Origin: Saccharomonospora azurea NA-128
GTDB lineage: Bacteria > Actinomycetota > Actinomycetes > Mycobacteriales > Pseudonocardiaceae
Direction of reading: 5' to 3'
Assembly (NCBI RefSeq): GCF_000231055.2
Contig: NZ_CM001466.1
Span: 976,481 to 1,031,843 of the forward strand
DNA: 55,363 bases
In this document: piece by piece, positions 1 through 55,363 of the stretch
Layout of the letters: every line of letters starts with the position of its first letter
How positions within the stretch are numbered: the first letter of the stretch is position 1
Notes under the pieces: model-generated
Database searches by the model: none
Seen by the model: the letters and a program-made list of their open reading frames with translations, nothing else
What the model was told of the DNA's origin: nothing
Program-made: the position numbers and the translations under genes

Positions 1-132
1 GACGAGCCGCACCGCCGCGCCCGCGGCCAACAGTCGGGGCAACCGGCGCTGCGCGACGGTGCCGCCGCCCACGACGACGACCGCGCGCCCTCGCAGATCG
101 AGTCCGGCCAGGTAGTGCTGCTCCTGCGGCAT
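1..132 (-). CDS. Siroheme synthase / precorrin-2 dehydrogenase N-terminus (partial)
   Basis: Only the first 44 codons are inside the window; the gene runs off the left edge. The start is the ATG whose complement lies at 130-132. The peptide begins MPQEQHYLAGLDLRGR and continues with VVVVGGGTVAQRRLPRLL, a Rossmann nucleotide-binding loop (GGGxxAxRR) typical of the NAD-dependent precorrin-2 dehydrogenase/ferrochelatase domain of CysG-type proteins. In actinomycetes this domain is usually fused to uroporphyrinogen-III methyltransferase and makes siroheme for sulfite and nitrite reductases. Whether the methyltransferase domain follows cannot be seen. Confidence 0.75.
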   Translation of the reverse strand, partial: MPQEQHYLAGLDLRGRAVVVVGGGTVAQRRLPRLLAAGAAVRLV

Positions 133-207
133 GCGTTCAGACTGCCGCCGCATCCGCGCGCGCGGCGGGAGCCGTGGCGGGCGTCTCCCCCGATCCGGGT
201 GGACGTC

Positions 208-657
208 TCACACCTCGGGACGCAGGAGGGCCAGCATCGCGGAGTTGCCGAACATCCGTGCCGTGTCCAGGGCCGACGGATGCCCGGCGGCGGGGTCGGC
301 ACCCCCGTCGAGCAGCGCCCGCACGACCTCGGGCTCGTCCTTGAAGACGGCACCCGCGAGCGGACTCTGCCCACGGTCGTTGAGCCGGTTCGGATCGGCG
401 CCCCGCTGCAGCAGTGCGCGCACCGTCTCGACGTGACCGTGGTAGGCGGCCAGCATCACCAGCGTGTCGCCCCTGTCGTTGGTGAGGTTCGGCGAGACTC
501 CCGCGTCGACGTAGGCCGCCAGCGTCTCGCTCTGCCCCTCGCGGGCGAGGCCGAACACGCGCGCCCACAGTTCGAGCAGTTCGTCCGGGTCGGGCGCGGC
601 GGCACCGTCGTCGGCACCGTCGGCACCGTCGACGCCGTGGTCGGCGCTGTCGGTCAT
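208..657 (-). CDS. Ankyrin repeat protein
   Basis: A 149-residue, probably cytosolic protein. The first 30 residues are acidic and low in complexity. After them come about three ankyrin repeats: a degenerate one ending GVSPN, then RGDTLVMLAAYHGHVETVRALL..GADPN and RGQSPLAGAVFKDEPEVVRALL..GADP. Ankyrin repeats mediate protein-protein contacts; no partner or enzyme domain is visible. The chosen ATG has GAGG only two bases upstream, so a GTG at 681 adding eight residues is possible. It is divergent from the TetR gene at 775, with 117 bp between them that must hold both promoters. Confidence 0.8.
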   Translation of the reverse strand: MTDSADHGVDGADGADDGAAAPDPDELLELWARVFGLAREGQSETLAAYVDAGVSPNLTNDRGDTLVMLAAYHGHVETVRALLQRGADPNRLNDRGQSPLAGAVFKDEPEVVRALLDGGADPAAGHPSALDTARMFGNSAMLALLRPEV

Positions 658-774
658 GTCCTCAGCGTGCCACGACGGCACCCGTCCCTCAGCGGAACGA
701 CGTCGTCGGGGAACCCGGCGATACGCTTCACCGCACCGACGTGAGACACACGTCGTCGACCACGGGAAGCGGAG

Positions 775-1383
775 ATGACGGGCACCGAGCGCACCTGGGC
801 GGGCACCACACTGGCGGACCGCAGGGCCACGCGCCGGCGGCGGCTCATCGAGGCGGGGCTGGAACTCCTCGGCGATCCCGGCGGCGCGGCGGTGAGCGTG
901 CGGGCGGTGTGCCGGACCGCGCAGCTCACCGAACGGTACTTCTACGAGAACTTCGCCGACCGGGACGGCTTCGTCGTCGGCGTCTACGACCATGTCGTGA
1001 ACCTCGCGCACCAGGTGCTGGTCGACGCCGTCGACCTGGCGGGGCCCGAACCCCGGCACCGGGCCGAGGCCGCGGTGTCCGCGTTCGTCACCCTCGTACT
1101 CGACGACCCGCGCAAGGGCCGCGTGCTGCTGCTCGCACCTCTCGCGGACCCGGCGCTGCGGGGTGTCGGCGTGCAACGGCTGCCGCTGTTCGCCGACCTC
1201 GTGCGCGAGCAACTGTCCGACCGCGTCGACGACGCGGACCGGACCATGACCGCCACCGCCCTGGTGGGCGGGTTGGCCAACCTCTTCGTCGCCTACGTGA
1301 GCGGGACGCTGGACGTCTCGCGCGAGCGGCTCACCACCCACTGCGTCCGGTTGGTGCTCGGGGCGGAGGCGTTGCACTCGTGA
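775..1383 (+). CDS. TetR family transcriptional regulator
   Basis: A 202-residue regulator with an N-terminal TetR helix-turn-helix at about residues 18-65; the recognition helix region reads LTERYFYENFADRDGF, a classical TetR signature. The C-terminal ligand domain is not recognisable at family level. The ATG follows a GGAAGCGGAG purine run. It is divergent from the ankyrin gene and convergent with xylA; its target is unknown, and an adjacent gene or autoregulation is the default guess. A 21-bp repeat array lies just beyond its 3' end. Confidence 0.85.
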   Translation: MTGTERTWAGTTLADRRATRRRRLIEAGLELLGDPGGAAVSVRAVCRTAQLTERYFYENFADRDGFVVGVYDHVVNLAHQVLVDAVDLAGPEPRHRAEAAVSAFVTLVLDDPRKGRVLLLAPLADPALRGVGVQRLPLFADLVREQLSDRVDDADRTMTATALVGGLANLFVAYVSGTLDVSRERLTTHCVRLVLGAEALHS

Positions 1384-1430
1384 CGCCCCCGTCGCGGAGG
1401 GCACGGTTCGCGACGAGGGCGTACACGAAC

Positions 1431-1493
1431 TGCGAACACGTGTGCGTGGAGTGCGGACACGCGTGCGCAGACTGCGGACACGGCGCTACGGCG
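1431..1493 (+). repeat. 21-bp tandem repeat array, locus 1 (3 units)
   Basis: Three direct units start at 1431, 1452 and 1473, exactly 21 bp apart. The first two carry TGCGRACACG followed by TGTGCG or CGTGCG; the third is a divergent terminal unit (GCGGACACGG). The array fills the space between the convergent TetR and xylA genes and reaches the TGA stop of xylA (complement at 1499-1501), which is directly followed by CAC. The seven-codon periodicity makes false ORFs with CGHACxx-like repeats; these are not genes. Confidence 0.9.
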
Positions 1494-1498
1494 GCGTG

Positions 1499-2668
1499 TC
1501 AGGCGGCGCCCACCAGGTGGTCGAACGCCAGTTGGGACAGCTGCGCGTAGGCGTAGCCGCGGCGGCCCGCCGCCTCGGCGTCGAAGTCCTCGAACGCCGT
1601 GCGGTCGGCCAGCAGGTCGGCGGGCGACTCGCCCTCGCCCAGCGTGGGCTTCGAGAGCTCGGGCACACGCGACGCGTCGAGGGCCTCGATCACCCTCGGA
1701 TCGGCGCGGAACGCCTTCGCCCGCTCACGCAGAAGCAGGTAGGACCGCATGCAGGCCGCGGCGCTCGCCCACACGCCCTCCATGTCCTCGGTGCGCGGCG
1801 GCTTGTAGTCGAAGTGCCGGGGACCGTCGTAGCCGCCGTGTTCGAGCAGGTCGACCAGGAAGAACGCCGAGAGCACGTCGCCGTGCCCGAACACGAGGTC
1901 CTGGTCGTAGCGCGGTCCGTGCTGACCGTTGAGGTCGATGTGGAACAACTTGCCCTGCCACAACGCCTGACCGATGCCGTGCACGAAGTTGAGCCCGGCC
2001 ATCTGTTCGTGCCCGACCTCGGGGTTCACGCCCACGAGCTCGTGGTGCTCCAGGGTGGAGATGAACGCGAGTGCGTGGCCGATCGTGGGCAGCAGGATGT
2101 CGCCTCGTGGTTCGTTCGGCTTCGGCTCCAGCGCGAGCCGCAGGTCGTAGCCCTGGTCGAGCACGTACTGCGCCAGCGTGTCGATGCCTTCGCGGTAGCG
2201 GTCCATCGCGGCGCGCACGTCCTTCGCCGCGTCCGTCTCGCTGCCCTCCCGGCCGCCCCACAGCACGTACGTCGTCGCTCCGAGCTCGGCGGCGAGGTCC
2301 ATGTTGCGCATGACCTTGCGCAGCGCAAACCGGCGGATGTCGCGGTCGTTGTTGGTGAGTCCACCGTCCTTGAACACCGGGTGGGTGAACAGGTTGGTGG
2401 TGGCCATCGGCACGACCAGGCCGGTCTCGTCGAGGGCGGTGCGGAACCGCTGGATGCGCTTGTCGCGCTCCCCTTCGTCGCTGCCGAAGGGGATGAGGTC
2501 GTCGTCGTGGAACGTCACGCCCCACGCCCCCAGCTCGGCGAGCCGGTGCACGGCCTCGACGGCGTCGAGCTCGGGACGGGTGGCCTCGCCGAACGGGTCG
2601 TTGGCCCGCCATCCCACCGTCCACAGGCCGAAGCTGAACTTGTCCTCCGCCACGGGTGTCCCGACCAC
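1499..2668 (-). CDS. xylA: Xylose isomerase
   Basis: Converts D-xylose to D-xylulose (and glucose to fructose) in the cytosol. The 389-residue length matches actinobacterial XylA (about 388). The N-terminus [20 protein letters not shown] and the loop [13 protein letters not shown] are diagnostic. Metal ligands are present in [27 protein letters not shown] and [22 protein letters not shown]. The GTG start at 2668 was chosen because GGGAGG (complement at 2674-2679) sits five bases upstream and the length then fits the family. It is divergent from a ROK regulator, with two inverted repeats between them. No xylulokinase gene is adjacent; the phosphoketolase at 39-41 kb could use the resulting xylulose 5-phosphate. 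Confidence 0.95.
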
Positions 2669-2696
2669 GCTGTCCTCCCGCTTGCCAGTCGTTAAT

Positions 2697-2713
2697 AGTT
2701 CGAGCACTGAACT
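2697..2713. promoter_or_regulatory. Inverted repeat upstream of xylA, candidate ROK operator
   Basis: AGTTC-(7)-GAACT, placed 29-45 bp upstream of the xylA GTG, where it would overlap the promoter. The half-site resembles the GTTCA/TGAAC arms of the second inverted repeat at 2747-2761, which suggests one protein binds both, most simply the adjacent ROK regulator. Confidence 0.55.
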
Positions 2714-2746
2714 TATGCCGACCACTCCCCGGTGGTCAAGTATTTG

Positions 2747-2761
2747 GTTCAGCGGGTGAAC
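2747..2761. promoter_or_regulatory. Inverted repeat upstream of the ROK gene, candidate operator
   Basis: GTTCA-GCGGG-TGAAC, a perfect 5-5-5 inverted repeat 16-30 bp upstream of the GTG start of the ROK gene. With the site at 2697-2713 it brackets the divergent xylA/ROK promoter region, consistent with xylose-responsive autoregulation. Confidence 0.55.
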
Positions 2762-2776
2762 GAATACGATGGTCCC

Positions 2777-4048
2777 GTGAGCGACAGCGGTCCCGCAGGC
2801 CAGCACACCGTCCGACGGCACAACTCGACCCTCGTGCTCGACGCGATCGCGAGCACGCCCGGAGTGTCACGGGCCGGTATCGCCGCGCGCACCGGACTCA
2901 CCAAGGCCACGGTCTCGACCCTCGTCGACCGGCTGGTCGCCGCCTCGCTCGTGCGCGAACACGGCCGGGAGCACCGCAGCGGCCCCGGCAGGCGCGGCAC
3001 GTCGCTGTCGCTGTCGCCCGATGGGCCGTGCGGGCTGGGTGTCGAGATCGGCGTGGACTACCTCGCCACCTGCCTGATCGGTCTGACCGGCGAGGTGCGC
3101 GGCGAACGCGTGCGGCGCACCGACAACCGAGGTCGCACACCAAGCCGCATCCTGTCCCGGGTGTCCGACGAACTCGAACAGGAACTCGCCCGCGCCGAGC
3201 GCGAACGGGGCACCGTGGCCGGAGTCGGTGTCGCCGTGCCCGGCCTCGTCGACACGGGCAGCGGCCGCGTGACCGTCGCACCCAACCTGGGCTGGGAGGA
3301 CGTCGACCTCGCCGCCGAGCTGAGGGCACACGTTCCCGCGCTACCGGGACGGCTCGTCGTCGGCAACGAGGCGAACCTCGCCGCCGTCGCGGAGTGGGAA
3401 GCCCTGCGCCGCGAGACCGGCCCGGCCCCGACCAGCTTCGTGCACGTCTCCGGCGAGATCGGCATCGGCGCGGGCATCGTGCTCGACGGCACGCTGTTCG
3501 ACGGTGTGCACGGCTTCGGCGGCGAGCTCGGCCACTTTCCCGTGCAACCGCGTGGCCCGCGCTGCTCGTGCGGTGCGCGCGGCTGCCTCGAACGGCTCGC
3601 GGGCAAGGACGCTCTCCTCGACCGGGCCCGCGCCGACGACGTCGACGCGCTGGTGGCCCTGCTCGACGACGGCGAGCGCACCGCCCGGGCGGCCGTCCGC
3701 GCCGCCGGCCGCACCCTGGGCTCGACGTTGTCGGCGGTGGTGAACCTCCTCGACGTGCCGACGATCGTGCTCGGCGGCATCTACGCGCGCCTGCACCCGT
3801 GGTTGAGCGAGCCGCTTTCCGCGGAACTCGCCGAGCGGATCGTGGGCTCGGCGCGGCGAGACGTGGAGGTGCGACGTTCGGTGCTGGGCGCCGACGCCGC
3901 GGTCCGCGGCGCCGCGGCGGCCGCCCTGCGCACGGTGCTCGACGACCCGGACGCCTACGTCCTGCGGGACCGTCAGGCGGAGGAGCGCACCACGAGCTCG
4001 GTCGGCAGCAGGATCGACGGAGGCAGTGGCTCCTCGCCCGCCAGCTGA
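2777..4048 (+). CDS. ROK family transcriptional regulator, XylR-like
   Basis: A MarR-like winged helix-turn-helix at about residues 15-70 ([29 protein letters not shown]) is followed by a ROK sugar-kinase-like domain with GVAVPGLVD, a nucleotide-loop region, and the zinc motif [13 protein letters not shown]. This architecture is that of XylR/NagC-type repressors. Position next to xylA suggests xylose is the effector. The GTG at 2777 gives [16 protein letters not shown], the usual N-terminus; the reading frame is open further upstream but lacks a good ribosome site. The last 25 codons extend into the 3' end of the convergent lacI-type gene, so the two reading frames overlap by 76 bp. Confidence 0.88.
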
Positions 4049-5007
4049 GCCAGCAGCCGCCACGTCATCGTGCGGCCGAGCTCCTCGACGGGCTGCCGCA
4101 CGGTCGTCAACGGCGGTGTCACGGTCGTGGCCAGGACAGAGTCGTCGAAGCCGACCACGGCCACGTCGTCCGGCACGCTCCGGCCTCGCGCCGCGAGCTC
4201 CCGCAACGCGCCCACGGCGATGATGTCGGCCCCGGCGAACACGGCGTCGAGGTCGGGATGGGCGTCGAGCAGGTCCGCCATGGCCCGGGCGCCCGCCTCG
4301 ATCGTGAAGTCGCTGTGCACGACGGTGTCGGTGGCGAGCCCGGCCTCCGACACTCCGCGTCGCCATCCCGCCAACCGGTCGATGCCCACCGCCATGTCGC
4401 TGGGCCCGGCGAGCGTGCCGATACGGCGGCGACCGCTCGCCACCAGGTGCCGCGCGGCCGACAGCGCGCCGGTGAAGTTGTCGGCGTCGACGTACGGCAC
4501 CGCGCCTCCGGTGAGAGGGCGCCCTCCCGCCACCACGGGAAGTCCGGCTTCCGCGAGGCGCTGCGGCAGTGGATCCTCACCGTGCATGCTCACCACGAGC
4601 GCACCGTCGACGTGACCGCTGCACAGGTACTTCTCCAGCCGCGCCCCGTCGTCGTCCTCGGCGAGCATCGTGAGCACGAGTTGGCGGTGGCTCCCGGACA
4701 GTCCGGCATGGACACCGCGGAGGACGCCCGCGAAGAACGGATCGGCGAAGACACGTTCGCCGGGTTCGGAGACCACCAGTGCGATCGAGTTGGTCCTGCG
4801 GGTGACGAGACTGCGCGCGGCCTCGTTGGGCACGTACCCGAGCGTCTCGATCGCCCGCCTGACCGCCTGCCGGGCCCGCCCGCTCACCCCCGGTGCGTCG
4901 TTGATCACCCGGGAGACGGTCGAGCGGGACACCCCGGCGACCCGCGCCACCTCCTCCAGAGTGGGCGCGCCACGCTGCTCGACCGCCACGTCCCCGGGCT
5001 GGGTCAT
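3973..5007 (-). CDS. cebR: LacI family repressor, CebR-like
   Basis: A 344-residue LacI/GalR protein. The helix-turn-helix PTLEEVARVAGVSRSTVSRVINDAPGVS lies at about residues 15-45, followed by a periplasmic-binding-protein-like sugar domain ending in VTPPLTTVRQPVEELG. Its ATG overlaps the stop of the beta-glucosidase gene (ATGA), making it the last gene of the transporter/glucosidase operon. CebR of Streptomyces represses cebEFG-bglC and is released by cellobiose; the palindrome TGGGAGCGCTCCCA upstream of the operon is the CebR box. Function is therefore inferred from family, position and operator together. Confidence 0.85.
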   Translation of the reverse strand: MTQPGDVAVEQRGAPTLEEVARVAGVSRSTVSRVINDAPGVSGRARQAVRRAIETLGYVPNEAARSLVTRRTNSIALVVSEPGERVFADPFFAGVLRGVHAGLSGSHRQLVLTMLAEDDDGARLEKYLCSGHVDGALVVSMHGEDPLPQRLAEAGLPVVAGGRPLTGGAVPYVDADNFTGALSAARHLVASGRRRIGTLAGPSDMAVGIDRLAGWRRGVSEAGLATDTVVHSDFTIEAGARAMADLLDAHPDLDAVFAGADIIAVGALRELAARGRSVPDDVAVVGFDDSVLATTVTPPLTTVRQPVEELGRTMTWRLLAQLAGEEPLPPSILLPTELVVRSSA

Positions 5008-6431
5008 CCTCGTCCTGCCAAACCGTTGTCCGCCATCACTCGCGAATACCATGCAGCACTGGCCTTCGGCGTCCGGCGCTGGGTCCCGTAGTCCACGTGC
5101 ACAAGCCCGAACCGCTTGGCGTAGCCCTCGGCCCACTCGAAGTTGTCGAGCAGGGACCAGTAGAAGTAGCCGCGCAGGTCGACGCCCTGCTCGACCGCCC
5201 GGTGCGCGGCCCTCAGGTGCTGCTCGACGAACGCGATGCGGTCGGTGTCGTCGATCCGGCCGTCCTCGTCGACGACGTCGGCGTAGGCCACGCCGTTCTC
5301 GGTGATGTAGAGCGGCACCCGCGGGTAGTCGGTGTGCAGCGTCAGCAGCAGCCCGGTCAGCGGCTCGGCGTTGACGTCCCAGCCCGAATCCGTCTGCGGA
5401 AGTCCCCGCTTCGGGAAACTGACGTGCTCGGCTCCGACCCATTCCGACGCCGGCCCGGACTTCCCGTTCGGCACCGCCGAGACGTAGTGGTCGCGGTAGT
5501 AGTTCACGCCGAGGAAGTCCGTTCCCCCGATCACGGCCTCGTCGCCCGTCAGCACGACGTCGCGCAACCCGAACGGTTCCAGGTCGGCGAGCACGTCGTC
5601 GGGGTAGCGACCCCGCAACACCGAGTCCAGGAACAGGCGGTTCTGCACGCCGTCGACGCGCCGCGCCACCTCGCGGTCCTCGGCGCTGTCCGGGTCGGCG
5701 GGCGAGACGGGGAACAGGTTGAGGGTGATGCCCACCCGGTTCTCGGCTGCCGTCGAGCGCACGACCTCCGCGCCCAGCCCGTGGGCCAGCAGCAGGTGGT
5801 GAGCGGCGGCGACCGCCGCCCGCGGTTCCGTCCGGCCCGGCGCGTGCCGCCCGGAGCCGTATCCGAGGAACGCCGAGCACCACGGCTCGTTCAACGTGGT
5901 CCACGTGGACACCCGGTCGCCGAGCCGGTCGAGCACCGCGGCGGTGTAGTCGGCGAAACGATAGGCGGTGTCGCGGTTCGTCCACCCGCCCCGTTCCTCC
6001 AGCGCGTGCGGCAGATCCCAGTGGTACAGAGTCGGCCACGGGGTGATGCCCTCGGCCAGCAGCGTGTCGACCAGCCGCTCGTAGAAGTCCAGCCCGGCCG
6101 GGTTCACCTCGCCGCCGTCCGGGCGCACCCGCGGCCAGGCCAGGGAGAACCGGTAGGCGCCCACGCCCAGCTCGCGCATCAGGGCGACGTCGTCGGGCAT
6201 CCGCCGGTAGTGGTCGGCCGCCGGATCGCCGGTGTCGCCGTTCTTCACCGCTCCCGGCCGCGCACAGAAGGTGTCCCAGATGGACGGCGAACGGCCGTCG
6301 GCCGTGGTCGATCCCTCCACCTGGAACGCCGCCGTCGCCACGCCCCACAGGAAGCCGGCGGGGAACTCCACGGGCGTTGCCTCGGCACCGGCCTCCACAA
6401 AGGACGTCCTGTGTTGATCGTTCGTCGACAC
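5004..6431 (-). CDS. bglC: GH1 beta-glucosidase, BglC-like
   Basis: A 475-residue glycoside hydrolase family 1 enzyme, cytosolic (no signal peptide), expected to split imported cellobiose or short beta-glucosides to glucose. Retaining mechanism residues are visible: acid/base Glu182 in TLNEPW and nucleophile Glu378 in YITENG. The N-terminal FPAGFLWGVATAAFQVEG and RFSLAWPR are GH1 signatures. GTG start at 6431, three bases after the stop of the upstream permease gene; its own stop overlaps the cebR start by 4 bp. Co-transcription with the CUT1 transporter fits the Streptomyces ceb arrangement. Confidence 0.93.
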   Translation of the reverse strand: MSTNDQHRTSFVEAGAEATPVEFPAGFLWGVATAAFQVEGSTTADGRSPSIWDTFCARPGAVKNGDTGDPAADHYRRMPDDVALMRELGVGAYRFSLAWPRVRPDGGEVNPAGLDFYERLVDTLLAEGITPWPTLYHWDLPHALEERGGWTNRDTAYRFADYTAAVLDRLGDRVSTWTTLNEPWCSAFLGYGSGRHAPGRTEPRAAVAAAHHLLLAHGLGAEVVRSTAAENRVGITLNLFPVSPADPDSAEDREVARRVDGVQNRLFLDSVLRGRYPDDVLADLEPFGLRDVVLTGDEAVIGGTDFLGVNYYRDHYVSAVPNGKSGPASEWVGAEHVSFPKRGLPQTDSGWDVNAEPLTGLLLTLHTDYPRVPLYITENGVAYADVVDEDGRIDDTDRIAFVEQHLRAAHRAVEQGVDLRGYFYWSLLDNFEWAEGYAKRFGLVHVDYGTQRRTPKASAAWYSRVMADNGLAGRG

Positions 6432-6434
6432 CTA

Positions 6435-7301
6435 CTATCCCTTCACTGCACCTTGCATGATCCCGGCCACGATCTGGCGGCCGAGCAGGAAGAACACGAT
6501 CAGCACGGGAACCGTCGCGAGCGTGGTGCCGGCCAGCACCAGCGAGTAGTCCACGTAGTAACCGCTCTGCAATTTCTCCAGCGCCACCTGGACGGTCGGG
6601 TTGTCGGGACCGAGCGCCACCAGCGGCCACAGGAAGTCGTTCCACGAGGTCATGAACGTGAACATCGCGAGGAACGCGGCGGCCGGGCGCACGGCGGGCA
6701 GACACACGTGCCAGAACACCCGGATCATCGAGCACCCGTCCACGCGCGCGGCCTCGATCAACTCGTAGGGCACCGCGCTGACCGTGTACTGCCGCATCCA
6801 GAACACGCCGATCGCGGTCACCAGGTTGGGCACGATCACGGCCTGCAGCTCATTCGCCCACCCGAGCTCGGCCATCGCCATGTACAGCGGGATGATGCCG
6901 AGCTGCGTCGGCACCGCCAGCGTGGCCACGACGAAGAGGAACAGCGCGTTGCGGCCCTTGAACCGCAGCTTGGCGAACGCGAATCCGGCCAGACTGGAGA
7001 ACAGCACCGTCGAGATCGTCACCGACCCCGCCACGATGACACTGTTGCCAAGCGCCTTCCAGAACGGCACCGTGTCGAACACGCGCGCCGCGTTGGCGAA
7101 GAAGTTGCCACCGGGTACCAGCGGCGGCACCTGCTCGGTGAGCATCGAACTGTCCCGGCTGGCCACGAGGAACGACCAGTAGAACGGGAAGATCGAGCCC
7201 AGCACGAACGCCGTGAGCAGGCCGTAGACCCAGAAGTTCGGGCTCCCCGGCTGGGGGATTCGCGTCCGCCGTCGAGGACGGGCGGGAAGGAACACGCTCA
7301 T
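6435..7301 (-). CDS. cebG: CUT1 sugar ABC transporter permease, CebG-like
   Basis: A 288-residue inner-membrane protein of the MalG type with about six transmembrane helices. The EAA loop that contacts the ATPase is ELIEAARVDGCSMIRVFWHVCLPAVRPA at about residues 180-208. The ATG at 7301 overlaps the stop of the MalF-type partner (ATGA), so the two subunits are translationally coupled. It would import cellobiose/cellotriose with the upstream permease and binding protein. No ATPase gene is in the operon; such systems usually share the MsiK ATPase encoded elsewhere. Confidence 0.88.
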   Translation of the reverse strand: MSVFLPARPRRRTRIPQPGSPNFWVYGLLTAFVLGSIFPFYWSFLVASRDSSMLTEQVPPLVPGGNFFANAARVFDTVPFWKALGNSVIVAGSVTISTVLFSSLAGFAFAKLRFKGRNALFLFVVATLAVPTQLGIIPLYMAMAELGWANELQAVIVPNLVTAIGVFWMRQYTVSAVPYELIEAARVDGCSMIRVFWHVCLPAVRPAAAFLAMFTFMTSWNDFLWPLVALGPDNPTVQVALEKLQSGYYVDYSLVLAGTTLATVPVLIVFFLLGRQIVAGIMQGAVKG

Positions 7302-8299
7302 CGATCTCCTCCCGTCGAGGCGATGCGCCGGGTAAGAGCGAAGTTGATCAGCGCGATCCCGATGACGATCAGGAACAGCACCCACGCGATGGCGGAGGCG
7401 TAGCCGAGGTCCTCACGCTCGAACGCCGCCTGGTACAGGTACAGCGTGATCGTCTGGAACTGATGGGTGGACCCGCCGTTGTTCGACCCGGGCATGGCGT
7501 CGAACAGCTTGGGCTCGGTGAAGATCTGCAGACCGCCGATGGTCGAGGTGATCACCACGAAGATGAGGGTCGGCCGCAGCATCGGCAGGGTGACGCTGAC
7601 GAACCGCCGGACGGCGCCCGCCCCGTCCACGACGGCCGCCTCGTGGACCTCCTTCGGGATGGCCTGCATCGCCGCCAGCACGATCAGCGCGTTGTAGCCC
7701 GTCCACCGCCAGTTCACCATGACGGCGATGGCCACATGGCTGGCGAAGCGGTCGGCCTGCCAGTCGATCCGGTCGAGGCCCAGCAACTCGAAAACCCCGT
7801 TCACGAGCCCGTACTGCGGGCCGAAGAGGTTGGCGAAGATGATGCCCAACGCCACCAGGCTCGCTACGTACGGCATCAGCACACCGACCCGCCAGCCCGT
7901 GGGGAACCGCACCCGCGTGTTGAGCAGGGCAGCGAGCAGGACCGCGATGACGATCTGCGGAACGGTGGAGAGCAGGAAGATGCTGAGCGTGTTCGTCAGC
8001 GTGGTCCAGAACTGCGGATCGCCGAAGAGCTGGACGTAGTTGCCCACGCCGAGGAACGACGGGTCGTCGTCGATGAGTTCCCAGTCGAACAGCGAGACGT
8101 AGGCGGTGTACAGCAGCGGAAACAGCCCGACGACGCCGAAGATGACGAAGAACGGCGCCACGTAGAGGTACGGCGAGTACCGGACGTCCCACCGGCTCAT
8201 CCGGTCGCGCCAGCTCGGGCGAGCCGGACGCGCCGGGGAGCCGGTGGGCTCGTCCCTGTCCTCCGGCGTGGTCGCCGGAGCGGGGCTCGACTGTGTCAC
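7298..8299 (-). CDS. cebF: CUT1 sugar ABC transporter permease, CebF-like
   Basis: A 333-residue MalF-type membrane subunit. A polar, proline-rich cytoplasmic N-terminus of about 40 residues precedes six transmembrane helices, the first around YLYVAPFFVIFGVVGLFPLL. The EAA loop is EVHEAAVVDGAGAVRRFVSVTLPMLRPT. GTG start at 8299, 12 bp downstream of the binding-protein stop. It partners the CebG-like subunit. Confidence 0.88.
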   Translation of the reverse strand: MTQSSPAPATTPEDRDEPTGSPARPARPSWRDRMSRWDVRYSPYLYVAPFFVIFGVVGLFPLLYTAYVSLFDWELIDDDPSFLGVGNYVQLFGDPQFWTTLTNTLSIFLLSTVPQIVIAVLLAALLNTRVRFPTGWRVGVLMPYVASLVALGIIFANLFGPQYGLVNGVFELLGLDRIDWQADRFASHVAIAVMVNWRWTGYNALIVLAAMQAIPKEVHEAAVVDGAGAVRRFVSVTLPMLRPTLIFVVITSTIGGLQIFTEPKLFDAMPGSNNGGSTHQFQTITLYLYQAAFEREDLGYASAIAWVLFLIVIGIALINFALTRRIASTGGDR

Positions 8300-8311
8300 G
8301 GTCGCTCCCCG

Positions 8312-9625
8312 TCAGGACGCGATCTGCTTGGCGGCGTCGACGAACCGTTCCCAGCCCTCGGCCGGTGACGTGCCCTGCTCCACCGCCTGCAACGCGGGGC
8401 TCAGCGCGTTCTCCTGGATCTTGCCGTCACCCGGCCCCTTGTACTGGGCCTCGCCGATCGCCTTCGCCTGCTCGGCGAACAGTTCCCCCATGGGCGGGCC
8501 GTCGAAGTAGTCGTTGGTGGCCGACAGCAGATCCGGCGATTCCAGCGCCTCGACCTGGCTCGGGAACACCCCGGCCGCCTTGAAGGCCTTGATCTGCTGC
8601 TCCGGAGCGGTCAACCATGCCGCCAGTGCCGCGGCCTCCTCGGGATGCTCGCTTTGCGTCGGAACGGCCAGGTACGACCCGCCCCAGTTGCGCGGGCCTC
8701 CGGGGAAGGCGTCGGTGACGGCCCAGGCGCCCGCGAGGTCCTCGCCGGCCTGTTCCTCGATCACCCCGAGCATCCACGAGGGACACGTCTTCGTCGCGAA
8801 CGCCGACTGTGTGAAGCCGCTGTTCCACTCGTTGGAGAACGCCACCAGTCCCGCCGACTGTCCGCGTGCCACCGCGTCGGTCACCCGGTCCCAGTTGCGC
8901 TTGATCTCGGGATTCGACTCGACCGTCAACCGGTCCTGGCGGTCGAAGTAACCGACGTCGAGCTGGTTCTGCATCGCGTTGAAGATCTGCGCCGCCGAGT
9001 CGAACCACGCCACGCCGTCGACGTTCGCGACGAACTCGTCACCGGCGGCGAAGTAGCTGTCCCACGACTCGAACAACTCGGCCACCTCGTCCGGTTCGGA
9101 CGGAAGACCCGCCTGCTCGAAGAGGTCCTTGCGATAGCACATCGCGAGCGGCCCGATGTCCGTGCCGTACCCGATGAGCCTGCCGTCCTTGTCGAGGGCC
9201 GCCTCGTACTTCCAGTCGAGCCAGCGGTCGGGGCCCGCCTCCTTCGGCCCGATCTCGGTGAGGTCGTGGAAGCGGCTCGATTTGTCGAGCACCTCGGGAA
9301 GGTGCGCCTCCTCGACCGCCACCACGTCGTCGAGGCCCGACCCCGCCCCGAGCTTGGTGAACAGCGACTGGTGGTACGGACCGCCCTGACCGGTCTCGTG
9401 GACGACGATGTCGATGTCCGGGTGCAGGCGCTCGTACTCGGCGTACAGCTCCTCGTATCCGAACTCGTTGAACGTCGAGATGCTGAGCTGGAGCTTGCCG
9501 TCGGCGGCGGCGTCGTCCCCGCCGCAGGCCACGGTCACCAAGCCGACCGCGGCGACGGCGGAGGCGGTGGCGATGGCACGTCTGGCGGGCCCGGCTTGTC
9601 CGGTGCGTCGGAGATGGTGTCGCAC
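8312..9625 (-). CDS. cebE: CUT1 sugar-binding lipoprotein, CebE-like
   Basis: A 437-residue extracytoplasmic solute-binding protein. The N-terminus has an arginine-rich n-region, a hydrophobic stretch and a lipobox (VTVAC) at about residue 35, so it is probably a membrane-anchored lipoprotein. The body is family-1 binding protein (FNEFGYEEL..; WAVTDAFPGGPRNWGGSYLAVP). The GTG at 9625 was chosen for the AAGGGG ribosome site five bases upstream; an in-frame ATG at 9793 would place the CebR box inside the gene and lacks a signal-peptide context. First gene of the operon cebE-cebF-cebG-bglC-cebR. Confidence 0.88.
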   Translation of the reverse strand: MRHHLRRTGQAGPARRAIATASAVAAVGLVTVACGGDDAAADGKLQLSISTFNEFGYEELYAEYERLHPDIDIVVHETGQGGPYHQSLFTKLGAGSGLDDVVAVEEAHLPEVLDKSSRFHDLTEIGPKEAGPDRWLDWKYEAALDKDGRLIGYGTDIGPLAMCYRKDLFEQAGLPSEPDEVAELFESWDSYFAAGDEFVANVDGVAWFDSAAQIFNAMQNQLDVGYFDRQDRLTVESNPEIKRNWDRVTDAVARGQSAGLVAFSNEWNSGFTQSAFATKTCPSWMLGVIEEQAGEDLAGAWAVTDAFPGGPRNWGGSYLAVPTQSEHPEEAAALAAWLTAPEQQIKAFKAAGVFPSQVEALESPDLLSATNDYFDGPPMGELFAEQAKAIGEAQYKGPGDGKIQENALSPALQAVEQGTSPAEGWERFVDAAKQIAS

Positions 9626-9659
9626 GGTGACCCCTTGTCGGGTTGGGCTACACGGATTT

Positions 9660-9673
9660 TGGGAGCGCTCCCA
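9660..9673. promoter_or_regulatory. CebR box 1
   Basis: Perfect 14-bp palindrome TGGGAGCGCTCCCA, identical to the CebR operator known from Streptomyces, 35-48 bp upstream of the cebE-like GTG. The adjacent cebR-like gene supplies the matching repressor. Confidence 0.88.
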
Positions 9674-9778
9674 GTCAGGACAGCAGCCTGCCCCGCCATC
9701 CCATCGAGTGTCAATGACCCATGACCAGGTCGTTATCGAAGCGGCCGCAGGAACCGGAGCGTCAGGGGGCCGCAACTT

Positions 9779-9792
9779 CGAGAGCGCTCCCA
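9779..9792. promoter_or_regulatory. CebR box 2 (imperfect)
   Basis: CGAGAGCGCTCCCA matches the CebR palindrome at 12 of 14 positions. Its centre is 119 bp from box 1, close to the 3' end of the upstream hydrolase gene. It could be an auxiliary operator for looping, or chance. Confidence 0.5.
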
Positions 9793-9825
9793 ATGCGCCG
9801 AGGTGGCTCGGAACCCCCTCGGCGA

Positions 9826-10692
9826 CTACGCGAGAGTCCGGCCGAGAAAGCCGCGGAGATAACCCACGGCGGTGTCGAAGTCGGATTCGAGCACGAAATG
9901 CCCGGCGTCGAGGAGGTGGATCTCGACCTCGGGAAGGTCGCTCCGGAACGCGCGGGCACCGTCAGGGCCGAAGATCTCGTCGTTGGCACCCCACACGGCG
10001 AGCAGCGGCACCTGCGTTTCGCGGAAGTACTCGTGCACGCGCGGATACAGGGCGACGTTGCTCGTGTAGTCGGCGAACAGCCGGAGCTGAGCAGCCTCGA
10101 CACCGGGGCGCTGGAACAGCGCGTGGTCGTACGTCCACGTGTCGGGACTGACGAGAGCGGGGTCGGGAACGCCGTGGGTGTACTGCCAGCGGATCGCGTC
10201 CCAGCCGAGGGCGTCGCGCAGGACGGCCTCGTTGTCGGGATTCGGATCGGCCGCGTAGGCCCAGATCGGCTCCCAGAACGGCTCCACGAAGCCTGCGTCG
10301 TAGGCGTTGCCGTTCTGGCTGACGATCGCGGAGACCCGCTCAGGGTGCGCCAACGCGAGTCGCCAACCGATGGGCGCCCCGTAGTCCTGCACGTAGACCG
10401 CGAACTCCTCCACCCCCACCGCGTCCAGCAGACCCTCGGTGACGGAGGCGAGCGTGTCGAAGCTGTAGTCGACGTCGTCGACCGGCGGCGTGTCCGAGTG
10501 TCCGAACCCGAGGTGATCCGGGGCGATGACGTGATAACGGTCGGCCAGTGCCGGGACGAGGTGGCGGAACATGTGTGAACTCGCGGGATAGCCGTGCAGA
10601 AGAAGCACGGTCGGAGCCTGCCTCGGCCCGGCCTCCCGATAGAAGATCCGATGGCCGGAGACGGTCACGGCCCGGTGGCGCACGTCGCTCAA
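9826..10692 (-). CDS. Alpha/beta hydrolase, haloalkane dehalogenase/epoxide hydrolase-like
   Basis: A 288-residue cytosolic alpha/beta hydrolase. The nucleophile elbow is VQDYGAP with Asp103, not serine, as in haloalkane dehalogenases and epoxide hydrolases; the oxyanion motif is LLHGYPASS and the general base is in DAGHFVLES, with an acid in WGANDEIFG. The substrate cannot be deduced. It is divergent from a CGNR zinc-finger regulator, with shared repeats CTAACC/GGTTAG in the 100-bp gap, suggesting that the regulator controls it. Confidence 0.82.
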   Translation of the reverse strand: MSDVRHRAVTVSGHRIFYREAGPRQAPTVLLLHGYPASSHMFRHLVPALADRYHVIAPDHLGFGHSDTPPVDDVDYSFDTLASVTEGLLDAVGVEEFAVYVQDYGAPIGWRLALAHPERVSAIVSQNGNAYDAGFVEPFWEPIWAYAADPNPDNEAVLRDALGWDAIRWQYTHGVPDPALVSPDTWTYDHALFQRPGVEAAQLRLFADYTSNVALYPRVHEYFRETQVPLLAVWGANDEIFGPDGARAFRSDLPEVEIHLLDAGHFVLESDFDTAVGYLRGFLGRTLA

Positions 10693-10693
10693 T

Positions 10694-10780
10694 CTAACCC
10701 CTTCAGTGGTTTTATCCAGTTAGGTTGCCGGCGACTGTAGCCCGCTACCCTAACCCTGTCAACAATCCGATACTGGTTAG
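10694..10780. promoter_or_regulatory. Divergent promoter region with repeated CTAACC/GGTTAG hexamers
   Basis: The short intergenic region has CTAACC at 10694-10699, GTTAGG at 10719-10724, CTAACC at 10750-10755 and GGTTAG at 10775-10780: two inverted pairs, one near each gene start. It is clearly more AT-rich than its surroundings. The arrangement fits operators for the adjacent CGNR-type protein, but binding is inference. Confidence 0.45.
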
Positions 10781-10792
10781 ACTGTTGTGGTG

Positions 10793-11320
10793 ATGGCCGA
10801 CGACGACTGCGAGCTCCTGCTCGCGCTGCTCAACACCAGGCCGGTGAAGGACGGCGTCGAACACGACGAGCTCGCCGACGACCGCGCGGCACGACGGTGG
10901 TCCACCGCCCGTGGTGGCACCGGGACACCGCACGAACTGCGGCTGTTGCGACGTCTCCGAGAACACGTGAGCCAGGTCGTGCTGGGCCGGGCTCCCGCGA
11001 CCGTGCTGGCGGCGGCACTCGACGGAGTCCATCAGCGCCCCCACCTCAGCGACGCCGGCCTGAGGTGGGAACTGGTCACGGAACCAGACCGGCGTCTGGC
11101 GGCACGGGTGGTGCTGGCCTGGGCCTGGGTGGACGAACACCTGCCGGGACGCCTCCGGCCGTGCGGCAACGACGAATGTCGGTTGTTCCTGCTCGACCGC
11201 AGCAAGGCCAACCGGGCTCGCTGGTGCTCGATGGCGACCTGCGGCAACCGCATGAAGGCCAGGCGCCACTACGAACGCACCCGAGGTTCCGCCCCTCCCG
11301 GCAGAACGAGTGGTCAGTGA
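10793..11320 (+). CDS. CGNR zinc-finger transcriptional regulator
   Basis: A 175-residue protein with an N-terminal ABATE-like stress region (ELLLALLNTRP at residues 5-20) and a C-terminal CGNR zinc finger: CGNDECRLFLLDRSK..RWCSMATCGNRMKARRHYER, with the four cysteines that define the family. Such proteins are presumed DNA-binding regulators. No ribosome site precedes the ATG at 10793 or the in-frame GTGs at 10787 and 10790, so the transcript may be leaderless. It is divergent from the dehalogenase-like hydrolase, its likely target. Confidence 0.85.
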   Translation: MADDDCELLLALLNTRPVKDGVEHDELADDRAARRWSTARGGTGTPHELRLLRRLREHVSQVVLGRAPATVLAAALDGVHQRPHLSDAGLRWELVTEPDRRLAARVVLAWAWVDEHLPGRLRPCGNDECRLFLLDRSKANRARWCSMATCGNRMKARRHYERTRGSAPPGRTSGQ

Positions 11321-11389
11321 GCGGACCCGCCCGCCACTGGCCCGCAGAGGTACAGTCCGGCGCGAGACCGCACCGCAGGAGGAGGCAAC

Positions 11390-12151
11390 GTGGCCACTGG
11401 ATACGACGTCGTCGGCAGCGGGGAACACACGGTCATCGCCGTGCACGGCTGGTTCGGTTCCGCGCGTGCCTGGCAGCCGCTGATCCCCCATCTCGACCCG
11501 ACCGCGTTCCGCTACGTGTTCGTGAACCTGCGCGGTTACGGCGACCGCCGCGGCGAACCGGGCGAGCACACCCTCGCCGAGGCGGCGTCCGACGTGCGCG
11601 CCGTGGCCGACGCGGTGTCGGCGGAGCGGTTCTCCCTGGTGGGCCATTCGATGGGCGGCTCCGTCATGCAGCGCGTGCTCGCCGACGCGCCCGAGCGGGT
11701 GCGCTCGCTCGTCGGCATCTCGCCCGTCCCGGCCTCGGGCGTTCCGTTCGACGACGACGGCTGGGCGCTGTTCTCGGGCGCGGCGACCGACCCGGAGAAG
11801 CGCCGCGCGATCGTCGACCTCACCACGGGCAACCGGCTGACGGGCGTGTGGCTGGACGCGATGGTCCGCCATTCCCTGGAGCACTCCGACGAGCGGGCGT
11901 TCGCCGACTACCTGCTCGCCTGGGCGAAGACCGACTTCCACGCCGACATCGAGGGCGACCCGACACCGGTGAAGGTCATCGTCGGCGAACACGATCCGGC
12001 GCTCGGCGAAGCCACCATGCGGCAGACGTTCACCCGGTGGTACCCGAACTGCACCGTGGACGTGCTGGCCAACTGCGGGCACTACGCCATCGACGAGACA
12101 CCGGTGGCTCTCGCGACGAGTCTGGAAACCTTCCTGCGCGAGGCGCCGTAG
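11390..12151 (+). CDS. Alpha/beta hydrolase
   Basis: A 253-residue serine hydrolase fold protein. Nucleophile elbow GHSMGG with Ser87, oxyanion region HGWFGSARAW, an acid in VGEHDPALG and a general base in CGHYAIDE. No lid or substrate motif identifies the reaction; esterase or lactonase are possible. GTG start with an excellent AGGAGGAGG site seven bases upstream. It follows the CGNR gene by 69 bp on the same strand and is convergent with the alcohol dehydrogenase gene. Confidence 0.82.
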   Translation: MATGYDVVGSGEHTVIAVHGWFGSARAWQPLIPHLDPTAFRYVFVNLRGYGDRRGEPGEHTLAEAASDVRAVADAVSAERFSLVGHSMGGSVMQRVLADAPERVRSLVGISPVPASGVPFDDDGWALFSGAATDPEKRRAIVDLTTGNRLTGVWLDAMVRHSLEHSDERAFADYLLAWAKTDFHADIEGDPTPVKVIVGEHDPALGEATMRQTFTRWYPNCTVDVLANCGHYAIDETPVALATSLETFLREAP

Positions 12152-12173
12152 GCACGCGCGGCACCGAAGCCGG

Positions 12174-13226
12174 TCAGGGCCGCACCAGCACCTTGACCGC
12201 GCCCGCGGCGGGATCGGCGACCGTGCGCAGGGCCTGCTCGACCTGCTCCAGACCGAACTCGTGGGTCATGATCCGTGCCGGAACGAGCGTGCCGACGGCG
12301 AACGCCCGCACCGCGTGCACCCACGCCCGCGGCGGTGCGCCGAACACGGTGTGCAGCGTGATCTGGTCGGTGACGAGGTCGCGGGTGCCGAGTACGTCGT
12401 GCTCGCCGGGAATGCCGGTGAGCACGACTCGGCCACCCCGCCGGGCCAGGCGCACGGCCGTCGCGGCGGTGCCGGTGTGCCCGGCCGCCTCCACGACGGC
12501 GTCGAACCGTCCGGCCAGCGTCTCACCCTCGTCGGGAAGGACGAGACGGCTCGCTCCACACGCGAGGGCGAGCTCGGACCGGCCGAGCTCCGGGTGCACG
12601 ACGACGAGTTCGGCGGGACTGTGGGCCCGCACCAGCTGCGTGGCGAGCAACCCGAGCGTCCCACCGCCGACCACGGCGACCCGATCGCCCTGCCGCACGT
12701 CGAGCCTCAGGCACGCCTCCGCCACGCACGCGGCCGGTTCCAGCCCCGCTGCCGAGCGCAGATCGGCACCCGCCGGAAGGACGTGCAGCAGCCTCGCCGG
12801 GACGCAAAGCCAGTCCGCCCACGCGCCGTCGCGGGTGAACCCCGTTTCGTCGTAGGCGCCGTGACAGACGGTGGGCTCGCCCCGCCGGCAGGCGGGGCAG
12901 CGTTGGCAGGACCGGAATCCCTCCCCCACCACGGAGCGGCCGACGAGTGCACCGTCCACACCGGACCCGACGGCGACGACCGTGCCCGACCACTCGTGCC
13001 CGGGCACGACCGGATACCGGGCGTACGCCGCGGGTCGGGAACCCGTGAACAGCTCCACGTCCGAACCGCAGATGCCCGCGTAGGCCACACGCACCAGAGC
13101 CTCCCCGGCCGCGGGCCGAGGGCGCGGTGTCGTGACGATGCTCAGCTCTCCCGGCTGTTCGAGCCGCACGGCACGATACGTCGCCCCGGCCTCCTCGCCG
13201 GTGTCCGGACCGGTGCCCCTGGTCAT
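12174..13226 (-). CDS. Zinc-dependent alcohol/polyol dehydrogenase (MDR)
   Basis: A 350-residue medium-chain dehydrogenase. The catalytic zinc ligand region CGSDVELF and GHEWSG, and the structural-zinc lobe CQRCPACRRGEPTVC with four cysteines, are all present; the NAD(P) loop is VVGGGTLGLLA. The family oxidises sugars or polyols. The ATG at 13226 has AAGGAG six bases upstream and is preferred; an ATG at 13280 overlapping the SMP-30 stop would add 18 residues. Co-directional with the SMP-30 lactonase, so oxidation of an aldose to a lactone followed by hydrolysis is a reasonable pathway guess. Confidence 0.85.
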   Translation of the reverse strand: MTRGTGPDTGEEAGATYRAVRLEQPGELSIVTTPRPRPAAGEALVRVAYAGICGSDVELFTGSRPAAYARYPVVPGHEWSGTVVAVGSGVDGALVGRSVVGEGFRSCQRCPACRRGEPTVCHGAYDETGFTRDGAWADWLCVPARLLHVLPAGADLRSAAGLEPAACVAEACLRLDVRQGDRVAVVGGGTLGLLATQLVRAHSPAELVVVHPELGRSELALACGASRLVLPDEGETLAGRFDAVVEAAGHTGTAATAVRLARRGGRVVLTGIPGEHDVLGTRDLVTDQITLHTVFGAPPRAWVHAVRAFAVGTLVPARIMTHEFGLEQVEQALRTVADPAAGAVKVLVRP

Positions 13227-13276
13227 CGCGAACTCCTTCGTCGGCCGTCCCGTCCGCTCCGGCTGCACGTCCTCGG

Positions 13277-14137
13277 TCATCCCGCGAACGCCGCGGTGGG
13301 CAGACCGGCGATGCCCGGGCGGCAGTGGAACAGCGCTCCGGCGGTCGGCTGCGCGTCCTGGGCGATCCCCTGCCGCGAGGTGGTGATGTAGAGGTCGGTG
13401 AGGTCCGGGCCGCCGAACGCGCACGCGGTCACCTGGGACGGCCCCACGTCGATCACCTCGTCCAGCACGCCCTCGGGCGTGTACCGGTGCACAGCGCCGC
13501 CGCCCCACAACGCCACCCACAGGCCGCCGTCGACGTCGAGCGCCAAGCCGTCGGGCACACCGTGTTCGGCCGCGACGTGCACGACGGTGCGCCGGGCGGA
13601 GAAGCGCCCCGTGCCGGGGTCGACGTCGAACGCGTCGACGCGCCGGGTCGGCGAGTCGATGTAGTACACGGTGTCGCCGTCGGCGTTCCACGCGATGCCG
13701 TTCGACACGGTCACTCCGGTGAGCACCGTGCGCGTGGTGCCGTCGGGGTCGAGCCGGTACAGGCTGCCGCGCCCCGGGGTTTCGTCGTAGGCCATCGAGC
13801 CGCAGTAGAACCGCCCCTGCCGGTCGCAGCCGCCGTCGTTCATCCGCACCGACTCGTCGTCCCACAGGGGTTCCAGCGTCGTCACCTCCGCGGTCTCCGG
13901 GTCGGTGAGGGCGAAGCCGCGCTCCACCGCGACGACGAGCCCGCCCCCGACCCGAGGTCGCACGGCGGCGGCCACTGTGGACACCCGCTGCCGTGACACG
14001 GCCAACTCACCCGGAGCCCAGCCGAGCACGTCACCGCGCAGCAGGTCCACCCAGCGAAGCCGAGCCGCACCGCTGTCCCACACGGGACCTTCGCCGTGGT
14101 CGGTACAGACGTCGGTCACCTGCTCCGCGCGCGGCAC
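13277..14137 (-). CDS. SMP-30/gluconolactonase family sugar lactonase
   Basis: A 286-residue six-bladed propeller. Metal-ligand motifs of the family are visible: GEGPVWD near residue 14, SVRMNDGGCDRQGRFYCGSM, VSNGIAWN and PDGLALDVDGGLWVALW. It would hydrolyse an aldonolactone to the acid. The GTG at 14137 follows GGAGG by seven bases. It precedes the dehydrogenase gene and diverges from a LacI regulator, with the palindrome TGTTAGCGCTAACA between them. This links it to the same sugar signal that controls the ytf-type transporter. Confidence 0.85.
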   Translation of the reverse strand: MPRAEQVTDVCTDHGEGPVWDSGAARLRWVDLLRGDVLGWAPGELAVSRQRVSTVAAAVRPRVGGGLVVAVERGFALTDPETAEVTTLEPLWDDESVRMNDGGCDRQGRFYCGSMAYDETPGRGSLYRLDPDGTTRTVLTGVTVSNGIAWNADGDTVYYIDSPTRRVDAFDVDPGTGRFSARRTVVHVAAEHGVPDGLALDVDGGLWVALWGGGAVHRYTPEGVLDEVIDVGPSQVTACAFGGPDLTDLYITTSRQGIAQDAQPTAGALFHCRPGIAGLPTAAFAG

Positions 14138-14229
14138 CGCCACACCTCCGTGAACTCGACCGACTCGACTGACTCCACGACCATCCGACGGTCCTCCTCC
14201 GGCACCTCGGCCACCAGGCACGATGCCAG

Positions 14230-14243
14230 TGTTAGCGCTAACA
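14230..14243. promoter_or_regulatory. LacI-type operator, perfect palindrome
   Basis: TGTTAGCGCTAACA, a perfect 14-bp palindrome with the central CG expected for LacI/GalR proteins, in the 279-bp region between the SMP-30 gene and the divergent LacI gene (14417). A near-copy lies at 15479-15492 ahead of the transporter operon, so the same repressor probably controls both. Confidence 0.8.
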
Positions 14244-14416
14244 TCCCAGTGGTCAAGCCGACGTCGTTCTCCCGCCACCGGTTCCTTGCCCGCTTCGAGT
14301 CCTCGATGTGATCGCTCACCATGCCCATCCCGCCGCCCTCGCCGCGGCACCTGTGCGACACGGTGCCGGACATCCAGCGGTAGCGTCGGGTCGAAACCGA
14401 TATTCCGGAGGTAGGA

Positions 14417-15490
14417 ATGGCGAGGAACGCACCGGCCGCACCGGGGCACACGCAGCGGCCCGCGGTGATGGCCGACGTGGCCCGGCTGGCCGGAGTGTCC
14501 CAGCAGACGGTGTCGCGCGTGCTCAACCACCACCCGTCCGTTTCCCCCGGAACGCGCACGCGCGTCCTCGCGGCCATCGAGGAACTCGGCTACCGCCCCA
14601 ACTCCGCCGCCCGCGCACTCGCCTCCAAGCGCACGAAGGTCATCGGCGTGGTCGGCTTCGACGCCTCCCTCTACGGTCCCGCCAGCACGCTCGCCGGCCT
14701 GGAGCAGGCCGCCCACAGCGCGGGCTACTTCGTGAGCGTGGCCAGCATGCGGGCGCCGGACGGCGACGCCGTGCAGCAGGCGCTGCGACGACTGACCAGC
14801 CAGTCCGTGGAAGGCGTCGTGGTGATCGCGCCCCAGCGGGCGACCGTCGACGCCCTCGCCGACGCACCCGCCGATCTACCCCTCGTCGTCGTGGAGGGCG
14901 GCGACGGCAACGGCCGCCCGGTGGTGTGCGTCGACCAGGTGGCCGGAGCCCGCCTCGCGACGCGCCACCTGCTCGACCAGGGGGCGCCCACCGTGTGGCA
15001 CGTCGCCGGGCCGGACGGGTGGCTGGAGGCGCAGAACCGGATCACCGGCTGGCGCGAGGAGCTGCGCGACGCGGGCGCCGAGGCCCCGGAGCCGCTGCGC
15101 GGCGACTGGAGTCCGGCGTCGGGCTACTCGGCGGGACAGCTCCTGGCCGAGCGTTCCGACGTGCGCGCGGTGTTCGTGGCCAACGACCAGATGGCGCTGG
15201 GCGTGCTGCGCGCCTTCCACGAGCACGGGGTGTCCGTGCCCGACGACGTCCTCGTGGCCGGGTTCGACGACGTCCCGGAGTCGGCCTACTTCACTCCCCC
15301 GCTGACCACGGTGCGCCAGGACTTCGACGCGGTGGGACGCCGCAGCATCGACCTGCTGCTGGAGCTCATCGACACCGCCGCCGAGAACGCCTCGGGCAGG
15401 ACGACGACGGTGGCTCCGGAGCTCGTCGTGCGGCAGAGCAGCGTCGGACGCCGACGTCGTCGCACGAGTCGCCGCAAAAGTGAGCGCTAA
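14417..15490 (+). CDS. LacI family transcriptional regulator
   Basis: A 357-residue LacI/GalR repressor. Helix-turn-helix at about residues 17-45 (VMADVARLAGVSQQTVSRVLNHHPSVS), hinge YRPNSAARALASKR, then a sugar-binding domain ending TPPLTTVRQDFDAVGRRS. The basic tail (GRRRRRTSRRKSER) is unusual. The gene's own end carries a copy of the operator half (15479-15492 overlaps its stop codon). Flanking genes suggest a sugar such as galactofuranose/arabinose as inducer; the ligand is inferred only. Confidence 0.9.
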   Translation: MARNAPAAPGHTQRPAVMADVARLAGVSQQTVSRVLNHHPSVSPGTRTRVLAAIEELGYRPNSAARALASKRTKVIGVVGFDASLYGPASTLAGLEQAAHSAGYFVSVASMRAPDGDAVQQALRRLTSQSVEGVVVIAPQRATVDALADAPADLPLVVVEGGDGNGRPVVCVDQVAGARLATRHLLDQGAPTVWHVAGPDGWLEAQNRITGWREELRDAGAEAPEPLRGDWSPASGYSAGQLLAERSDVRAVFVANDQMALGVLRAFHEHGVSVPDDVLVAGFDDVPESAYFTPPLTTVRQDFDAVGRRSIDLLLELIDTAAENASGRTTTVAPELVVRQSSVGRRRRRTSRRKSER

Positions 15491-15492
15491 CA
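15479..15492. promoter_or_regulatory. LacI-type operator 2, overlapping the lacI stop codon
   Basis: AGTGAGCGCTAACA matches the palindrome at 14230-14243 at 12 of 14 positions. It covers the last codons and the TAA stop of the lacI gene and lies about 165 bp upstream of the ytfQ-like start, so repression of the transporter from within the preceding gene is likely. Confidence 0.65.
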
Positions 15493-15655
15493 TACGGCGG
15501 CTTCCGCATCACGTCAAGCAAGAACAGCACTGGGAAAAGGCGCCTTGACGGTCCCCATGTGAGCGTTCACACTGATCGCGTCGGTGACGCAGCTCACCCC
15601 GCGGCGGAGTACTCGCGCCCGGTCCCGGCTCGCGACGCGATCAGGAGGAGGAGCA

Positions 15656-16621
15656 GTGCTCAGGAAGTTGGTGGCCGCGGCAGCCGCGGTGTCCCTGTTC
15701 GGCGCCCTCACGGCCTGCGGTTCCGGCGATTCCTCCGGCGCGGCCGACGACACCATCACCATGGGCTTCGCCCAGGTCGGCGCCGAGAGCGGCTGGCGCA
15801 CGGCGAACACGAAGTCGGTGCAGGAGGCGGCGGAACGGGCCGGGATCGAGCTCAAGTTCTCCGACGCCCAGCAGAAGCAGGAGAACCAGATCAAGGCCAT
15901 TCGGTCGTTCGTGCAGCAGCGCGTCGACGTCATCGCGTTCAGTCCGGTGGTCGAGACCGGCTGGGACACGGTGCTGCTGGAGGCCCAGCGCGCCGGTATC
16001 CCGGTGATCCTCACCGACCGCTCCATCGACTCCGACGACACGTCGCTGTACGAGACGTTCCTCGGCTCGGACTTCGTGGAGGAGGGCCGCAAGGCGGGTG
16101 CGTGGCTCGTCGAGGAGTCGCAGGGCGAGTCGAGTGTGAACGTCGTCGAGCTGGAGGGCACCACGGGCGCCGCGCCCGCGATCGACCGGCACACCGGCTT
16201 CGCCGAGGCGATCGCCGGCTCGAACATCGAGATCATCGCCTCGCAGACCGGCGACTTCACGCGCTCCGGCGGCAAGCAGGTGATGGAGGCGTTCCTCAAG
16301 GCGCACGACGACATCGACGTGGTCTACTCCCACAACGACGACATGGGCCTGGGCGCGATCGAGGCCATCGAGGCCGCGGGCCTGACCCCCGGCGAGGACA
16401 TCAAGATCATCACGGTGGACGCCGTGAAGGACGGCATGCAGGCGCTGGCGGACGGCCGGATCAACTTCATCGTGGAGTGCAACCCCCTGCTCGGCGACCA
16501 GCTCATGGAGTTGGCGAAGAAGGTCGTCGCGGGCGAGGAGGTCCCCGAGCGCGTCGTCGTCGAGGAGACGACCTTCACCCAGGAGCAGGCCGCCGAGGTG
16601 TTGCCCGACCGGAAGTACTGA
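15656..16621 (+). CDS. ytfQ: Galactofuranose-type sugar-binding lipoprotein
   Basis: A 321-residue CUT2 solute-binding protein. After a signal sequence with lipobox (LTAC at about residue 20) the mature part reads TITMGFAQVGAESGWRTANTKSVQEAAERAGIELKFSDAQQKQENQIKAIRSF in sections that closely follow E. coli YtfQ, including GDFTR and YSHNDDMGLGAIEA. YtfQ binds galactofuranose. GTG start with a strong AGGAGGAGGAG site. First gene of a four-gene transporter operon, behind LacI operator 2. Confidence 0.88.
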   Translation: MLRKLVAAAAAVSLFGALTACGSGDSSGAADDTITMGFAQVGAESGWRTANTKSVQEAAERAGIELKFSDAQQKQENQIKAIRSFVQQRVDVIAFSPVVETGWDTVLLEAQRAGIPVILTDRSIDSDDTSLYETFLGSDFVEEGRKAGAWLVEESQGESSVNVVELEGTTGAAPAIDRHTGFAEAIAGSNIEIIASQTGDFTRSGGKQVMEAFLKAHDDIDVVYSHNDDMGLGAIEAIEAAGLTPGEDIKIITVDAVKDGMQALADGRINFIVECNPLLGDQLMELAKKVVAGEEVPERVVVEETTFTQEQAAEVLPDRKY

Positions 16622-16657
16622 GCACATCCGCTCGGCGGAGCGCCTCCCCGTGGACGT

Positions 16658-16674
16658 GCGGGGCGGCGCCCCGC
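16658..16674 (+). other. Intra-operon RNA hairpin
   Basis: GCGGGGC-GGC-GCCCCGC, a perfect 7-bp stem with a 3-base loop in the 75-bp gap between the binding-protein and ATPase genes. Such hairpins commonly protect the upstream message or partly terminate, giving more binding protein than membrane complex. No U-run follows. Confidence 0.6.
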
Positions 16675-16696
16675 TTCCCGAGGACGAAGGCACACC

Positions 16697-18265
16697 ATGA
16701 CCGAGGCTTCGAGAACGTCTTCTCCCCGATCCGCCGACCCGGTCGTCGACATGCGCGGCATCACCGTCCGCTTCCCCGGTGTGACCGCCCTGCAGGACGT
16801 CGACTTCCGGCTGTTCCCCGGCGAGGTCCACGCCCTGATGGGCGAGAACGGCGCGGGGAAATCCACGCTGATCAAGGCGTTGACCGGCGCACAGCCCGTC
16901 GACGCGGGCGTCGTCCGGCTCGGGGGCGAGCGCGTCTCCTTCGCGGGTCCCGGCGAGGCGCAGGAGGCGGGGATCAGCACCGTGTACCAGGAAGTCCCCC
17001 TGTGTCCGAACCTGACGGTCGCCGAGAACATCCTGCTCGGCCGCGAACCCCGCCGACGCGGGGCGATCGACGTCCGCGCGGTGCGCGCCCGCGCCGGGGA
17101 ACTGCTGCACCGCATCGGCCTGCACGTCGATCCCGACTCGGCGTTGGGGAGCCACCCCGTCGCGGTGCAACAACTCGTCGCCATCGCCCGGGCCGTGGCG
17201 GTGAACGTGCGCGTGCTGGTGCTCGACGAACCGACGTCCAGTCTGGACGCCGACGAGGTCGCCGAGCTCTTCCGCATCGTGCGGGTCCTGCGGGACGACG
17301 GTGTGGCCGTCCTCTTCGTGTCGCACTTCCTGGACCAGGTGTACGAGATCTCCGACCGGATGACGGTCCTGCGCAACGGCACGCTGGTCGGCGAGTACGC
17401 GACCGCGGAACTCGACCGGCTCGGCCTGGTCTCGGCGATGCTGGGACGCGAACTGGGCACCCTGGAACGTCTCGAACAACGGACGGAGCAGCGGGACCGT
17501 CCCGACCCGGCCGCGCCGGTGCTGCTCCGCACGAGGGGACTCGGCCGCAAGGGCGCGATCGAGCCGTTCGACCTGGAGATCCGGGCGGGCGAAGTGGTGG
17601 GTGTGGCCGGGCTCCTCGGGTCGGGGCGCACCGAGCTCGCCCGCTTGCTGTTCGGTGCGGACCGCGCGGACACCGGTCACGTGGAACTCGACGGACGCCG
17701 GGTGACACTGCGTTCCCCCCGGGCCGCGATCGCGCACGGGATCGGGTTCTGCTCCGAGGACCGCAAGGGCGAGGGCCTCGTGGCGGACCTGTCGGTGAGG
17801 GACAACCTCGTGCTCGCGCTGCAGGCCGCGCGCGGCTGGGCGAGGCCGGTTCCGCGCCGGGTCGCCGACGAGCTCGTCGAGAGGTACGTGGCCCTGCTCG
17901 ACATCCGCCCCGCCACCCCGGACGCGCTGGTCGGCACGCTGTCCGGTGGCAACCAGCAGAAGGTGCTGCTGGCCCGCTGGCTCGTCACCGAACCCCGCCT
18001 GCTCATCCTCGACGAGCCGACCCGGGGCGTCGACGTCGGCGCCAAGGCGCAGATCCAGAAGCTCGTCGCCGACCTGGCCGCCGAGGGGTTGGCGATCCTC
18101 TTCATCTCGGCGGAGCTCGACGAGGTCGTGCGCCTGGCCGACCGGGTGGTGGTGCTGCGCGACCGGCGCGCGATCGCGCAACTGCGCAATCCGGGGGTCA
18201 CCGTGGACGAGGTCCTCGACGTGATCGCCCGCCAGGGTCCCGCTCCGGAGAGGGCTGCCTCATGA
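16697..18265 (+). CDS. ytfR: CUT2 sugar ABC transporter ATPase, YtfR-like
   Basis: A 522-residue protein with two fused nucleotide-binding domains. Domain 1 has Walker A GENGAGKST and Walker B VLVLDEPTSSLD; domain 2 has a degenerate P-loop GLLGSGRTE, signature LSGGNQQKVLLARW and Walker B LLILDEPTRGVD. The asymmetry is usual for RbsA/YtfR. It energises uptake through the two following permeases. Its stop overlaps the next start (ATGA). Confidence 0.9.
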   Translation: MTEASRTSSPRSADPVVDMRGITVRFPGVTALQDVDFRLFPGEVHALMGENGAGKSTLIKALTGAQPVDAGVVRLGGERVSFAGPGEAQEAGISTVYQEVPLCPNLTVAENILLGREPRRRGAIDVRAVRARAGELLHRIGLHVDPDSALGSHPVAVQQLVAIARAVAVNVRVLVLDEPTSSLDADEVAELFRIVRVLRDDGVAVLFVSHFLDQVYEISDRMTVLRNGTLVGEYATAELDRLGLVSAMLGRELGTLERLEQRTEQRDRPDPAAPVLLRTRGLGRKGAIEPFDLEIRAGEVVGVAGLLGSGRTELARLLFGADRADTGHVELDGRRVTLRSPRAAIAHGIGFCSEDRKGEGLVADLSVRDNLVLALQAARGWARPVPRRVADELVERYVALLDIRPATPDALVGTLSGGNQQKVLLARWLVTEPRLLILDEPTRGVDVGAKAQIQKLVADLAAEGLAILFISAELDEVVRLADRVVVLRDRRAIAQLRNPGVTVDEVLDVIARQGPAPERAAS

Positions 18266-19338
18266 CGAATCGCGGCGTCGGGGTCGGCGCCCGGCTGCGG
18301 CGGAGCACACTCACGTGGCCGCTGCTGGCGCTCGTGGCGTTGCTCGTCGTCAACGTGGTGGTCACGCCGTCGTTCCTCGACGTCCGGCTGCAGAACGGGC
18401 ACCTGTACGGCAGCGTCGTCGACATCCTCAGAAACGGCGCCCCGACGTTGCTGATCTCGCTGGGCATGACGCTCGTCATCGCGACCCGCGGCATCGACCT
18501 GTCGGTGGGGGCCGTGGCCGCCATCGCGGGCGCGGTCGCGTGCACCTCCATCGCCGGCGCGGGCGATCCGGCGAGTCCGTCCACGGCGTTCGTCGCCATG
18601 GGACTCGCGCTCGGCCTGTGCGTCGTACTCGGTGCGTGGAACGGGTTCCTCGTGTCGGTGCTGGGGATCCAGCCCATCATCGCGACGCTCGTGCTGATGA
18701 CGGCGGGCCGGGGCATCGCGATGCTCATCACCGACGGGCAGATCGTGACCGTCAACAACAGTACCTACGCCGCCGTCGGCGCCGGTTTCGTCCTGCTCCC
18801 CCTGGCGATCCTGATCAGCCTCGCGGTGTTCGTCCTCGTCGCGTTCCTGACCAGGAGGACGGCGCTCGGGATGCTCATCGAGGCGGTCGGCGTCAACCCC
18901 ACCGCGAGCCGGCTCGCGGGCGTGCGGTCCCGCACGATCGTGTGGACGGTGTACGTGTTCGCGGCCCTGTGCGCGGGCGTGGCCGGACTGATGATCAGCG
19001 CCGACGTGAGCGCGGCGGACGCCAACAACGCGGGACTGTGGATCGAGCTCGACGCCATCCTGGCGGTCGTCCTCGGCGGCACGGCGCTGTCGGGCGGCCG
19101 CTACTCGCTCACCGGCACCCTCGTCGGCGCATTGTTGATCCAGACCCTGACGACCACGGTCTACACGATCGGCATCCCGTCCGAGGTCACGCTCGTGTTC
19201 AAGGCGCTCGTCGTGCTCGCCGTGTGCCTGGTCCAGTCGCCGAAGGCACGAGCGCTGCTGCGGCGACGCCGGACGCCGCCCCCGGCTGCCGAAGCACTCC
19301 GTGATGACGCGCCGACGGCGAAGGTGGCAAGGCCATGA
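18262..19338 (+). CDS. ytfT: CUT2 sugar ABC transporter permease, YtfT-like
   Basis: A 358-residue RbsC-type membrane protein with about ten hydrophobic helices and the family signature LGMTLVIATRGIDLSVGAVAAIAGA. The C-terminal 30 residues are basic and cytoplasmic. Coupled at both ends by ATGA overlaps to the ATPase and to a second permease; a pair of different permeases is characteristic of YtfT/YjfF systems. Confidence 0.87.
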   Translation: MTNRGVGVGARLRRSTLTWPLLALVALLVVNVVVTPSFLDVRLQNGHLYGSVVDILRNGAPTLLISLGMTLVIATRGIDLSVGAVAAIAGAVACTSIAGAGDPASPSTAFVAMGLALGLCVVLGAWNGFLVSVLGIQPIIATLVLMTAGRGIAMLITDGQIVTVNNSTYAAVGAGFVLLPLAILISLAVFVLVAFLTRRTALGMLIEAVGVNPTASRLAGVRSRTIVWTVYVFAALCAGVAGLMISADVSAADANNAGLWIELDAILAVVLGGTALSGGRYSLTGTLVGALLIQTLTTTVYTIGIPSEVTLVFKALVVLAVCLVQSPKARALLRRRRTPPPAAEALRDDAPTAKVARP

Positions 19339-20333
19339 GCAGCGACTCCCCCACCCGCACGGCGACGCACGCGCTCGGCAGCGTCGTGCCGTCGCGGTTC
19401 GTGCCACTCCTCGCGACGTTGTCGTTGCTGTTCGTCGCGTTCGGCGTCGGCTCGGTGCGCTACGACGGCTTCGCCACCGGGCAGGTGGTGGCGAACCTGT
19501 TCATCGACAACGCCTTCCTCGTCGTCCTCGCGGTGGGGATGACGTTCGTGATCCTCAGCGGCGGCATCGACCTGTCCGTGGGCGCCGTCGTGGCACTGTC
19601 CACCATGGTCACCGCGTCGACACTGCGTGCGGGCTGGCCCGCGCCGCTGGTGATCGTCGCCGTCCTGGTACTGGGCGCCGGGCTCGGGCTGCTCATGGGA
19701 CTGGTGATCCACCACTTCGACATCCAGCCGTTCGTGGTGACCCTCGGCGGCATGTTCCTCGCCCGGGGTCTGTGCTTCCTCATCGACGTGGAGTCGATCT
19801 CCATCAAGGACGGCACGTTCCGCGACCTCGCCACGGGCGTGCTGGAGCTCCCGGGTGGCGTGCGCATCACCTACGGCGTGGTGGTGGCCCTGCTGGTCGT
19901 GGCCGTGGCGGCGTACGTCCTGCACCGCACCCGGTTCGGCCGCACCGTGTACGCCGTGGGAGGCAGCGAGCACTCGGCGCGGCTGATGGGCCTGGAGACC
20001 GGCCGGGTGAAGGTGGGCGTCTACGTGATCAGCGGGCTCTGTTCCGCACTGGGCGGACTGCTGTTCGCGCTGTACATGCTCTCCGGATACGGCCTGCACG
20101 CCGTCGGCATGGAACTCGACGCGATCGCCGCCGTGGTGATCGGCGGCACCGTGCTGTCCGGCGGGTCGGGCTACGTGGTCGGGTCCGTCCTCGGGGTCCT
20201 CGTGCTCGGTACCATCCAGACGATCATCTCGTTCGAGGGCACGCTCTCCTCGTGGTGGACGAAGATCGTGGTGGGCGTGTTGCTGCTCGTGTTCATCGTC
20301 ATGCAGCGCGTCCTCGTCCGGCGGCAACGCTGA
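19335..20333 (+). CDS. yjfF: CUT2 sugar ABC transporter permease, YjfF-like
   Basis: A 332-residue RbsC-type permease with signature VGMTFVILSGGIDLSVGAVVALSTM and the motif FDIQPFVVTLGGMFLARGLCFLI, which resembles YjfF. It completes the heteromeric channel with the YtfT-like subunit. A 97-bp gap separates it from the Gfo/Idh oxidoreductase gene. Confidence 0.87.
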   Translation: MSSDSPTRTATHALGSVVPSRFVPLLATLSLLFVAFGVGSVRYDGFATGQVVANLFIDNAFLVVLAVGMTFVILSGGIDLSVGAVVALSTMVTASTLRAGWPAPLVIVAVLVLGAGLGLLMGLVIHHFDIQPFVVTLGGMFLARGLCFLIDVESISIKDGTFRDLATGVLELPGGVRITYGVVVALLVVAVAAYVLHRTRFGRTVYAVGGSEHSARLMGLETGRVKVGVYVISGLCSALGGLLFALYMLSGYGLHAVGMELDAIAAVVIGGTVLSGGSGYVVGSVLGVLVLGTIQTIISFEGTLSSWWTKIVVGVLLLVFIVMQRVLVRRQR

Positions 20334-20430
20334 CTCGACGGGTGGCGATCGTCGCAGTCGCGGCTCCCGCACTCGCGACCCGAGCCGTCCTGTTCGACAG
20401 TGGAGCGTGGGTGAGGAAAGGAGTCCGGCC

Positions 20431-21477
20431 ATGACGTCCGCTCGACCGATTCGCACGGCCGTATTGGGATTCGGGTTGTCCGGCAGGGTGTTCCACGCGC
20501 CCTTCCTCGCCTGCGACCCGGCGTACTCCCTCGACGTCGTGGTCACCCGCGACGAGCATCGCGCGGCCCAGGCCCGCAGCGCCCACCCCGGCGTGACGGT
20601 GCTGCCCGGCGCCGACGCCGTGTTCGCCCAGGCGGACGAACTGGATCTCGTGGTCGTCGGCACGCCTCCGGCGACGCACGTCGAGCTCGCGACACGGGCT
20701 CTCGACGCCGGTCTGCACGTCGTGGTGGACAAGCCGTTCACCACCACCCGAGCGCAGGGCGAGGCCCTCGTCGAGCACGCCCAGCGGGCGGGGCGGTTGC
20801 TCACGGTGTTCCAGAACCGGCGGTGGGACGGCGACTACCGCACACTGCGGCACCTGGTGACCGGCGGGGCCCTGGGCCGCGTGCACACGTTCGAGTCACG
20901 GTTCGAGTCGTGGAAGCCGCACGGCCCTCGCGCCTGGAAGGCGCACACGCCGATCTCGCAGGGTGGGGGCATCGTCTTCGACCTCGGCAGCCACCTGATC
21001 GACCAGGCGCTCCAGCTGTTCGGCCCGGTGGAGTCGCTGTGGGCCGACATCGCCGTCCGCACACCGCACTCCTCCGGGGTGGCCGACGACGACGCACTCG
21101 TGGTGTTGCGCCACCGCGACGGAGTCCGGTCGCAGATCGTCCTCTCGTCTCTCGCGGCGCTTCCGGGACCGCGCTTCCACGTCCTCGGTTCGTCGGCCGC
21201 GTACACGAAGTGGGGCTTCGATCCGCAGGAGAACGCCTTGCGTGATGGCGCACTGCCCACCGACGACGGCTTCGGGCGCGAACCGCGGGACCGCTGGGGC
21301 GTGCTGGGCGTGGGCGACGACGTGCGGCGGGTCGAGACCGAGCCCGGCGACTACGGCGAGTTCTACCGGCTGCTGGCGCGCGCGGTGCGCGGTGAGGGAG
21401 AGCTGCCCGTCGACCCGCACGACGCCGTCGCGGTGCTCGACGTCATCGAGCGCATCCACCGCACCGCCCGCCTCTGA
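20431..21477 (+). CDS. Gfo/Idh/MocA family oxidoreductase
   Basis: A 348-residue NAD(P)-dependent sugar or polyol dehydrogenase. Rossmann motif AVLGFGLSGRVFH at the N-terminus, active-site motif VVDKPFTTT (a DKP variant of EKP), and substrate-side DLGSHLIDQALQLFG with the catalytic histidine region. ATG start with AAAGGAG seven bases upstream. Position after the transporter suggests it acts on the imported sugar. Its TGA is directly followed by repeat array 4. Confidence 0.87.
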   Translation: MTSARPIRTAVLGFGLSGRVFHAPFLACDPAYSLDVVVTRDEHRAAQARSAHPGVTVLPGADAVFAQADELDLVVVGTPPATHVELATRALDAGLHVVVDKPFTTTRAQGEALVEHAQRAGRLLTVFQNRRWDGDYRTLRHLVTGGALGRVHTFESRFESWKPHGPRAWKAHTPISQGGGIVFDLGSHLIDQALQLFGPVESLWADIAVRTPHSSGVADDDALVVLRHRDGVRSQIVLSSLAALPGPRFHVLGSSAAYTKWGFDPQENALRDGALPTDDGFGREPRDRWGVLGVGDDVRRVETEPGDYGEFYRLLARAVRGEGELPVDPHDAVAVLDVIERIHRTARL

Positions 21478-21524
21478 CATCGTGTCCGCGCCCCACGCAC
21501 GCGTGTTCGCACTTCCCGCACGGC
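21478..21524 (-). repeat. 21-bp repeat array, locus 4 (2 clear units plus 1 degenerate)
   Basis: Read on the minus strand: a degenerate unit (GCCATGCCGTGCGGGAAG), one full unit TGCGAACACGCGTGCG.. and a terminal unit CGCGGACACGATG that ends at the TGA of the plus-strand oxidoreductase (21475-21477). The terminal unit and the stop codon together read CGCGGACACGATGTCAGAGG, almost the same as locus 2 (CGCGGACACGGTGTCAGAGG) although the flanking genes are unrelated. Confidence 0.85.
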
Positions 21525-21574
21525 ATGGCCGCTGTGACGACACCGACGACTGGCCGCCTTGACGACAAGCTTTG

Positions 21575-21590
21575 GTTAGGCAAACCTAAC
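21575..21590. promoter_or_regulatory. Iron box (DtxR/IdeR-type operator)
   Basis: GTTAGG-CAAA-CCTAAC, a perfect inverted repeat matching the core of the DtxR/IdeR consensus TTAGGTTAGGCTAACCTAA. It ends three bases before the most likely start codon of the iron-siderophore binding protein, implying iron-dependent repression. Confidence 0.85.
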
Positions 21591-21593
21591 ACT

Positions 21594-22622
21594 ATGATCG
21601 CTGCGCGCCGTCGGCGTCGCCTCTCCGGCGCCCTCCTCGCCGTCGCCCTGCTCGTGCTGACCGCCTGCTCCGGCACGACCACCACGGACGAGTCCGGTCC
21701 GCCGGCCGTGCAGCCCGAGGCGGGAGCACTGCCCGTCACGATCGACCACCGGTACGGCTCCACGACGATCACCGACCCGCCGAGCAAGGTCGTCAGCGTC
21801 GGCTACACCGACCACGACGCCCTCCTCGCCCTCGGCGTGACCCCGACGGCGACCACCCGCTGGTTCGGCGACTATCCGGGCGCGGTCGGCCCCTGGGCGC
21901 GGCAGGCACTCGGTGACGACCCCGTTCCCACGGTGCTCGACGACACCAACGGCATCCAGTTCGAGAAGATCGCCGCACTGGAACCGGACCTGATCGTGGG
22001 CCTGTACTCCGACCTCACGCGCGAGGAGTACGACACGCTCTCCGAGATCGCGCCCACGATCGCGCCCCCACCGGACCAACCCGACTTCGGCACCCCGTGG
22101 CGCGACGTGACCACGACCGTCGGCCGCGCCGTGGGCAAGCCCGCCGAGGCGCGGCGCCTCGTCGAGGGCGTCGACCAGCGGTTGGCCGAGATTCGCGCCG
22201 ACCACCCCGAGTTCGCGAACGCCACGGCCGTCGTGGCGACACTGTCCGAGGGCTACTTCCTCTTCGGCGGCGACGATCCCCGTTCACAGCTGCTGGCCGA
22301 CGTCGGCCTCCGGCTGCTGCCCGAGCTCGACACGCTCGTGGGCGACCGGTTCGGCGCGAGCATCGGCACCGAGAACGCCGACGTGCTCGACACCGACGTC
22401 GTCGTGTGGCTCACCGACGACGGTGGCGCGGAGCTGCGTCGCGACCCGCTCTACAGCACCCTGCGGACCGCGAAGGAGAAGCGGGAGGTGTTCGTGAACA
22501 ACAACGACGACTTCGGCAACGCCTTCTCCCAGGTGTCCGTGTTGAGTGTTCCGTACGTGCTCGACCGGCTCGTCCCGCAGGTGGAGGCGGCCGTGGACGG
22601 CGATCCGTCCACCACCGGCTGA
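21594..22622 (+). CDS. Iron-siderophore ABC transporter binding lipoprotein
   Basis: A 342-residue FecB/FepB-type periplasmic binding protein. The ATG at 21594 gives a typical lipoprotein signal (MIAARRRRRLSGALL..LTAC). The mature part has VVSVGYTDHDALLALGVTP, ALEPDLIVG and a C-terminal lobe ending VSVLSVPYVLDRLVP, as in class III siderophore binders. No ribosome site fits between the iron box and the ATG, so the message is probably leaderless; an upstream ATG at 21525 would put the iron box inside the gene. No permease or ATPase gene is adjacent, so it must work with a transporter encoded elsewhere. Confidence 0.85.
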   Translation: MIAARRRRRLSGALLAVALLVLTACSGTTTTDESGPPAVQPEAGALPVTIDHRYGSTTITDPPSKVVSVGYTDHDALLALGVTPTATTRWFGDYPGAVGPWARQALGDDPVPTVLDDTNGIQFEKIAALEPDLIVGLYSDLTREEYDTLSEIAPTIAPPPDQPDFGTPWRDVTTTVGRAVGKPAEARRLVEGVDQRLAEIRADHPEFANATAVVATLSEGYFLFGGDDPRSQLLADVGLRLLPELDTLVGDRFGASIGTENADVLDTDVVVWLTDDGGAELRRDPLYSTLRTAKEKREVFVNNNDDFGNAFSQVSVLSVPYVLDRLVPQVEAAVDGDPSTTG

Positions 22623-22648
22623 GCCGCGCCGCGTGCGAGGATGCGGCC

Positions 22649-23719
22649 GTGACTTCGACGACTTCGACGACTCCGACGACTGCACCGACTCCACCGGCCT
22701 ACCTGGCCGACTCGACGCGCTACGACTCCATGCCCTACCGGCGTTGCGGCCGCACCGGGCTGACGCTCCCCGCGATCTCGCTCGGCCTGTGGCACAACTT
22801 CGGCGACGACCGCCCGCTGCAGACGCAGCGCGCCATCCTGCGCCGCGCGTTCGATCTCGGGATCACGCACTTCGACCTCGCGAACAACTACGGCCCTCCG
22901 TACGGTTCGGCGGAGGAGAACTTCGGTTGCGTGCTCGCCACCGACTTCCGCGGCCACCGCGACGAGATGATCATCTCGACCAAGGCGGGGTACGACATGT
23001 GGCCGGGGCCGTACGGCGAAGGCGGGTCGCGCAAGTACCTGCTGGCGAGCCTGGACGCCAGCCTCGCGCGGCTGGGTCTGGACTATGTGGACATCTTCTA
23101 CTCGCACCGGTTCGACCCGGACACACCGCTCGAGGAGACGATGGGCGCCCTCGACAGCGCGGTGCGGCAGGGCAAGGCGCTCTACGTCGGCATCTCCTCG
23201 TACTCGGCGCAGAAGACGGCCGAGGCCGCGGCGATCCTGAAGGACCTGGGTACCCCGTTGCGCATCCACCAGCCGTCGTACTCGATGTTCAACCGCTGGA
23301 TCGAGGACGGGCTGCTGGACGTGCTGGAGCATGAGGGGGTCGGCTGCATCGGCTTCTCGCCGCTGGCTCAGGGCCTGCTCACCGACCGCTACCTGCGGGG
23401 CATTCCGGAGGGTTCGCGGGCGAGCCGGGACAGCTCGCTGCCGGGCGAGTTCCTGTCCGAGGACAACCTCGCCAAGGTGCGCGCGCTGGGTGAGATCGCG
23501 GCCCGGCGCGGGCAGTCGCTGGCCCAGCTGGCCATCGCGTGGAGCCTGCGGGACCCGCGCATGACCTCGGTGGTGCTGGGCGCGAGCAGCGTCGAGCAAC
23601 TGGAGTCCAACGTGGCCGCGCTCGACAATCTGGCGTTCACCCGGGAGGAACTCGACGAGATCGACCGCTACGCCACCGAGTCGGGCATCGACCTCTGGGC
23701 GGCCTCCAGCGCCCACTAG
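22649..23719 (+). CDS. Aldo-keto reductase, YghZ-like
   Basis: A 356-residue AKR14-type enzyme very close to E. coli YghZ (L-glyceraldehyde 3-phosphate reductase): LSLGLWHNFGDD-like N-terminus, DLANNYGPPYGSAEENFG (catalytic Tyr), ISTKAGYDMWPGPYGEGGSRKYL (catalytic Lys) and IFYSHRFDPDTPLEET. It is NADPH-dependent and cytosolic, detoxifying small aldehydes. GTG at 22649 with GAGG upstream adds a Thr/Ser/Pro-rich head; an ATG at 22730 would give the usual N-terminus without it. A strong hairpin follows the gene. Confidence 0.9.
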   Translation: MTSTTSTTPTTAPTPPAYLADSTRYDSMPYRRCGRTGLTLPAISLGLWHNFGDDRPLQTQRAILRRAFDLGITHFDLANNYGPPYGSAEENFGCVLATDFRGHRDEMIISTKAGYDMWPGPYGEGGSRKYLLASLDASLARLGLDYVDIFYSHRFDPDTPLEETMGALDSAVRQGKALYVGISSYSAQKTAEAAAILKDLGTPLRIHQPSYSMFNRWIEDGLLDVLEHEGVGCIGFSPLAQGLLTDRYLRGIPEGSRASRDSSLPGEFLSEDNLAKVRALGEIAARRGQSLAQLAIAWSLRDPRMTSVVLGASSVEQLESNVAALDNLAFTREELDEIDRYATESGIDLWAASSAH

Positions 23720-23744
23720 CGACCTGCGACCCCGATCGGCGACC

Positions 23745-23772
23745 GGCCGGGCAGCACCGGAACTGCCCGGCC
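23745..23772 (+). terminator. Strong hairpin after the aldo-keto reductase gene
   Basis: GGCCGGGCAG and its exact complement CTGCCCGGCC separated by 8 bases, 26 bp after the stop codon. It has no U-tract, as is common for actinobacterial terminators. Confidence 0.75.
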
Positions 23773-23788
23773 GACCCCGACCGGACAT

Positions 23789-23808
23789 TAAGTCAAGCGC
23801 TTGACTTA
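23789..23808. promoter_or_regulatory. Perfect 20-bp palindrome, candidate TetR operator of the P450 cluster
   Basis: TAAGTCAAGCGCTTGACTTA is a perfect 20-bp palindrome, AT-rich against its surroundings, 59 bp upstream of the first P450 start. Length and symmetry fit a TetR dimer-of-dimers site; the cluster's own TetR gene (25089) is the obvious candidate. Confidence 0.78.
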
Positions 23809-23866
23809 GAGCATCGAGGCGCGGTTCACTGACCGGGTACAGGTCGCTACGGAGAGGACTCGCATC

Positions 23867-25078
23867 GTGGCCGACAGTGAATCCGTGTTGGACTACCCGC
23901 TCCCGAATCCCACGCCGTTGGAGCCGCCCGCCGAGTGGACGCGGTTGCGACAGGAATGCCCGGTCGCCAAGGTCAGACTCCCGAGCGGCGACGAAGCAGC
24001 GCTGGTCACACGCTACGACGACGTCAAGAAGGTCCTGGCCGACCCGCGGTTCACGCGTCAGCTCGACACGGGCGCGGGCGCCGCGCGCATCGCGGCGAAC
24101 GAGTCCGGCGGGGTGTTCAACAGTTCGATGTCGTCCACCATCCCGCAGTCCGGCCCAGGACACCGACGCTGGCGCACCCGGGTCGGTCGCTGGTTCACCG
24201 CCAAGCGGATGGCCGCCCTGCGGCCCCGCATCGAGGCGATGGCCGACCGGCTCGTCGACGACATGGTCGAGCGGGGCCGGCCCGCCGACCTCAAGGCGAG
24301 CCTCGGCTTCCCGCTGCCGGTGTGGGTGATCTGCGACCTCCTCGGCGTGCCGGACGACGACCGCGACCGCTTCTCCTACTGGTCCGACACCCTGCTGAAC
24401 CTCACGAAGTACGACCAGTCCGAGATCGACGCCGCGCAGACCGAGTTCGTGAAGTACATGAGCGCCCACGTGGCCGCCCGCCGGGCCGACCCCGGTGAGG
24501 ACCTGCTGAGCTCGCTCATCACCGAGGACGTCGAGGACCCGATGCCCGACGCCGAACTCGTCGCCACGGGCCGCGGACTGCTCGTCGCGGGCCACGAGAC
24601 CACCGCCAACATGATCAGCAAGATGGTCGGCATGCTGCTGGCCGACCGGCGGCGTTGGGAACAGCTCGTGGCCGACCCGGCTCTCGTGCGCACCGCCGTG
24701 GAGGAGTCGCTGCGGTTCGACGCCAATCCCGGCATCGGGCTCCCTCGCTTCATCAGCGAGGACGTCGAGCTCTCGGGCACCACCGTGCCGAGCGGCACCA
24801 CGGTGATGTGCAACATGGGCGCCGCCAACCGCGACGAGACCGCGTTCACCGACGCGGACCGGATGGACCTCTCACGCAGCCCCAACCCGCATCTGACCTT
24901 CGGCTCGGGCGCGCATTCCTGCCTGGGCCAGGCCCTCGCGAGGACGGAGTTGCAGACCACCCTGGACGTGTTGCTCCGCCGCCTTCCCACGTTGGAGCTC
25001 GCCGTCGAGCCGTCCGCCCTGGAACGCGTGGAGGGCCTCGTCGTGGGAGGGTTGGCCACGCTTCCCGTGCGTTGGTGA
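23867..25078 (+). CDS. Cytochrome P450 (first of cluster)
   Basis: A 403-residue soluble bacterial P450. I-helix oxygen-activation motif AGHETT starts at Ala241, the K-helix ExxR is Glu280-Arg283, and the haem loop FGSGAHSCLG begins at Phe345 with Cys352 as the haem thiolate. General similarity is to CYP105-like actinobacterial P450s; the substrate is unknown. GTG start preceded by GGAGAGGA. A ferredoxin and ferredoxin reductase downstream would supply electrons. It is ten bases upstream of a TetR gene and lies behind a 20-bp palindrome. Confidence 0.93.
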   Translation: MADSESVLDYPLPNPTPLEPPAEWTRLRQECPVAKVRLPSGDEAALVTRYDDVKKVLADPRFTRQLDTGAGAARIAANESGGVFNSSMSSTIPQSGPGHRRWRTRVGRWFTAKRMAALRPRIEAMADRLVDDMVERGRPADLKASLGFPLPVWVICDLLGVPDDDRDRFSYWSDTLLNLTKYDQSEIDAAQTEFVKYMSAHVAARRADPGEDLLSSLITEDVEDPMPDAELVATGRGLLVAGHETTANMISKMVGMLLADRRRWEQLVADPALVRTAVEESLRFDANPGIGLPRFISEDVELSGTTVPSGTTVMCNMGAANRDETAFTDADRMDLSRSPNPHLTFGSGAHSCLGQALARTELQTTLDVLLRRLPTLELAVEPSALERVEGLVVGGLATLPVRW

Positions 25079-25088
25079 TGATTCCTCC

Positions 25089-25769
25089 ATGGCAGTGAGG
25101 ACGATCCGGAGCGAACGGGCGAACGCCACCCGTCGACGCATCCTGGACACCGCGGAACGCCTGTTCGCCGAACACGGCGTCACCGCGGTCTCCAACCGGC
25201 AGATCAGCGAGGCGGCAGGCCAGGGCAACAACACGGCGGTCGGGTATCACTTCGGGACGAAGGTCGATCTCGTCCGCGCGATCGTGCGCAGGCACAACGA
25301 ACAGATCGAGCGGCGGCGGCTCGACATGGTCGAGCGGGCCGCGGGCTCCAGCGATCCGCGCGACTGGGTCGCGTGCCTGGTGCACCCGCTCGCCGAGCAC
25401 CTCGCCGAATCGGGCAGTCCCACCTGGTTCGCGCGCTTCGGCGCGCAGGTGACGACCGACCCGTCGCTGCGGCCGATCATGTACGAGGAGACGCTGAGCT
25501 CCCCCTCACTGCTGCACATCCTCGAACAACTCCACCACTGCCTTCCCGAGCTCCCGGTCGAGGTCCGGCTGGAGCGCGGCGACATGACGCGGCAGTTGAT
25601 CGTGCACATGCTCGCCGAACGGGAACGGGCGTTGGCGGAGTTGACCACCACTCCCCGAGCCAGCTGGTGCGACGCCGCGACCGGCCTGGTCGACGCCATC
25701 GTGGGGTTGTGGTCGGCACCCGCCACTCCCCGGCGACGACCCGATGACACCGACACCCCGGAGGTTTGA
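25089..25769 (+). CDS. TetR family regulator of the P450 cluster
   Basis: A 226-residue TetR protein. N-terminal helix-turn-helix TRRRILDTAERLFAEHGVTAVSNRQISEAAGQGNNTAVGYHFGTKVDLVRAIV is canonical in parts; the remainder is a ligand domain. It sits between the P450 and ferredoxin genes in one run with tight spacing, so it probably autoregulates the operon through the palindrome at 23789-23808. Inducer unknown, perhaps the P450 substrate. Confidence 0.87.
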   Translation: MAVRTIRSERANATRRRILDTAERLFAEHGVTAVSNRQISEAAGQGNNTAVGYHFGTKVDLVRAIVRRHNEQIERRRLDMVERAAGSSDPRDWVACLVHPLAEHLAESGSPTWFARFGAQVTTDPSLRPIMYEETLSSPSLLHILEQLHHCLPELPVEVRLERGDMTRQLIVHMLAERERALAELTTTPRASWCDAATGLVDAIVGLWSAPATPRRRPDDTDTPEV

Positions 25770-25770
25770 C

Positions 25771-25968
25771 GTGAAGATCAGCGTGGACGAGGACAAGTGC
25801 TGCGGTGCGGGCCAGTGCGTGCTGCTCGCACCGGAGGTCTTCGACCAGCGTGAGGACGACGGCATCGTCGTGCTGCTCGACGCCGAGCCCGGCGCGGAAC
25901 TCCATGCCGTGACACGGGAAGCGGCCAGTGTCTGCCCCGCCGCGGCGATCACCGTGACGGAAGGATGA
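25771..25968 (+). CDS. [3Fe-4S] ferredoxin 1
   Basis: A 65-residue ferredoxin of the type that feeds actinobacterial P450s. Cluster ligands: Cys10, Cys16 and the late Cys-Pro in ASVCPAAAI, with a non-cysteine residue in the middle position (CGAGQC), as in [3Fe-4S] proteins. GTG start with GGAGG six bases upstream, one base after the TetR stop; its TGA overlaps the reductase ATG. About half identical to ferredoxin 2 at 28413 by eye. Confidence 0.9.
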   Translation: MKISVDEDKCCGAGQCVLLAPEVFDQREDDGIVVLLDAEPGAELHAVTREAASVCPAAAITVTEG

Positions 25969-27149
25969 GCACGCCCTCGCACGTGGTCGTGGTCGGGGCG
26001 TCGGCGGGAGGACTGTCGACGGCCGAGGCGTTGCGACGGCAGGGCTTCACGGGCCGACTCACGATCGTCGGAGCCGAACCGCACCCGCCTTACGACCGGC
26101 CTCCGCTGTCGAAGCAGGTCCTGGCCGGGGTGTGGGAGCCCGAGCGGGCGCGGCTGCGCACCGAACCGGATCTGTCCGCAGTGGACGCTCAGTGGTGTCT
26201 CGGCGACCCCGCCGTCGCCTTCGATGCCGCCACGCGGTCCGTGCGCACCCGCTCCGGCACGACGGTGAGCGGCGACGCCGTCGTGCTCGCCACGGGAGCC
26301 GCCCCGCTCCGGCTCCCGGGCAGCCCCGACCTCGCCGGCGTGCACGTGCTCCGCACGCTCGACGACGCGCTCGGCTTGCGCGCGGCGCTGACCGAGGGAC
26401 GACGGCTCGTCGTGGTCGGCGAGGGCGTGCTGGGCGCGGAGGTGGCGGCGACCGCCCGCACGCTCGCAATGTCCGTCACCCTGGTGGGCCCGCAACCGCG
26501 GCCGCTCGCCGCCCAGCTCGGCCCCCTGGTGTCCGGGCTGCTCGCCGACCTGCATCGCGAACACGGTGTCGAGCTCGCCCTCGGACACGCCGTCGACGGC
26601 CTCGTCGGACGGCACGGCCGGGTCACGGGAGTGCGGCTCGACGGCGGCCGGGTGCTGCCCGCCGACGTCGTCGTCGTGGCGATCGGGGCCGCGCCCGCGA
26701 CGGCGTGGCTCCAGGGCAGCGGCGTGCCGGTCGACGACGGTGTCGTGTGCGACTCGCGGTGCCGGGCGGCCGACGGTGTCTACGCGGTCGGCGACGTCGC
26801 CCGCTGGCACCACCCGGGCCTGGGGACCTCCGTCCGGCTGGAGAACCGCACCAACGCCACGGAAGCTGCCCAGGTGGTGGCGGCGAACGTGCTCGGAGAG
26901 GACCGCGCGTACGCGCCGGTGCCCCACTACTGGACCGACCAGTTCGACACCAAGATCCAGGTCTTCGGGCTGCCCTCGGCGACCGACGAGATCACCGTGG
27001 TGGACGGCGACCCCGCCGACCGGCGGTTCGTGGTCCGGTGCACCCGGGACGGCCGGGTCACCGGGGTCATCGGATGGCGGATGCCCAAACAGACCCGGTT
27101 GCGCCGCGGCGAGGTGGCCGACGCCCTCGCCGTGGTGCCCACGGTCTGA
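25965..27149 (+). CDS. NAD(P)H-dependent ferredoxin reductase
   Basis: A 394-residue FAD protein of the putidaredoxin-reductase type. FAD loop VVVGASAGGLSTAEALRRQGF at the N-terminus, PPYDRPPLSKQVL, a second nucleotide loop VVGEGVLGAEVAATAR for NAD(P)H, and the late FAD motif GVYAVGDVARW. The C-terminal domain matches reductase family members (YWTDQFDTKIQVFG). It passes electrons to ferredoxin 1 and/or 2. Start overlaps the ferredoxin stop (ATGA). Confidence 0.92.
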   Translation: MSTPSHVVVVGASAGGLSTAEALRRQGFTGRLTIVGAEPHPPYDRPPLSKQVLAGVWEPERARLRTEPDLSAVDAQWCLGDPAVAFDAATRSVRTRSGTTVSGDAVVLATGAAPLRLPGSPDLAGVHVLRTLDDALGLRAALTEGRRLVVVGEGVLGAEVAATARTLAMSVTLVGPQPRPLAAQLGPLVSGLLADLHREHGVELALGHAVDGLVGRHGRVTGVRLDGGRVLPADVVVVAIGAAPATAWLQGSGVPVDDGVVCDSRCRAADGVYAVGDVARWHHPGLGTSVRLENRTNATEAAQVVAANVLGEDRAYAPVPHYWTDQFDTKIQVFGLPSATDEITVVDGDPADRRFVVRCTRDGRVTGVIGWRMPKQTRLRRGEVADALAVVPTV

Positions 27150-27174
27150 GGACGCGACACGAGAGAAGGTCACT

Positions 27175-28398
27175 GTGACGAACACCGAGGCGGCCGCCGA
27201 CACGGCCGTCGCCGAGTACCCCATGGCCCGCGCGCAGGGTTGCCCGTTCGACCCACCGCCGCGGCTGAAGGAGCTGCAGGAGCAGACGAGACTGACGAGG
27301 GTACGGCTGTGGGACGGCAGCACACCGTGGCTCGTCACCCGCTACGCCGACCAGCGCGCGCTGATGGCCGATCCCCGCATGAGCTCCGACGTCACGAGAC
27401 CCGGCTACCCGAGCCCGGCGGCCCGGGTCGAGGGCGGCGGTTCGTCGGTCAGCTTCATCCTCATGGACGACCCGGAGCACGCGCGGTTGCGGCGGATGGT
27501 GACGGCGCCGTTCACGGTGCGCCGGGTACGGGCGATGCGCCCTCGCATCCAGGCCATCGTCGACCAGCTGATCGACGATCTGCTCGCGGGCCCGAAGCCG
27601 GTCGATCTCGTGGAGGCGTTCGCCCTGCCGGTGCCGTCGCTGGTGATCTGCGAGCTGCTCGGCGTCCCGTACTCCGACCACGACTTCTTCCAGAACCACA
27701 GCAAGGTGATCATCAAGCGCACCTCCACCCAGGAGGAGCGCATGGCCGCTCTCGGCGAGCTCGCCGCCTACCTCCACCGGTTGCTGGGCGACAAGCTCGC
27801 CGAGCCGACCGACGACCTGCTGTCCGGGCTCGCGGAGCGGGTGCGCGCGGGCGAACTCGCCCACGAGGACGCGGCGCGCATGGGCGTGCTGCTCCTCATC
27901 GCGGGACACGAGACGACCGCGAACATGATCGCGCTGGGCACGGCGGCCCTGCTGGAGCACCCGGACCAGCTCGCTCTGCTGCGCGATGCCGACGATCCCG
28001 CCGTCATCGACTCGGCGGTGGAGGAACTGCTGCGCTACCTCCACATCACCCACAACGGCCGACGTCGGGTCGCGCTCGACGACATCGAGTTCGCGGGGCA
28101 GGTCATCCGCGCCGGCGACGGTGTGGTCTTCCCGAACGACATCGCCAACCGCGACCCGGAGGCCTTTCCCGCCCCGGACCGGCTCGACCTGCGGCGCGAC
28201 GCCCGCCACCACGTGGCGTTCGGCTTCGGGGTGCACCAGTGCCTCGGTCAGCCGCTGGCGCGCCTGGAGCTGAGCGTCGTCTACGGCACCCTCTACCGGC
28301 GCATCCCCACCCTGCGGCTCGCCACGGAGCTGGACTCGGTGCCGTTCAAGCACGACGGCTCCGTGTACGGCGTGTACGAGCTGCCCGTGACCTGGTGA
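27175..28398 (+). CDS. Cytochrome P450 (second of cluster)
   Basis: A 407-residue P450 distinct from the first: AGHETT from Ala243, ExxR at Glu284-Arg287, haem loop FGFGVHQCLG from Phe349 with Cys356. The N-terminal YPMARAQGCPFDPPP is typical of CYP105-like enzymes. GTG start 25 bp after the reductase stop, preceded by AGAGAAGG. It is followed 14 bp later by its own ferredoxin. The substrate is unknown. Confidence 0.93.
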   Translation: MTNTEAAADTAVAEYPMARAQGCPFDPPPRLKELQEQTRLTRVRLWDGSTPWLVTRYADQRALMADPRMSSDVTRPGYPSPAARVEGGGSSVSFILMDDPEHARLRRMVTAPFTVRRVRAMRPRIQAIVDQLIDDLLAGPKPVDLVEAFALPVPSLVICELLGVPYSDHDFFQNHSKVIIKRTSTQEERMAALGELAAYLHRLLGDKLAEPTDDLLSGLAERVRAGELAHEDAARMGVLLLIAGHETTANMIALGTAALLEHPDQLALLRDADDPAVIDSAVEELLRYLHITHNGRRRVALDDIEFAGQVIRAGDGVVFPNDIANRDPEAFPAPDRLDLRRDARHHVAFGFGVHQCLGQPLARLELSVVYGTLYRRIPTLRLATELDSVPFKHDGSVYGVYELPVTW

Positions 28399-28412
28399 CC
28401 GAAAGGACCACG

Positions 28413-28607
28413 ATGAAGATCACGATCGACCAGGACAAGTGTGTCGCGTCGGGACAGTGTGTCGTCGCCGCCGAGCAGGTCTTCGACCAGCGCGACGAGG
28501 ACGGCGTCGTGGTGCTGCTCGACGCGGAGCCGTCGGCGGAGCACGCCGCCGACGTCCGGCACGCGGCGTCGGTGTGTCCCGCGCTGGCCATCCACGTCGA
28601 GGAGTAG
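28413..28607 (+). CDS. [3Fe-4S] ferredoxin 2
   Basis: A 64-residue ferredoxin, MKITIDQDKCVASGQCVVAAEQVFDQ..ASVCPALAIHVEE, with Cys10, Cys16 and the Cys-Pro ligand. The cluster motif is CVASGQC against CCGAGQC in ferredoxin 1. ATG with AAAGGA upstream. It ends the P450 operon and is convergent with the broken kinase gene, 6 bp apart. Confidence 0.9.
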   Translation: MKITIDQDKCVASGQCVVAAEQVFDQRDEDGVVVLLDAEPSAEHAADVRHAASVCPALAIHVEE

Positions 28608-29615
<1,008 letters not shown>

Positions 29616-29628
<13 letters not shown>

Positions 29629-30260
29629 GACGACCCACTCCCGTCCCGGGCCGCCGCCACGAACGCCGCCGCCCGCTCGCGCAAGGCCGCGGTGTCTCCG
29701 CCGTGCGGCGCGTCACCGGTGAGCGGGCTCCCGACCCCGACCGCGCACGCACCCGCCGCGACGTACCGCGGCACGTCGGGTAGGTCCACACCTCCCACCG
29801 GCACCAGCGGGACGTCGGGGAACGGGTCGCGCAGCGCCCGCACGTGGGCCGGCCCGAGCGTGGCGGCGGGAAAGACCTTCACGGCCGCGGCTCCGGCGTC
29901 GCGGGCCGCCACGACCTCGGTCGGTGTCAGGGCGCCGGCGAGCACCGGCAGGCCGAGCTCCACGGCGGTGGTCACCCCGGCACCCAGAGCGGGAGTCACG
30001 GCGAAGGCGGCCCCGGAGTCAAGGACGTGGCGCGCGTCGGCGTCCGTGAGCACGGTGCCCGCTCCCACTCCCACGTCGTCGCCGAGTTCCTCGACGACAC
30101 GGCGCAACACCGCGAGGGCGTCGGCCGACGTCAACGACACTTCGAGCAGCCGCACACCCGCCTCCGCCAGCACCTCCGCCGTCCGCACGCAGGCGTCGGG
30201 ATCACTGCCGCGGATGATGGCGAGCAGTCGCTGCCGCGCGAGCGCGTCGCGCAGGTTCAT
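29616..30260 (-). CDS. eda: KDPG aldolase
   Basis: A 214-residue class I aldolase splitting 2-keto-3-deoxy-6-phosphogluconate into pyruvate and glyceraldehyde 3-phosphate. Motifs: LLAIIRG near residue 12, VSLTSADAL with the Glu of LLEVSLTS, GAGTVL, and the Schiff-base lysine in AAAVKVFPA. The gene overlaps the kinase start by 13 bp and the upstream GntR gene stop by 4 bp, so gntR-eda-kdgK forms an operon for uronate or KDG breakdown. Confidence 0.93.
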
Positions 30261-31018
30261 CGTTCCTCCTCCGTTCGAACCAGACCGTCCTCGACCGGCC
30301 CGGCGACGTCCTCGGCATCCTGAGCGGCCTCGGCCAGCAAGGCGCGCATGGCGTCGGCCGCCTCACCGGGCTCGCGGCGGCGCACCGCGTCCACCACCGC
30401 GGCGTGGCTCGGCACGGGGTCCGTCATCCCCGCCTCGTGCACGAGCGCGTCGCGCAGCGAGAGTGCGGGTTCGACGACGGAGTCGAGAGCCGACACGAGC
30501 TCGTTGTGGGTGGCCCGCAGCAGCGCGCGGTGCCAGCGCAGGTCCGCCGCCGCGGCCATCTCGGCGCTGCCGTCCACGGCGTCGGCCATGGCGGCCAACG
30601 CGGAGTCCAGCTCGGCGAGGTCGGCCTCGTCACGACGGCGGGCCGCCAGGGCTGCCGCCGCCGGTTCGACCATGTCGCGCAGCTCGCCGAGGTCGCACAG
30701 CAACCGCGCGGTCTCCCCGGCATGGGCCCGCCAGCGGATCACGTCCGTGTCGAGCAGGTTCCAGTGCGCGCGCTCGCGCACCACGGTGCCGCGCTTCTGC
30801 CGTGCTTCGATGAGCCCCTTGGCCGCGAGGACGCGCAGCGACTCACGCAACACCGTCCTGCTCACGTCGAGTTCCCGTCCGAGCGCCCCGAGGTCCAGCA
30901 CCGCGCCCTGCGCGATCTCTCCGGACACGATGCGCATCCCGAGCGTGGCGACCGTCTGGCCGTGGACTCCTCGTCCTCCGTACGCCGTCACGGCGGGAAG
31001 TCTGATCGGCGGAGGCAC
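30257..31018 (-). CDS. GntR family (FadR subfamily) regulator
   Basis: About 253 residues: a winged helix-turn-helix (LGMRIVSGEIAQGAVLDLGALGRELDVSRTVLRESLRVLAAKGLIEAR) followed by an FCD ligand domain with metal-ligand histidines (LRWHRALLRATHN; VPSHAAVVDAVR). Typical of KDG/uronate operon repressors. The start is unsettled: GTG at 31018 or TTG at 31027; neither has a clear ribosome site, and an AT-rich palindrome (31029-31045) abuts them, so leaderless transcription is plausible. Confidence 0.87.
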   Translation of the reverse strand: MPPPIRLPAVTAYGGRGVHGQTVATLGMRIVSGEIAQGAVLDLGALGRELDVSRTVLRESLRVLAAKGLIEARQKRGTVVRERAHWNLLDTDVIRWRAHAGETARLLCDLGELRDMVEPAAAALAARRRDEADLAELDSALAAMADAVDGSAEMAAAADLRWHRALLRATHNELVSALDSVVEPALSLRDALVHEAGMTDPVPSHAAVVDAVRRREPGEAADAMRALLAEAAQDAEDVAGPVEDGLVRTEEER

Positions 31019-31028
31019 GGGTGTCAAG

Positions 31029-31045
31029 ATTAATTGTTATTTAAT
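31029..31045. promoter_or_regulatory. AT-rich inverted repeat at the gntR start, candidate operator
   Basis: ATTAA-(7)-TTAAT lies immediately upstream of the gntR start in a stretch of about 25 bp that is strikingly AT-rich for this genome. It fits a promoter -10 region plus autoregulatory FadR-type operator for gntR-eda-kdgK. Confidence 0.5.
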
Positions 31046-31111
31046 ACAACCGCGGGCAGTGTCGGACCCCACCCGTAGCGTGTCGCGTGGAACCTCACCC
31101 GAAGGAGTGCG

Positions 31112-32305
31112 ATGCGACGGATCAGCGCCTCACACCGGCGCGCCCTGCTGGGACGACGCCACCGGCTCGCGACCGACGCGGCGGCGGCCGATCTCGTGGA
31201 CGTCGCCGACAGTCTCGTGGCGCTGCACAGCACCGACCCCGCCACCGTGTACCTGTCCACCTGGGCGCGGACGCGGGACCCCCGACACGCGCCGCTGCAG
31301 CATGCCCTCTACGACGACCGCCGTCTGCTCCGGCTGCTCGCCATGCGACGGACGGTGTTCGTCACCTCGCGAGCCGTCGCACCGCTCGTCCTCACCGCGT
31401 GCGCGGCGGAGGTGGCGGACCGCGAACGCCGCAAGCTGATCACGATGCTCGCCGAGAACGGGATCGAGCGTCCGGAGCGCTTCCTCACCGAGGCGCGCGA
31501 CGCCGCGCTGTCCGTGCTCGACGCCCGCGACGAAATCACCGCGGCCGAACTGGCCGGGGCCGATCCGCGACTCGGCACCCCACTCGTGCTGTCCCGGGGA
31601 AAGCGCTACGAGGGGAAGCAGAACGTCGCCAGCCGGGTGCTCCTGCTGCTGTCGGCCGAGGGACTCGTCGTCCGAGGGCGACCGCGGGGGTCGTGGACCT
31701 CCCAGCAATACCGGTGGACCTCGATGCGGACGTGGCTGGGCGACGACCTGCCGACCGTGTCCGAGGCCGACGCCGAGGTGGAGCTCGCCCGCCGGTGGCT
31801 CGCCGCCTACGGTCCCGCCCTCCCGGAGGATCTCCAGTGGTGGACCGGGTGGACGAAGACGCGGACGAAACGGGCACTGACGGCCCTGCGCCCGGCCGAG
31901 GTCGAGGTGTGCGGCACGGCGGGAGTCGCCCTCGACGACACCGACGTGGACGAGCCGCGGGTGGAAGGTGTCCCGTGGGCGGCGTTGCTCCCCGCCCTCG
32001 ACCCGACGTCGATGGGCTGGCGACAGCGCGACTGGTACCTCGGTGAGCACGCCGAGCGCGTGTTCGACACGAACGGCAACGCGGGTCCCACGGTGTGGTG
32101 GAACGGGCGCATCGTCGGCGGATGGACCCAGGACGGCCGCGGCGACGTCGTCTACCGGCTGCTGGAGGACGTCGGCTCGGACGCCGTCGAGGCCGTGGAC
32201 GCCCTGGCCGACCGCCTCACCGCCGCGCTCGACGGCGTGCGGCTCTCCGCCCGAGGCCGGCGACTCAGCCCGCTGGAGCAGGAGATCCAGGAAAGCACCG
32301 TTTGA
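31112..32305 (+). CDS. Winged-helix DNA-binding protein, AlkZ/YcaQ-like
   Basis: A 397-residue member of the HTH_42 (AlkZ/YcaQ) family: MRRISASHRRALLGRRHRLA, DVADSLVALHSTDPATVYLSTWAR, RRTVFVTS and the late GSWTSQQYRW and WWNGRIVGGW. AlkZ and YcaQ are DNA glycosylases for alkylated or cross-linked bases with a QxQ or QxD catalytic motif; QQ here is followed by Tyr, so activity is uncertain. It diverges from the gntR operon and converges with the AEC transporter, with repeat array 2 between. Confidence 0.75.
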   Translation: MRRISASHRRALLGRRHRLATDAAAADLVDVADSLVALHSTDPATVYLSTWARTRDPRHAPLQHALYDDRRLLRLLAMRRTVFVTSRAVAPLVLTACAAEVADRERRKLITMLAENGIERPERFLTEARDAALSVLDARDEITAAELAGADPRLGTPLVLSRGKRYEGKQNVASRVLLLLSAEGLVVRGRPRGSWTSQQYRWTSMRTWLGDDLPTVSEADAEVELARRWLAAYGPALPEDLQWWTGWTKTRTKRALTALRPAEVEVCGTAGVALDDTDVDEPRVEGVPWAALLPALDPTSMGWRQRDWYLGEHAERVFDTNGNAGPTVWWNGRIVGGWTQDGRGDVVYRLLEDVGSDAVEAVDALADRLTAALDGVRLSARGRRLSPLEQEIQESTV

Positions 32306-32328
32306 CGACCGCACAGCCGTACGACAAG

Positions 32329-32391
32329 TGCGGACACGTGTACCGGAAGTGCGGACACGCGTGCGGGAGGCGCGGACACGGTGTCAGAGGA
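32329..32391 (+). repeat. 21-bp tandem repeat array, locus 2 (3 units)
   Basis: Units start at 32329, 32350 and 32371, exactly 21 bp apart: TGCGGACACGTGTACC.., TGCGGACACGCGTGCG.. and the terminal CGCGGACACGGTGTCAGAGG. The terminal unit includes the stop codon of the minus-strand AEC gene (TCA at 32384-32386) and forms GACAC-G-GTGTC. The array occupies nearly all of the 78-bp gap between two convergent genes. Confidence 0.9.
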
Positions 32392-33313
32392 GCAGGGCCA
32401 CGGCGGCGAAGATCACGGGGAGGCTCAGCAGGGTCGTCACCAGCACCGCGTCGCGGGCCAGCGTGACGCCGTGGCCGAAGCGCACGGCGTAGCCGAACAC
32501 GTTCTGCGCGGCGGGTAGCGCGGCGCACACCACCACGGCCAGCAGCTCGACGCCCTCCAGACCCAGGACGAGCCCGAGTCCGAGCGCCATCAGCGGGTGC
32601 ACGACGGTCTTCACCGTCACGATCGCCACGAGCGGGAGCCTGCTCTCCCGGTCGCGACCGGGCCTGCTCGCCCCGTGCAGGGAGATCCCGAACGCCAGCA
32701 GCATGGCGGGCACCGCCAGAGCGCCCAGCAGCTCCACGGGCGCGAGCACCGGCTCCGGCAGCGTCACCCCGGTCGCGGTGACGACGAGTCCCGACACCGA
32801 GGCGATCGCGAGCGGGTTGCGCAGAGGTGCCGTGATCGTGCGGCTGAGTGTCGGTCGGCTGCCGTCCCGCCGGGCCGACACGACGTCGAGAACCGTGGTG
32901 AACACCGGCGTGAGGATCGCGAGCTGGAACAGCAGCACGGGAGCGACCACCGTGGCGTCGCCGAACACGTACGCGGCCACCGGCAGGCCGAGATTGCCCG
33001 CGTTGACGTAACCACTGCCCATCGCCGCGATCGCCGTCTCGCCGGGCGGCCTGCGCCGGAGGATGCCCACCGGCACGTACAACGCGCACGCGAGCGTGCT
33101 AGTGACGGCGGTGACCACGAGGTTGGCCGAGAAGACGTCGGTGACGTCCGCGTGCGCGAGCGTCGTGAACAGCAACGCCGGGCTCGCCACGAAGAAGGCG
33201 GTGCGCGACAGCACCTCGGTGGCCGACGACCCCAGCACCCCCGCCCGCCCGACCACGTAGCCCACGACGACCACGCAGGCGAGCACGAGGAAACCTTCGA
33301 TCACGCCGCTCAT
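32384..33313 (-). CDS. AEC family transporter
   Basis: A 309-residue integral membrane protein with about ten hydrophobic helices in two halves, matching the auxin-efflux-carrier family: MSGVIEGFLVLACVVVVGYVVGR, GSGYVNAGNLGLPVAAYVFG in the first half and VPAMLLAFGISL and AALPAAQNVFGYA in the second. Bacterial AEC proteins move dicarboxylates such as malate or malonate; the substrate here is unknown. ATG at 33313 is the usual family start. Its stop lies inside the terminal repeat unit of array 2. Confidence 0.85.
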   Translation of the reverse strand: MSGVIEGFLVLACVVVVGYVVGRAGVLGSSATEVLSRTAFFVASPALLFTTLAHADVTDVFSANLVVTAVTSTLACALYVPVGILRRRPPGETAIAAMGSGYVNAGNLGLPVAAYVFGDATVVAPVLLFQLAILTPVFTTVLDVVSARRDGSRPTLSRTITAPLRNPLAIASVSGLVVTATGVTLPEPVLAPVELLGALAVPAMLLAFGISLHGASRPGRDRESRLPLVAIVTVKTVVHPLMALGLGLVLGLEGVELLAVVVCAALPAAQNVFGYAVRFGHGVTLARDAVLVTTLLSLPVIFAAVALLL

Positions 33314-33422
33314 GTGACAGTCACAGATCGCCACCGTAAGGCTGTGATCCGCGTCAAACGGAGGGTGGGTCCGCGACCTCCCACGCCGTTACGACCACCC
33401 CGGCACGGGGAAACCCGCCACC

Positions 33423-33695
33423 ATGCCCGACGACGTGCCCGGCAACCTGCCCGACGACTCGCCCGACGACGCGGCGCCTCCACCGGAGACGCTCGCGACG
33501 GTGCCCTGGCAGCGCTGGCCGGAAGCCCTGCGGAGGAGCGGGTACGAGGTGCTGGCACACCTGGGCGCCGGCCACCCGCAGAACGCGCTGGAGGTGGTCG
33601 ACGAACTGCTGACCGACCTCCTCGCCCGGCGCGAGTCGCTCGCCGACAGCGCCAACCGCCGGTTCGAGCCGTCGACCGACGACCGCAATCCCTGA
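33423..33695 (+). CDS. Small acidic protein of unknown function
   Basis: A 90-residue protein whose first 25 residues are Asp/Pro-rich (PDDVPGNLPDDSPDDAAPPPE) and whose remainder is predicted helical (WQRWPEALRRSGYEVLAHLGAGHPQNALEVVDELLTDLLARRESL). I do not recognise the family. Third codon positions are almost all G or C, which argues it is real. No ribosome site is visible before the ATG, so it may be leaderless. It lies 35 bp upstream of a universal stress protein gene and is probably co-transcribed with it, at the edge of the dormancy island. Confidence 0.65.
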   Translation: MPDDVPGNLPDDSPDDAAPPPETLATVPWQRWPEALRRSGYEVLAHLGAGHPQNALEVVDELLTDLLARRESLADSANRRFEPSTDDRNP

Positions 33696-33730
33696 TCCCG
33701 AGACGGCACTGTGGACCCCGAGGAGACCGC

Positions 33731-34204
33731 ATGGCGCATCCCGACCCCGCAGCACCTCGCCGCCTCGTGGTGGGTTTCGACGGCTCGGCCACCGCCGAGC
33801 ACGCTCTGCGATGGGCCACGGAGGAAGCGGCGGCCCGCGGCGGTGACGTGGAGGTGATCACGGTCCGGCCGCGGGAGGAGATCCTGCCCGGGACGTCGTA
33901 CGCGATCCAGCCGCACGGGTCCCGCCCGGGGACCGACGAGGAAGCCCTCCGCGCCGACCTCCGCGAGGCGGTCGCCCGCACGGTGTCGCGATCCGGTCAG
34001 TCCACCGTGACAGAGACGGTCCGCACTGGTGACCCGGCCACCGAGCTGGTCAACGCGTCGGCGGACGCCGACCTGCTCGTCGTCGGGCGGCACCGGCACG
34101 GCGCGGCCTCCGAAGTGCTGCTCGGCAGCGTCGCGGCGAGTTGCGTGCGACGGGCGCGCTGCCCGGTGGTGGTCGTTCCCGCCCAGCGTGCCGACTCCCG
34201 CTGA
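33731..34204 (+). CDS. Universal stress protein (single domain)
   Basis: A 157-residue UspA-fold protein: RLVVGFDGSATAEHALRWATEEAA at the N-terminus and ADLLVVGRHRHGAASEVLLGSVAASCVRRARCPVVVV at the C-terminus. The usual ATP loop GxxGx9GS is altered (GRHR with Arg in place of the second Gly), so nucleotide binding may differ. ATG with GAGGAG five bases upstream. It is convergent with the P-type ATPase gene (10 bp). A DosR-box-like sequence GGCACTGTGGACCCC at 33705-33719 sits unusually close to the start. Confidence 0.87.
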   Translation: MAHPDPAAPRRLVVGFDGSATAEHALRWATEEAAARGGDVEVITVRPREEILPGTSYAIQPHGSRPGTDEEALRADLREAVARTVSRSGQSTVTETVRTGDPATELVNASADADLLVVGRHRHGAASEVLLGSVAASCVRRARCPVVVVPAQRADSR

Positions 34205-34214
34205 TACCGGCCGA

Positions 34215-36491
34215 TCACTCGCCGCGTCGCAGAACGAAGTACCCCTCTTCCTCCTGTGCGAAGTGGAGAGTGAGCACGGCGTCCAGGCCATAGAGGGTGG
34301 CGCGCAGATCGTTCACCTGCTCGGGAAGTATCCCGTCGGGTGTGCTGTCGAGGTGGCGCCCCAGCCGCCGACACAGGCGAGCGATCTCGGCATGCCCACG
34401 GCTCATCGTCACGGTCCCCTCCGCGCTGCCGAGCACACCGCTCAACACCGGGTAGAGCTCGGCTTCCTCGGCCTGCTCGTGCGGAAGCAGTTCGTCGACC
34501 AGGAGGCGATGCGCGTGGCGAACAGCCGTGTCCGCGTCGCGCGTCGCCCCGGCCCCGAGAGCGTCGGCCGCATGCCGGACCGCCGCCCGCACAGGCTGAA
34601 GGCTCTCGTGCTCGTCGGCGAAGCGACTGAGCAGAGCGTCGGCCTCGGGGTGGGCGGCCCGAGGGCCGGACCGCAACACCCGCAGGCTGTTGACGATGAC
34701 GGCGATGTCGATGGCTTCCTGAACGACGGCGCCTGCGACGGGCACCAAGGCCCCCAGCGATGCCACGATCATGGCCGCGAGCGACAGGGCGGTGCCGATG
34801 ACTCCGCTCTGCGATGCCACACGACGGGTCCTCCGGGCGATCTCCATGACATCGGCGAGGCGATCGATGCGGTCGTCGACGATGACCGCATCCGCTGACT
34901 GGACCGCGGCCGTGGAGCCACGCGAACCGAGAGCGATCCCCACGTCGGCCGCGGCCAGGGCGGGAGCGTCGTTGACTCCGTCGCCGACCATCACGACGGT
35001 TCCGCTCGTTCGAGCACGGCGCACCCGGGTGATCTTGTCCTCCGGGGTGGCCTCGGCCTGTACCTCGTCGAGGCCGAGCATCGACGCGACCTCGGCGGAG
35101 CTGTCCACCCGGTCTCCGGTGAGGAGAACCACGTGCCGCACACCGACGGCGTGGAGCCTGCGCATCGTGCGAGCCGCGTCGACTCGGATGCGATCACGTC
35201 CCAGCAGAGCGGCGGTGAGCCGACCGTCGACGGTCACCCAGATGACGGTCGCAAGGTCCAGGCGTCCGCGGCGCAGCACCGCCGAAGCCCATTCGGGGAT
35301 CGCCGTTCCGGCCGGAATCCGGCCGACCTGGACCGTCTCGGCTCCGACCCGGCCGCCGGCACCACGCCCAGGGGCCTCGGAGACGTCCTCGGCGGACGGA
35401 ACCTCGACACCTGCCCGGCTCGCCGCGCGAAGAACCGCAGCGGCAAGCACGTGCACGGAGTACTGCTCCACTGCGGCGGCGAGCCGGAGAGCGCGTTCCT
35501 GCGTGACACCGGGCGCGCACACGACGTCGGTGATCTCCGGCCTGCCCTCCGTCACGGTGCCCGTCTTGTCCAACAGCAGCGTGGTCGTCCGTCCCAGGCG
35601 TTCCAGCGCCGCGCCGTCCCGGACGACGATCCCGGCCCGCGACGCCCGGGACATTCCCCCGGTGACCGCGATCGGCACGGCGAGCAGCAGGGGACACGGC
35701 GTCGCGGTGACCAGCACCGCGACGGCGACGACCGCGTCCCGCGAGGCGAGCCAGGCACCACCGGCGAGGAGCAGCGCGAGAGGCAGGAACCACGCCGCGA
35801 CCCGGTCCGCGAGCCGGGCGATGGGCGCCCGTTCCGCCGCTGCCTCCTCCGCGAGCCGGACCATTCCCGCGTACGTGCTGTCGGCGACCGTCGCGGTCGC
35901 GGTCACGTCCAGCGCCGGCCCGGCGTTGACCGCCCCGCTGCGGACCCGGTCGCCCGACGGCCGCACCACGGGTGCCGGTTCGCCGGTGAGGGCGGATTCG
36001 TCGAGAACGCCCTCGGCCCGCAGCGCCCCGTCGACCGGGACGATCTCGCCGGACAGGACGACCACCTCGTCACCTACTCCGACCTCGTCCACCGGCACCG
36101 TCACCAGCTCACCGCCTGCACGGCGATGCGCCTGGCGCGGTGCACGTTCCAGCAGCCCCGACAGGTCGCGGGCAGCACGACGGGCTGCGGCGGCTTCCAG
36201 GACCTGCCCGGTGGCGACCATCAGCGCGACGACCGCACCAGCGAGGTACTCCCCCACCGCCAACGTTCCCGCGAGGGCGAGCACGGCGAGCAGATCCGCC
36301 CCATAGCGACCCCGTCGGAGGTCCGCGACGACCCGAGCCACCGACGGCACGAGCGCCGCTGCGCTGGCCACCCCCCACAGCCACCGCTCGGCGCCGAGGC
36401 CCACGGGCCACACCGCCAGACCCGCCACCAGGAGAACGGACACTCCTGCCAGCACCCACCCGTGCCGAGTCATTCCGGCAGCACGCTGCAT
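34215..36491 (-). CDS. P1B-5-type metal ATPase with C-terminal hemerythrin domain
   Basis: A 758-residue membrane pump. Membrane helices at the N-terminus, the actuator motif TGEP, metal-site signature TPC at residues 264-266 in helix 4, phosphorylation Asp308 in DKTGT, and MVGDGVNDAPALAAADVGIA. The TPC signature defines the P1B-5 group (nickel/iron; S. meliloti Nia). From about residue 600 a four-helix hemerythrin-like domain follows, with histidines in ADEHESL, LLPHEQAEEAELYP, SRGHAEI and LTLHFAQEEEGYF, a fusion reported for other P1B-5 pumps. No N-terminal metal-binding domain. ATG at 36491 has GAGG seven bases upstream. The di-iron domain could sense oxygen or iron, fitting the hypoxia island. 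Confidence 0.88.
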   Translation of the reverse strand: MQRAAGMTRHGWVLAGVSVLLVAGLAVWPVGLGAERWLWGVASAAALVPSVARVVADLRRGRYGADLLAVLALAGTLAVGEYLAGAVVALMVATGQVLEAAAARRAARDLSGLLERAPRQAHRRAGGELVTVPVDEVGVGDEVVVLSGEIVPVDGALRAEGVLDESALTGEPAPVVRPSGDRVRSGAVNAGPALDVTATATVADSTYAGMVRLAEEAAAERAPIARLADRVAAWFLPLALLLAGGAWLASRDAVVAVAVLVTATPCPLLLAVPIAVTGGMSRASRAGIVVRDGAALERLGRTTTLLLDKTGTVTEGRPEITDVVCAPGVTQERALRLAAAVEQYSVHVLAAAVLRAASRAGVEVPSAEDVSEAPGRGAGGRVGAETVQVGRIPAGTAIPEWASAVLRRGRLDLATVIWVTVDGRLTAALLGRDRIRVDAARTMRRLHAVGVRHVVLLTGDRVDSSAEVASMLGLDEVQAEATPEDKITRVRRARTSGTVVMVGDGVNDAPALAAADVGIALGSRGSTAAVQSADAVIVDDRIDRLADVMEIARRTRRVASQSGVIGTALSLAAMIVASLGALVPVAGAVVQEAIDIAVIVNSLRVLRSGPRAAHPEADALLSRFADEHESLQPVRAAVRHAADALGAGATRDADTAVRHAHRLLVDELLPHEQAEEAELYPVLSGVLGSAEGTVTMSRGHAEIARLCRRLGRHLDSTPDGILPEQVNDLRATLYGLDAVLTLHFAQEEEGYFVLRRGE

Positions 36492-36532
36492 GTCACGTCC
36501 TCGTCGCCGTTCGTGTGCTCACCGCCTCGCAT

Positions 36533-36545
36533 GGCCATTCGGCTC
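36533..36545 (-). promoter_or_regulatory. Weak DosR-box-like site upstream of the P1B ATPase
   Basis: GAGCCGAATGGCC on the minus strand, 42-54 bp upstream of the ATPase start, resembles the box at 46532-46545 (GGGCCGAACGGCCT) and partly the mycobacterial DosR consensus GGGACTTNNGGCCCT. It is the weakest of the proposed sites. Confidence 0.3.
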
Positions 36546-36637
36546 TACACCCGGCATACCCGCGCTGCGATCCGCGCGAGCCCGTTGCCGGCTCGCCCGC
36601 CTCTCGAACGTCGGAAGAGTCTGACTCCGCCCATCTC

Positions 36638-38023
36638 CTACGGACCACCACGCGACGCACGCCGGGCCGCGATGCCGATCGGCAGCGCCGCGAGAGCCAG
36701 GAGTACCGCCCCTGACACCAGCGCCGTCGTGGCCACCCACGGCAGCGCGGGCACGGTGGCGCCCACGTCGGCGCGCACGCTCACCCCCGGAACCTGGTCC
36801 TGGTCGACCACGACGAGCACCCAGTCGCCGGTCGACACCGTCGTGTGGATGGTCTGCGTCCCGCTGCCGCTCGCCCGGTCCACCCAGATGTCGACCGACT
36901 CCGGCGGAGCGGGCCGCCCGCCGTCGTCGACGAGCTCGGTCCTGACGCGGTCTCCGGTGACGTCCCGGACGACCGCGTGCTCGGTCCCCGCCAGGTACCG
37001 AGCGGCGTCCCGCGCCGAGGCGATGCCCAGGAACACGCTGCGATCGGGTTCGACGGGCGTGACGCTGACCCGGACGTCGCCGAGGCCGTCGCCCACCCGG
37101 TCGGCGACACCGCCCGGGAACCGCATCGGCTCGGTACGCAGCGCGTAGGTGTCGGTGGCCAGCGTCGCGGACGTGGTCAGGTAGCCGTCGGCATCCCGTT
37201 CGTTCCGGTCTGCCCAGAGCGCCACGGCACCGCCGACCAGCAGTGCCACCGCGGCGAAGGCCACCAGCGCACCCACGACCACGGACACGACCCGGCCCGT
37301 CGTCCAGCCCCGGGCGCCACCGGTATCGCTCGGGGGCGCGGTCGGCGAGTCCGGCGCGCCCAGCCCGGGTTCCTCACCGCCCAGGTCGAGCCGGAACGGC
37401 GGATACCGGTCCGTCATCAGGCCGACGTAGGCGCCCACCCGGACCACCCAGCGGTCCATGCCGAGGACGAAGTCGAAGATCGGCTTCGGGTAGTTCCCCG
37501 TGAACAGCAGCACGACCGCCGCGATGAACACGAGCAGGCCGACCAATCCGCCGGCGGCCCAGCCGCGATCGTCCGGCCCGTCCCACAAGTACCAGAGCCC
37601 ACCGCCGACGAACAGCCCCACCACGAGGTAGTGCGGGATGGCCAGCAACCACTTGACGAGCACGAGACCGCGCGACAGCCGTTCGGGATAGTCGATGTCG
37701 AGCCTCGCCGGATAGTCGGGCACGTCCGCGAGGGTGAACGGCGGATAGCGATCGGTGCCGAGCGCCGCGTAGGTGTAGTAGTGGACCCGCCACGCCCAGC
37801 GGAGCACGCCGACGTTGAAGTCGAAGAGCACGCGGGGATAGCGGCCGGTGACGAGAATCGCCACGAACGCCACCACGGTGAGCACCACGAAGGTGATCCA
37901 AAGCAGCGCGAGGATCAGATAGTGCGGGAGCGCGAGCAGCCACTTCACCAGCCAGAGCCACCGCGACAGCGGGGAGTCGAGTCTCGCGTACACGCGAACC
38001 GGTTCCGTTGAGTGTGTCGTCAT
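36638..38023 (-). CDS. DUF4389 membrane protein
   Basis: A 461-residue protein with two DUF4389 units (WLVKWLLALPHYLIL..; VLVKWLLAIPHYLVV..), each with two membrane helices and the motif GRYPRVLFDFNVGVLRW or GNYPKPIFDFVLGMDRW, then another helix near residue 250, an extracytoplasmic domain and a final C-terminal helix near residue 440. Function is unknown. Its ATG overlaps the acetate kinase stop (ATGA), so it is translated with phosphoketolase and acetate kinase. An acetate or proton-related membrane role is conceivable but unsupported. Confidence 0.8.
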   Translation of the reverse strand: MTTHSTEPVRVYARLDSPLSRWLWLVKWLLALPHYLILALLWITFVVLTVVAFVAILVTGRYPRVLFDFNVGVLRWAWRVHYYTYAALGTDRYPPFTLADVPDYPARLDIDYPERLSRGLVLVKWLLAIPHYLVVGLFVGGGLWYLWDGPDDRGWAAGGLVGLLVFIAAVVLLFTGNYPKPIFDFVLGMDRWVVRVGAYVGLMTDRYPPFRLDLGGEEPGLGAPDSPTAPPSDTGGARGWTTGRVVSVVVGALVAFAAVALLVGGAVALWADRNERDADGYLTTSATLATDTYALRTEPMRFPGGVADRVGDGLGDVRVSVTPVEPDRSVFLGIASARDAARYLAGTEHAVVRDVTGDRVRTELVDDGGRPAPPESVDIWVDRASGSGTQTIHTTVSTGDWVLVVVDQDQVPGVSVRADVGATVPALPWVATTALVSGAVLLALAALPIGIAARRASRGGP

Positions 38024-39153
38024 CGGATCGACCTCCCGATCGCCGGCGAGGATGTCGGAGCATGCGTCGGTGGATCCGCCAGAACCGACTCGCCCGACCG
38101 CGCGAGTTCGAGCTCTTCCTGGCAGGTCACGAGCACGGCCGCGGTCCGCGAGGACTGCGCACTGATCAACCGGTCGCCGGTGCCGCGGTTGCGGTCGGCG
38201 TCGACCTCGACCCCGAGCAGCGACTCGGCGAACAGCTCGGCCCGCAGCTCCGGCTGGTGTTCCGCCACTCCGCCCGTGAGGACGACCGCGTCGGGCTCCA
38301 CCGTCGACACCGCCTGTGCCGCGATCTCGCGTCGGAGCCGGTGCAGGTACACGTCGAGGGCCAGTGCGGCGTCGGGATCGCCCCGAGCACGGGCCCGCCG
38401 GACTTCCCGGATGTCACCGCTGGTGCCGGACAGCCCGGCGAGCCCGGAGTCGACGTTCAGCGCCGACTCCACATCGGATGGCGCAAGCCCGTGTTCCCGC
38501 ACCAGGTAGAGCGGTATGCCGGGGTCGATCGACCCGCACCGGGTGGCCATGGCGACACCCTCCAGCGGGGTGAACCCCATGGAGGTGTCGACGCTGGCGC
38601 CCCCGACGACGGCGGTGACCGACGCTCCGGCACCGAGGTGGCAACAGACGAGGCGCAGCCGCTCCAGCGGTCTGCCGAGCACCTCGGCCGTCCTGCGGGT
38701 CGCGTGCGCGAGCGACAGGCCGTGGAAGCCGTAGCGGCGCAGGCCGTAGTGGTCGCGCCAGCGACGGGGCAGCGCGTACGTCGCCGCGTGGGCGGGCAGA
38801 TCGGCATGGAATGCGGTGTCGAAGCATCCCACCACCGGCACCGCGGCGGGCAGGTTCCGCGCGTGCCGGGCGAGCGTCAGACTCCGTGGCTGGTGCACGG
38901 GTGCCAGGGGCACGAGGCGCTGCAGGTCCGCGAGGACGTCCTCGTCGAGCACCACCGGAGCCCTCCGGCGCCCGCCGTGCACGATGCGGACCGACACCGC
39001 GTCCACGGGCGGCTGTGCCGCCGCGAAGTCGTCGAGCTCGTCGCGGGTCGCGCCGTCCCACTCGGCGACGTGGTCGGCGGCCGACACCACACCCCCGTCC
39101 ACCACCGCGAGCTTGAGACTCGATGAGCCGGGATTGACGGTGAGCACCCGCAT
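38020..39153 (-). CDS. ackA: Acetate kinase
   Basis: A 377-residue enzyme making ATP and acetate from acetyl phosphate. Motifs: NPGSSSLKL at the N-terminus, CFDTAFHADLP, GFHGLSLAHA, CHLGAGASVTAVVGGASVDTSMGFTPLEGVAMATRCGSIDPGI and the late VLTGGVAEH. Slightly shorter than the usual 400 residues. The ATG at 39153 is preferred over an upstream GTG because it overlaps the phosphoketolase stop (TGATG) and gives the standard [12 protein letters not shown]. It consumes the acetyl phosphate made by phosphoketolase. Confidence 0.95.
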   Translation of the reverse strand: MRVLTVNPGSSSLKLAVVDGGVVSAADHVAEWDGATRDELDDFAAAQPPVDAVSVRIVHGGRRRAPVVLDEDVLADLQRLVPLAPVHQPRSLTLARHARNLPAAVPVVGCFDTAFHADLPAHAATYALPRRWRDHYGLRRYGFHGLSLAHATRRTAEVLGRPLERLRLVCCHLGAGASVTAVVGGASVDTSMGFTPLEGVAMATRCGSIDPGIPLYLVREHGLAPSDVESALNVDSGLAGLSGTSGDIREVRRARARGDPDAALALDVYLHRLRREIAAQAVSTVEPDAVVLTGGVAEHQPELRAELFAESLLGVEVDADRNRGTGDRLISAQSSRTAAVLVTCQEELELARSGESVLADPPTHAPTSSPAIGRSIR

Positions 39154-41510
39154 CAGCCGCTCCACGTCCAGTCGCGGATCTCGGGGAGATCCTCACCGGT
39201 ACGCCGGATGTGGTCGTGGTGGCGGTCGAGTCGGTCGAGCAACCGTTGCCACAGCGTGCCGAGACGTCCGGCGAGCCGGGGGATCCGTTCGAGGGCGGCG
39301 AGGGCGAGGTGGAACCGGTCGATCGAGTTCTGCACGCACGTGTCGAACGGCGTCGTGGTGCCCCCGTGCTCGGAGAATCCCCGGACGTGCACGTGGTCGT
39401 GGTTGGGCCGGTTGTAGGTGAGTTCGTGGATCAGCCACGGGTAGCCGTGGAACGCGAAGATCACCGGGGTGTCGCTCGGGAACACCGCGGTGTAGTCGCG
39501 GTCGGGCACCCCGTGAGGATGCCGGCGCGGAACGGGCAGCCGGGTCAGGTCCACGACGTTCACGAACCGGATGCGCAGGTCCGGGACCAGCTCGCGCAGC
39601 ACACCGACCGCCGCGAGGCTTTCCTGGGTCGGCACGTCGCCCGCACACGCGAGCACGACGTCGGGCGGCTCGGCACCGTCGGTGCTCGCCCACTCCCACA
39701 GCCCGAAGCCCCGCTCGCAGTGCGCTCGGGCCGCGTCCGCGTCGAGGTACTGCACCTCCGGTTGCTTACCGGCCACGATCACGTTCACCAGCCCGCGCGA
39801 CCGCAGGCAGTGGTCGGCGACGTGCAGCAGGCAGTTCGCGTCCGGCGGCAGGTAGACCCGCGTCACCTCGGCCCGTTTGCTGAGGATGTGGTCGATGAAT
39901 CCGGGGTCCTGGTGCGAGGCGCCGTTGTGGTCCTGCCGCCACACGTGGGAGGTCAGCAGGTAGTTCAGGCTCGGTATCGGGCGGCGCCACGGCATCTCCC
40001 CTGCCGTCACCAGCCACTTGGCGTGCTGGGCGACCATCGAGTCGACGATGTGCGCGAACGCCTCGTAGCACGAGAACAGCCCGTGGCCGCCGGTCAGGAG
40101 ATAGCCTTCCAGCCAGCCCTGACACAGGTGTTCGGACAACACCTCGAAGACCCGGCCGTCCCCGGAGAGGTGGTCGTCACCGGGTTCCACGGGCAGTCGC
40201 CAACGACGGCCGGTGACCTCGAAGACCGCGTCGAGCCGGTTGGAGGCGTGCTCGTCCGGGGAGAACAGCAACAGGTTCCGCCGTCCGCGATTCAGCCGCA
40301 TCGCGTCGCGCAGGTAGCGCCCCAGCGCGCGGGTCGATTCGGCGGTGCGCACACCGGGGCGTGGGACGTCGAGGGCGTGGGCCGCCACCTCCGGAAGCCG
40401 CAGACCACGCTGCACCAGCCCGTGCGCGAGCGGGTTGGCGCTCATGCGGAGCCCGCGTTCCGGGCAGTTCCGTGCCACCGCCGGGACCGGCGCCCCTTCC
40501 GGGTCGAACAGCTCGCCCGGACGGTAGGAACGCAACCATTCCTCCAGCGCCACCAGTTGCCGGGCGTCCCGCCGCACGGCGGGCAACGGCACCTGGTGTG
40601 CACGCCAGGTACCCTCCACCGGTTCGCCGTCGCGCCGTACCGGACCGGTCCAGCCCTTGAGCGTGCGCAACAGGACGAGGGGGCGCCGGCCCTCCGCGAT
40701 CCGCTCGACACACTCGTGGAGCGCGGCCGCGTACGACTCGTGCACGGCTTCCGGGTCGGTGCCCTCCACCTCGATCGGCTCCCAGCCGAGACCCCGCACG
40801 ACGGACCGGAGATCCTCGCGGGGCAGCCGCGACAACACGGTGGGATTGGCGATCTTGTACCCGTTGAGATGGAGGATCGGCAGCACCGCACCGTCCTTGG
40901 CGGGGTGGAGGAAGGCCGGTGCCTGCCAGCTCGCCGCCAACGGTCCGGTCTCCGCCTCGCCGTCACCGATCACGCACGCGACCACCAGCCCGGGCTTGTC
41001 GAGGGCGGCACCGGTGGCGTGGGCCAACGCGTACCCGAGTTCCCCTCCCTCGTGAATGGACCCGGGCACGTGCGGCGAGGCGTGGCTGGGCACGCCACCC
41101 GGGAAGGAGAACCGGCGGAACAGCCGGCGCATCCCCTCCTCGTCCTGCGGGACCTCGGGAAAGCACTCCGAGTAGGTGCCCTCCAGCCACGCGGCGGCGT
41201 TGAGGGCCGCGGCCCCGTGCCCCGGCCCCGCGACGAACAGCACGTCGGAGGCGTGCTCGCGGATGACCCGGTTCAGGTGCGCGTACGTGAGAGTCAGCCC
41301 GGGCACTGTGCCCCAGTGACCGAGCAGGCGCGGTTTCAGGTGTTCCGGTGCGAGCGGCTCACGCAGCAGGGGGTTGTCGAGAAGGTAGATCTGGCCTGCC
41401 GACAGGTAGTTCGCCGCGCGCCACCACGCGTCCAGTTCGGTGAGGTCCTGCCCCCGTGGGCTCGGCACCTGCCGAGGAGCCCCGGTCTGCGTGTCTCCGG
41501 TCGCGACCAC
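39153..41510 (-). CDS. xfp: Xylulose-5-phosphate/fructose-6-phosphate phosphoketolase
   Basis: A 785-residue thiamine-diphosphate enzyme splitting xylulose 5-phosphate (or fructose 6-phosphate) with phosphate into acetyl phosphate plus an aldose phosphate. Family motifs: [71 protein letters not shown] and the late [25 protein letters not shown] in sections. Two DosR-like boxes lie upstream (41541-41583). Translationally coupled to ackA, and through it to the DUF4389 protein; together with xylA at the other end this gives a non-glycolytic ATP route. Confidence 0.95.
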
Positions 41511-41540
41511 ACCGCCAGCGTTCCCGCTTCAGCGGCCGAC

Positions 41541-41552
41541 GGACCACGGCCC
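41541..41552. promoter_or_regulatory. DosR-like box, distal/proximal pair member 1, xfp promoter
   Basis: GGACCACGGCCC matches the conserved GGAC-N4-GNCC core of the DosR palindrome. It is centred 30 bp (about three helical turns) from the better box at 41569-41583 and 31-42 bp upstream of the xfp start. Confidence 0.45.
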
Positions 41553-41568
41553 GTCGGCCCTGCGCCTC

Positions 41569-41583
41569 GGGGTCATAGGTCCC
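41569..41583 (-). promoter_or_regulatory. DosR-like box, xfp promoter
   Basis: Minus strand GGGACCTATGACCCC, matching the mycobacterial consensus GGGACTTNNGGCCCT at the invariant GGGAC, T7, G10 and CCC positions, 59-73 bp upstream of the phosphoketolase start. The dosR gene lies 5 kb away. Confidence 0.7.
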
Positions 41584-41591
41584 GGGGCGGG

Positions 41592-42011
41592 CTACTCGAC
41601 GACCATGCGGACCGGCGTGCCGAGCTCGACCGTGCGGCTCACGGTGCACAGCTTGTCGTGGGACAGGGCCACCGTGCGAGGCAGGATGGCGCGGGCGGCG
41701 TCGCCCTGCTCTCCCTCGGGGAAGCGCACCGTGAAGGTGACGGTGAGGTCCTCCATCCGGTTGCCGGAGTCCGGGTCGGAGACCTTGTCCCCGCTCACGG
41801 TCAGGGCGAACTCGTCCGGTTCGGTGCGGCGGCTGGTGGCGACGTCGGTGTCGATGGCGGTGCATCCGCCGATCGCGGCGAGCAGTAGCTCCACCGGGCT
41901 GAACTCGTCGTCGCCGTTGCCGAACCGCAGCGTGGCGCCGCGTCCGTTGTGTGCGACGTACCGGCCTGCGGACTCGCGCTCGATGCGCACCGACCTCGGA
42001 GATGTCGTCAT
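41592..42011 (-). CDS. OsmC family protein
   Basis: A 139-residue OsmC/Ohr-fold protein: NGRGATLRFGNGDDEFSPVELLLAAIGGCTAIDTDVATSRR has the first active-site cysteine (GGCTAID), and DKLCTVSRTVE the second. The pair is typical of thiol-dependent peroxide or sulfur-handling OsmC proteins. It follows poxB by 29 bp on the same strand, so it is probably co-transcribed and may deal with hydrogen peroxide or reactive sulfur made under redox stress. Confidence 0.88.
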   Translation of the reverse strand: MTTSPRSVRIERESAGRYVAHNGRGATLRFGNGDDEFSPVELLLAAIGGCTAIDTDVATSRRTEPDEFALTVSGDKVSDPDSGNRMEDLTVTFTVRFPEGEQGDAARAILPRTVALSHDKLCTVSRTVELGTPVRMVVE

Positions 42012-42040
42012 GGCCTCGAACCTACCGCCGAGGTGCCGGG

Positions 42041-43783
42041 TCAGGGCCGCGGGATGCTGCGGAGGTTCGACCGCGCGATCTGGATCATGCGGCCCACTCC
42101 GCCCTGCAACACCATCTTGCTCGTCGCCAGCGCGAAGCCGGTGAGCTGCTGGCCGGTGATGCGCGGCGGGATGGACAACGCGTTCGGGTCGGTGACGACG
42201 TCCAGCAACGCGGGCCCGTCGTGGTCGAGGACGTCCCGCAGGCCGCTGCGCACGTCGCGAGGGTCCTCGATGCGCACGCCGTGGGCTCCCGAGGCGCGCG
42301 CGATGGCCGCGTAGTCGGTGTCCGGGTACGTCGTGGCGTGGGGCGGCAGCCCGGCGACGAGCATCTCCAGATCCACCATGCTCAACGACGAGTTGTTGAA
42401 CACCAGGACCTTCACCGGAAGTCCATAGTGGACCAGCGTGAGGAAGTCGCCCATCAGCATCGAGAATCCGCCGTCACCCGCCATGGCGATGACCTGCCGT
42501 GCCATCGAGGGCAGCTGGGCGCCGATGGCCTGCGGCATGGCGTTCGCCATCGAACCGTGGGTGTACGAGCCGATCATCCGGCGACGCCCGTTGGGGCTGA
42601 GGTAGCGGGCCGCCCAGACGTTGCACATGCCGGTGTCCACCGTGAAGATCGCGTCGTCGGCGGCTTCGTCGTCCAGCACGGCGGCCACGTACTCCGGGTG
42701 GATGGGCTTGTGGTGCTCCACGTCGGTGGTGTAGGCGGAGACGACGTTCTCCAGCACGTCGGCGTGCTTGCGCAGCATCCGGTCGAGGAATCGCCGGTCG
42801 GTCTTGCGGCGCACGCGGGGCGTCACCGCCCGCAACGTCTCGCGGACGTCGCCGCACACCCCGTGGTCGAGCCGTGAGCGTCGGCCCAGCGCCTCCGGGC
42901 GGATGTCCACCTGCGCGATCCGCACGTTGTCCGGCAGGAAGGGCCGGTACGGGAAGTCGGTGCCCAGCAGGATCAGCAGATCGCACTCGTGCATCGCCTC
43001 GTACGCGGCACCGTAGCCGAGCAACCCGGACATGCCGACGTCGAACGGGTTGTCGTACTGGATCCACTCCTTGCCCCGCAGCGCGTGCCCGACCGGGGCG
43101 AGCGCCTTCTCCGCGAACGCCATCACCTCGTCGTGCGCGTCGGCGACCCCGCGCCCGCAGAACAGCGTCACCCGCTCCGCCTCGTCGACCATCGCGGCGA
43201 GGCGCTCGACCTCGGCCTCCCCCGGGCGCACCGTGGGCCCACCGGTCGCGAGCGCCATCTCGGTGCGCCGGCGGGGCAGGTCCATACCGGCGACGTCGCC
43301 GGGCAGGACCAGCACGGACACCCCACCACGACCGATCGCGGTCTGAATGGCGATCTGCGCGGTCTGCGGCATCTGGTCGGGGGTCTGAATCATCTCCGCG
43401 TAGTGGCTGCACTCCTGGAACAGCCGGTCGGGATGCGTCTCCTGGAAGTACGACGTCCCGATGTCCTCGCTCGGAATGTGCGCCGCGATGGCGACCACGG
43501 GCGCGGAACTGCGGTGTGCGTCGTACAGACCGTTGATCAGGTGGAGGTTGCCGGGCCCGCAGCTGCCCGCGCACGCGGTGAGCTTGCCGGTGATCTGCGC
43601 CTCGGCACCGGCGGCGAACGCCGCCGCCTCCTCGTGCCGCACCTGCACCCACTCGATCTTGGGACTGCGCCGGACGGCATCGGTGACCGGGTTGAGACTG
43701 TCCCCCACGACGCCGTAGATCCGTTCCACACCGGCCTGGACCAGCATGTCCACCAACTGCTCGGCCACCGTCTGGTTGGCCAT
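42041..43783 (-). CDS. poxB: Pyruvate dehydrogenase (quinone) / pyruvate oxidase
   Basis: A 580-residue thiamine-diphosphate flavoenzyme very similar to E. coli PoxB: GVVGDSLNPVTDAVRR, VRHEEAAAFAAGAEAQ (catalytic Glu), CAGSCGPGNLHLINGLYDAHR, PSEDIGTSYFQETHP, GKEWIQYDNPFDVGMSGLLG and the ThDP motif GDGGFSMLMGDFLTLVHYGLPVKVLVFNN. It oxidises pyruvate to acetate and CO2, passing electrons to membrane quinone. The ATG at 43783 has GAAGGAG five bases upstream. The C-terminus keeps the short lipid-activation region. It complements the acetate-producing xfp-ackA route. Confidence 0.95.
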   Translation of the reverse strand: MANQTVAEQLVDMLVQAGVERIYGVVGDSLNPVTDAVRRSPKIEWVQVRHEEAAAFAAGAEAQITGKLTACAGSCGPGNLHLINGLYDAHRSSAPVVAIAAHIPSEDIGTSYFQETHPDRLFQECSHYAEMIQTPDQMPQTAQIAIQTAIGRGGVSVLVLPGDVAGMDLPRRRTEMALATGGPTVRPGEAEVERLAAMVDEAERVTLFCGRGVADAHDEVMAFAEKALAPVGHALRGKEWIQYDNPFDVGMSGLLGYGAAYEAMHECDLLILLGTDFPYRPFLPDNVRIAQVDIRPEALGRRSRLDHGVCGDVRETLRAVTPRVRRKTDRRFLDRMLRKHADVLENVVSAYTTDVEHHKPIHPEYVAAVLDDEAADDAIFTVDTGMCNVWAARYLSPNGRRRMIGSYTHGSMANAMPQAIGAQLPSMARQVIAMAGDGGFSMLMGDFLTLVHYGLPVKVLVFNNSSLSMVDLEMLVAGLPPHATTYPDTDYAAIARASGAHGVRIEDPRDVRSGLRDVLDHDGPALLDVVTDPNALSIPPRITGQQLTGFALATSKMVLQGGVGRMIQIARSNLRSIPRP

Positions 43784-43877
43784 GCGCACTCCTTCTCAGC
43801 CGACGCCCGTTCCGCCGAGAAGTAGCCCTTCCGGGCGGAAGCGAAACGTGGCCCGGTCAGGCGGGCGCTTCGGCCGG

Positions 43878-44588
43878 TCAGCCGCCGAACATCGTGCGCC
43901 ACTGCTCCAGCGAGCGGGGCCGGAAGACGACGTTGTCGCGACGGACGTTCGACAGCGACGCCGACGGCTCCGCCGAGTACCAGTGCCCCGGATAGACGAC
44001 GGGATCACCGGGCAGGTTCGCCAACCACTGCAGGCTCCGGTACATCGCGTCGACGTCCCCGCCGGGCAGGTCCGTGCGGCCGCAGCCGTCCAGGAACAGC
44101 GTGTCGCCCGCGATCAGCGCGCCGTCGAGCAGGAAGCACTGGCTGCCCGGCGTGTGCCCCGGCGTGTGCAGCAGGCGCAGCGACACGGCGCCGATGTCGA
44201 GACGGTCGTCGTGGTCGTGGGCGACGAGGTCGGTCTTCGACACACCGGTGGTGCGGCGGACCCACTCCAGTTCCGCGGCGGCGACGTGCACCGGCACCTG
44301 CACGTGGGCCAGCAGCTCGGCCACACCCGGCAGCGAGAAGCCGAGGAGATCACCGCCGACGTGGTCGGGGTGATGGTGCGTGGCGAGCACCCCGACGAGG
44401 CGCATGTCGTCGTCCGACAGCACGTTGACCAGGTCGTCGACCGCGTACGCGGGGTCGACGATCACCGCCTCGCGGGTGTCGCGGTCGCCGATCAGGTAGG
44501 TGAAGTTGCGCATCTGGGTGGCGACGGGGTCACCGACGGCGAAGTCCCGCCCGGACAGCAGTTGCCGGAAATACAAGCGCTCGGACAT
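43878..44588 (-). CDS. MBL-fold hydrolase (glyoxalase II-like)
   Basis: A 236-residue metallo-beta-lactamase-fold protein with the zinc motif THHHPDHVGG, GHTPGSQCFLL, the bridging GDTLFLDGCGR and a late YPGHWY histidine. This resembles hydroxyacylglutathione hydrolases and persulfide dioxygenases. In glutathione-free actinomycetes the thiol could be mycothiol. The ATG at 44588 is used; a longer frame reading upstream through the repeat array is spurious. It diverges from the DprE2-like gene, with repeat array 3 between. Confidence 0.87.
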   Translation of the reverse strand: MSERLYFRQLLSGRDFAVGDPVATQMRNFTYLIGDRDTREAVIVDPAYAVDDLVNVLSDDDMRLVGVLATHHHPDHVGGDLLGFSLPGVAELLAHVQVPVHVAAAELEWVRRTTGVSKTDLVAHDHDDRLDIGAVSLRLLHTPGHTPGSQCFLLDGALIAGDTLFLDGCGRTDLPGGDVDAMYRSLQWLANLPGDPVVYPGHWYSAEPSASLSNVRRDNVVFRPRSLEQWRTMFGG

Positions 44589-44620
44589 GGGCGCATGGTA
44601 GCCGTCCGACGTCGGCGAAC

Positions 44621-44704
44621 CGCGGACACGCGTACGCAGGCCGCGGACACGCGTGCGGGACGTGCGGACACGCGTGCGTGGGGCGCGGACACGGTGCGGG
44701 AGGA
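44621..44704 (+). repeat. 21-bp tandem repeat array, locus 3 (4 units)
   Basis: Four units start at 44621, 44642, 44663 and 44684, each exactly 21 bp apart, all with GCGGACACG; units 1-3 continue CGTRCG and unit 4 is the divergent terminal form GCGGACACGGTGCGGGAGG. Unlike the other loci this array lies between divergent genes, and the terminal unit supplies the GGGAGG ribosome site of the gene at 44713. Confidence 0.92.
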
Positions 44705-44712
44705 TGGCGCGC

Positions 44713-45456
44713 ATGAACGGGACCGTGCTGGTGCTGGGAGGACGCAGCGAAATCGGGTCGGCCGTGGCGACGCGGCTGGCGGAGCGGGGCGCGCGGTCGT
44801 TCGTGCTCGCCGCGCGCCGCAGCGGGGACCTCGACGCCGAGGAGCGGGCTCTGCGAGCCGCGGGTGCCGAGACCGTGGCGCGCGTGGAGTTCGACGCCGA
44901 CGATCTCGACTCGCACCAGGGGATGCTGGAGGGCGTCGTCGCCGAGCACGGCCCGCTCGACGTGGTGGTCACCGCGTTCGGGATTCTCGGCGATCAGGCG
45001 CGCGCCGAGCGCGACGCCGCCCACGCCGTGGCCATCGTCCACACCGACTACACCGCGCACGTCAGCGTGCTCACCCACGCGGCGAACCTGCTCCGAGACC
45101 AGGGACACGGCACGCTCGTCGTCTTCTCGTCGGTGGCGGGTGTGCGGGTGCGCCGCGCCAACTACGTCTACGGCTCCGCGAAGGCCGGTCTGGACGGGTT
45201 CGCGTCAGGGCTCGCCGACGCCCTGCACGGCAGTGGCGTGCGACTGCTGCTGGTGCGGCCCGGGTTCGTCGTCGGCCGGATGACCCGCGGGATGACGCCC
45301 GCCCCGTTCTCCAGCACGCCGGACTCGGTCGCCGACGCCACCGTGGCGGCGCTGCGCGCAGGAAAGCACACCGTGTGGGTGCCCGCCGTGCTGCGGCCCG
45401 TCTTCGCCCTGATGCGGCTGCTTCCCCGACCGATCTGGCGGCGCCTGCCCCGCTGA
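44713..45456 (+). CDS. DprE2-like short-chain dehydrogenase
   Basis: A 247-residue SDR. It follows mycobacterial DprE2 closely by eye: VLVLGGRSEIGSAVA, FDADDLDSHQGMLE, VVTAFGILGDQA, HTDYTAHVSVLTHAA, SSVAGVRVRRANYVYGSAKAGLDGF (catalytic Ser, Tyr, Lys) and VRPGFVVGRMT. DprE2 makes decaprenylphosphoryl-arabinose for cell-wall arabinan together with DprE1, but no dprE1 is nearby, so this may be a paralogue. ATG at 44713 chosen because GGGAGG is nine bases upstream; the ATG at 44704 abuts it. Convergent with a nitroreductase gene. Confidence 0.8.
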   Translation: MNGTVLVLGGRSEIGSAVATRLAERGARSFVLAARRSGDLDAEERALRAAGAETVARVEFDADDLDSHQGMLEGVVAEHGPLDVVVTAFGILGDQARAERDAAHAVAIVHTDYTAHVSVLTHAANLLRDQGHGTLVVFSSVAGVRVRRANYVYGSAKAGLDGFASGLADALHGSGVRLLLVRPGFVVGRMTRGMTPAPFSSTPDSVADATVAALRAGKHTVWVPAVLRPVFALMRLLPRPIWRRLPR

Positions 45457-45487
45457 CCGCGCTCCCCGCCTGCCGAGGGCGCCGCGC

Positions 45488-45506
45488 CTCACTCGCGGGG
45501 AGTGAG
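45488..45506 (-). terminator. Hairpin straddling the nitroreductase stop codon
   Basis: CTCACTC-GCGGG-GAGTGAG, a perfect 7-bp stem with a 5-base loop that includes the stop of the minus-strand gene (45489-45491) in the short gap to the convergent SDR gene. It may act as a bidirectional terminator. Confidence 0.5.
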
Positions 45507-46472
45507 CACCTCGCTCACGCGACGATGCGGGCTCTGCGGTACCGCGCCCGAGGGCCTGCCGACGCGCATGAGCAACTGCGGGTGTCCCTGCAGCGACAAC
45601 TGCTCGCCGAAACGACGGCGCGCCTCGGGCAGGTGCAACGGCTGGGTCTGCACGGCCGCCACGAACCCGCGCCGGACGGCGCCCAGCCACAGTCGCTGCA
45701 TCGCCAGTCCGGTCCGCACGTGGGCCTCTCGGCTGTCCTCGCCGGTGGCGAACAGCAGCACGGTCTCCTCCGCGAGTCGCTGGGCGAGAACGCTGCGGTC
45801 GGGCAACGAGGTCTGGGCGCGGACCAGGCCCGCCCACGGCAACGAGGACGGCGGCAGCGTGCTGCCCGCGACCCCGACACCGTGCGTGCGGGTCTCCTCG
45901 TCGCGGATCGTCCAGATCGCGAGCTCGCGCTGGTAACCCTGATCGTTCTTCATCACGGTCCCGGCGTAGTCGAGCAGGTCGATCAGCGCGCCGATCTCCA
46001 CCTGCCCCAGGAGCGGCCGGATTCGGACGTTCTCGTCACCGACATCCGCGAGAAGGTGGGCGACGTCCTCGCGGGACACCCGCGGTCCCGCGAACGGTCT
46101 GCGGTAGCTGCGTCGGCGGGCGATCGCGGAGTAGCGATGCAACTCGACCTCGGCGGGGCGCTCCGTGCCGTCGACCGTCAACCGGGCCACCAGGTCGGAG
46201 TCGGGCCCGTCGGGCAGCAGCGTCAACCGTGGGCACAGCGACAGCACACGCGCGGCGATCTCCAGGTTCGCCGCCGCGGCACCGCAGGAGATCGAGCGGT
46301 CCCGGTCGAACGGATCGTGGTGGGGCAGGGCGAGGTCGGCGCGCTCGAACAGCTCCGCCTCACCGTCGGGCAGCTCCAGCCGCCACGGTTGGATGTTGTG
46401 CACCGACGGTGCTCGCACGACGGCTCTGGCGAGCACGTCGGTCTCGCCGACCGACCACTCGCGCTTCGTCAT
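45489..46472 (-). CDS. Acg-family nitroreductase-like protein 1
   Basis: A 327-residue protein of the Acg/Rv3131 family. The N-terminal flavin motif is intact: [21 protein letters not shown]; later [49 protein letters not shown] and [11 protein letters not shown]. Mycobacterial members belong to the DosR regulon and sequester FMN or reduce unknown substrates. The ATG at 46472 gives [14 protein letters not shown]; an upstream start would add 12 residues. It diverges from dosR with a DosR-like box 60-73 bp from its start. Confidence 0.88.
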
Positions 46473-46531
46473 GCCCCCACGATGCTGTCGTCGAGCCGCT
46501 GGTGTCACCAGTCGAAGAGCCTCGCCCCCGA

Positions 46532-46545
46532 GGGCCGAACGGCCT
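46532..46545. promoter_or_regulatory. DosR-like box between acg-type gene 1 and dosR
   Basis: GGGCCGAACGGCCT, with the internal palindrome GGCCG-AA-CGGCC, matches the DosR consensus at GGG, C5 and GGCC. It is 60-73 bp upstream of the nitroreductase start and 71-84 bp upstream of dosR, so it could autoregulate dosR as well. Confidence 0.6.
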
Positions 46546-46615
46546 CACCCGGCACCGTCTCTCCCGGCGGCCGTCGAGTCCTGCAGTGGCCGCGGCGGCG
46601 ACATACGCTGCGGGA

Positions 46616-49053
<2,438 letters not shown>

Positions 49054-49081
49054 TCATGCGTGTTCCCTGGTCGGAGGCCTT

Positions 49082-49861
49082 TCAAGCAGGCTCGGCACGC
49101 GGTGGCCGTCCGAGCACGAGCAGCGACTGGGGGCTACCGTCGACGCCCGCGTGCCGCACCATGCGCTGGCGGAACTCCCGCATCTCGAAGGGCTCGACGA
49201 CGGGAGAGGCCGTCAGTCCCAAGGCCGTGGCCGCGAGCCAGGCGCGCTGCAGCGTGACCCCGGCGACGAGCTGCCCACGTCGGCCGTCGGTGGCCGTGAC
49301 GACCAGCAACCCCGCCTCGAGACCGCGTTTGCGGTGTGCGGCCACGACCGCCGACACCGGGACGACTTTCGCGTCGGGCAGCTCGGCCGCGCGGACGATC
49401 GCGTCGCGAACGGCGGGGTCCAGTGCCTCGGGATCGCGGGGGTCGAGCGCGGCGTGGTGCCTGCGCTGCTCGAAGACGGCACGGAACTGGCCGACGTCGG
49501 CCGCCGAGGGGCGGTGGCGACGGCTGGCCACCACGGTGGCCACCAACTCCGCCCGGTCGGGATCGCCGAACAGCACCACCTCGGGCGCCCAGCCGAGCAC
49601 GCGCACCGCGCAGCTCACGACAGTCAGCGCGCAGCCGCAGGCGATGACGCCGTTGCGGTTGGCTCCGGCGTGCCCCCTCAGCGGGAAGGGCAGATTCTCG
49701 GCGATCTCCACCCGGTGACCGTGCATGTGGATCGTCCACGGCTCGGCGAGCCCGCAGCGGTGGGCGTGCGCCGTGGCGCGGGAGAGCACGCCCTTCTCCT
49801 GCTCCGACCACGTGTGGCCCGCGAGCGAGAGAACAGGTGGCTCCACGGTCACGTCCCTCAC
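49082..49861 (-). CDS. Degenerate Acg-family nitroreductase-like protein 2
   Basis: A 259-residue protein, about 70 residues shorter than its family. The middle and C-terminal parts are recognisable (GVIACGCALTVVSCAVRVLGW; VTLQRAWLAATALGLTASPVVEPFEMREFRQRMV), but the flavin motif APSxHNxQPW is replaced by AHRCGLAEPWTIHM, losing the key Ser and Asn. It may not bind FMN, or may pair with the neighbouring intact protein. GTG start at 49861 overlaps the upstream stop (GTGA); GTG at 49852 is an alternative. 55 bp upstream of dosS in the same direction. Confidence 0.78.
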   Translation of the reverse strand: MRDVTVEPPVLSLAGHTWSEQEKGVLSRATAHAHRCGLAEPWTIHMHGHRVEIAENLPFPLRGHAGANRNGVIACGCALTVVSCAVRVLGWAPEVVLFGDPDRAELVATVVASRRHRPSAADVGQFRAVFEQRRHHAALDPRDPEALDPAVRDAIVRAAELPDAKVVPVSAVVAAHRKRGLEAGLLVVTATDGRRGQLVAGVTLQRAWLAATALGLTASPVVEPFEMREFRQRMVRHAGVDGSPQSLLVLGRPPRAEPA

Positions 49862-50841
49862 CTCTCACCGCTGTGACCAACGAGCACGTCGTCCAGGGCC
49901 CGCCGGGGGGTGGGCGTGCCGGGATGCCCGTACCCGATCCGCAGTGCCGCCTGCGGGTGGTCCGTGCCCCCGAGCATCGTCCGCAGTTCCGCCCGGATCG
50001 CCGGAATCTCCAGCGGTTGCGCGAGGAACGACGCCTGCAGGCCGTGGGCGGTGACGGTGAGCAGGACCCGCTGGAGCGCCTGCCCCGCCCGGACCGCGTC
50101 GCGGCGCGTGTCGCCCGGGGTCGTGAGCACGGCGACGAGAGGTTGCCGCTCGAACTCCCGCGCTGCCCTGCGCGCGGCTCCCCCGAACTCCCGCAGGGCC
50201 AACGCGGCCTCGTCCGGGACCCTCGGCCCGCCCGCCGACAGCGGGACGCCGTCGCGCCGCTCGCCGTGATGGCTCCACGCCTCCAGCTCGGCGAGGAACG
50301 CCTCGTCCTGTCGCTGGAGGTGCTCCGCTCGCCGCAGGAGTGCGGCGAACGCGTCGAACGCGGCGGGTTCGGTGAGCAGCATCAGCCGCGCCCCCTCCTC
50401 CCGCGCCGCCCGGATCAGCGCGTGTCGCACCACCGACGGCACCGGCGAGTCCACGAACGGGCGACGGTTGGTGTGTCGCTCGGCGATGGCCGCGGCGAGT
50501 CGCACGTCGTCGGCGGGTGGCCTCCGGCCGACGCCGACCCGGAGCGTGGCGACCAGGTCGGGACGGGTCCGGTCCGGCAGGATGGACACCGCGCAGGCGA
50601 TGCCCCGACGGGCGAGGGCGAGCCGGATGTTGAGCACGGCCGCGCCGCAGGCGAGGATCGCCTCCCTGCCGTCCGGATCGCTCACCGTGAGCACCCGGCT
50701 CTCGTCGAGGAGCACGTCGATCTCGCCGTCACGCACGGCGAACAACCACGGCTGGGTGTTGTGCGGGGAGGGCGCCCGGGTGCCCGCCCGCAGCGCCTCC
50801 GCGACGACCGTGTCGAGGGCGCCCGGTGCGGTGTCGGTCAT
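49858..50841 (-). CDS. Acg-family nitroreductase-like protein 3
   Basis: A 327-residue Acg-type protein with an intact flavin motif (ALRAGTRAPSPHNTQPWLF), ACGAAVLNIRLALARRG, ERHTNRRPFVDSPVP, RAGQALQRVLLTVTAHGLQASFLAQPLEIPAIR and ALRIGYGHPG. First gene of the minus-strand unit acg3-acg2-dosS. A pair of good DosR-like boxes lies in the 136-bp region shared with the divergent universal stress protein gene. Confidence 0.9.
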   Translation of the reverse strand: MTDTAPGALDTVVAEALRAGTRAPSPHNTQPWLFAVRDGEIDVLLDESRVLTVSDPDGREAILACGAAVLNIRLALARRGIACAVSILPDRTRPDLVATLRVGVGRRPPADDVRLAAAIAERHTNRRPFVDSPVPSVVRHALIRAAREEGARLMLLTEPAAFDAFAALLRRAEHLQRQDEAFLAELEAWSHHGERRDGVPLSAGGPRVPDEAALALREFGGAARRAAREFERQPLVAVLTTPGDTRRDAVRAGQALQRVLLTVTAHGLQASFLAQPLEIPAIRAELRTMLGGTDHPQAALRIGYGHPGTPTPRRALDDVLVGHSGER

Positions 50842-50900
50842 GGCGTCGAGTGTGGTCGTCCTCCGACCCGCCGTGAACCGGCTCTCGCCCCGTTCCGGCA

Positions 50901-50914
50901 GGGTCTTTGGTCCC
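50901..50914. promoter_or_regulatory. DosR-like box, acg-type gene 3/usp promoter, site 1
   Basis: GGGTCTTTGGTCCC matches the DosR consensus GGGACTTNNGGCCC at 10 of the 12 specified positions. It is 60-73 bp upstream of the nitroreductase gene start (50841). Confidence 0.8.
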
Positions 50915-50927
50915 GCGCCCGCCATCC

Positions 50928-50942
50928 GGGACCTCCGACCCT
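50928..50942. promoter_or_regulatory. DosR-like box, acg-type gene 3/usp promoter, site 2
   Basis: GGGACCTCCGACCCT matches GGGACTTNNGGCCCT at 11 of the 13 specified positions, the best match in the window. It is 36-50 bp upstream of the universal stress protein start (50978), with its centre about 27 bp from site 1. Confidence 0.82.
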
Positions 50943-50977
50943 GTCCGCGTGCCCGCCGGTTCGGAGACGCTGCCCGT

Positions 50978-51427
50978 ATGCCCGGTGACGCTCCGACCGA
51001 CGGCACGATCGTGGTCGGCATCGACGGCTCGCCCGCGTCACGCCAGGCGCTCCGCTGGGCGTGCTACCAGGCCGAGATCACCGGTGGGAGCGTCCTGGCA
51101 CTGTCGGTGCGGGAGGAGTCGGCGTTCCTGCCAGGCTCGGAGTTCGCGTTGCGCCAACGGGGTTCGTGGCGCAGCGACGAGGCGGTGCGCGCGGCCCTGC
51201 ACCGGACGGTGAGCCTGGTCAGCACGTCGGCGCCCGTGCGCGAGCGCGTGGTCAGCGGTCAGCCCGCGGACGAACTGCTGGCCGCCGCTCACGACGCCGA
51301 CCTGCTGGTGCTGGGCACGGACGCGCACCGCGGACTCAGCGCGGTGCCGCTGGGCGGCGTGGCCGTCGAGTGCGTCCGGCGTGCCGTGTGTCCGCTGGTG
51401 CTGGTGCCCGCCGCTCCGGCGCGGTGA
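50978..51427 (+). CDS. Universal stress protein (single domain)
   Basis: A 149-residue UspA-fold protein: TIVVGIDGSPASRQALRWACYQAEITGG and ADLLVLGTDAHRGLSAVPLGGVAVECVRRAVCPLVLVP. The ATP loop is altered (GTDAx9GG), suggesting a non-nucleotide-binding member. It diverges from the nitroreductase-dosS unit, sharing the double DosR-like boxes, and converges on the CBS gene. Confidence 0.88.
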   Translation: MPGDAPTDGTIVVGIDGSPASRQALRWACYQAEITGGSVLALSVREESAFLPGSEFALRQRGSWRSDEAVRAALHRTVSLVSTSAPVRERVVSGQPADELLAAAHDADLLVLGTDAHRGLSAVPLGGVAVECVRRAVCPLVLVPAAPAR

Positions 51428-51467
51428 GACACCAGGTCCGTCTGGATGGACGTCGCCGGTGCCGCGG

Positions 51468-52082
51468 TCAGTCTTCGTCGCGGCTCCGGTGCCGGACCGT
51501 CGCCCGCACCACGCCCGGCACCGACTCGGCGAGGACCGTGGCGACGTGGCGGTCGGTGGGGTCGTCGTGATCGTCCAGGACGGTCACCGTACCGCCGTCG
51601 ACCACCACGCTCCACCGGTCGGGCCCGCCGTAGACCATCAGCCGGCGACGGACGTCCCGGGCGATGTCGGCGTCGTCCCGCGACAACGCTCGCACGACGT
51701 CGCTGCGCGTCACGACGCCCACCAGTTTCGAGCCCGCCAGCACCGGTACGGCCCGGTAGTGGCCCTCCAGCAGCGTTCCCACCAGTTCCGCCACGTCCGT
51801 CCCCTGCTGGGTGCACGTCGGCGAGGTCGTCATGATCTCGGCCACCGACTCGCGCGCGTCCGTCGTCGGCGCGGCCGCCGCTCCGGTGCGGTACCGCGCG
51901 TCGGGCGGCACGCGCCCGGCGACGACGTCGGCCTCCGTGACGATGCCCACCACGCGGTCGCCCTCGTCCACCACGGGCAGGGCCGTGAAGCCGTGCTCGG
52001 CCAGCAGTCGCGTCGCCTTCTTCACCGGGTCGTCCGGTGAGACCGTGACCACCGGCGTCGTCATGATGTCCTTGGCGCGCAT
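51468..52082 (-). CDS. CBS-BON domain protein
   Basis: A 204-residue protein with two CBS domains (MRAKDIMTTPVVTVSPDDPVKKATRLLAEHGFTALPVVD; VAEIMTTSPTCTQQGTDVAELVGTLLEGHYRAVPVL) and a C-terminal BON-like segment (RRRLMVYGGPDRWSVVVDGGTVTVLDD..). CBS pairs bind adenosyl ligands and regulate partners; the mycobacterial relative Hrp1 is DosR-controlled. Its ATG overlaps the stop of the upstream usp gene (TAATG). Third gene of the unit usp-usp-cbs. Confidence 0.9.
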   Translation of the reverse strand: MRAKDIMTTPVVTVSPDDPVKKATRLLAEHGFTALPVVDEGDRVVGIVTEADVVAGRVPPDARYRTGAAAAPTTDARESVAEIMTTSPTCTQQGTDVAELVGTLLEGHYRAVPVLAGSKLVGVVTRSDVVRALSRDDADIARDVRRRLMVYGGPDRWSVVVDGGTVTVLDDHDDPTDRHVATVLAESVPGVVRATVRHRSRDED

Positions 52083-52957
52083 TACTCTCCCGAACGGATC
52101 ACGGCCACGGGGCACGGCGCGTGGGTCACCAGGGCCTGGCTCGTGGAGCCGAGCAGCATCCCGCTGAAGCCACTGCGACCTCGGCTGCCCACCACGAGCA
52201 TGCGCGCGCTCCGGCCGTGGTGGAGCAGCGTCCGCACGGGCCGGCCACGGACGACGACGGTCTCGACGGCGATGTCGGGGTGACTCTCCCGCAGCGGCCC
52301 GACCTGCTCGGCGAGCGCGGCGCGCTCACCGTCCTCGATCTCGGCGGGGTCGACCTTCATCGGATAGCGCGGAACGGCCTCGTCGAGGAAGATGCCGCGC
52401 CACGTGCGCACCACGGTCACCGGTGCCGCTCTGGCGACCGCCTCGTCGAACGCGAACCGCAACGCCGCCGTGCTGGCCTCGGAACCGTCGGCACCGACCA
52501 CGATCGGGGCTTCGGGCCCGAGGGACTCCGTCGACCGCCGCACGACCACCACCGGCGAGTGACCGTGCGTGGCCAGCCCCACGGCCACCGAACCGACGAG
52601 CATGCCGGTGAACCCGCCCAGGCCGCGCGACCCGAGCACCGTGATCCGCGCCCGGCGTGATTCCTCGACAAGGGCGCTCACGGCTTCCTCCTCGACGAGG
52701 TCCGTCTCGACGGGGACGTCGGGCGCCACCGCGCCGACCGTCTCCCGGGCCTCGTCGAGCCACGCCCCGCCCTGGTGCCGCATCCCGTCCCGCAGTCGCG
52801 GGAACGTGGCGACGAAATCCGGATACCCGTGCAGCGGCACCACGTAGGCGTGGACGAGCCGAACCGTGTCCGCTCGAAGAGCCGCTTCCTCGGCGGCCCA
52901 CCGTACTGCGCCGAGCGCCGACTCCGACCCGTCGACGCCCACGACGATCGTGCTCAT
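52082..52957 (-). CDS. Tandem universal stress protein
   Basis: A 291-residue protein with two UspA domains, like M. tuberculosis Rv2623. Both ATP loops are complete: VLGSRGLGGFTGMLVGSVA in the first and VVGSRGRSGFSGMLLGSTS in the second. N-terminus STIVVGVDGSESALGAVRWAAEEAALR. ATG at 52957 overlaps the stop of the preceding tandem usp (ATGA) and has AGGA upstream. Rv2623 slows growth by binding ATP; a similar role is inference. Confidence 0.92.
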   Translation of the reverse strand: MSTIVVGVDGSESALGAVRWAAEEAALRADTVRLVHAYVVPLHGYPDFVATFPRLRDGMRHQGGAWLDEARETVGAVAPDVPVETDLVEEEAVSALVEESRRARITVLGSRGLGGFTGMLVGSVAVGLATHGHSPVVVVRRSTESLGPEAPIVVGADGSEASTAALRFAFDEAVARAAPVTVVRTWRGIFLDEAVPRYPMKVDPAEIEDGERAALAEQVGPLRESHPDIAVETVVVRGRPVRTLLHHGRSARMLVVGSRGRSGFSGMLLGSTSQALVTHAPCPVAVIRSGE

Positions 52958-53892
52958 GGTCCTGTCTTCTCCCGACGTCGGCTCCGGCTTCTCTGGGGCT
53001 CCGGCCTGGTTCCTCGCGGCACCACCAGCAACGGGCAGGGCGCCGAGCGGGCCAGGGCGTGGCTCGTCGAACCCAGCAACCGCCCGCTCAACTCCCGGTG
53101 TCCGGTGCTGCCGACGACCAGCAGCTGCGCCGACCGGGCATACCCCAGCAGCGCGTCTCGCGGCGCGTCGCGGGTGACGACCCGCTCGACCTCCACCTCC
53201 GGGTACCACTCGCGCATGCCCGCCAGCCGTTCCGCGAGCGTGATGGCCTCGGCGGTCTCCCCTTCACCCCAGGGCCCTTCGGCGTGGTGATGGAACAGGC
53301 CACGCCGCGACCCGCTCGCCGCGTGGACGGCGATCAGCGGTGCGCCACGGAGAGCGGCCTCCTCGTAGGCGACGACCACGGCCTCCACACTCGTGGGTGA
53401 GCCGTCGACGCCCACCACCACCGGGCCGCCTTCCGGCGGCTGTTCGGTCTCCCTGGTCCAACGCACGATCGCCACCGGGCAGGGAACGTGGCCCATGAGG
53501 CCCGTGGCCACCGCGCCCAGCCGCCCACCGTGGCTCTGCGGCGCGTGCCCGCCGATGACGGTGCAGGCCGCGTGCTGCGCGCGCTCCGCCAGCGTGGCGG
53601 TGGCACCACCGATCACGAGTTCGGTGCCGATCTCCGCCGGCCCGCCCGCCCGCTCGGCCGTCGACCGGGCCCGATCCAGCCACGCCCGGCCCTTGGTCTC
53701 CATCTCCAGGAAGTGGTCGGGCGGCATCCCGATCCCGGTGCCGTAGGGAGTGGGCGGGTCCATGGCCGTCACCAGCAACAAGGGCTTGTGCCGTCTCGCC
53801 GCCGTCGACGCCGCCCACGCCGTGGCTCGCAACGCCGACGTCCCACCGTCCACGCCCACCACCAGGCCTGGCGGCACACCCTCGCCCGTCAT
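52954..53892 (-). CDS. Tandem universal stress protein, one degenerate ATP loop
   Basis: A 312-residue two-domain UspA protein. Domain 1 (VVGVDGGTSALRATAWAAS) has a degenerate loop (VIGGHAPQSHGGRLGAVA); domain 2 (VVVGVDGSPTSVEAVVVAYEEAALR) has a complete one (VVGSTGHRELSGRLLGSTS). The tail is basic. ATG with GGAG seven bases upstream. First gene of usp-usp-cbs; a DosR-like box is 63-77 bp upstream. Confidence 0.9.
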   Translation of the reverse strand: MTGEGVPPGLVVGVDGGTSALRATAWAASTAARRHKPLLLVTAMDPPTPYGTGIGMPPDHFLEMETKGRAWLDRARSTAERAGGPAEIGTELVIGGATATLAERAQHAACTVIGGHAPQSHGGRLGAVATGLMGHVPCPVAIVRWTRETEQPPEGGPVVVGVDGSPTSVEAVVVAYEEAALRGAPLIAVHAASGSRRGLFHHHAEGPWGEGETAEAITLAERLAGMREWYPEVEVERVVTRDAPRDALLGYARSAQLLVVGSTGHRELSGRLLGSTSHALARSAPCPLLVVPRGTRPEPQRSRSRRREKTGP

Positions 53893-53954
53893 CCGGCCAC
53901 TCCTTCTCGATCGGCTCCGCTGACCAGCGTGACCACAGGCGGAGCCGTCGGGCA

Positions 53955-53969
53955 GGAGTCGAAAGCCCC
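53955..53969 (-). promoter_or_regulatory. DosR-like box, usp-usp-cbs promoter
   Basis: Minus strand GGGGCTTTCGACTCC, matching GGGACTTNNGGCCCT at GGG, C5, TT, G10, C12 and C14; 63-77 bp upstream of the first usp start. Confidence 0.65.
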
Positions 53970-54027
53970 TGGACCGCCCGGATCGCTCGACGGTGGTCCG
54001 CTCGGTCCGGGCCGTGCGCGCCCGTCA

Positions 54028-54042
54028 GGGCCGTTGGACTCT
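54028..54042 (+). promoter_or_regulatory. DosR-like box, GAPDH-like gene promoter
   Basis: GGGCCGTTGGACTCT matches the DosR consensus at 9 of 13 specified positions and lies 62-76 bp upstream of the gap-like start, the same distance as the other boxes. Confidence 0.5.
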
Positions 54043-54103
54043 GCCCCGACAGCCCCGGCAGCGGCGATGCTTGGGAGGTGCCGGGGACGACGAGGGACTC
54101 GAC

Positions 54104-55120
54104 ATGACGCTGGTGCTGGGTGTGAACGGATTCGGCCGTGTCGGGAGGGCCCTGGTGCGCTGCGTGCTCGCCCGAAGCGACGGTGCCGAGCCCGTCGAGG
54201 TGGTCGCCGTGAACGACCCCGCCGACAGGGAGACGCTCGCGTACCTGCTCGAGTACGACTCGACGTACGGGCGGCTGGACCAGCCGGTGCACGTGCGCGG
54301 GCACACCCTGTGCGTCGGCCCGCATCGCATCGCGCTGACGCAGGGCGAGCGGCCCGGTGACGTGGACTGGCGACGGTCCGGCGTCGACGTCGTGGTCGAG
54401 ACCACCGCACCCGCTCCGGCGCGCCGAGATGCGGCGGCCCACCTCGACGCCGGCGCCGGCAAGGTGATCGTCGCGGGGTACCACCCGGACGCCGACGCCA
54501 CCATCGCGGTCGGCATCAACGACGACGACTACGACCCACGCCACCACCACGTCGTGTCCGCCGCGTCGGGAGCCGCGCACTGCGTGGCACCGATGCTGCG
54601 GGTGCTGCACCGCGCCTTCGGCGTCCGCCACGGCATCCTGACGACGATCCACAGTTACACCAACGACCAGTCCCTGCTGGACCGACCGCACCGCGACCGC
54701 CGTCGGTCGCGTTCGGCGGCCGTCAACATCGTGCCGACGACCACCGGAGCGCCACGGTCGCTGAGTGCGCTGTTGCCCGAACTCGCCGGTGCGACCGAGG
54801 CGGTGTCCGTCCGGGTGCCGGTGGAGGACGGCTCGCTGGCGGACCTCACCGTCGTCGTGGGCTCGCCCGTGACGACAGGCCAGGTGAACCGCGCGTTCGC
54901 CGACGCCTCGTCGGGGCGGCTGCGCTCCCACCTGCGCTACACCGAGACTCCGCTGGTCTCGCGCGACGTGGTGGGCTCGGCGGAGTCGTGCGTGTTCGAC
55001 GCGGGACTCACCACCACGTGCGCCGGTCTCGTGAAGGTCTTCGGCTGGTACGACAACGAGTGGGGCTACGCCCACCGGCTGCTGGAACTCGCCGAGCTGC
55101 TCAACCCCGGAGGTTCGTGA
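54104..55120 (+). CDS. GAPDH homologue lacking the catalytic cysteine
   Basis: A 338-residue type I glyceraldehyde-3-phosphate dehydrogenase homologue: NAD fold VLGVNGFGRVGRALVR and VVAVNDPADRETLAYLLEYDSTYGRL, then VVSAASGAAHCVAP where active enzymes have SNASCTTNCLAP. The nucleophilic Cys is Gly156 and both threonines are Ala; the second Cys (160) remains. The base His183 (TTIHSYTNDQ) and the late WYDNEWGYAHRL are conserved. Normal GAPDH chemistry should be impossible, so it may be a regulatory or moonlighting pseudoenzyme. ATG with GAGGG upstream; its stop overlaps the protease start (TGATG). Confidence 0.88.
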   Translation: MTLVLGVNGFGRVGRALVRCVLARSDGAEPVEVVAVNDPADRETLAYLLEYDSTYGRLDQPVHVRGHTLCVGPHRIALTQGERPGDVDWRRSGVDVVVETTAPAPARRDAAAHLDAGAGKVIVAGYHPDADATIAVGINDDDYDPRHHHVVSAASGAAHCVAPMLRVLHRAFGVRHGILTTIHSYTNDQSLLDRPHRDRRRSRSAAVNIVPTTTGAPRSLSALLPELAGATEAVSVRVPVEDGSLADLTVVVGSPVTTGQVNRAFADASSGRLRSHLRYTETPLVSRDVVGSAESCVFDAGLTTTCAGLVKVFGWYDNEWGYAHRLLELAELLNPGGS

Positions 55121-55363
55121 TGGCGTGCCACCGGATGGGGCGGGTGGGAGGCGTCCCCGTGGAGGTGCATTCCTCGGCCGCCGCGGCGGTCGCGGTGCTC
55201 ACGGCCGTGTTCGCGCTCGGACTGCTGCCCGTCACCGCCGCCGAGGCCTCGATCGCGTCGTACTGGTTCGCCGGGTTCGGCGTCGCGCTCGCGGTGTTCG
55301 CCTCCCTTCTCCTGCACGAACTCGCCCACGCCGCCGTGGCCCGCCGCTACGGCGTCGGCACCC
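55120..55363 (+). CDS. Site-2 protease (M50) family protein, partial
   Basis: The first 81 codons are in the window; the gene runs off the right edge. MACHRMGRVGGVPVEVHSSAAAAVAVLTAVFAL begins with a membrane helix, a second helix follows, and the zinc-protease motif HELAH is in SLLLHELAHAAVARRYGVGT. In M. tuberculosis the related Rv2625c lies beside a CBS protein and universal stress proteins in the DosR regulon, the same company as here. ATG overlaps the stop of the GAPDH-like gene. Confidence 0.85.
   Translation, partial: MACHRMGRVGGVPVEVHSSAAAAVAVLTAVFALGLLPVTAAEASIASYWFAGFGVALAVFASLLLHELAHAAVARRYGVGT

Follow-up and report, generated by a model that had tools for sequence, protein, structure and literature searches.

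The window, a 55,363-nt stretch of DNA from Saccharomonospora azurea NA-128 that forms part of a single 4.76-Mb contig (genome G000), contains four arrays of a short box repeated at steps of exactly 21 bp throughout. An earlier note had reported these arrays from the letters alone, and we recovered all four, with three, two, three and four boxes, respectively (Table 1). The pattern GCGRACACG-N12-GCGRACACG occurs as eight pairs in the window and as none in 100 windows shuffled in 60-base blocks. Each array is referred to here as an arm, running from an inner half-unit to an outer box, and all four are single. The outer box of arm 1 lies 16 bp before the stop codon (1499-1501) of a convergent TIM-barrel gene (1499-2653, minus strand), that of arm 2 is 3 bp after the stop TGA (21475-21477) of a Gfo/Idh/MocA gene (20488-21477, plus strand), and that of arm 3, which is placed between convergent genes, is 3 bp before the stop codon (32384-32386) of a transporter gene (32384-33313, minus strand). 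Arm 4 is not at a 3' end: its outer box is 10 bp before the called start (44704) of a short-chain dehydrogenase gene, and the arm falls inside a minus-strand gene as called (43878-44714), which we judged over-extended and take to start near 44588, leaving arm 4 between divergent genes.

Table 1 Box arrays (arms) in the window, in window coordinates.
Arm	Span	Strand	Box starts, from the inner box outwards	Boxes	Inner half-unit
1 (3 boxes)	1420..1482	+	1432, 1453, 1474	1432-1440, 1453-1461, 1474-1482	1420-1431
2 (2 boxes)	21481..21522	-	21510, 21489	21481-21489, 21502-21510	21511-21522
3 (3 boxes)	32318..32380	+	32330, 32351, 32372	32330-32338, 32351-32359, 32372-32380	32318-32329
4 (4 boxes)	44610..44693	+	44622, 44643, 44664, 44685	44622-44630, 44643-44651, 44664-44672, 44685-44693	present

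The genes flanking the arrays are unrelated, as had been supposed, their eight proteins belonging to eight families (a TetR match fell below its cut-off), and no Rfam family was matched by the window at gathering score. The palindrome CACGCGTG, attributed to the internal units, is present in five of the eight such units of the window, those at 1432, 32330 and 44622 being different, and is a feature of one dialect only, absent from the others. Elsewhere in the window, TTAGGCAAACCTAA (21576-21589), a short distance ahead of the gene for a periplasmic binding protein (21594-22622), resembles an iron-regulator (IdeR/DtxR) box. Two LacI-type operator-like palindromes, GGGAGCGCTCCC (9661-9672) and GAGAGCGCTCCC (9780-9791), are found upstream of the gene at 8312-9538; in G002 and G011 an array lies directly beside the corresponding site.

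Repeat unit, dialects and distribution

A box of 8-9 bp every 21 bp is conserved across dialects, and the remaining 12-13 bp vary. The S. azurea box is GCGGACACG, with a spacer composed of CGTRCG plus a purine-rich stretch. The dialects differ between congeners, the spacer reading GGCTACG in most of the listed units of G006 and GACTACG or GACGACA in G010, with GTAG present inside units of both, and the dialects of G157 and G176 are built on GCCAACAC boxes. At box position 4, A was counted in 30/95 innermost, 1/78 middle and 0/95 outermost boxes, figures biased by the fetching pattern, which demands G there in the second box. In arms at four orthologous places (compared with G008, G002 or G011), differences amounted to 13/261 in the boxes and 88/252 in the spacers, the first spacer half contributing 27/126 and the second 61/126; units were typed by register in recognisable arms only, and the pairwise counts are not independent. 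By eye, each species appears to draw its spacers from a pool of its own, so the units seem to turn over. Eight successive identical units occur near 418.5 kb of the own contig.

The family extends well beyond the window. The strict pattern GCGRACACGNGTNCN7GCGGACACG gave 124 + 110 = 234 pairs in the own genome, 119 of them with the outermost-type ending, and its reversed control gave 0. In 770 kb of the own genome, the steps of 102 arms were of 21 bp in 178 cases, 42 bp in eight and 41 bp in one. Strict pairs numbered 85-234 in five of the 12 genomes of the genus and 0 or 1 in the other seven, and the pattern was matched in 12/390 genomes of the family Pseudonocardiaceae. A broad box (GCSRACAC at 21 bp) had at least one match in 311/390 genomes, mostly a few each; the reversed control CACARSCG-N13-CACARSCG gave 0-2 matches per genome except in G189 (8) and G186 (27 + 10 = 37), so that low counts are uninformative and only high ones meaningful. 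The G186 matches perhaps represent a second 21-bp repeat family. High broad counts were obtained in other Saccharomonospora (G006, 359 pairs; G009, 166; G010, 196), which makes the patchiness of the strict pattern partly a difference of dialect, and in other genera (G176, 292; G194, 231; G389, 285). G003, G004, G005 and G007 (4/12 of the genus) had 0-3 broad pairs, in genomes 82-91% complete, three of them 82-83%. The arrays are shared with other Saccharomonospora and, as lineage dialects, with some other Pseudonocardiaceae, and the box and the period suggest that the dialects of other genera would form one family with those of Saccharomonospora. A 5-box scan of named genomes returned, among the matches listed, Saccharomonospora, Prauserella and Amycolatopsis together with single matches in many other phyla; those listed from cyanobacteria, Chloroflexi, Bacteroidetes and other phyla are possibly coding repeats with a 7-residue period. 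The earlier note knew of no named family like this one, and our search of open-licence PMC text listed no title or abstract that describes it.

Arm anatomy, gene ends and helical phase

In the stretches of the own genome that were examined, arms are either single or arranged as head-to-head pairs with their outer boxes facing outward. In the 770 kb, no two arms within 200 bp of each other were found in tail-to-tail order, and 53/99 arms have no partner at all within that distance. The commonest pair centre measures 10 bp (about GTCGCACGNN), the other centres consisting of two inner half-units plus a middle. In the GCCAACAC dialects an outward pair within 64 bp was present in only 3/9 genomes, and arms pointing towards each other were seen by eye at four of their loci (L170, L175, L196 and L199). 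One strict locus of G127 (L122) has two arms tail-to-tail, the reverse of the usual order, directly after a Fic/Doc-toxin-like gene (by eye). Upon folding, single arms were only slightly better than shuffles (mean z -1.18, 13/51 below -2), as opposed to inverted pairs, all of which folded strongly (22/22 below z -2, mean -6.9). In the locus set behind the gap, folding, middle and duplication tests, three clusters (near 163, 233 and 717 kb) are mirrored and some segment edges are mixed, with gap lengths unaffected.

Gene context was obtained from a home-made codon-usage caller, not from annotation, and was clear for 99 of the 102 arms in the 770 kb. The array-bearing regions comprised 33 convergent, 34 co-directional and seven divergent ones, three arms lying inside called genes; against a background of all intergenic regions measuring 70 bp or more across 359 kb of contiguous sequence (21 convergent, 102 co-directional, 51 divergent), convergent regions are favoured (33/74 vs 21/174) and divergent ones avoided (7/74 vs 51/174). 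The claim that every array ends on the same side holds with respect to the unit. As for genes, 71/99 arms have their outer box turned towards a stop codon. The box lies within 27 bp of that stop in 62/71 cases, against 8/63 for inner ends facing a stop, and a similar polarity is seen in the 53 unpaired arms (outer end 36/38, inner end 8/31). In convergent regions the outer end is the nearer one in 41/44 cases. Co-directional regions showed no bias, the outer end facing the stop in 27/46 (p=0.30), and some loci of other genera have the opposite polarity (by eye). The outer box is exactly 3 bp from the stop in 12 arms, often with TGACAC or TGACAT before CGTGTCCGC, suggesting that the end of the element may itself supply the stop.

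The gaps between opposed arms follow a ladder of helical turns. With an 8-bp box, the 29 own pairs had gaps of 10 (nine pairs), 30 (two), 40, 41 (two), 51 (four), 52, 62 (three), 72 (two), 93 (two) and 126 bp, plus off-ladder gaps of 5 and 69 bp; with a 9-bp box, 24 pairs gave the same ladder with 31, 61 and 83 bp and one gap of 176 bp. In other genomes, where any gap of 4-64 bp was accepted, gaps of 10, 19, 29-31, 39-40, 50-52, 61 and 63 bp were found along with one of 54 bp in G006, the exception among 112 pairs of which 111 were on the ladder; these pairs, at least 112, were taken among the matches listed as the innermost match per locus, and some are copies of each other. Of the 141 pooled pairs, 59 were at 10 bp and the other 82 gave R=0.85 at 10.5 bp. 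Because decayed 21-bp units can keep phase by descent, a stricter test started from 92 distinct gap sequences and excluded the 43 no longer than 12 bp, 25 that contained a leftover box (at most one mismatch) and near-duplicates. The 24 remaining gaps, of 19, 29, 30 (four), 31 (three), 40 (three), 41, 50, 51 (four), 52 (two), 62 (two), 71 and 82 bp and from several genera, were all on a ladder of about 10.4 bp (R=0.93, a fit equalled by none of 200,000 random sets), although some of them may still contain units with two or more mismatches. The gaps with a leftover box include the off-ladder 42, 47, 114 and 54 bp. Eleven own middles (6, 16-17, 27-28 and 38 bp), picked by eye, are mutually unrelated, with a mean local score of 11.9 vs 11.6 for shuffled sequences. 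The argument of the earlier note, that a 21-bp period puts every unit on the same helix face, is thereby strengthened: boxes repeat at 21 bp and opposed arms stand whole helical turns apart, even where the middles are unrelated. Phasing of the duplex across unrelated middles implies a protein complex on DNA spanning both arms, and suggests that some protein must grip both arms at once to move or use the arrays, apparently with duplex loops between arms as short as 19-31 bp.

History and candidate explanations

Arrays turn over between species. Where synteny with G008, G002 and G011 allowed comparison, some arms were present at orthologous places in two to four species and others were missing: arm 1 of the window has counterparts in G008 and G002, arm 3 in G008 and arm 4 in G008, G002 and G011, arm 2 (21489) was not seen at the orthologous place in G008 or G002, and an array at 1082 kb is shared with G008 and is not in G011 or G002. 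The regions of G006 and G001 fetched for comparison were not syntenic, 57 kb of G006 being without an array. By eye, genomes of different genera have arms in matching gene neighbourhoods (L157 of G001 and L150/L152 of G340/G341; L159 of G001 and L162 of G389). At L150 and L152, a variable gene matching DUF559 lies between two arms, its neighbours corresponding to those of L157 (by eye). At L160 (G001:C1:650500-665000), each of three successive genes, which encode about 1,090 aa and look alike by eye, is followed by an array with an identical pair sequence, and a fourth array follows the gene preceding the three, as if gene and array had been duplicated together.

Near-identical copies occur between unrelated flanks. 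A 155-bp element of G010 is 100% identical at two such loci, and 317 bp of G002 are 96.8% identical at two, a third copy matching at 89% over 156 bp; outside the array sequence, no similarity was found around the G010 and G002 copies at E 1e-3. A match of 98% between G001 and G002 extends across the flanking DNA as well (3,468 bp) and so provides no evidence of movement. Identical segments also occur inside arrays differing in unit number. A weak sign of 5-bp duplications came from 4/114 pairs vs 0.5 expected (offset 2), including one beside a G010 copy. With about 96 tests made, this excess is not safe; two of the four have the sequence TGTCG, which is the common flank, and one overlaps a dialect unit. 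No transposase was found among ten called proteins between opposed arms 0.6-3.5 kb apart (own, G001, G340 and G341 loci), and no DNA-binding or transposase gene was seen, by eye, to be common to the isolated strict matches in G127, G184 and G010.

Copying and patchiness point to mobility, and our preferred reading, tentative and a little short of an even chance, is that each array is an arm, in many cases the only one to survive, of a small non-autonomous mobile element whose ends are multi-box. A complete element would have two outward-facing arms, each with at least two boxes (GCGGACACG here) at 21 bp, around a centre. The boxes are candidate binding sites for a protein that, from one helix face, would contact both arms, and since it must contact both, only elements with arms a whole number of turns apart would work. 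The likeliest such protein would be a DDE transposase of the Tn7/IS21/Mu type acting in trans, the two ends meeting in a synaptic complex, and elements might build up at sites that tolerate insertion, immediately downstream of stop codons. We infer the transposase partner, transposition over gene conversion, the remnant nature of single arms and this reason for the 3' preference. The inverted-pair anatomy, the phase ladder with its unrelated middles, the copies, the weak sign of 5-bp duplications, the presence or absence of arms at orthologous places and the preference for convergent over divergent regions argue for the mobile reading. Against it are the lack of a transposase match among the ten proteins between opposed arms, the marginal count of duplications, the unpaired arms, the conserved boxes with changing spacers at orthologous places, unexpected of dead insertions, the arms in matching neighbourhoods of different genera, the few off-ladder gaps, and the capacity of gene conversion between existing arrays to produce the copies; its generality is weakened by the rarity of outward pairs in the GCCAACAC dialects, where arms also point towards each other at some loci.

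Stop-codon polarity and box conservation keep alive a possible, though rather unlikely, explanation in which the arrays serve the host: a cooperative DNA-binding protein would coat the boxes from one side and act at gene ends as a directional roadblock, insulator or topology-setting site, with two arms between convergent genes forming one phased complex. Its action would be directional because the outer box is met first by RNA polymerase leaving the gene, and the persistence of phase across unrelated middles also agrees with it. Such a role sits poorly with the near absence of arrays from some genomes of the genus, the difference of dialects between congeners, the strict count of only 119 outermost-type pairs in the own genome, the lack of orientation bias in co-directional regions and the opposite polarity at some loci elsewhere. 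The nucleoid, insulator or terminator element proposed in the earlier note is upheld in part, as to a protein complex on DNA, which the phasing implies; each of the three roles would be conjecture. The weak folding of single arms speaks against a plain RNA terminator, and a general host structure is disfavoured by the near lack of the broad pattern in 4/12 genomes of the genus and by the recurrence of elements between unrelated flanks in two relatives.

Recombination-driven repeats, in which older arrays were homogenised by slippage and ectopic gene conversion with no transposase and the ladder is a relic of bound proteins, would account for the run of identical units near 418.5 kb, the species-wide dialects and the identical segments in arrays of different unit number. 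Alone, this process leaves unexplained the ladder with unrelated middles and the arrays present where relatives have none, and we consider it improbable. An RNA-level 3' element, whether a bidirectional intrinsic terminator or an mRNA-stabilising hairpin, would fit the location after stop codons and the folding of inverted pairs, but is more doubtful still, given the weakly folding single arms, helical quantisation as a property of duplex DNA, the absence of an Rfam match at gathering score and the separate GC-rich hairpins beside some arrays (by eye), as near 1979522 of the own contig. An intrinsic terminator with a stable hairpin in each copy was rejected on the folding of single arms. Loading sites for an FtsK-like DNA pump, by analogy with the 8-bp TRS clusters bound by TraB in Streptomyces conjugation (TRS/clt sites), would likewise be clusters of a directional 8-bp box, and such clusters are known on a Streptomyces chromosome (PMC5133688, PMC4170104); the parts of these TRS descriptions considered here mention neither inverted pairs, nor 3' location, nor phased gaps, and this explanation seems to us scarcely credible.

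Relation to known systems

Short repeats at gene ends are common, and few reveal their mechanism. Here, nearly all surviving arm spacings are whole turns, in effect evolution's own helical-twist experiment. This indicates a specific nucleoprotein complex, which can now be looked for, and the lineage dialects form a natural series in which co-variation could reveal the partner protein. A transposase partner would make these a new class of multi-box miniature elements; a host protein would imply an unknown chromosome-organising or transcription-blocking system in actinomycetes.

The earlier statement that no IS ends are present is doubtful, as tandem sites of about 20 bp in inverted ends are the build of Tn7-like and IS21 elements. 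According to the portions of the literature covered, the ends of Tn7-like elements, Tn5053 and IS21 carry arrays of transposase sites of about 20 bp, tandem within an end and inverted between ends, and those of IS21 are 23 bp apart, with 5-bp direct repeats at insertions (PMC8649781, PMC10122671). The arrays share this arrangement of tandem sites inverted between ends, outward pairs being rare in the GCCAACAC dialects. The likeness is one of architecture, and it is limited by the absence of any transposase gene found between arms here, by paired arms mostly within about 130 bp and by a very variable box number.

REP/REPIN sequences are described, in the excerpts considered, as short, extragenic, often after coding regions, in inverted doublets and of lineage-specific types, and are thought to be non-autonomous mobile DNA with RAYT transposases (PMC3116915, PMC3733652), one REP class (CGTC) being without a dedicated transposase (PMC3733652). 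The arrays resemble them in these respects and differ, as far as those excerpts go, in the tandem 21-bp boxes of each arm, the phased gaps and the weak folding of single arms. As to the REP stem-loop of 20-40 bp with a GTAG or CGTC tag, single arms fold weakly, and GTAG does appear within units of the G006 and G010 dialects. A RAYT origin was rejected: Y1 transposase (PF01797) was matched in 4/22 genomes (G000, G005, G006 and G008) and does not follow the arrays, with no match in array-bearing G001, G002, G011, G340, G341 and G389 and no array in the 4.4 kb surrounding the own-genome match (L168).

The closest parallel to the ladder comes from the internal eliminated sequences of Paramecium, whose lengths, in the part of the report considered, rise in steps of roughly a helical turn (10.2 bp), the second step being almost unoccupied, a pattern interpreted there as the result of looping within a transposase complex (PMC3464196). 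Those elements are eukaryotic and excised in development, and their ladder is that of the whole element, whereas ours is that of the gap between arms, and its 20-bp step may be absent for no other reason than the room taken up by two inner half-units. With these differences in mind, the arrays may be small bacterial elements whose two multi-box arms are kept in register on the helix by a protein that is dedicated to them and co-evolves with them, neither elements nor partner belonging to a known family, and by analogy a bacterial counterpart of the Paramecium length ladder, a joint proposal that we advance tentatively and would not place at an even chance.
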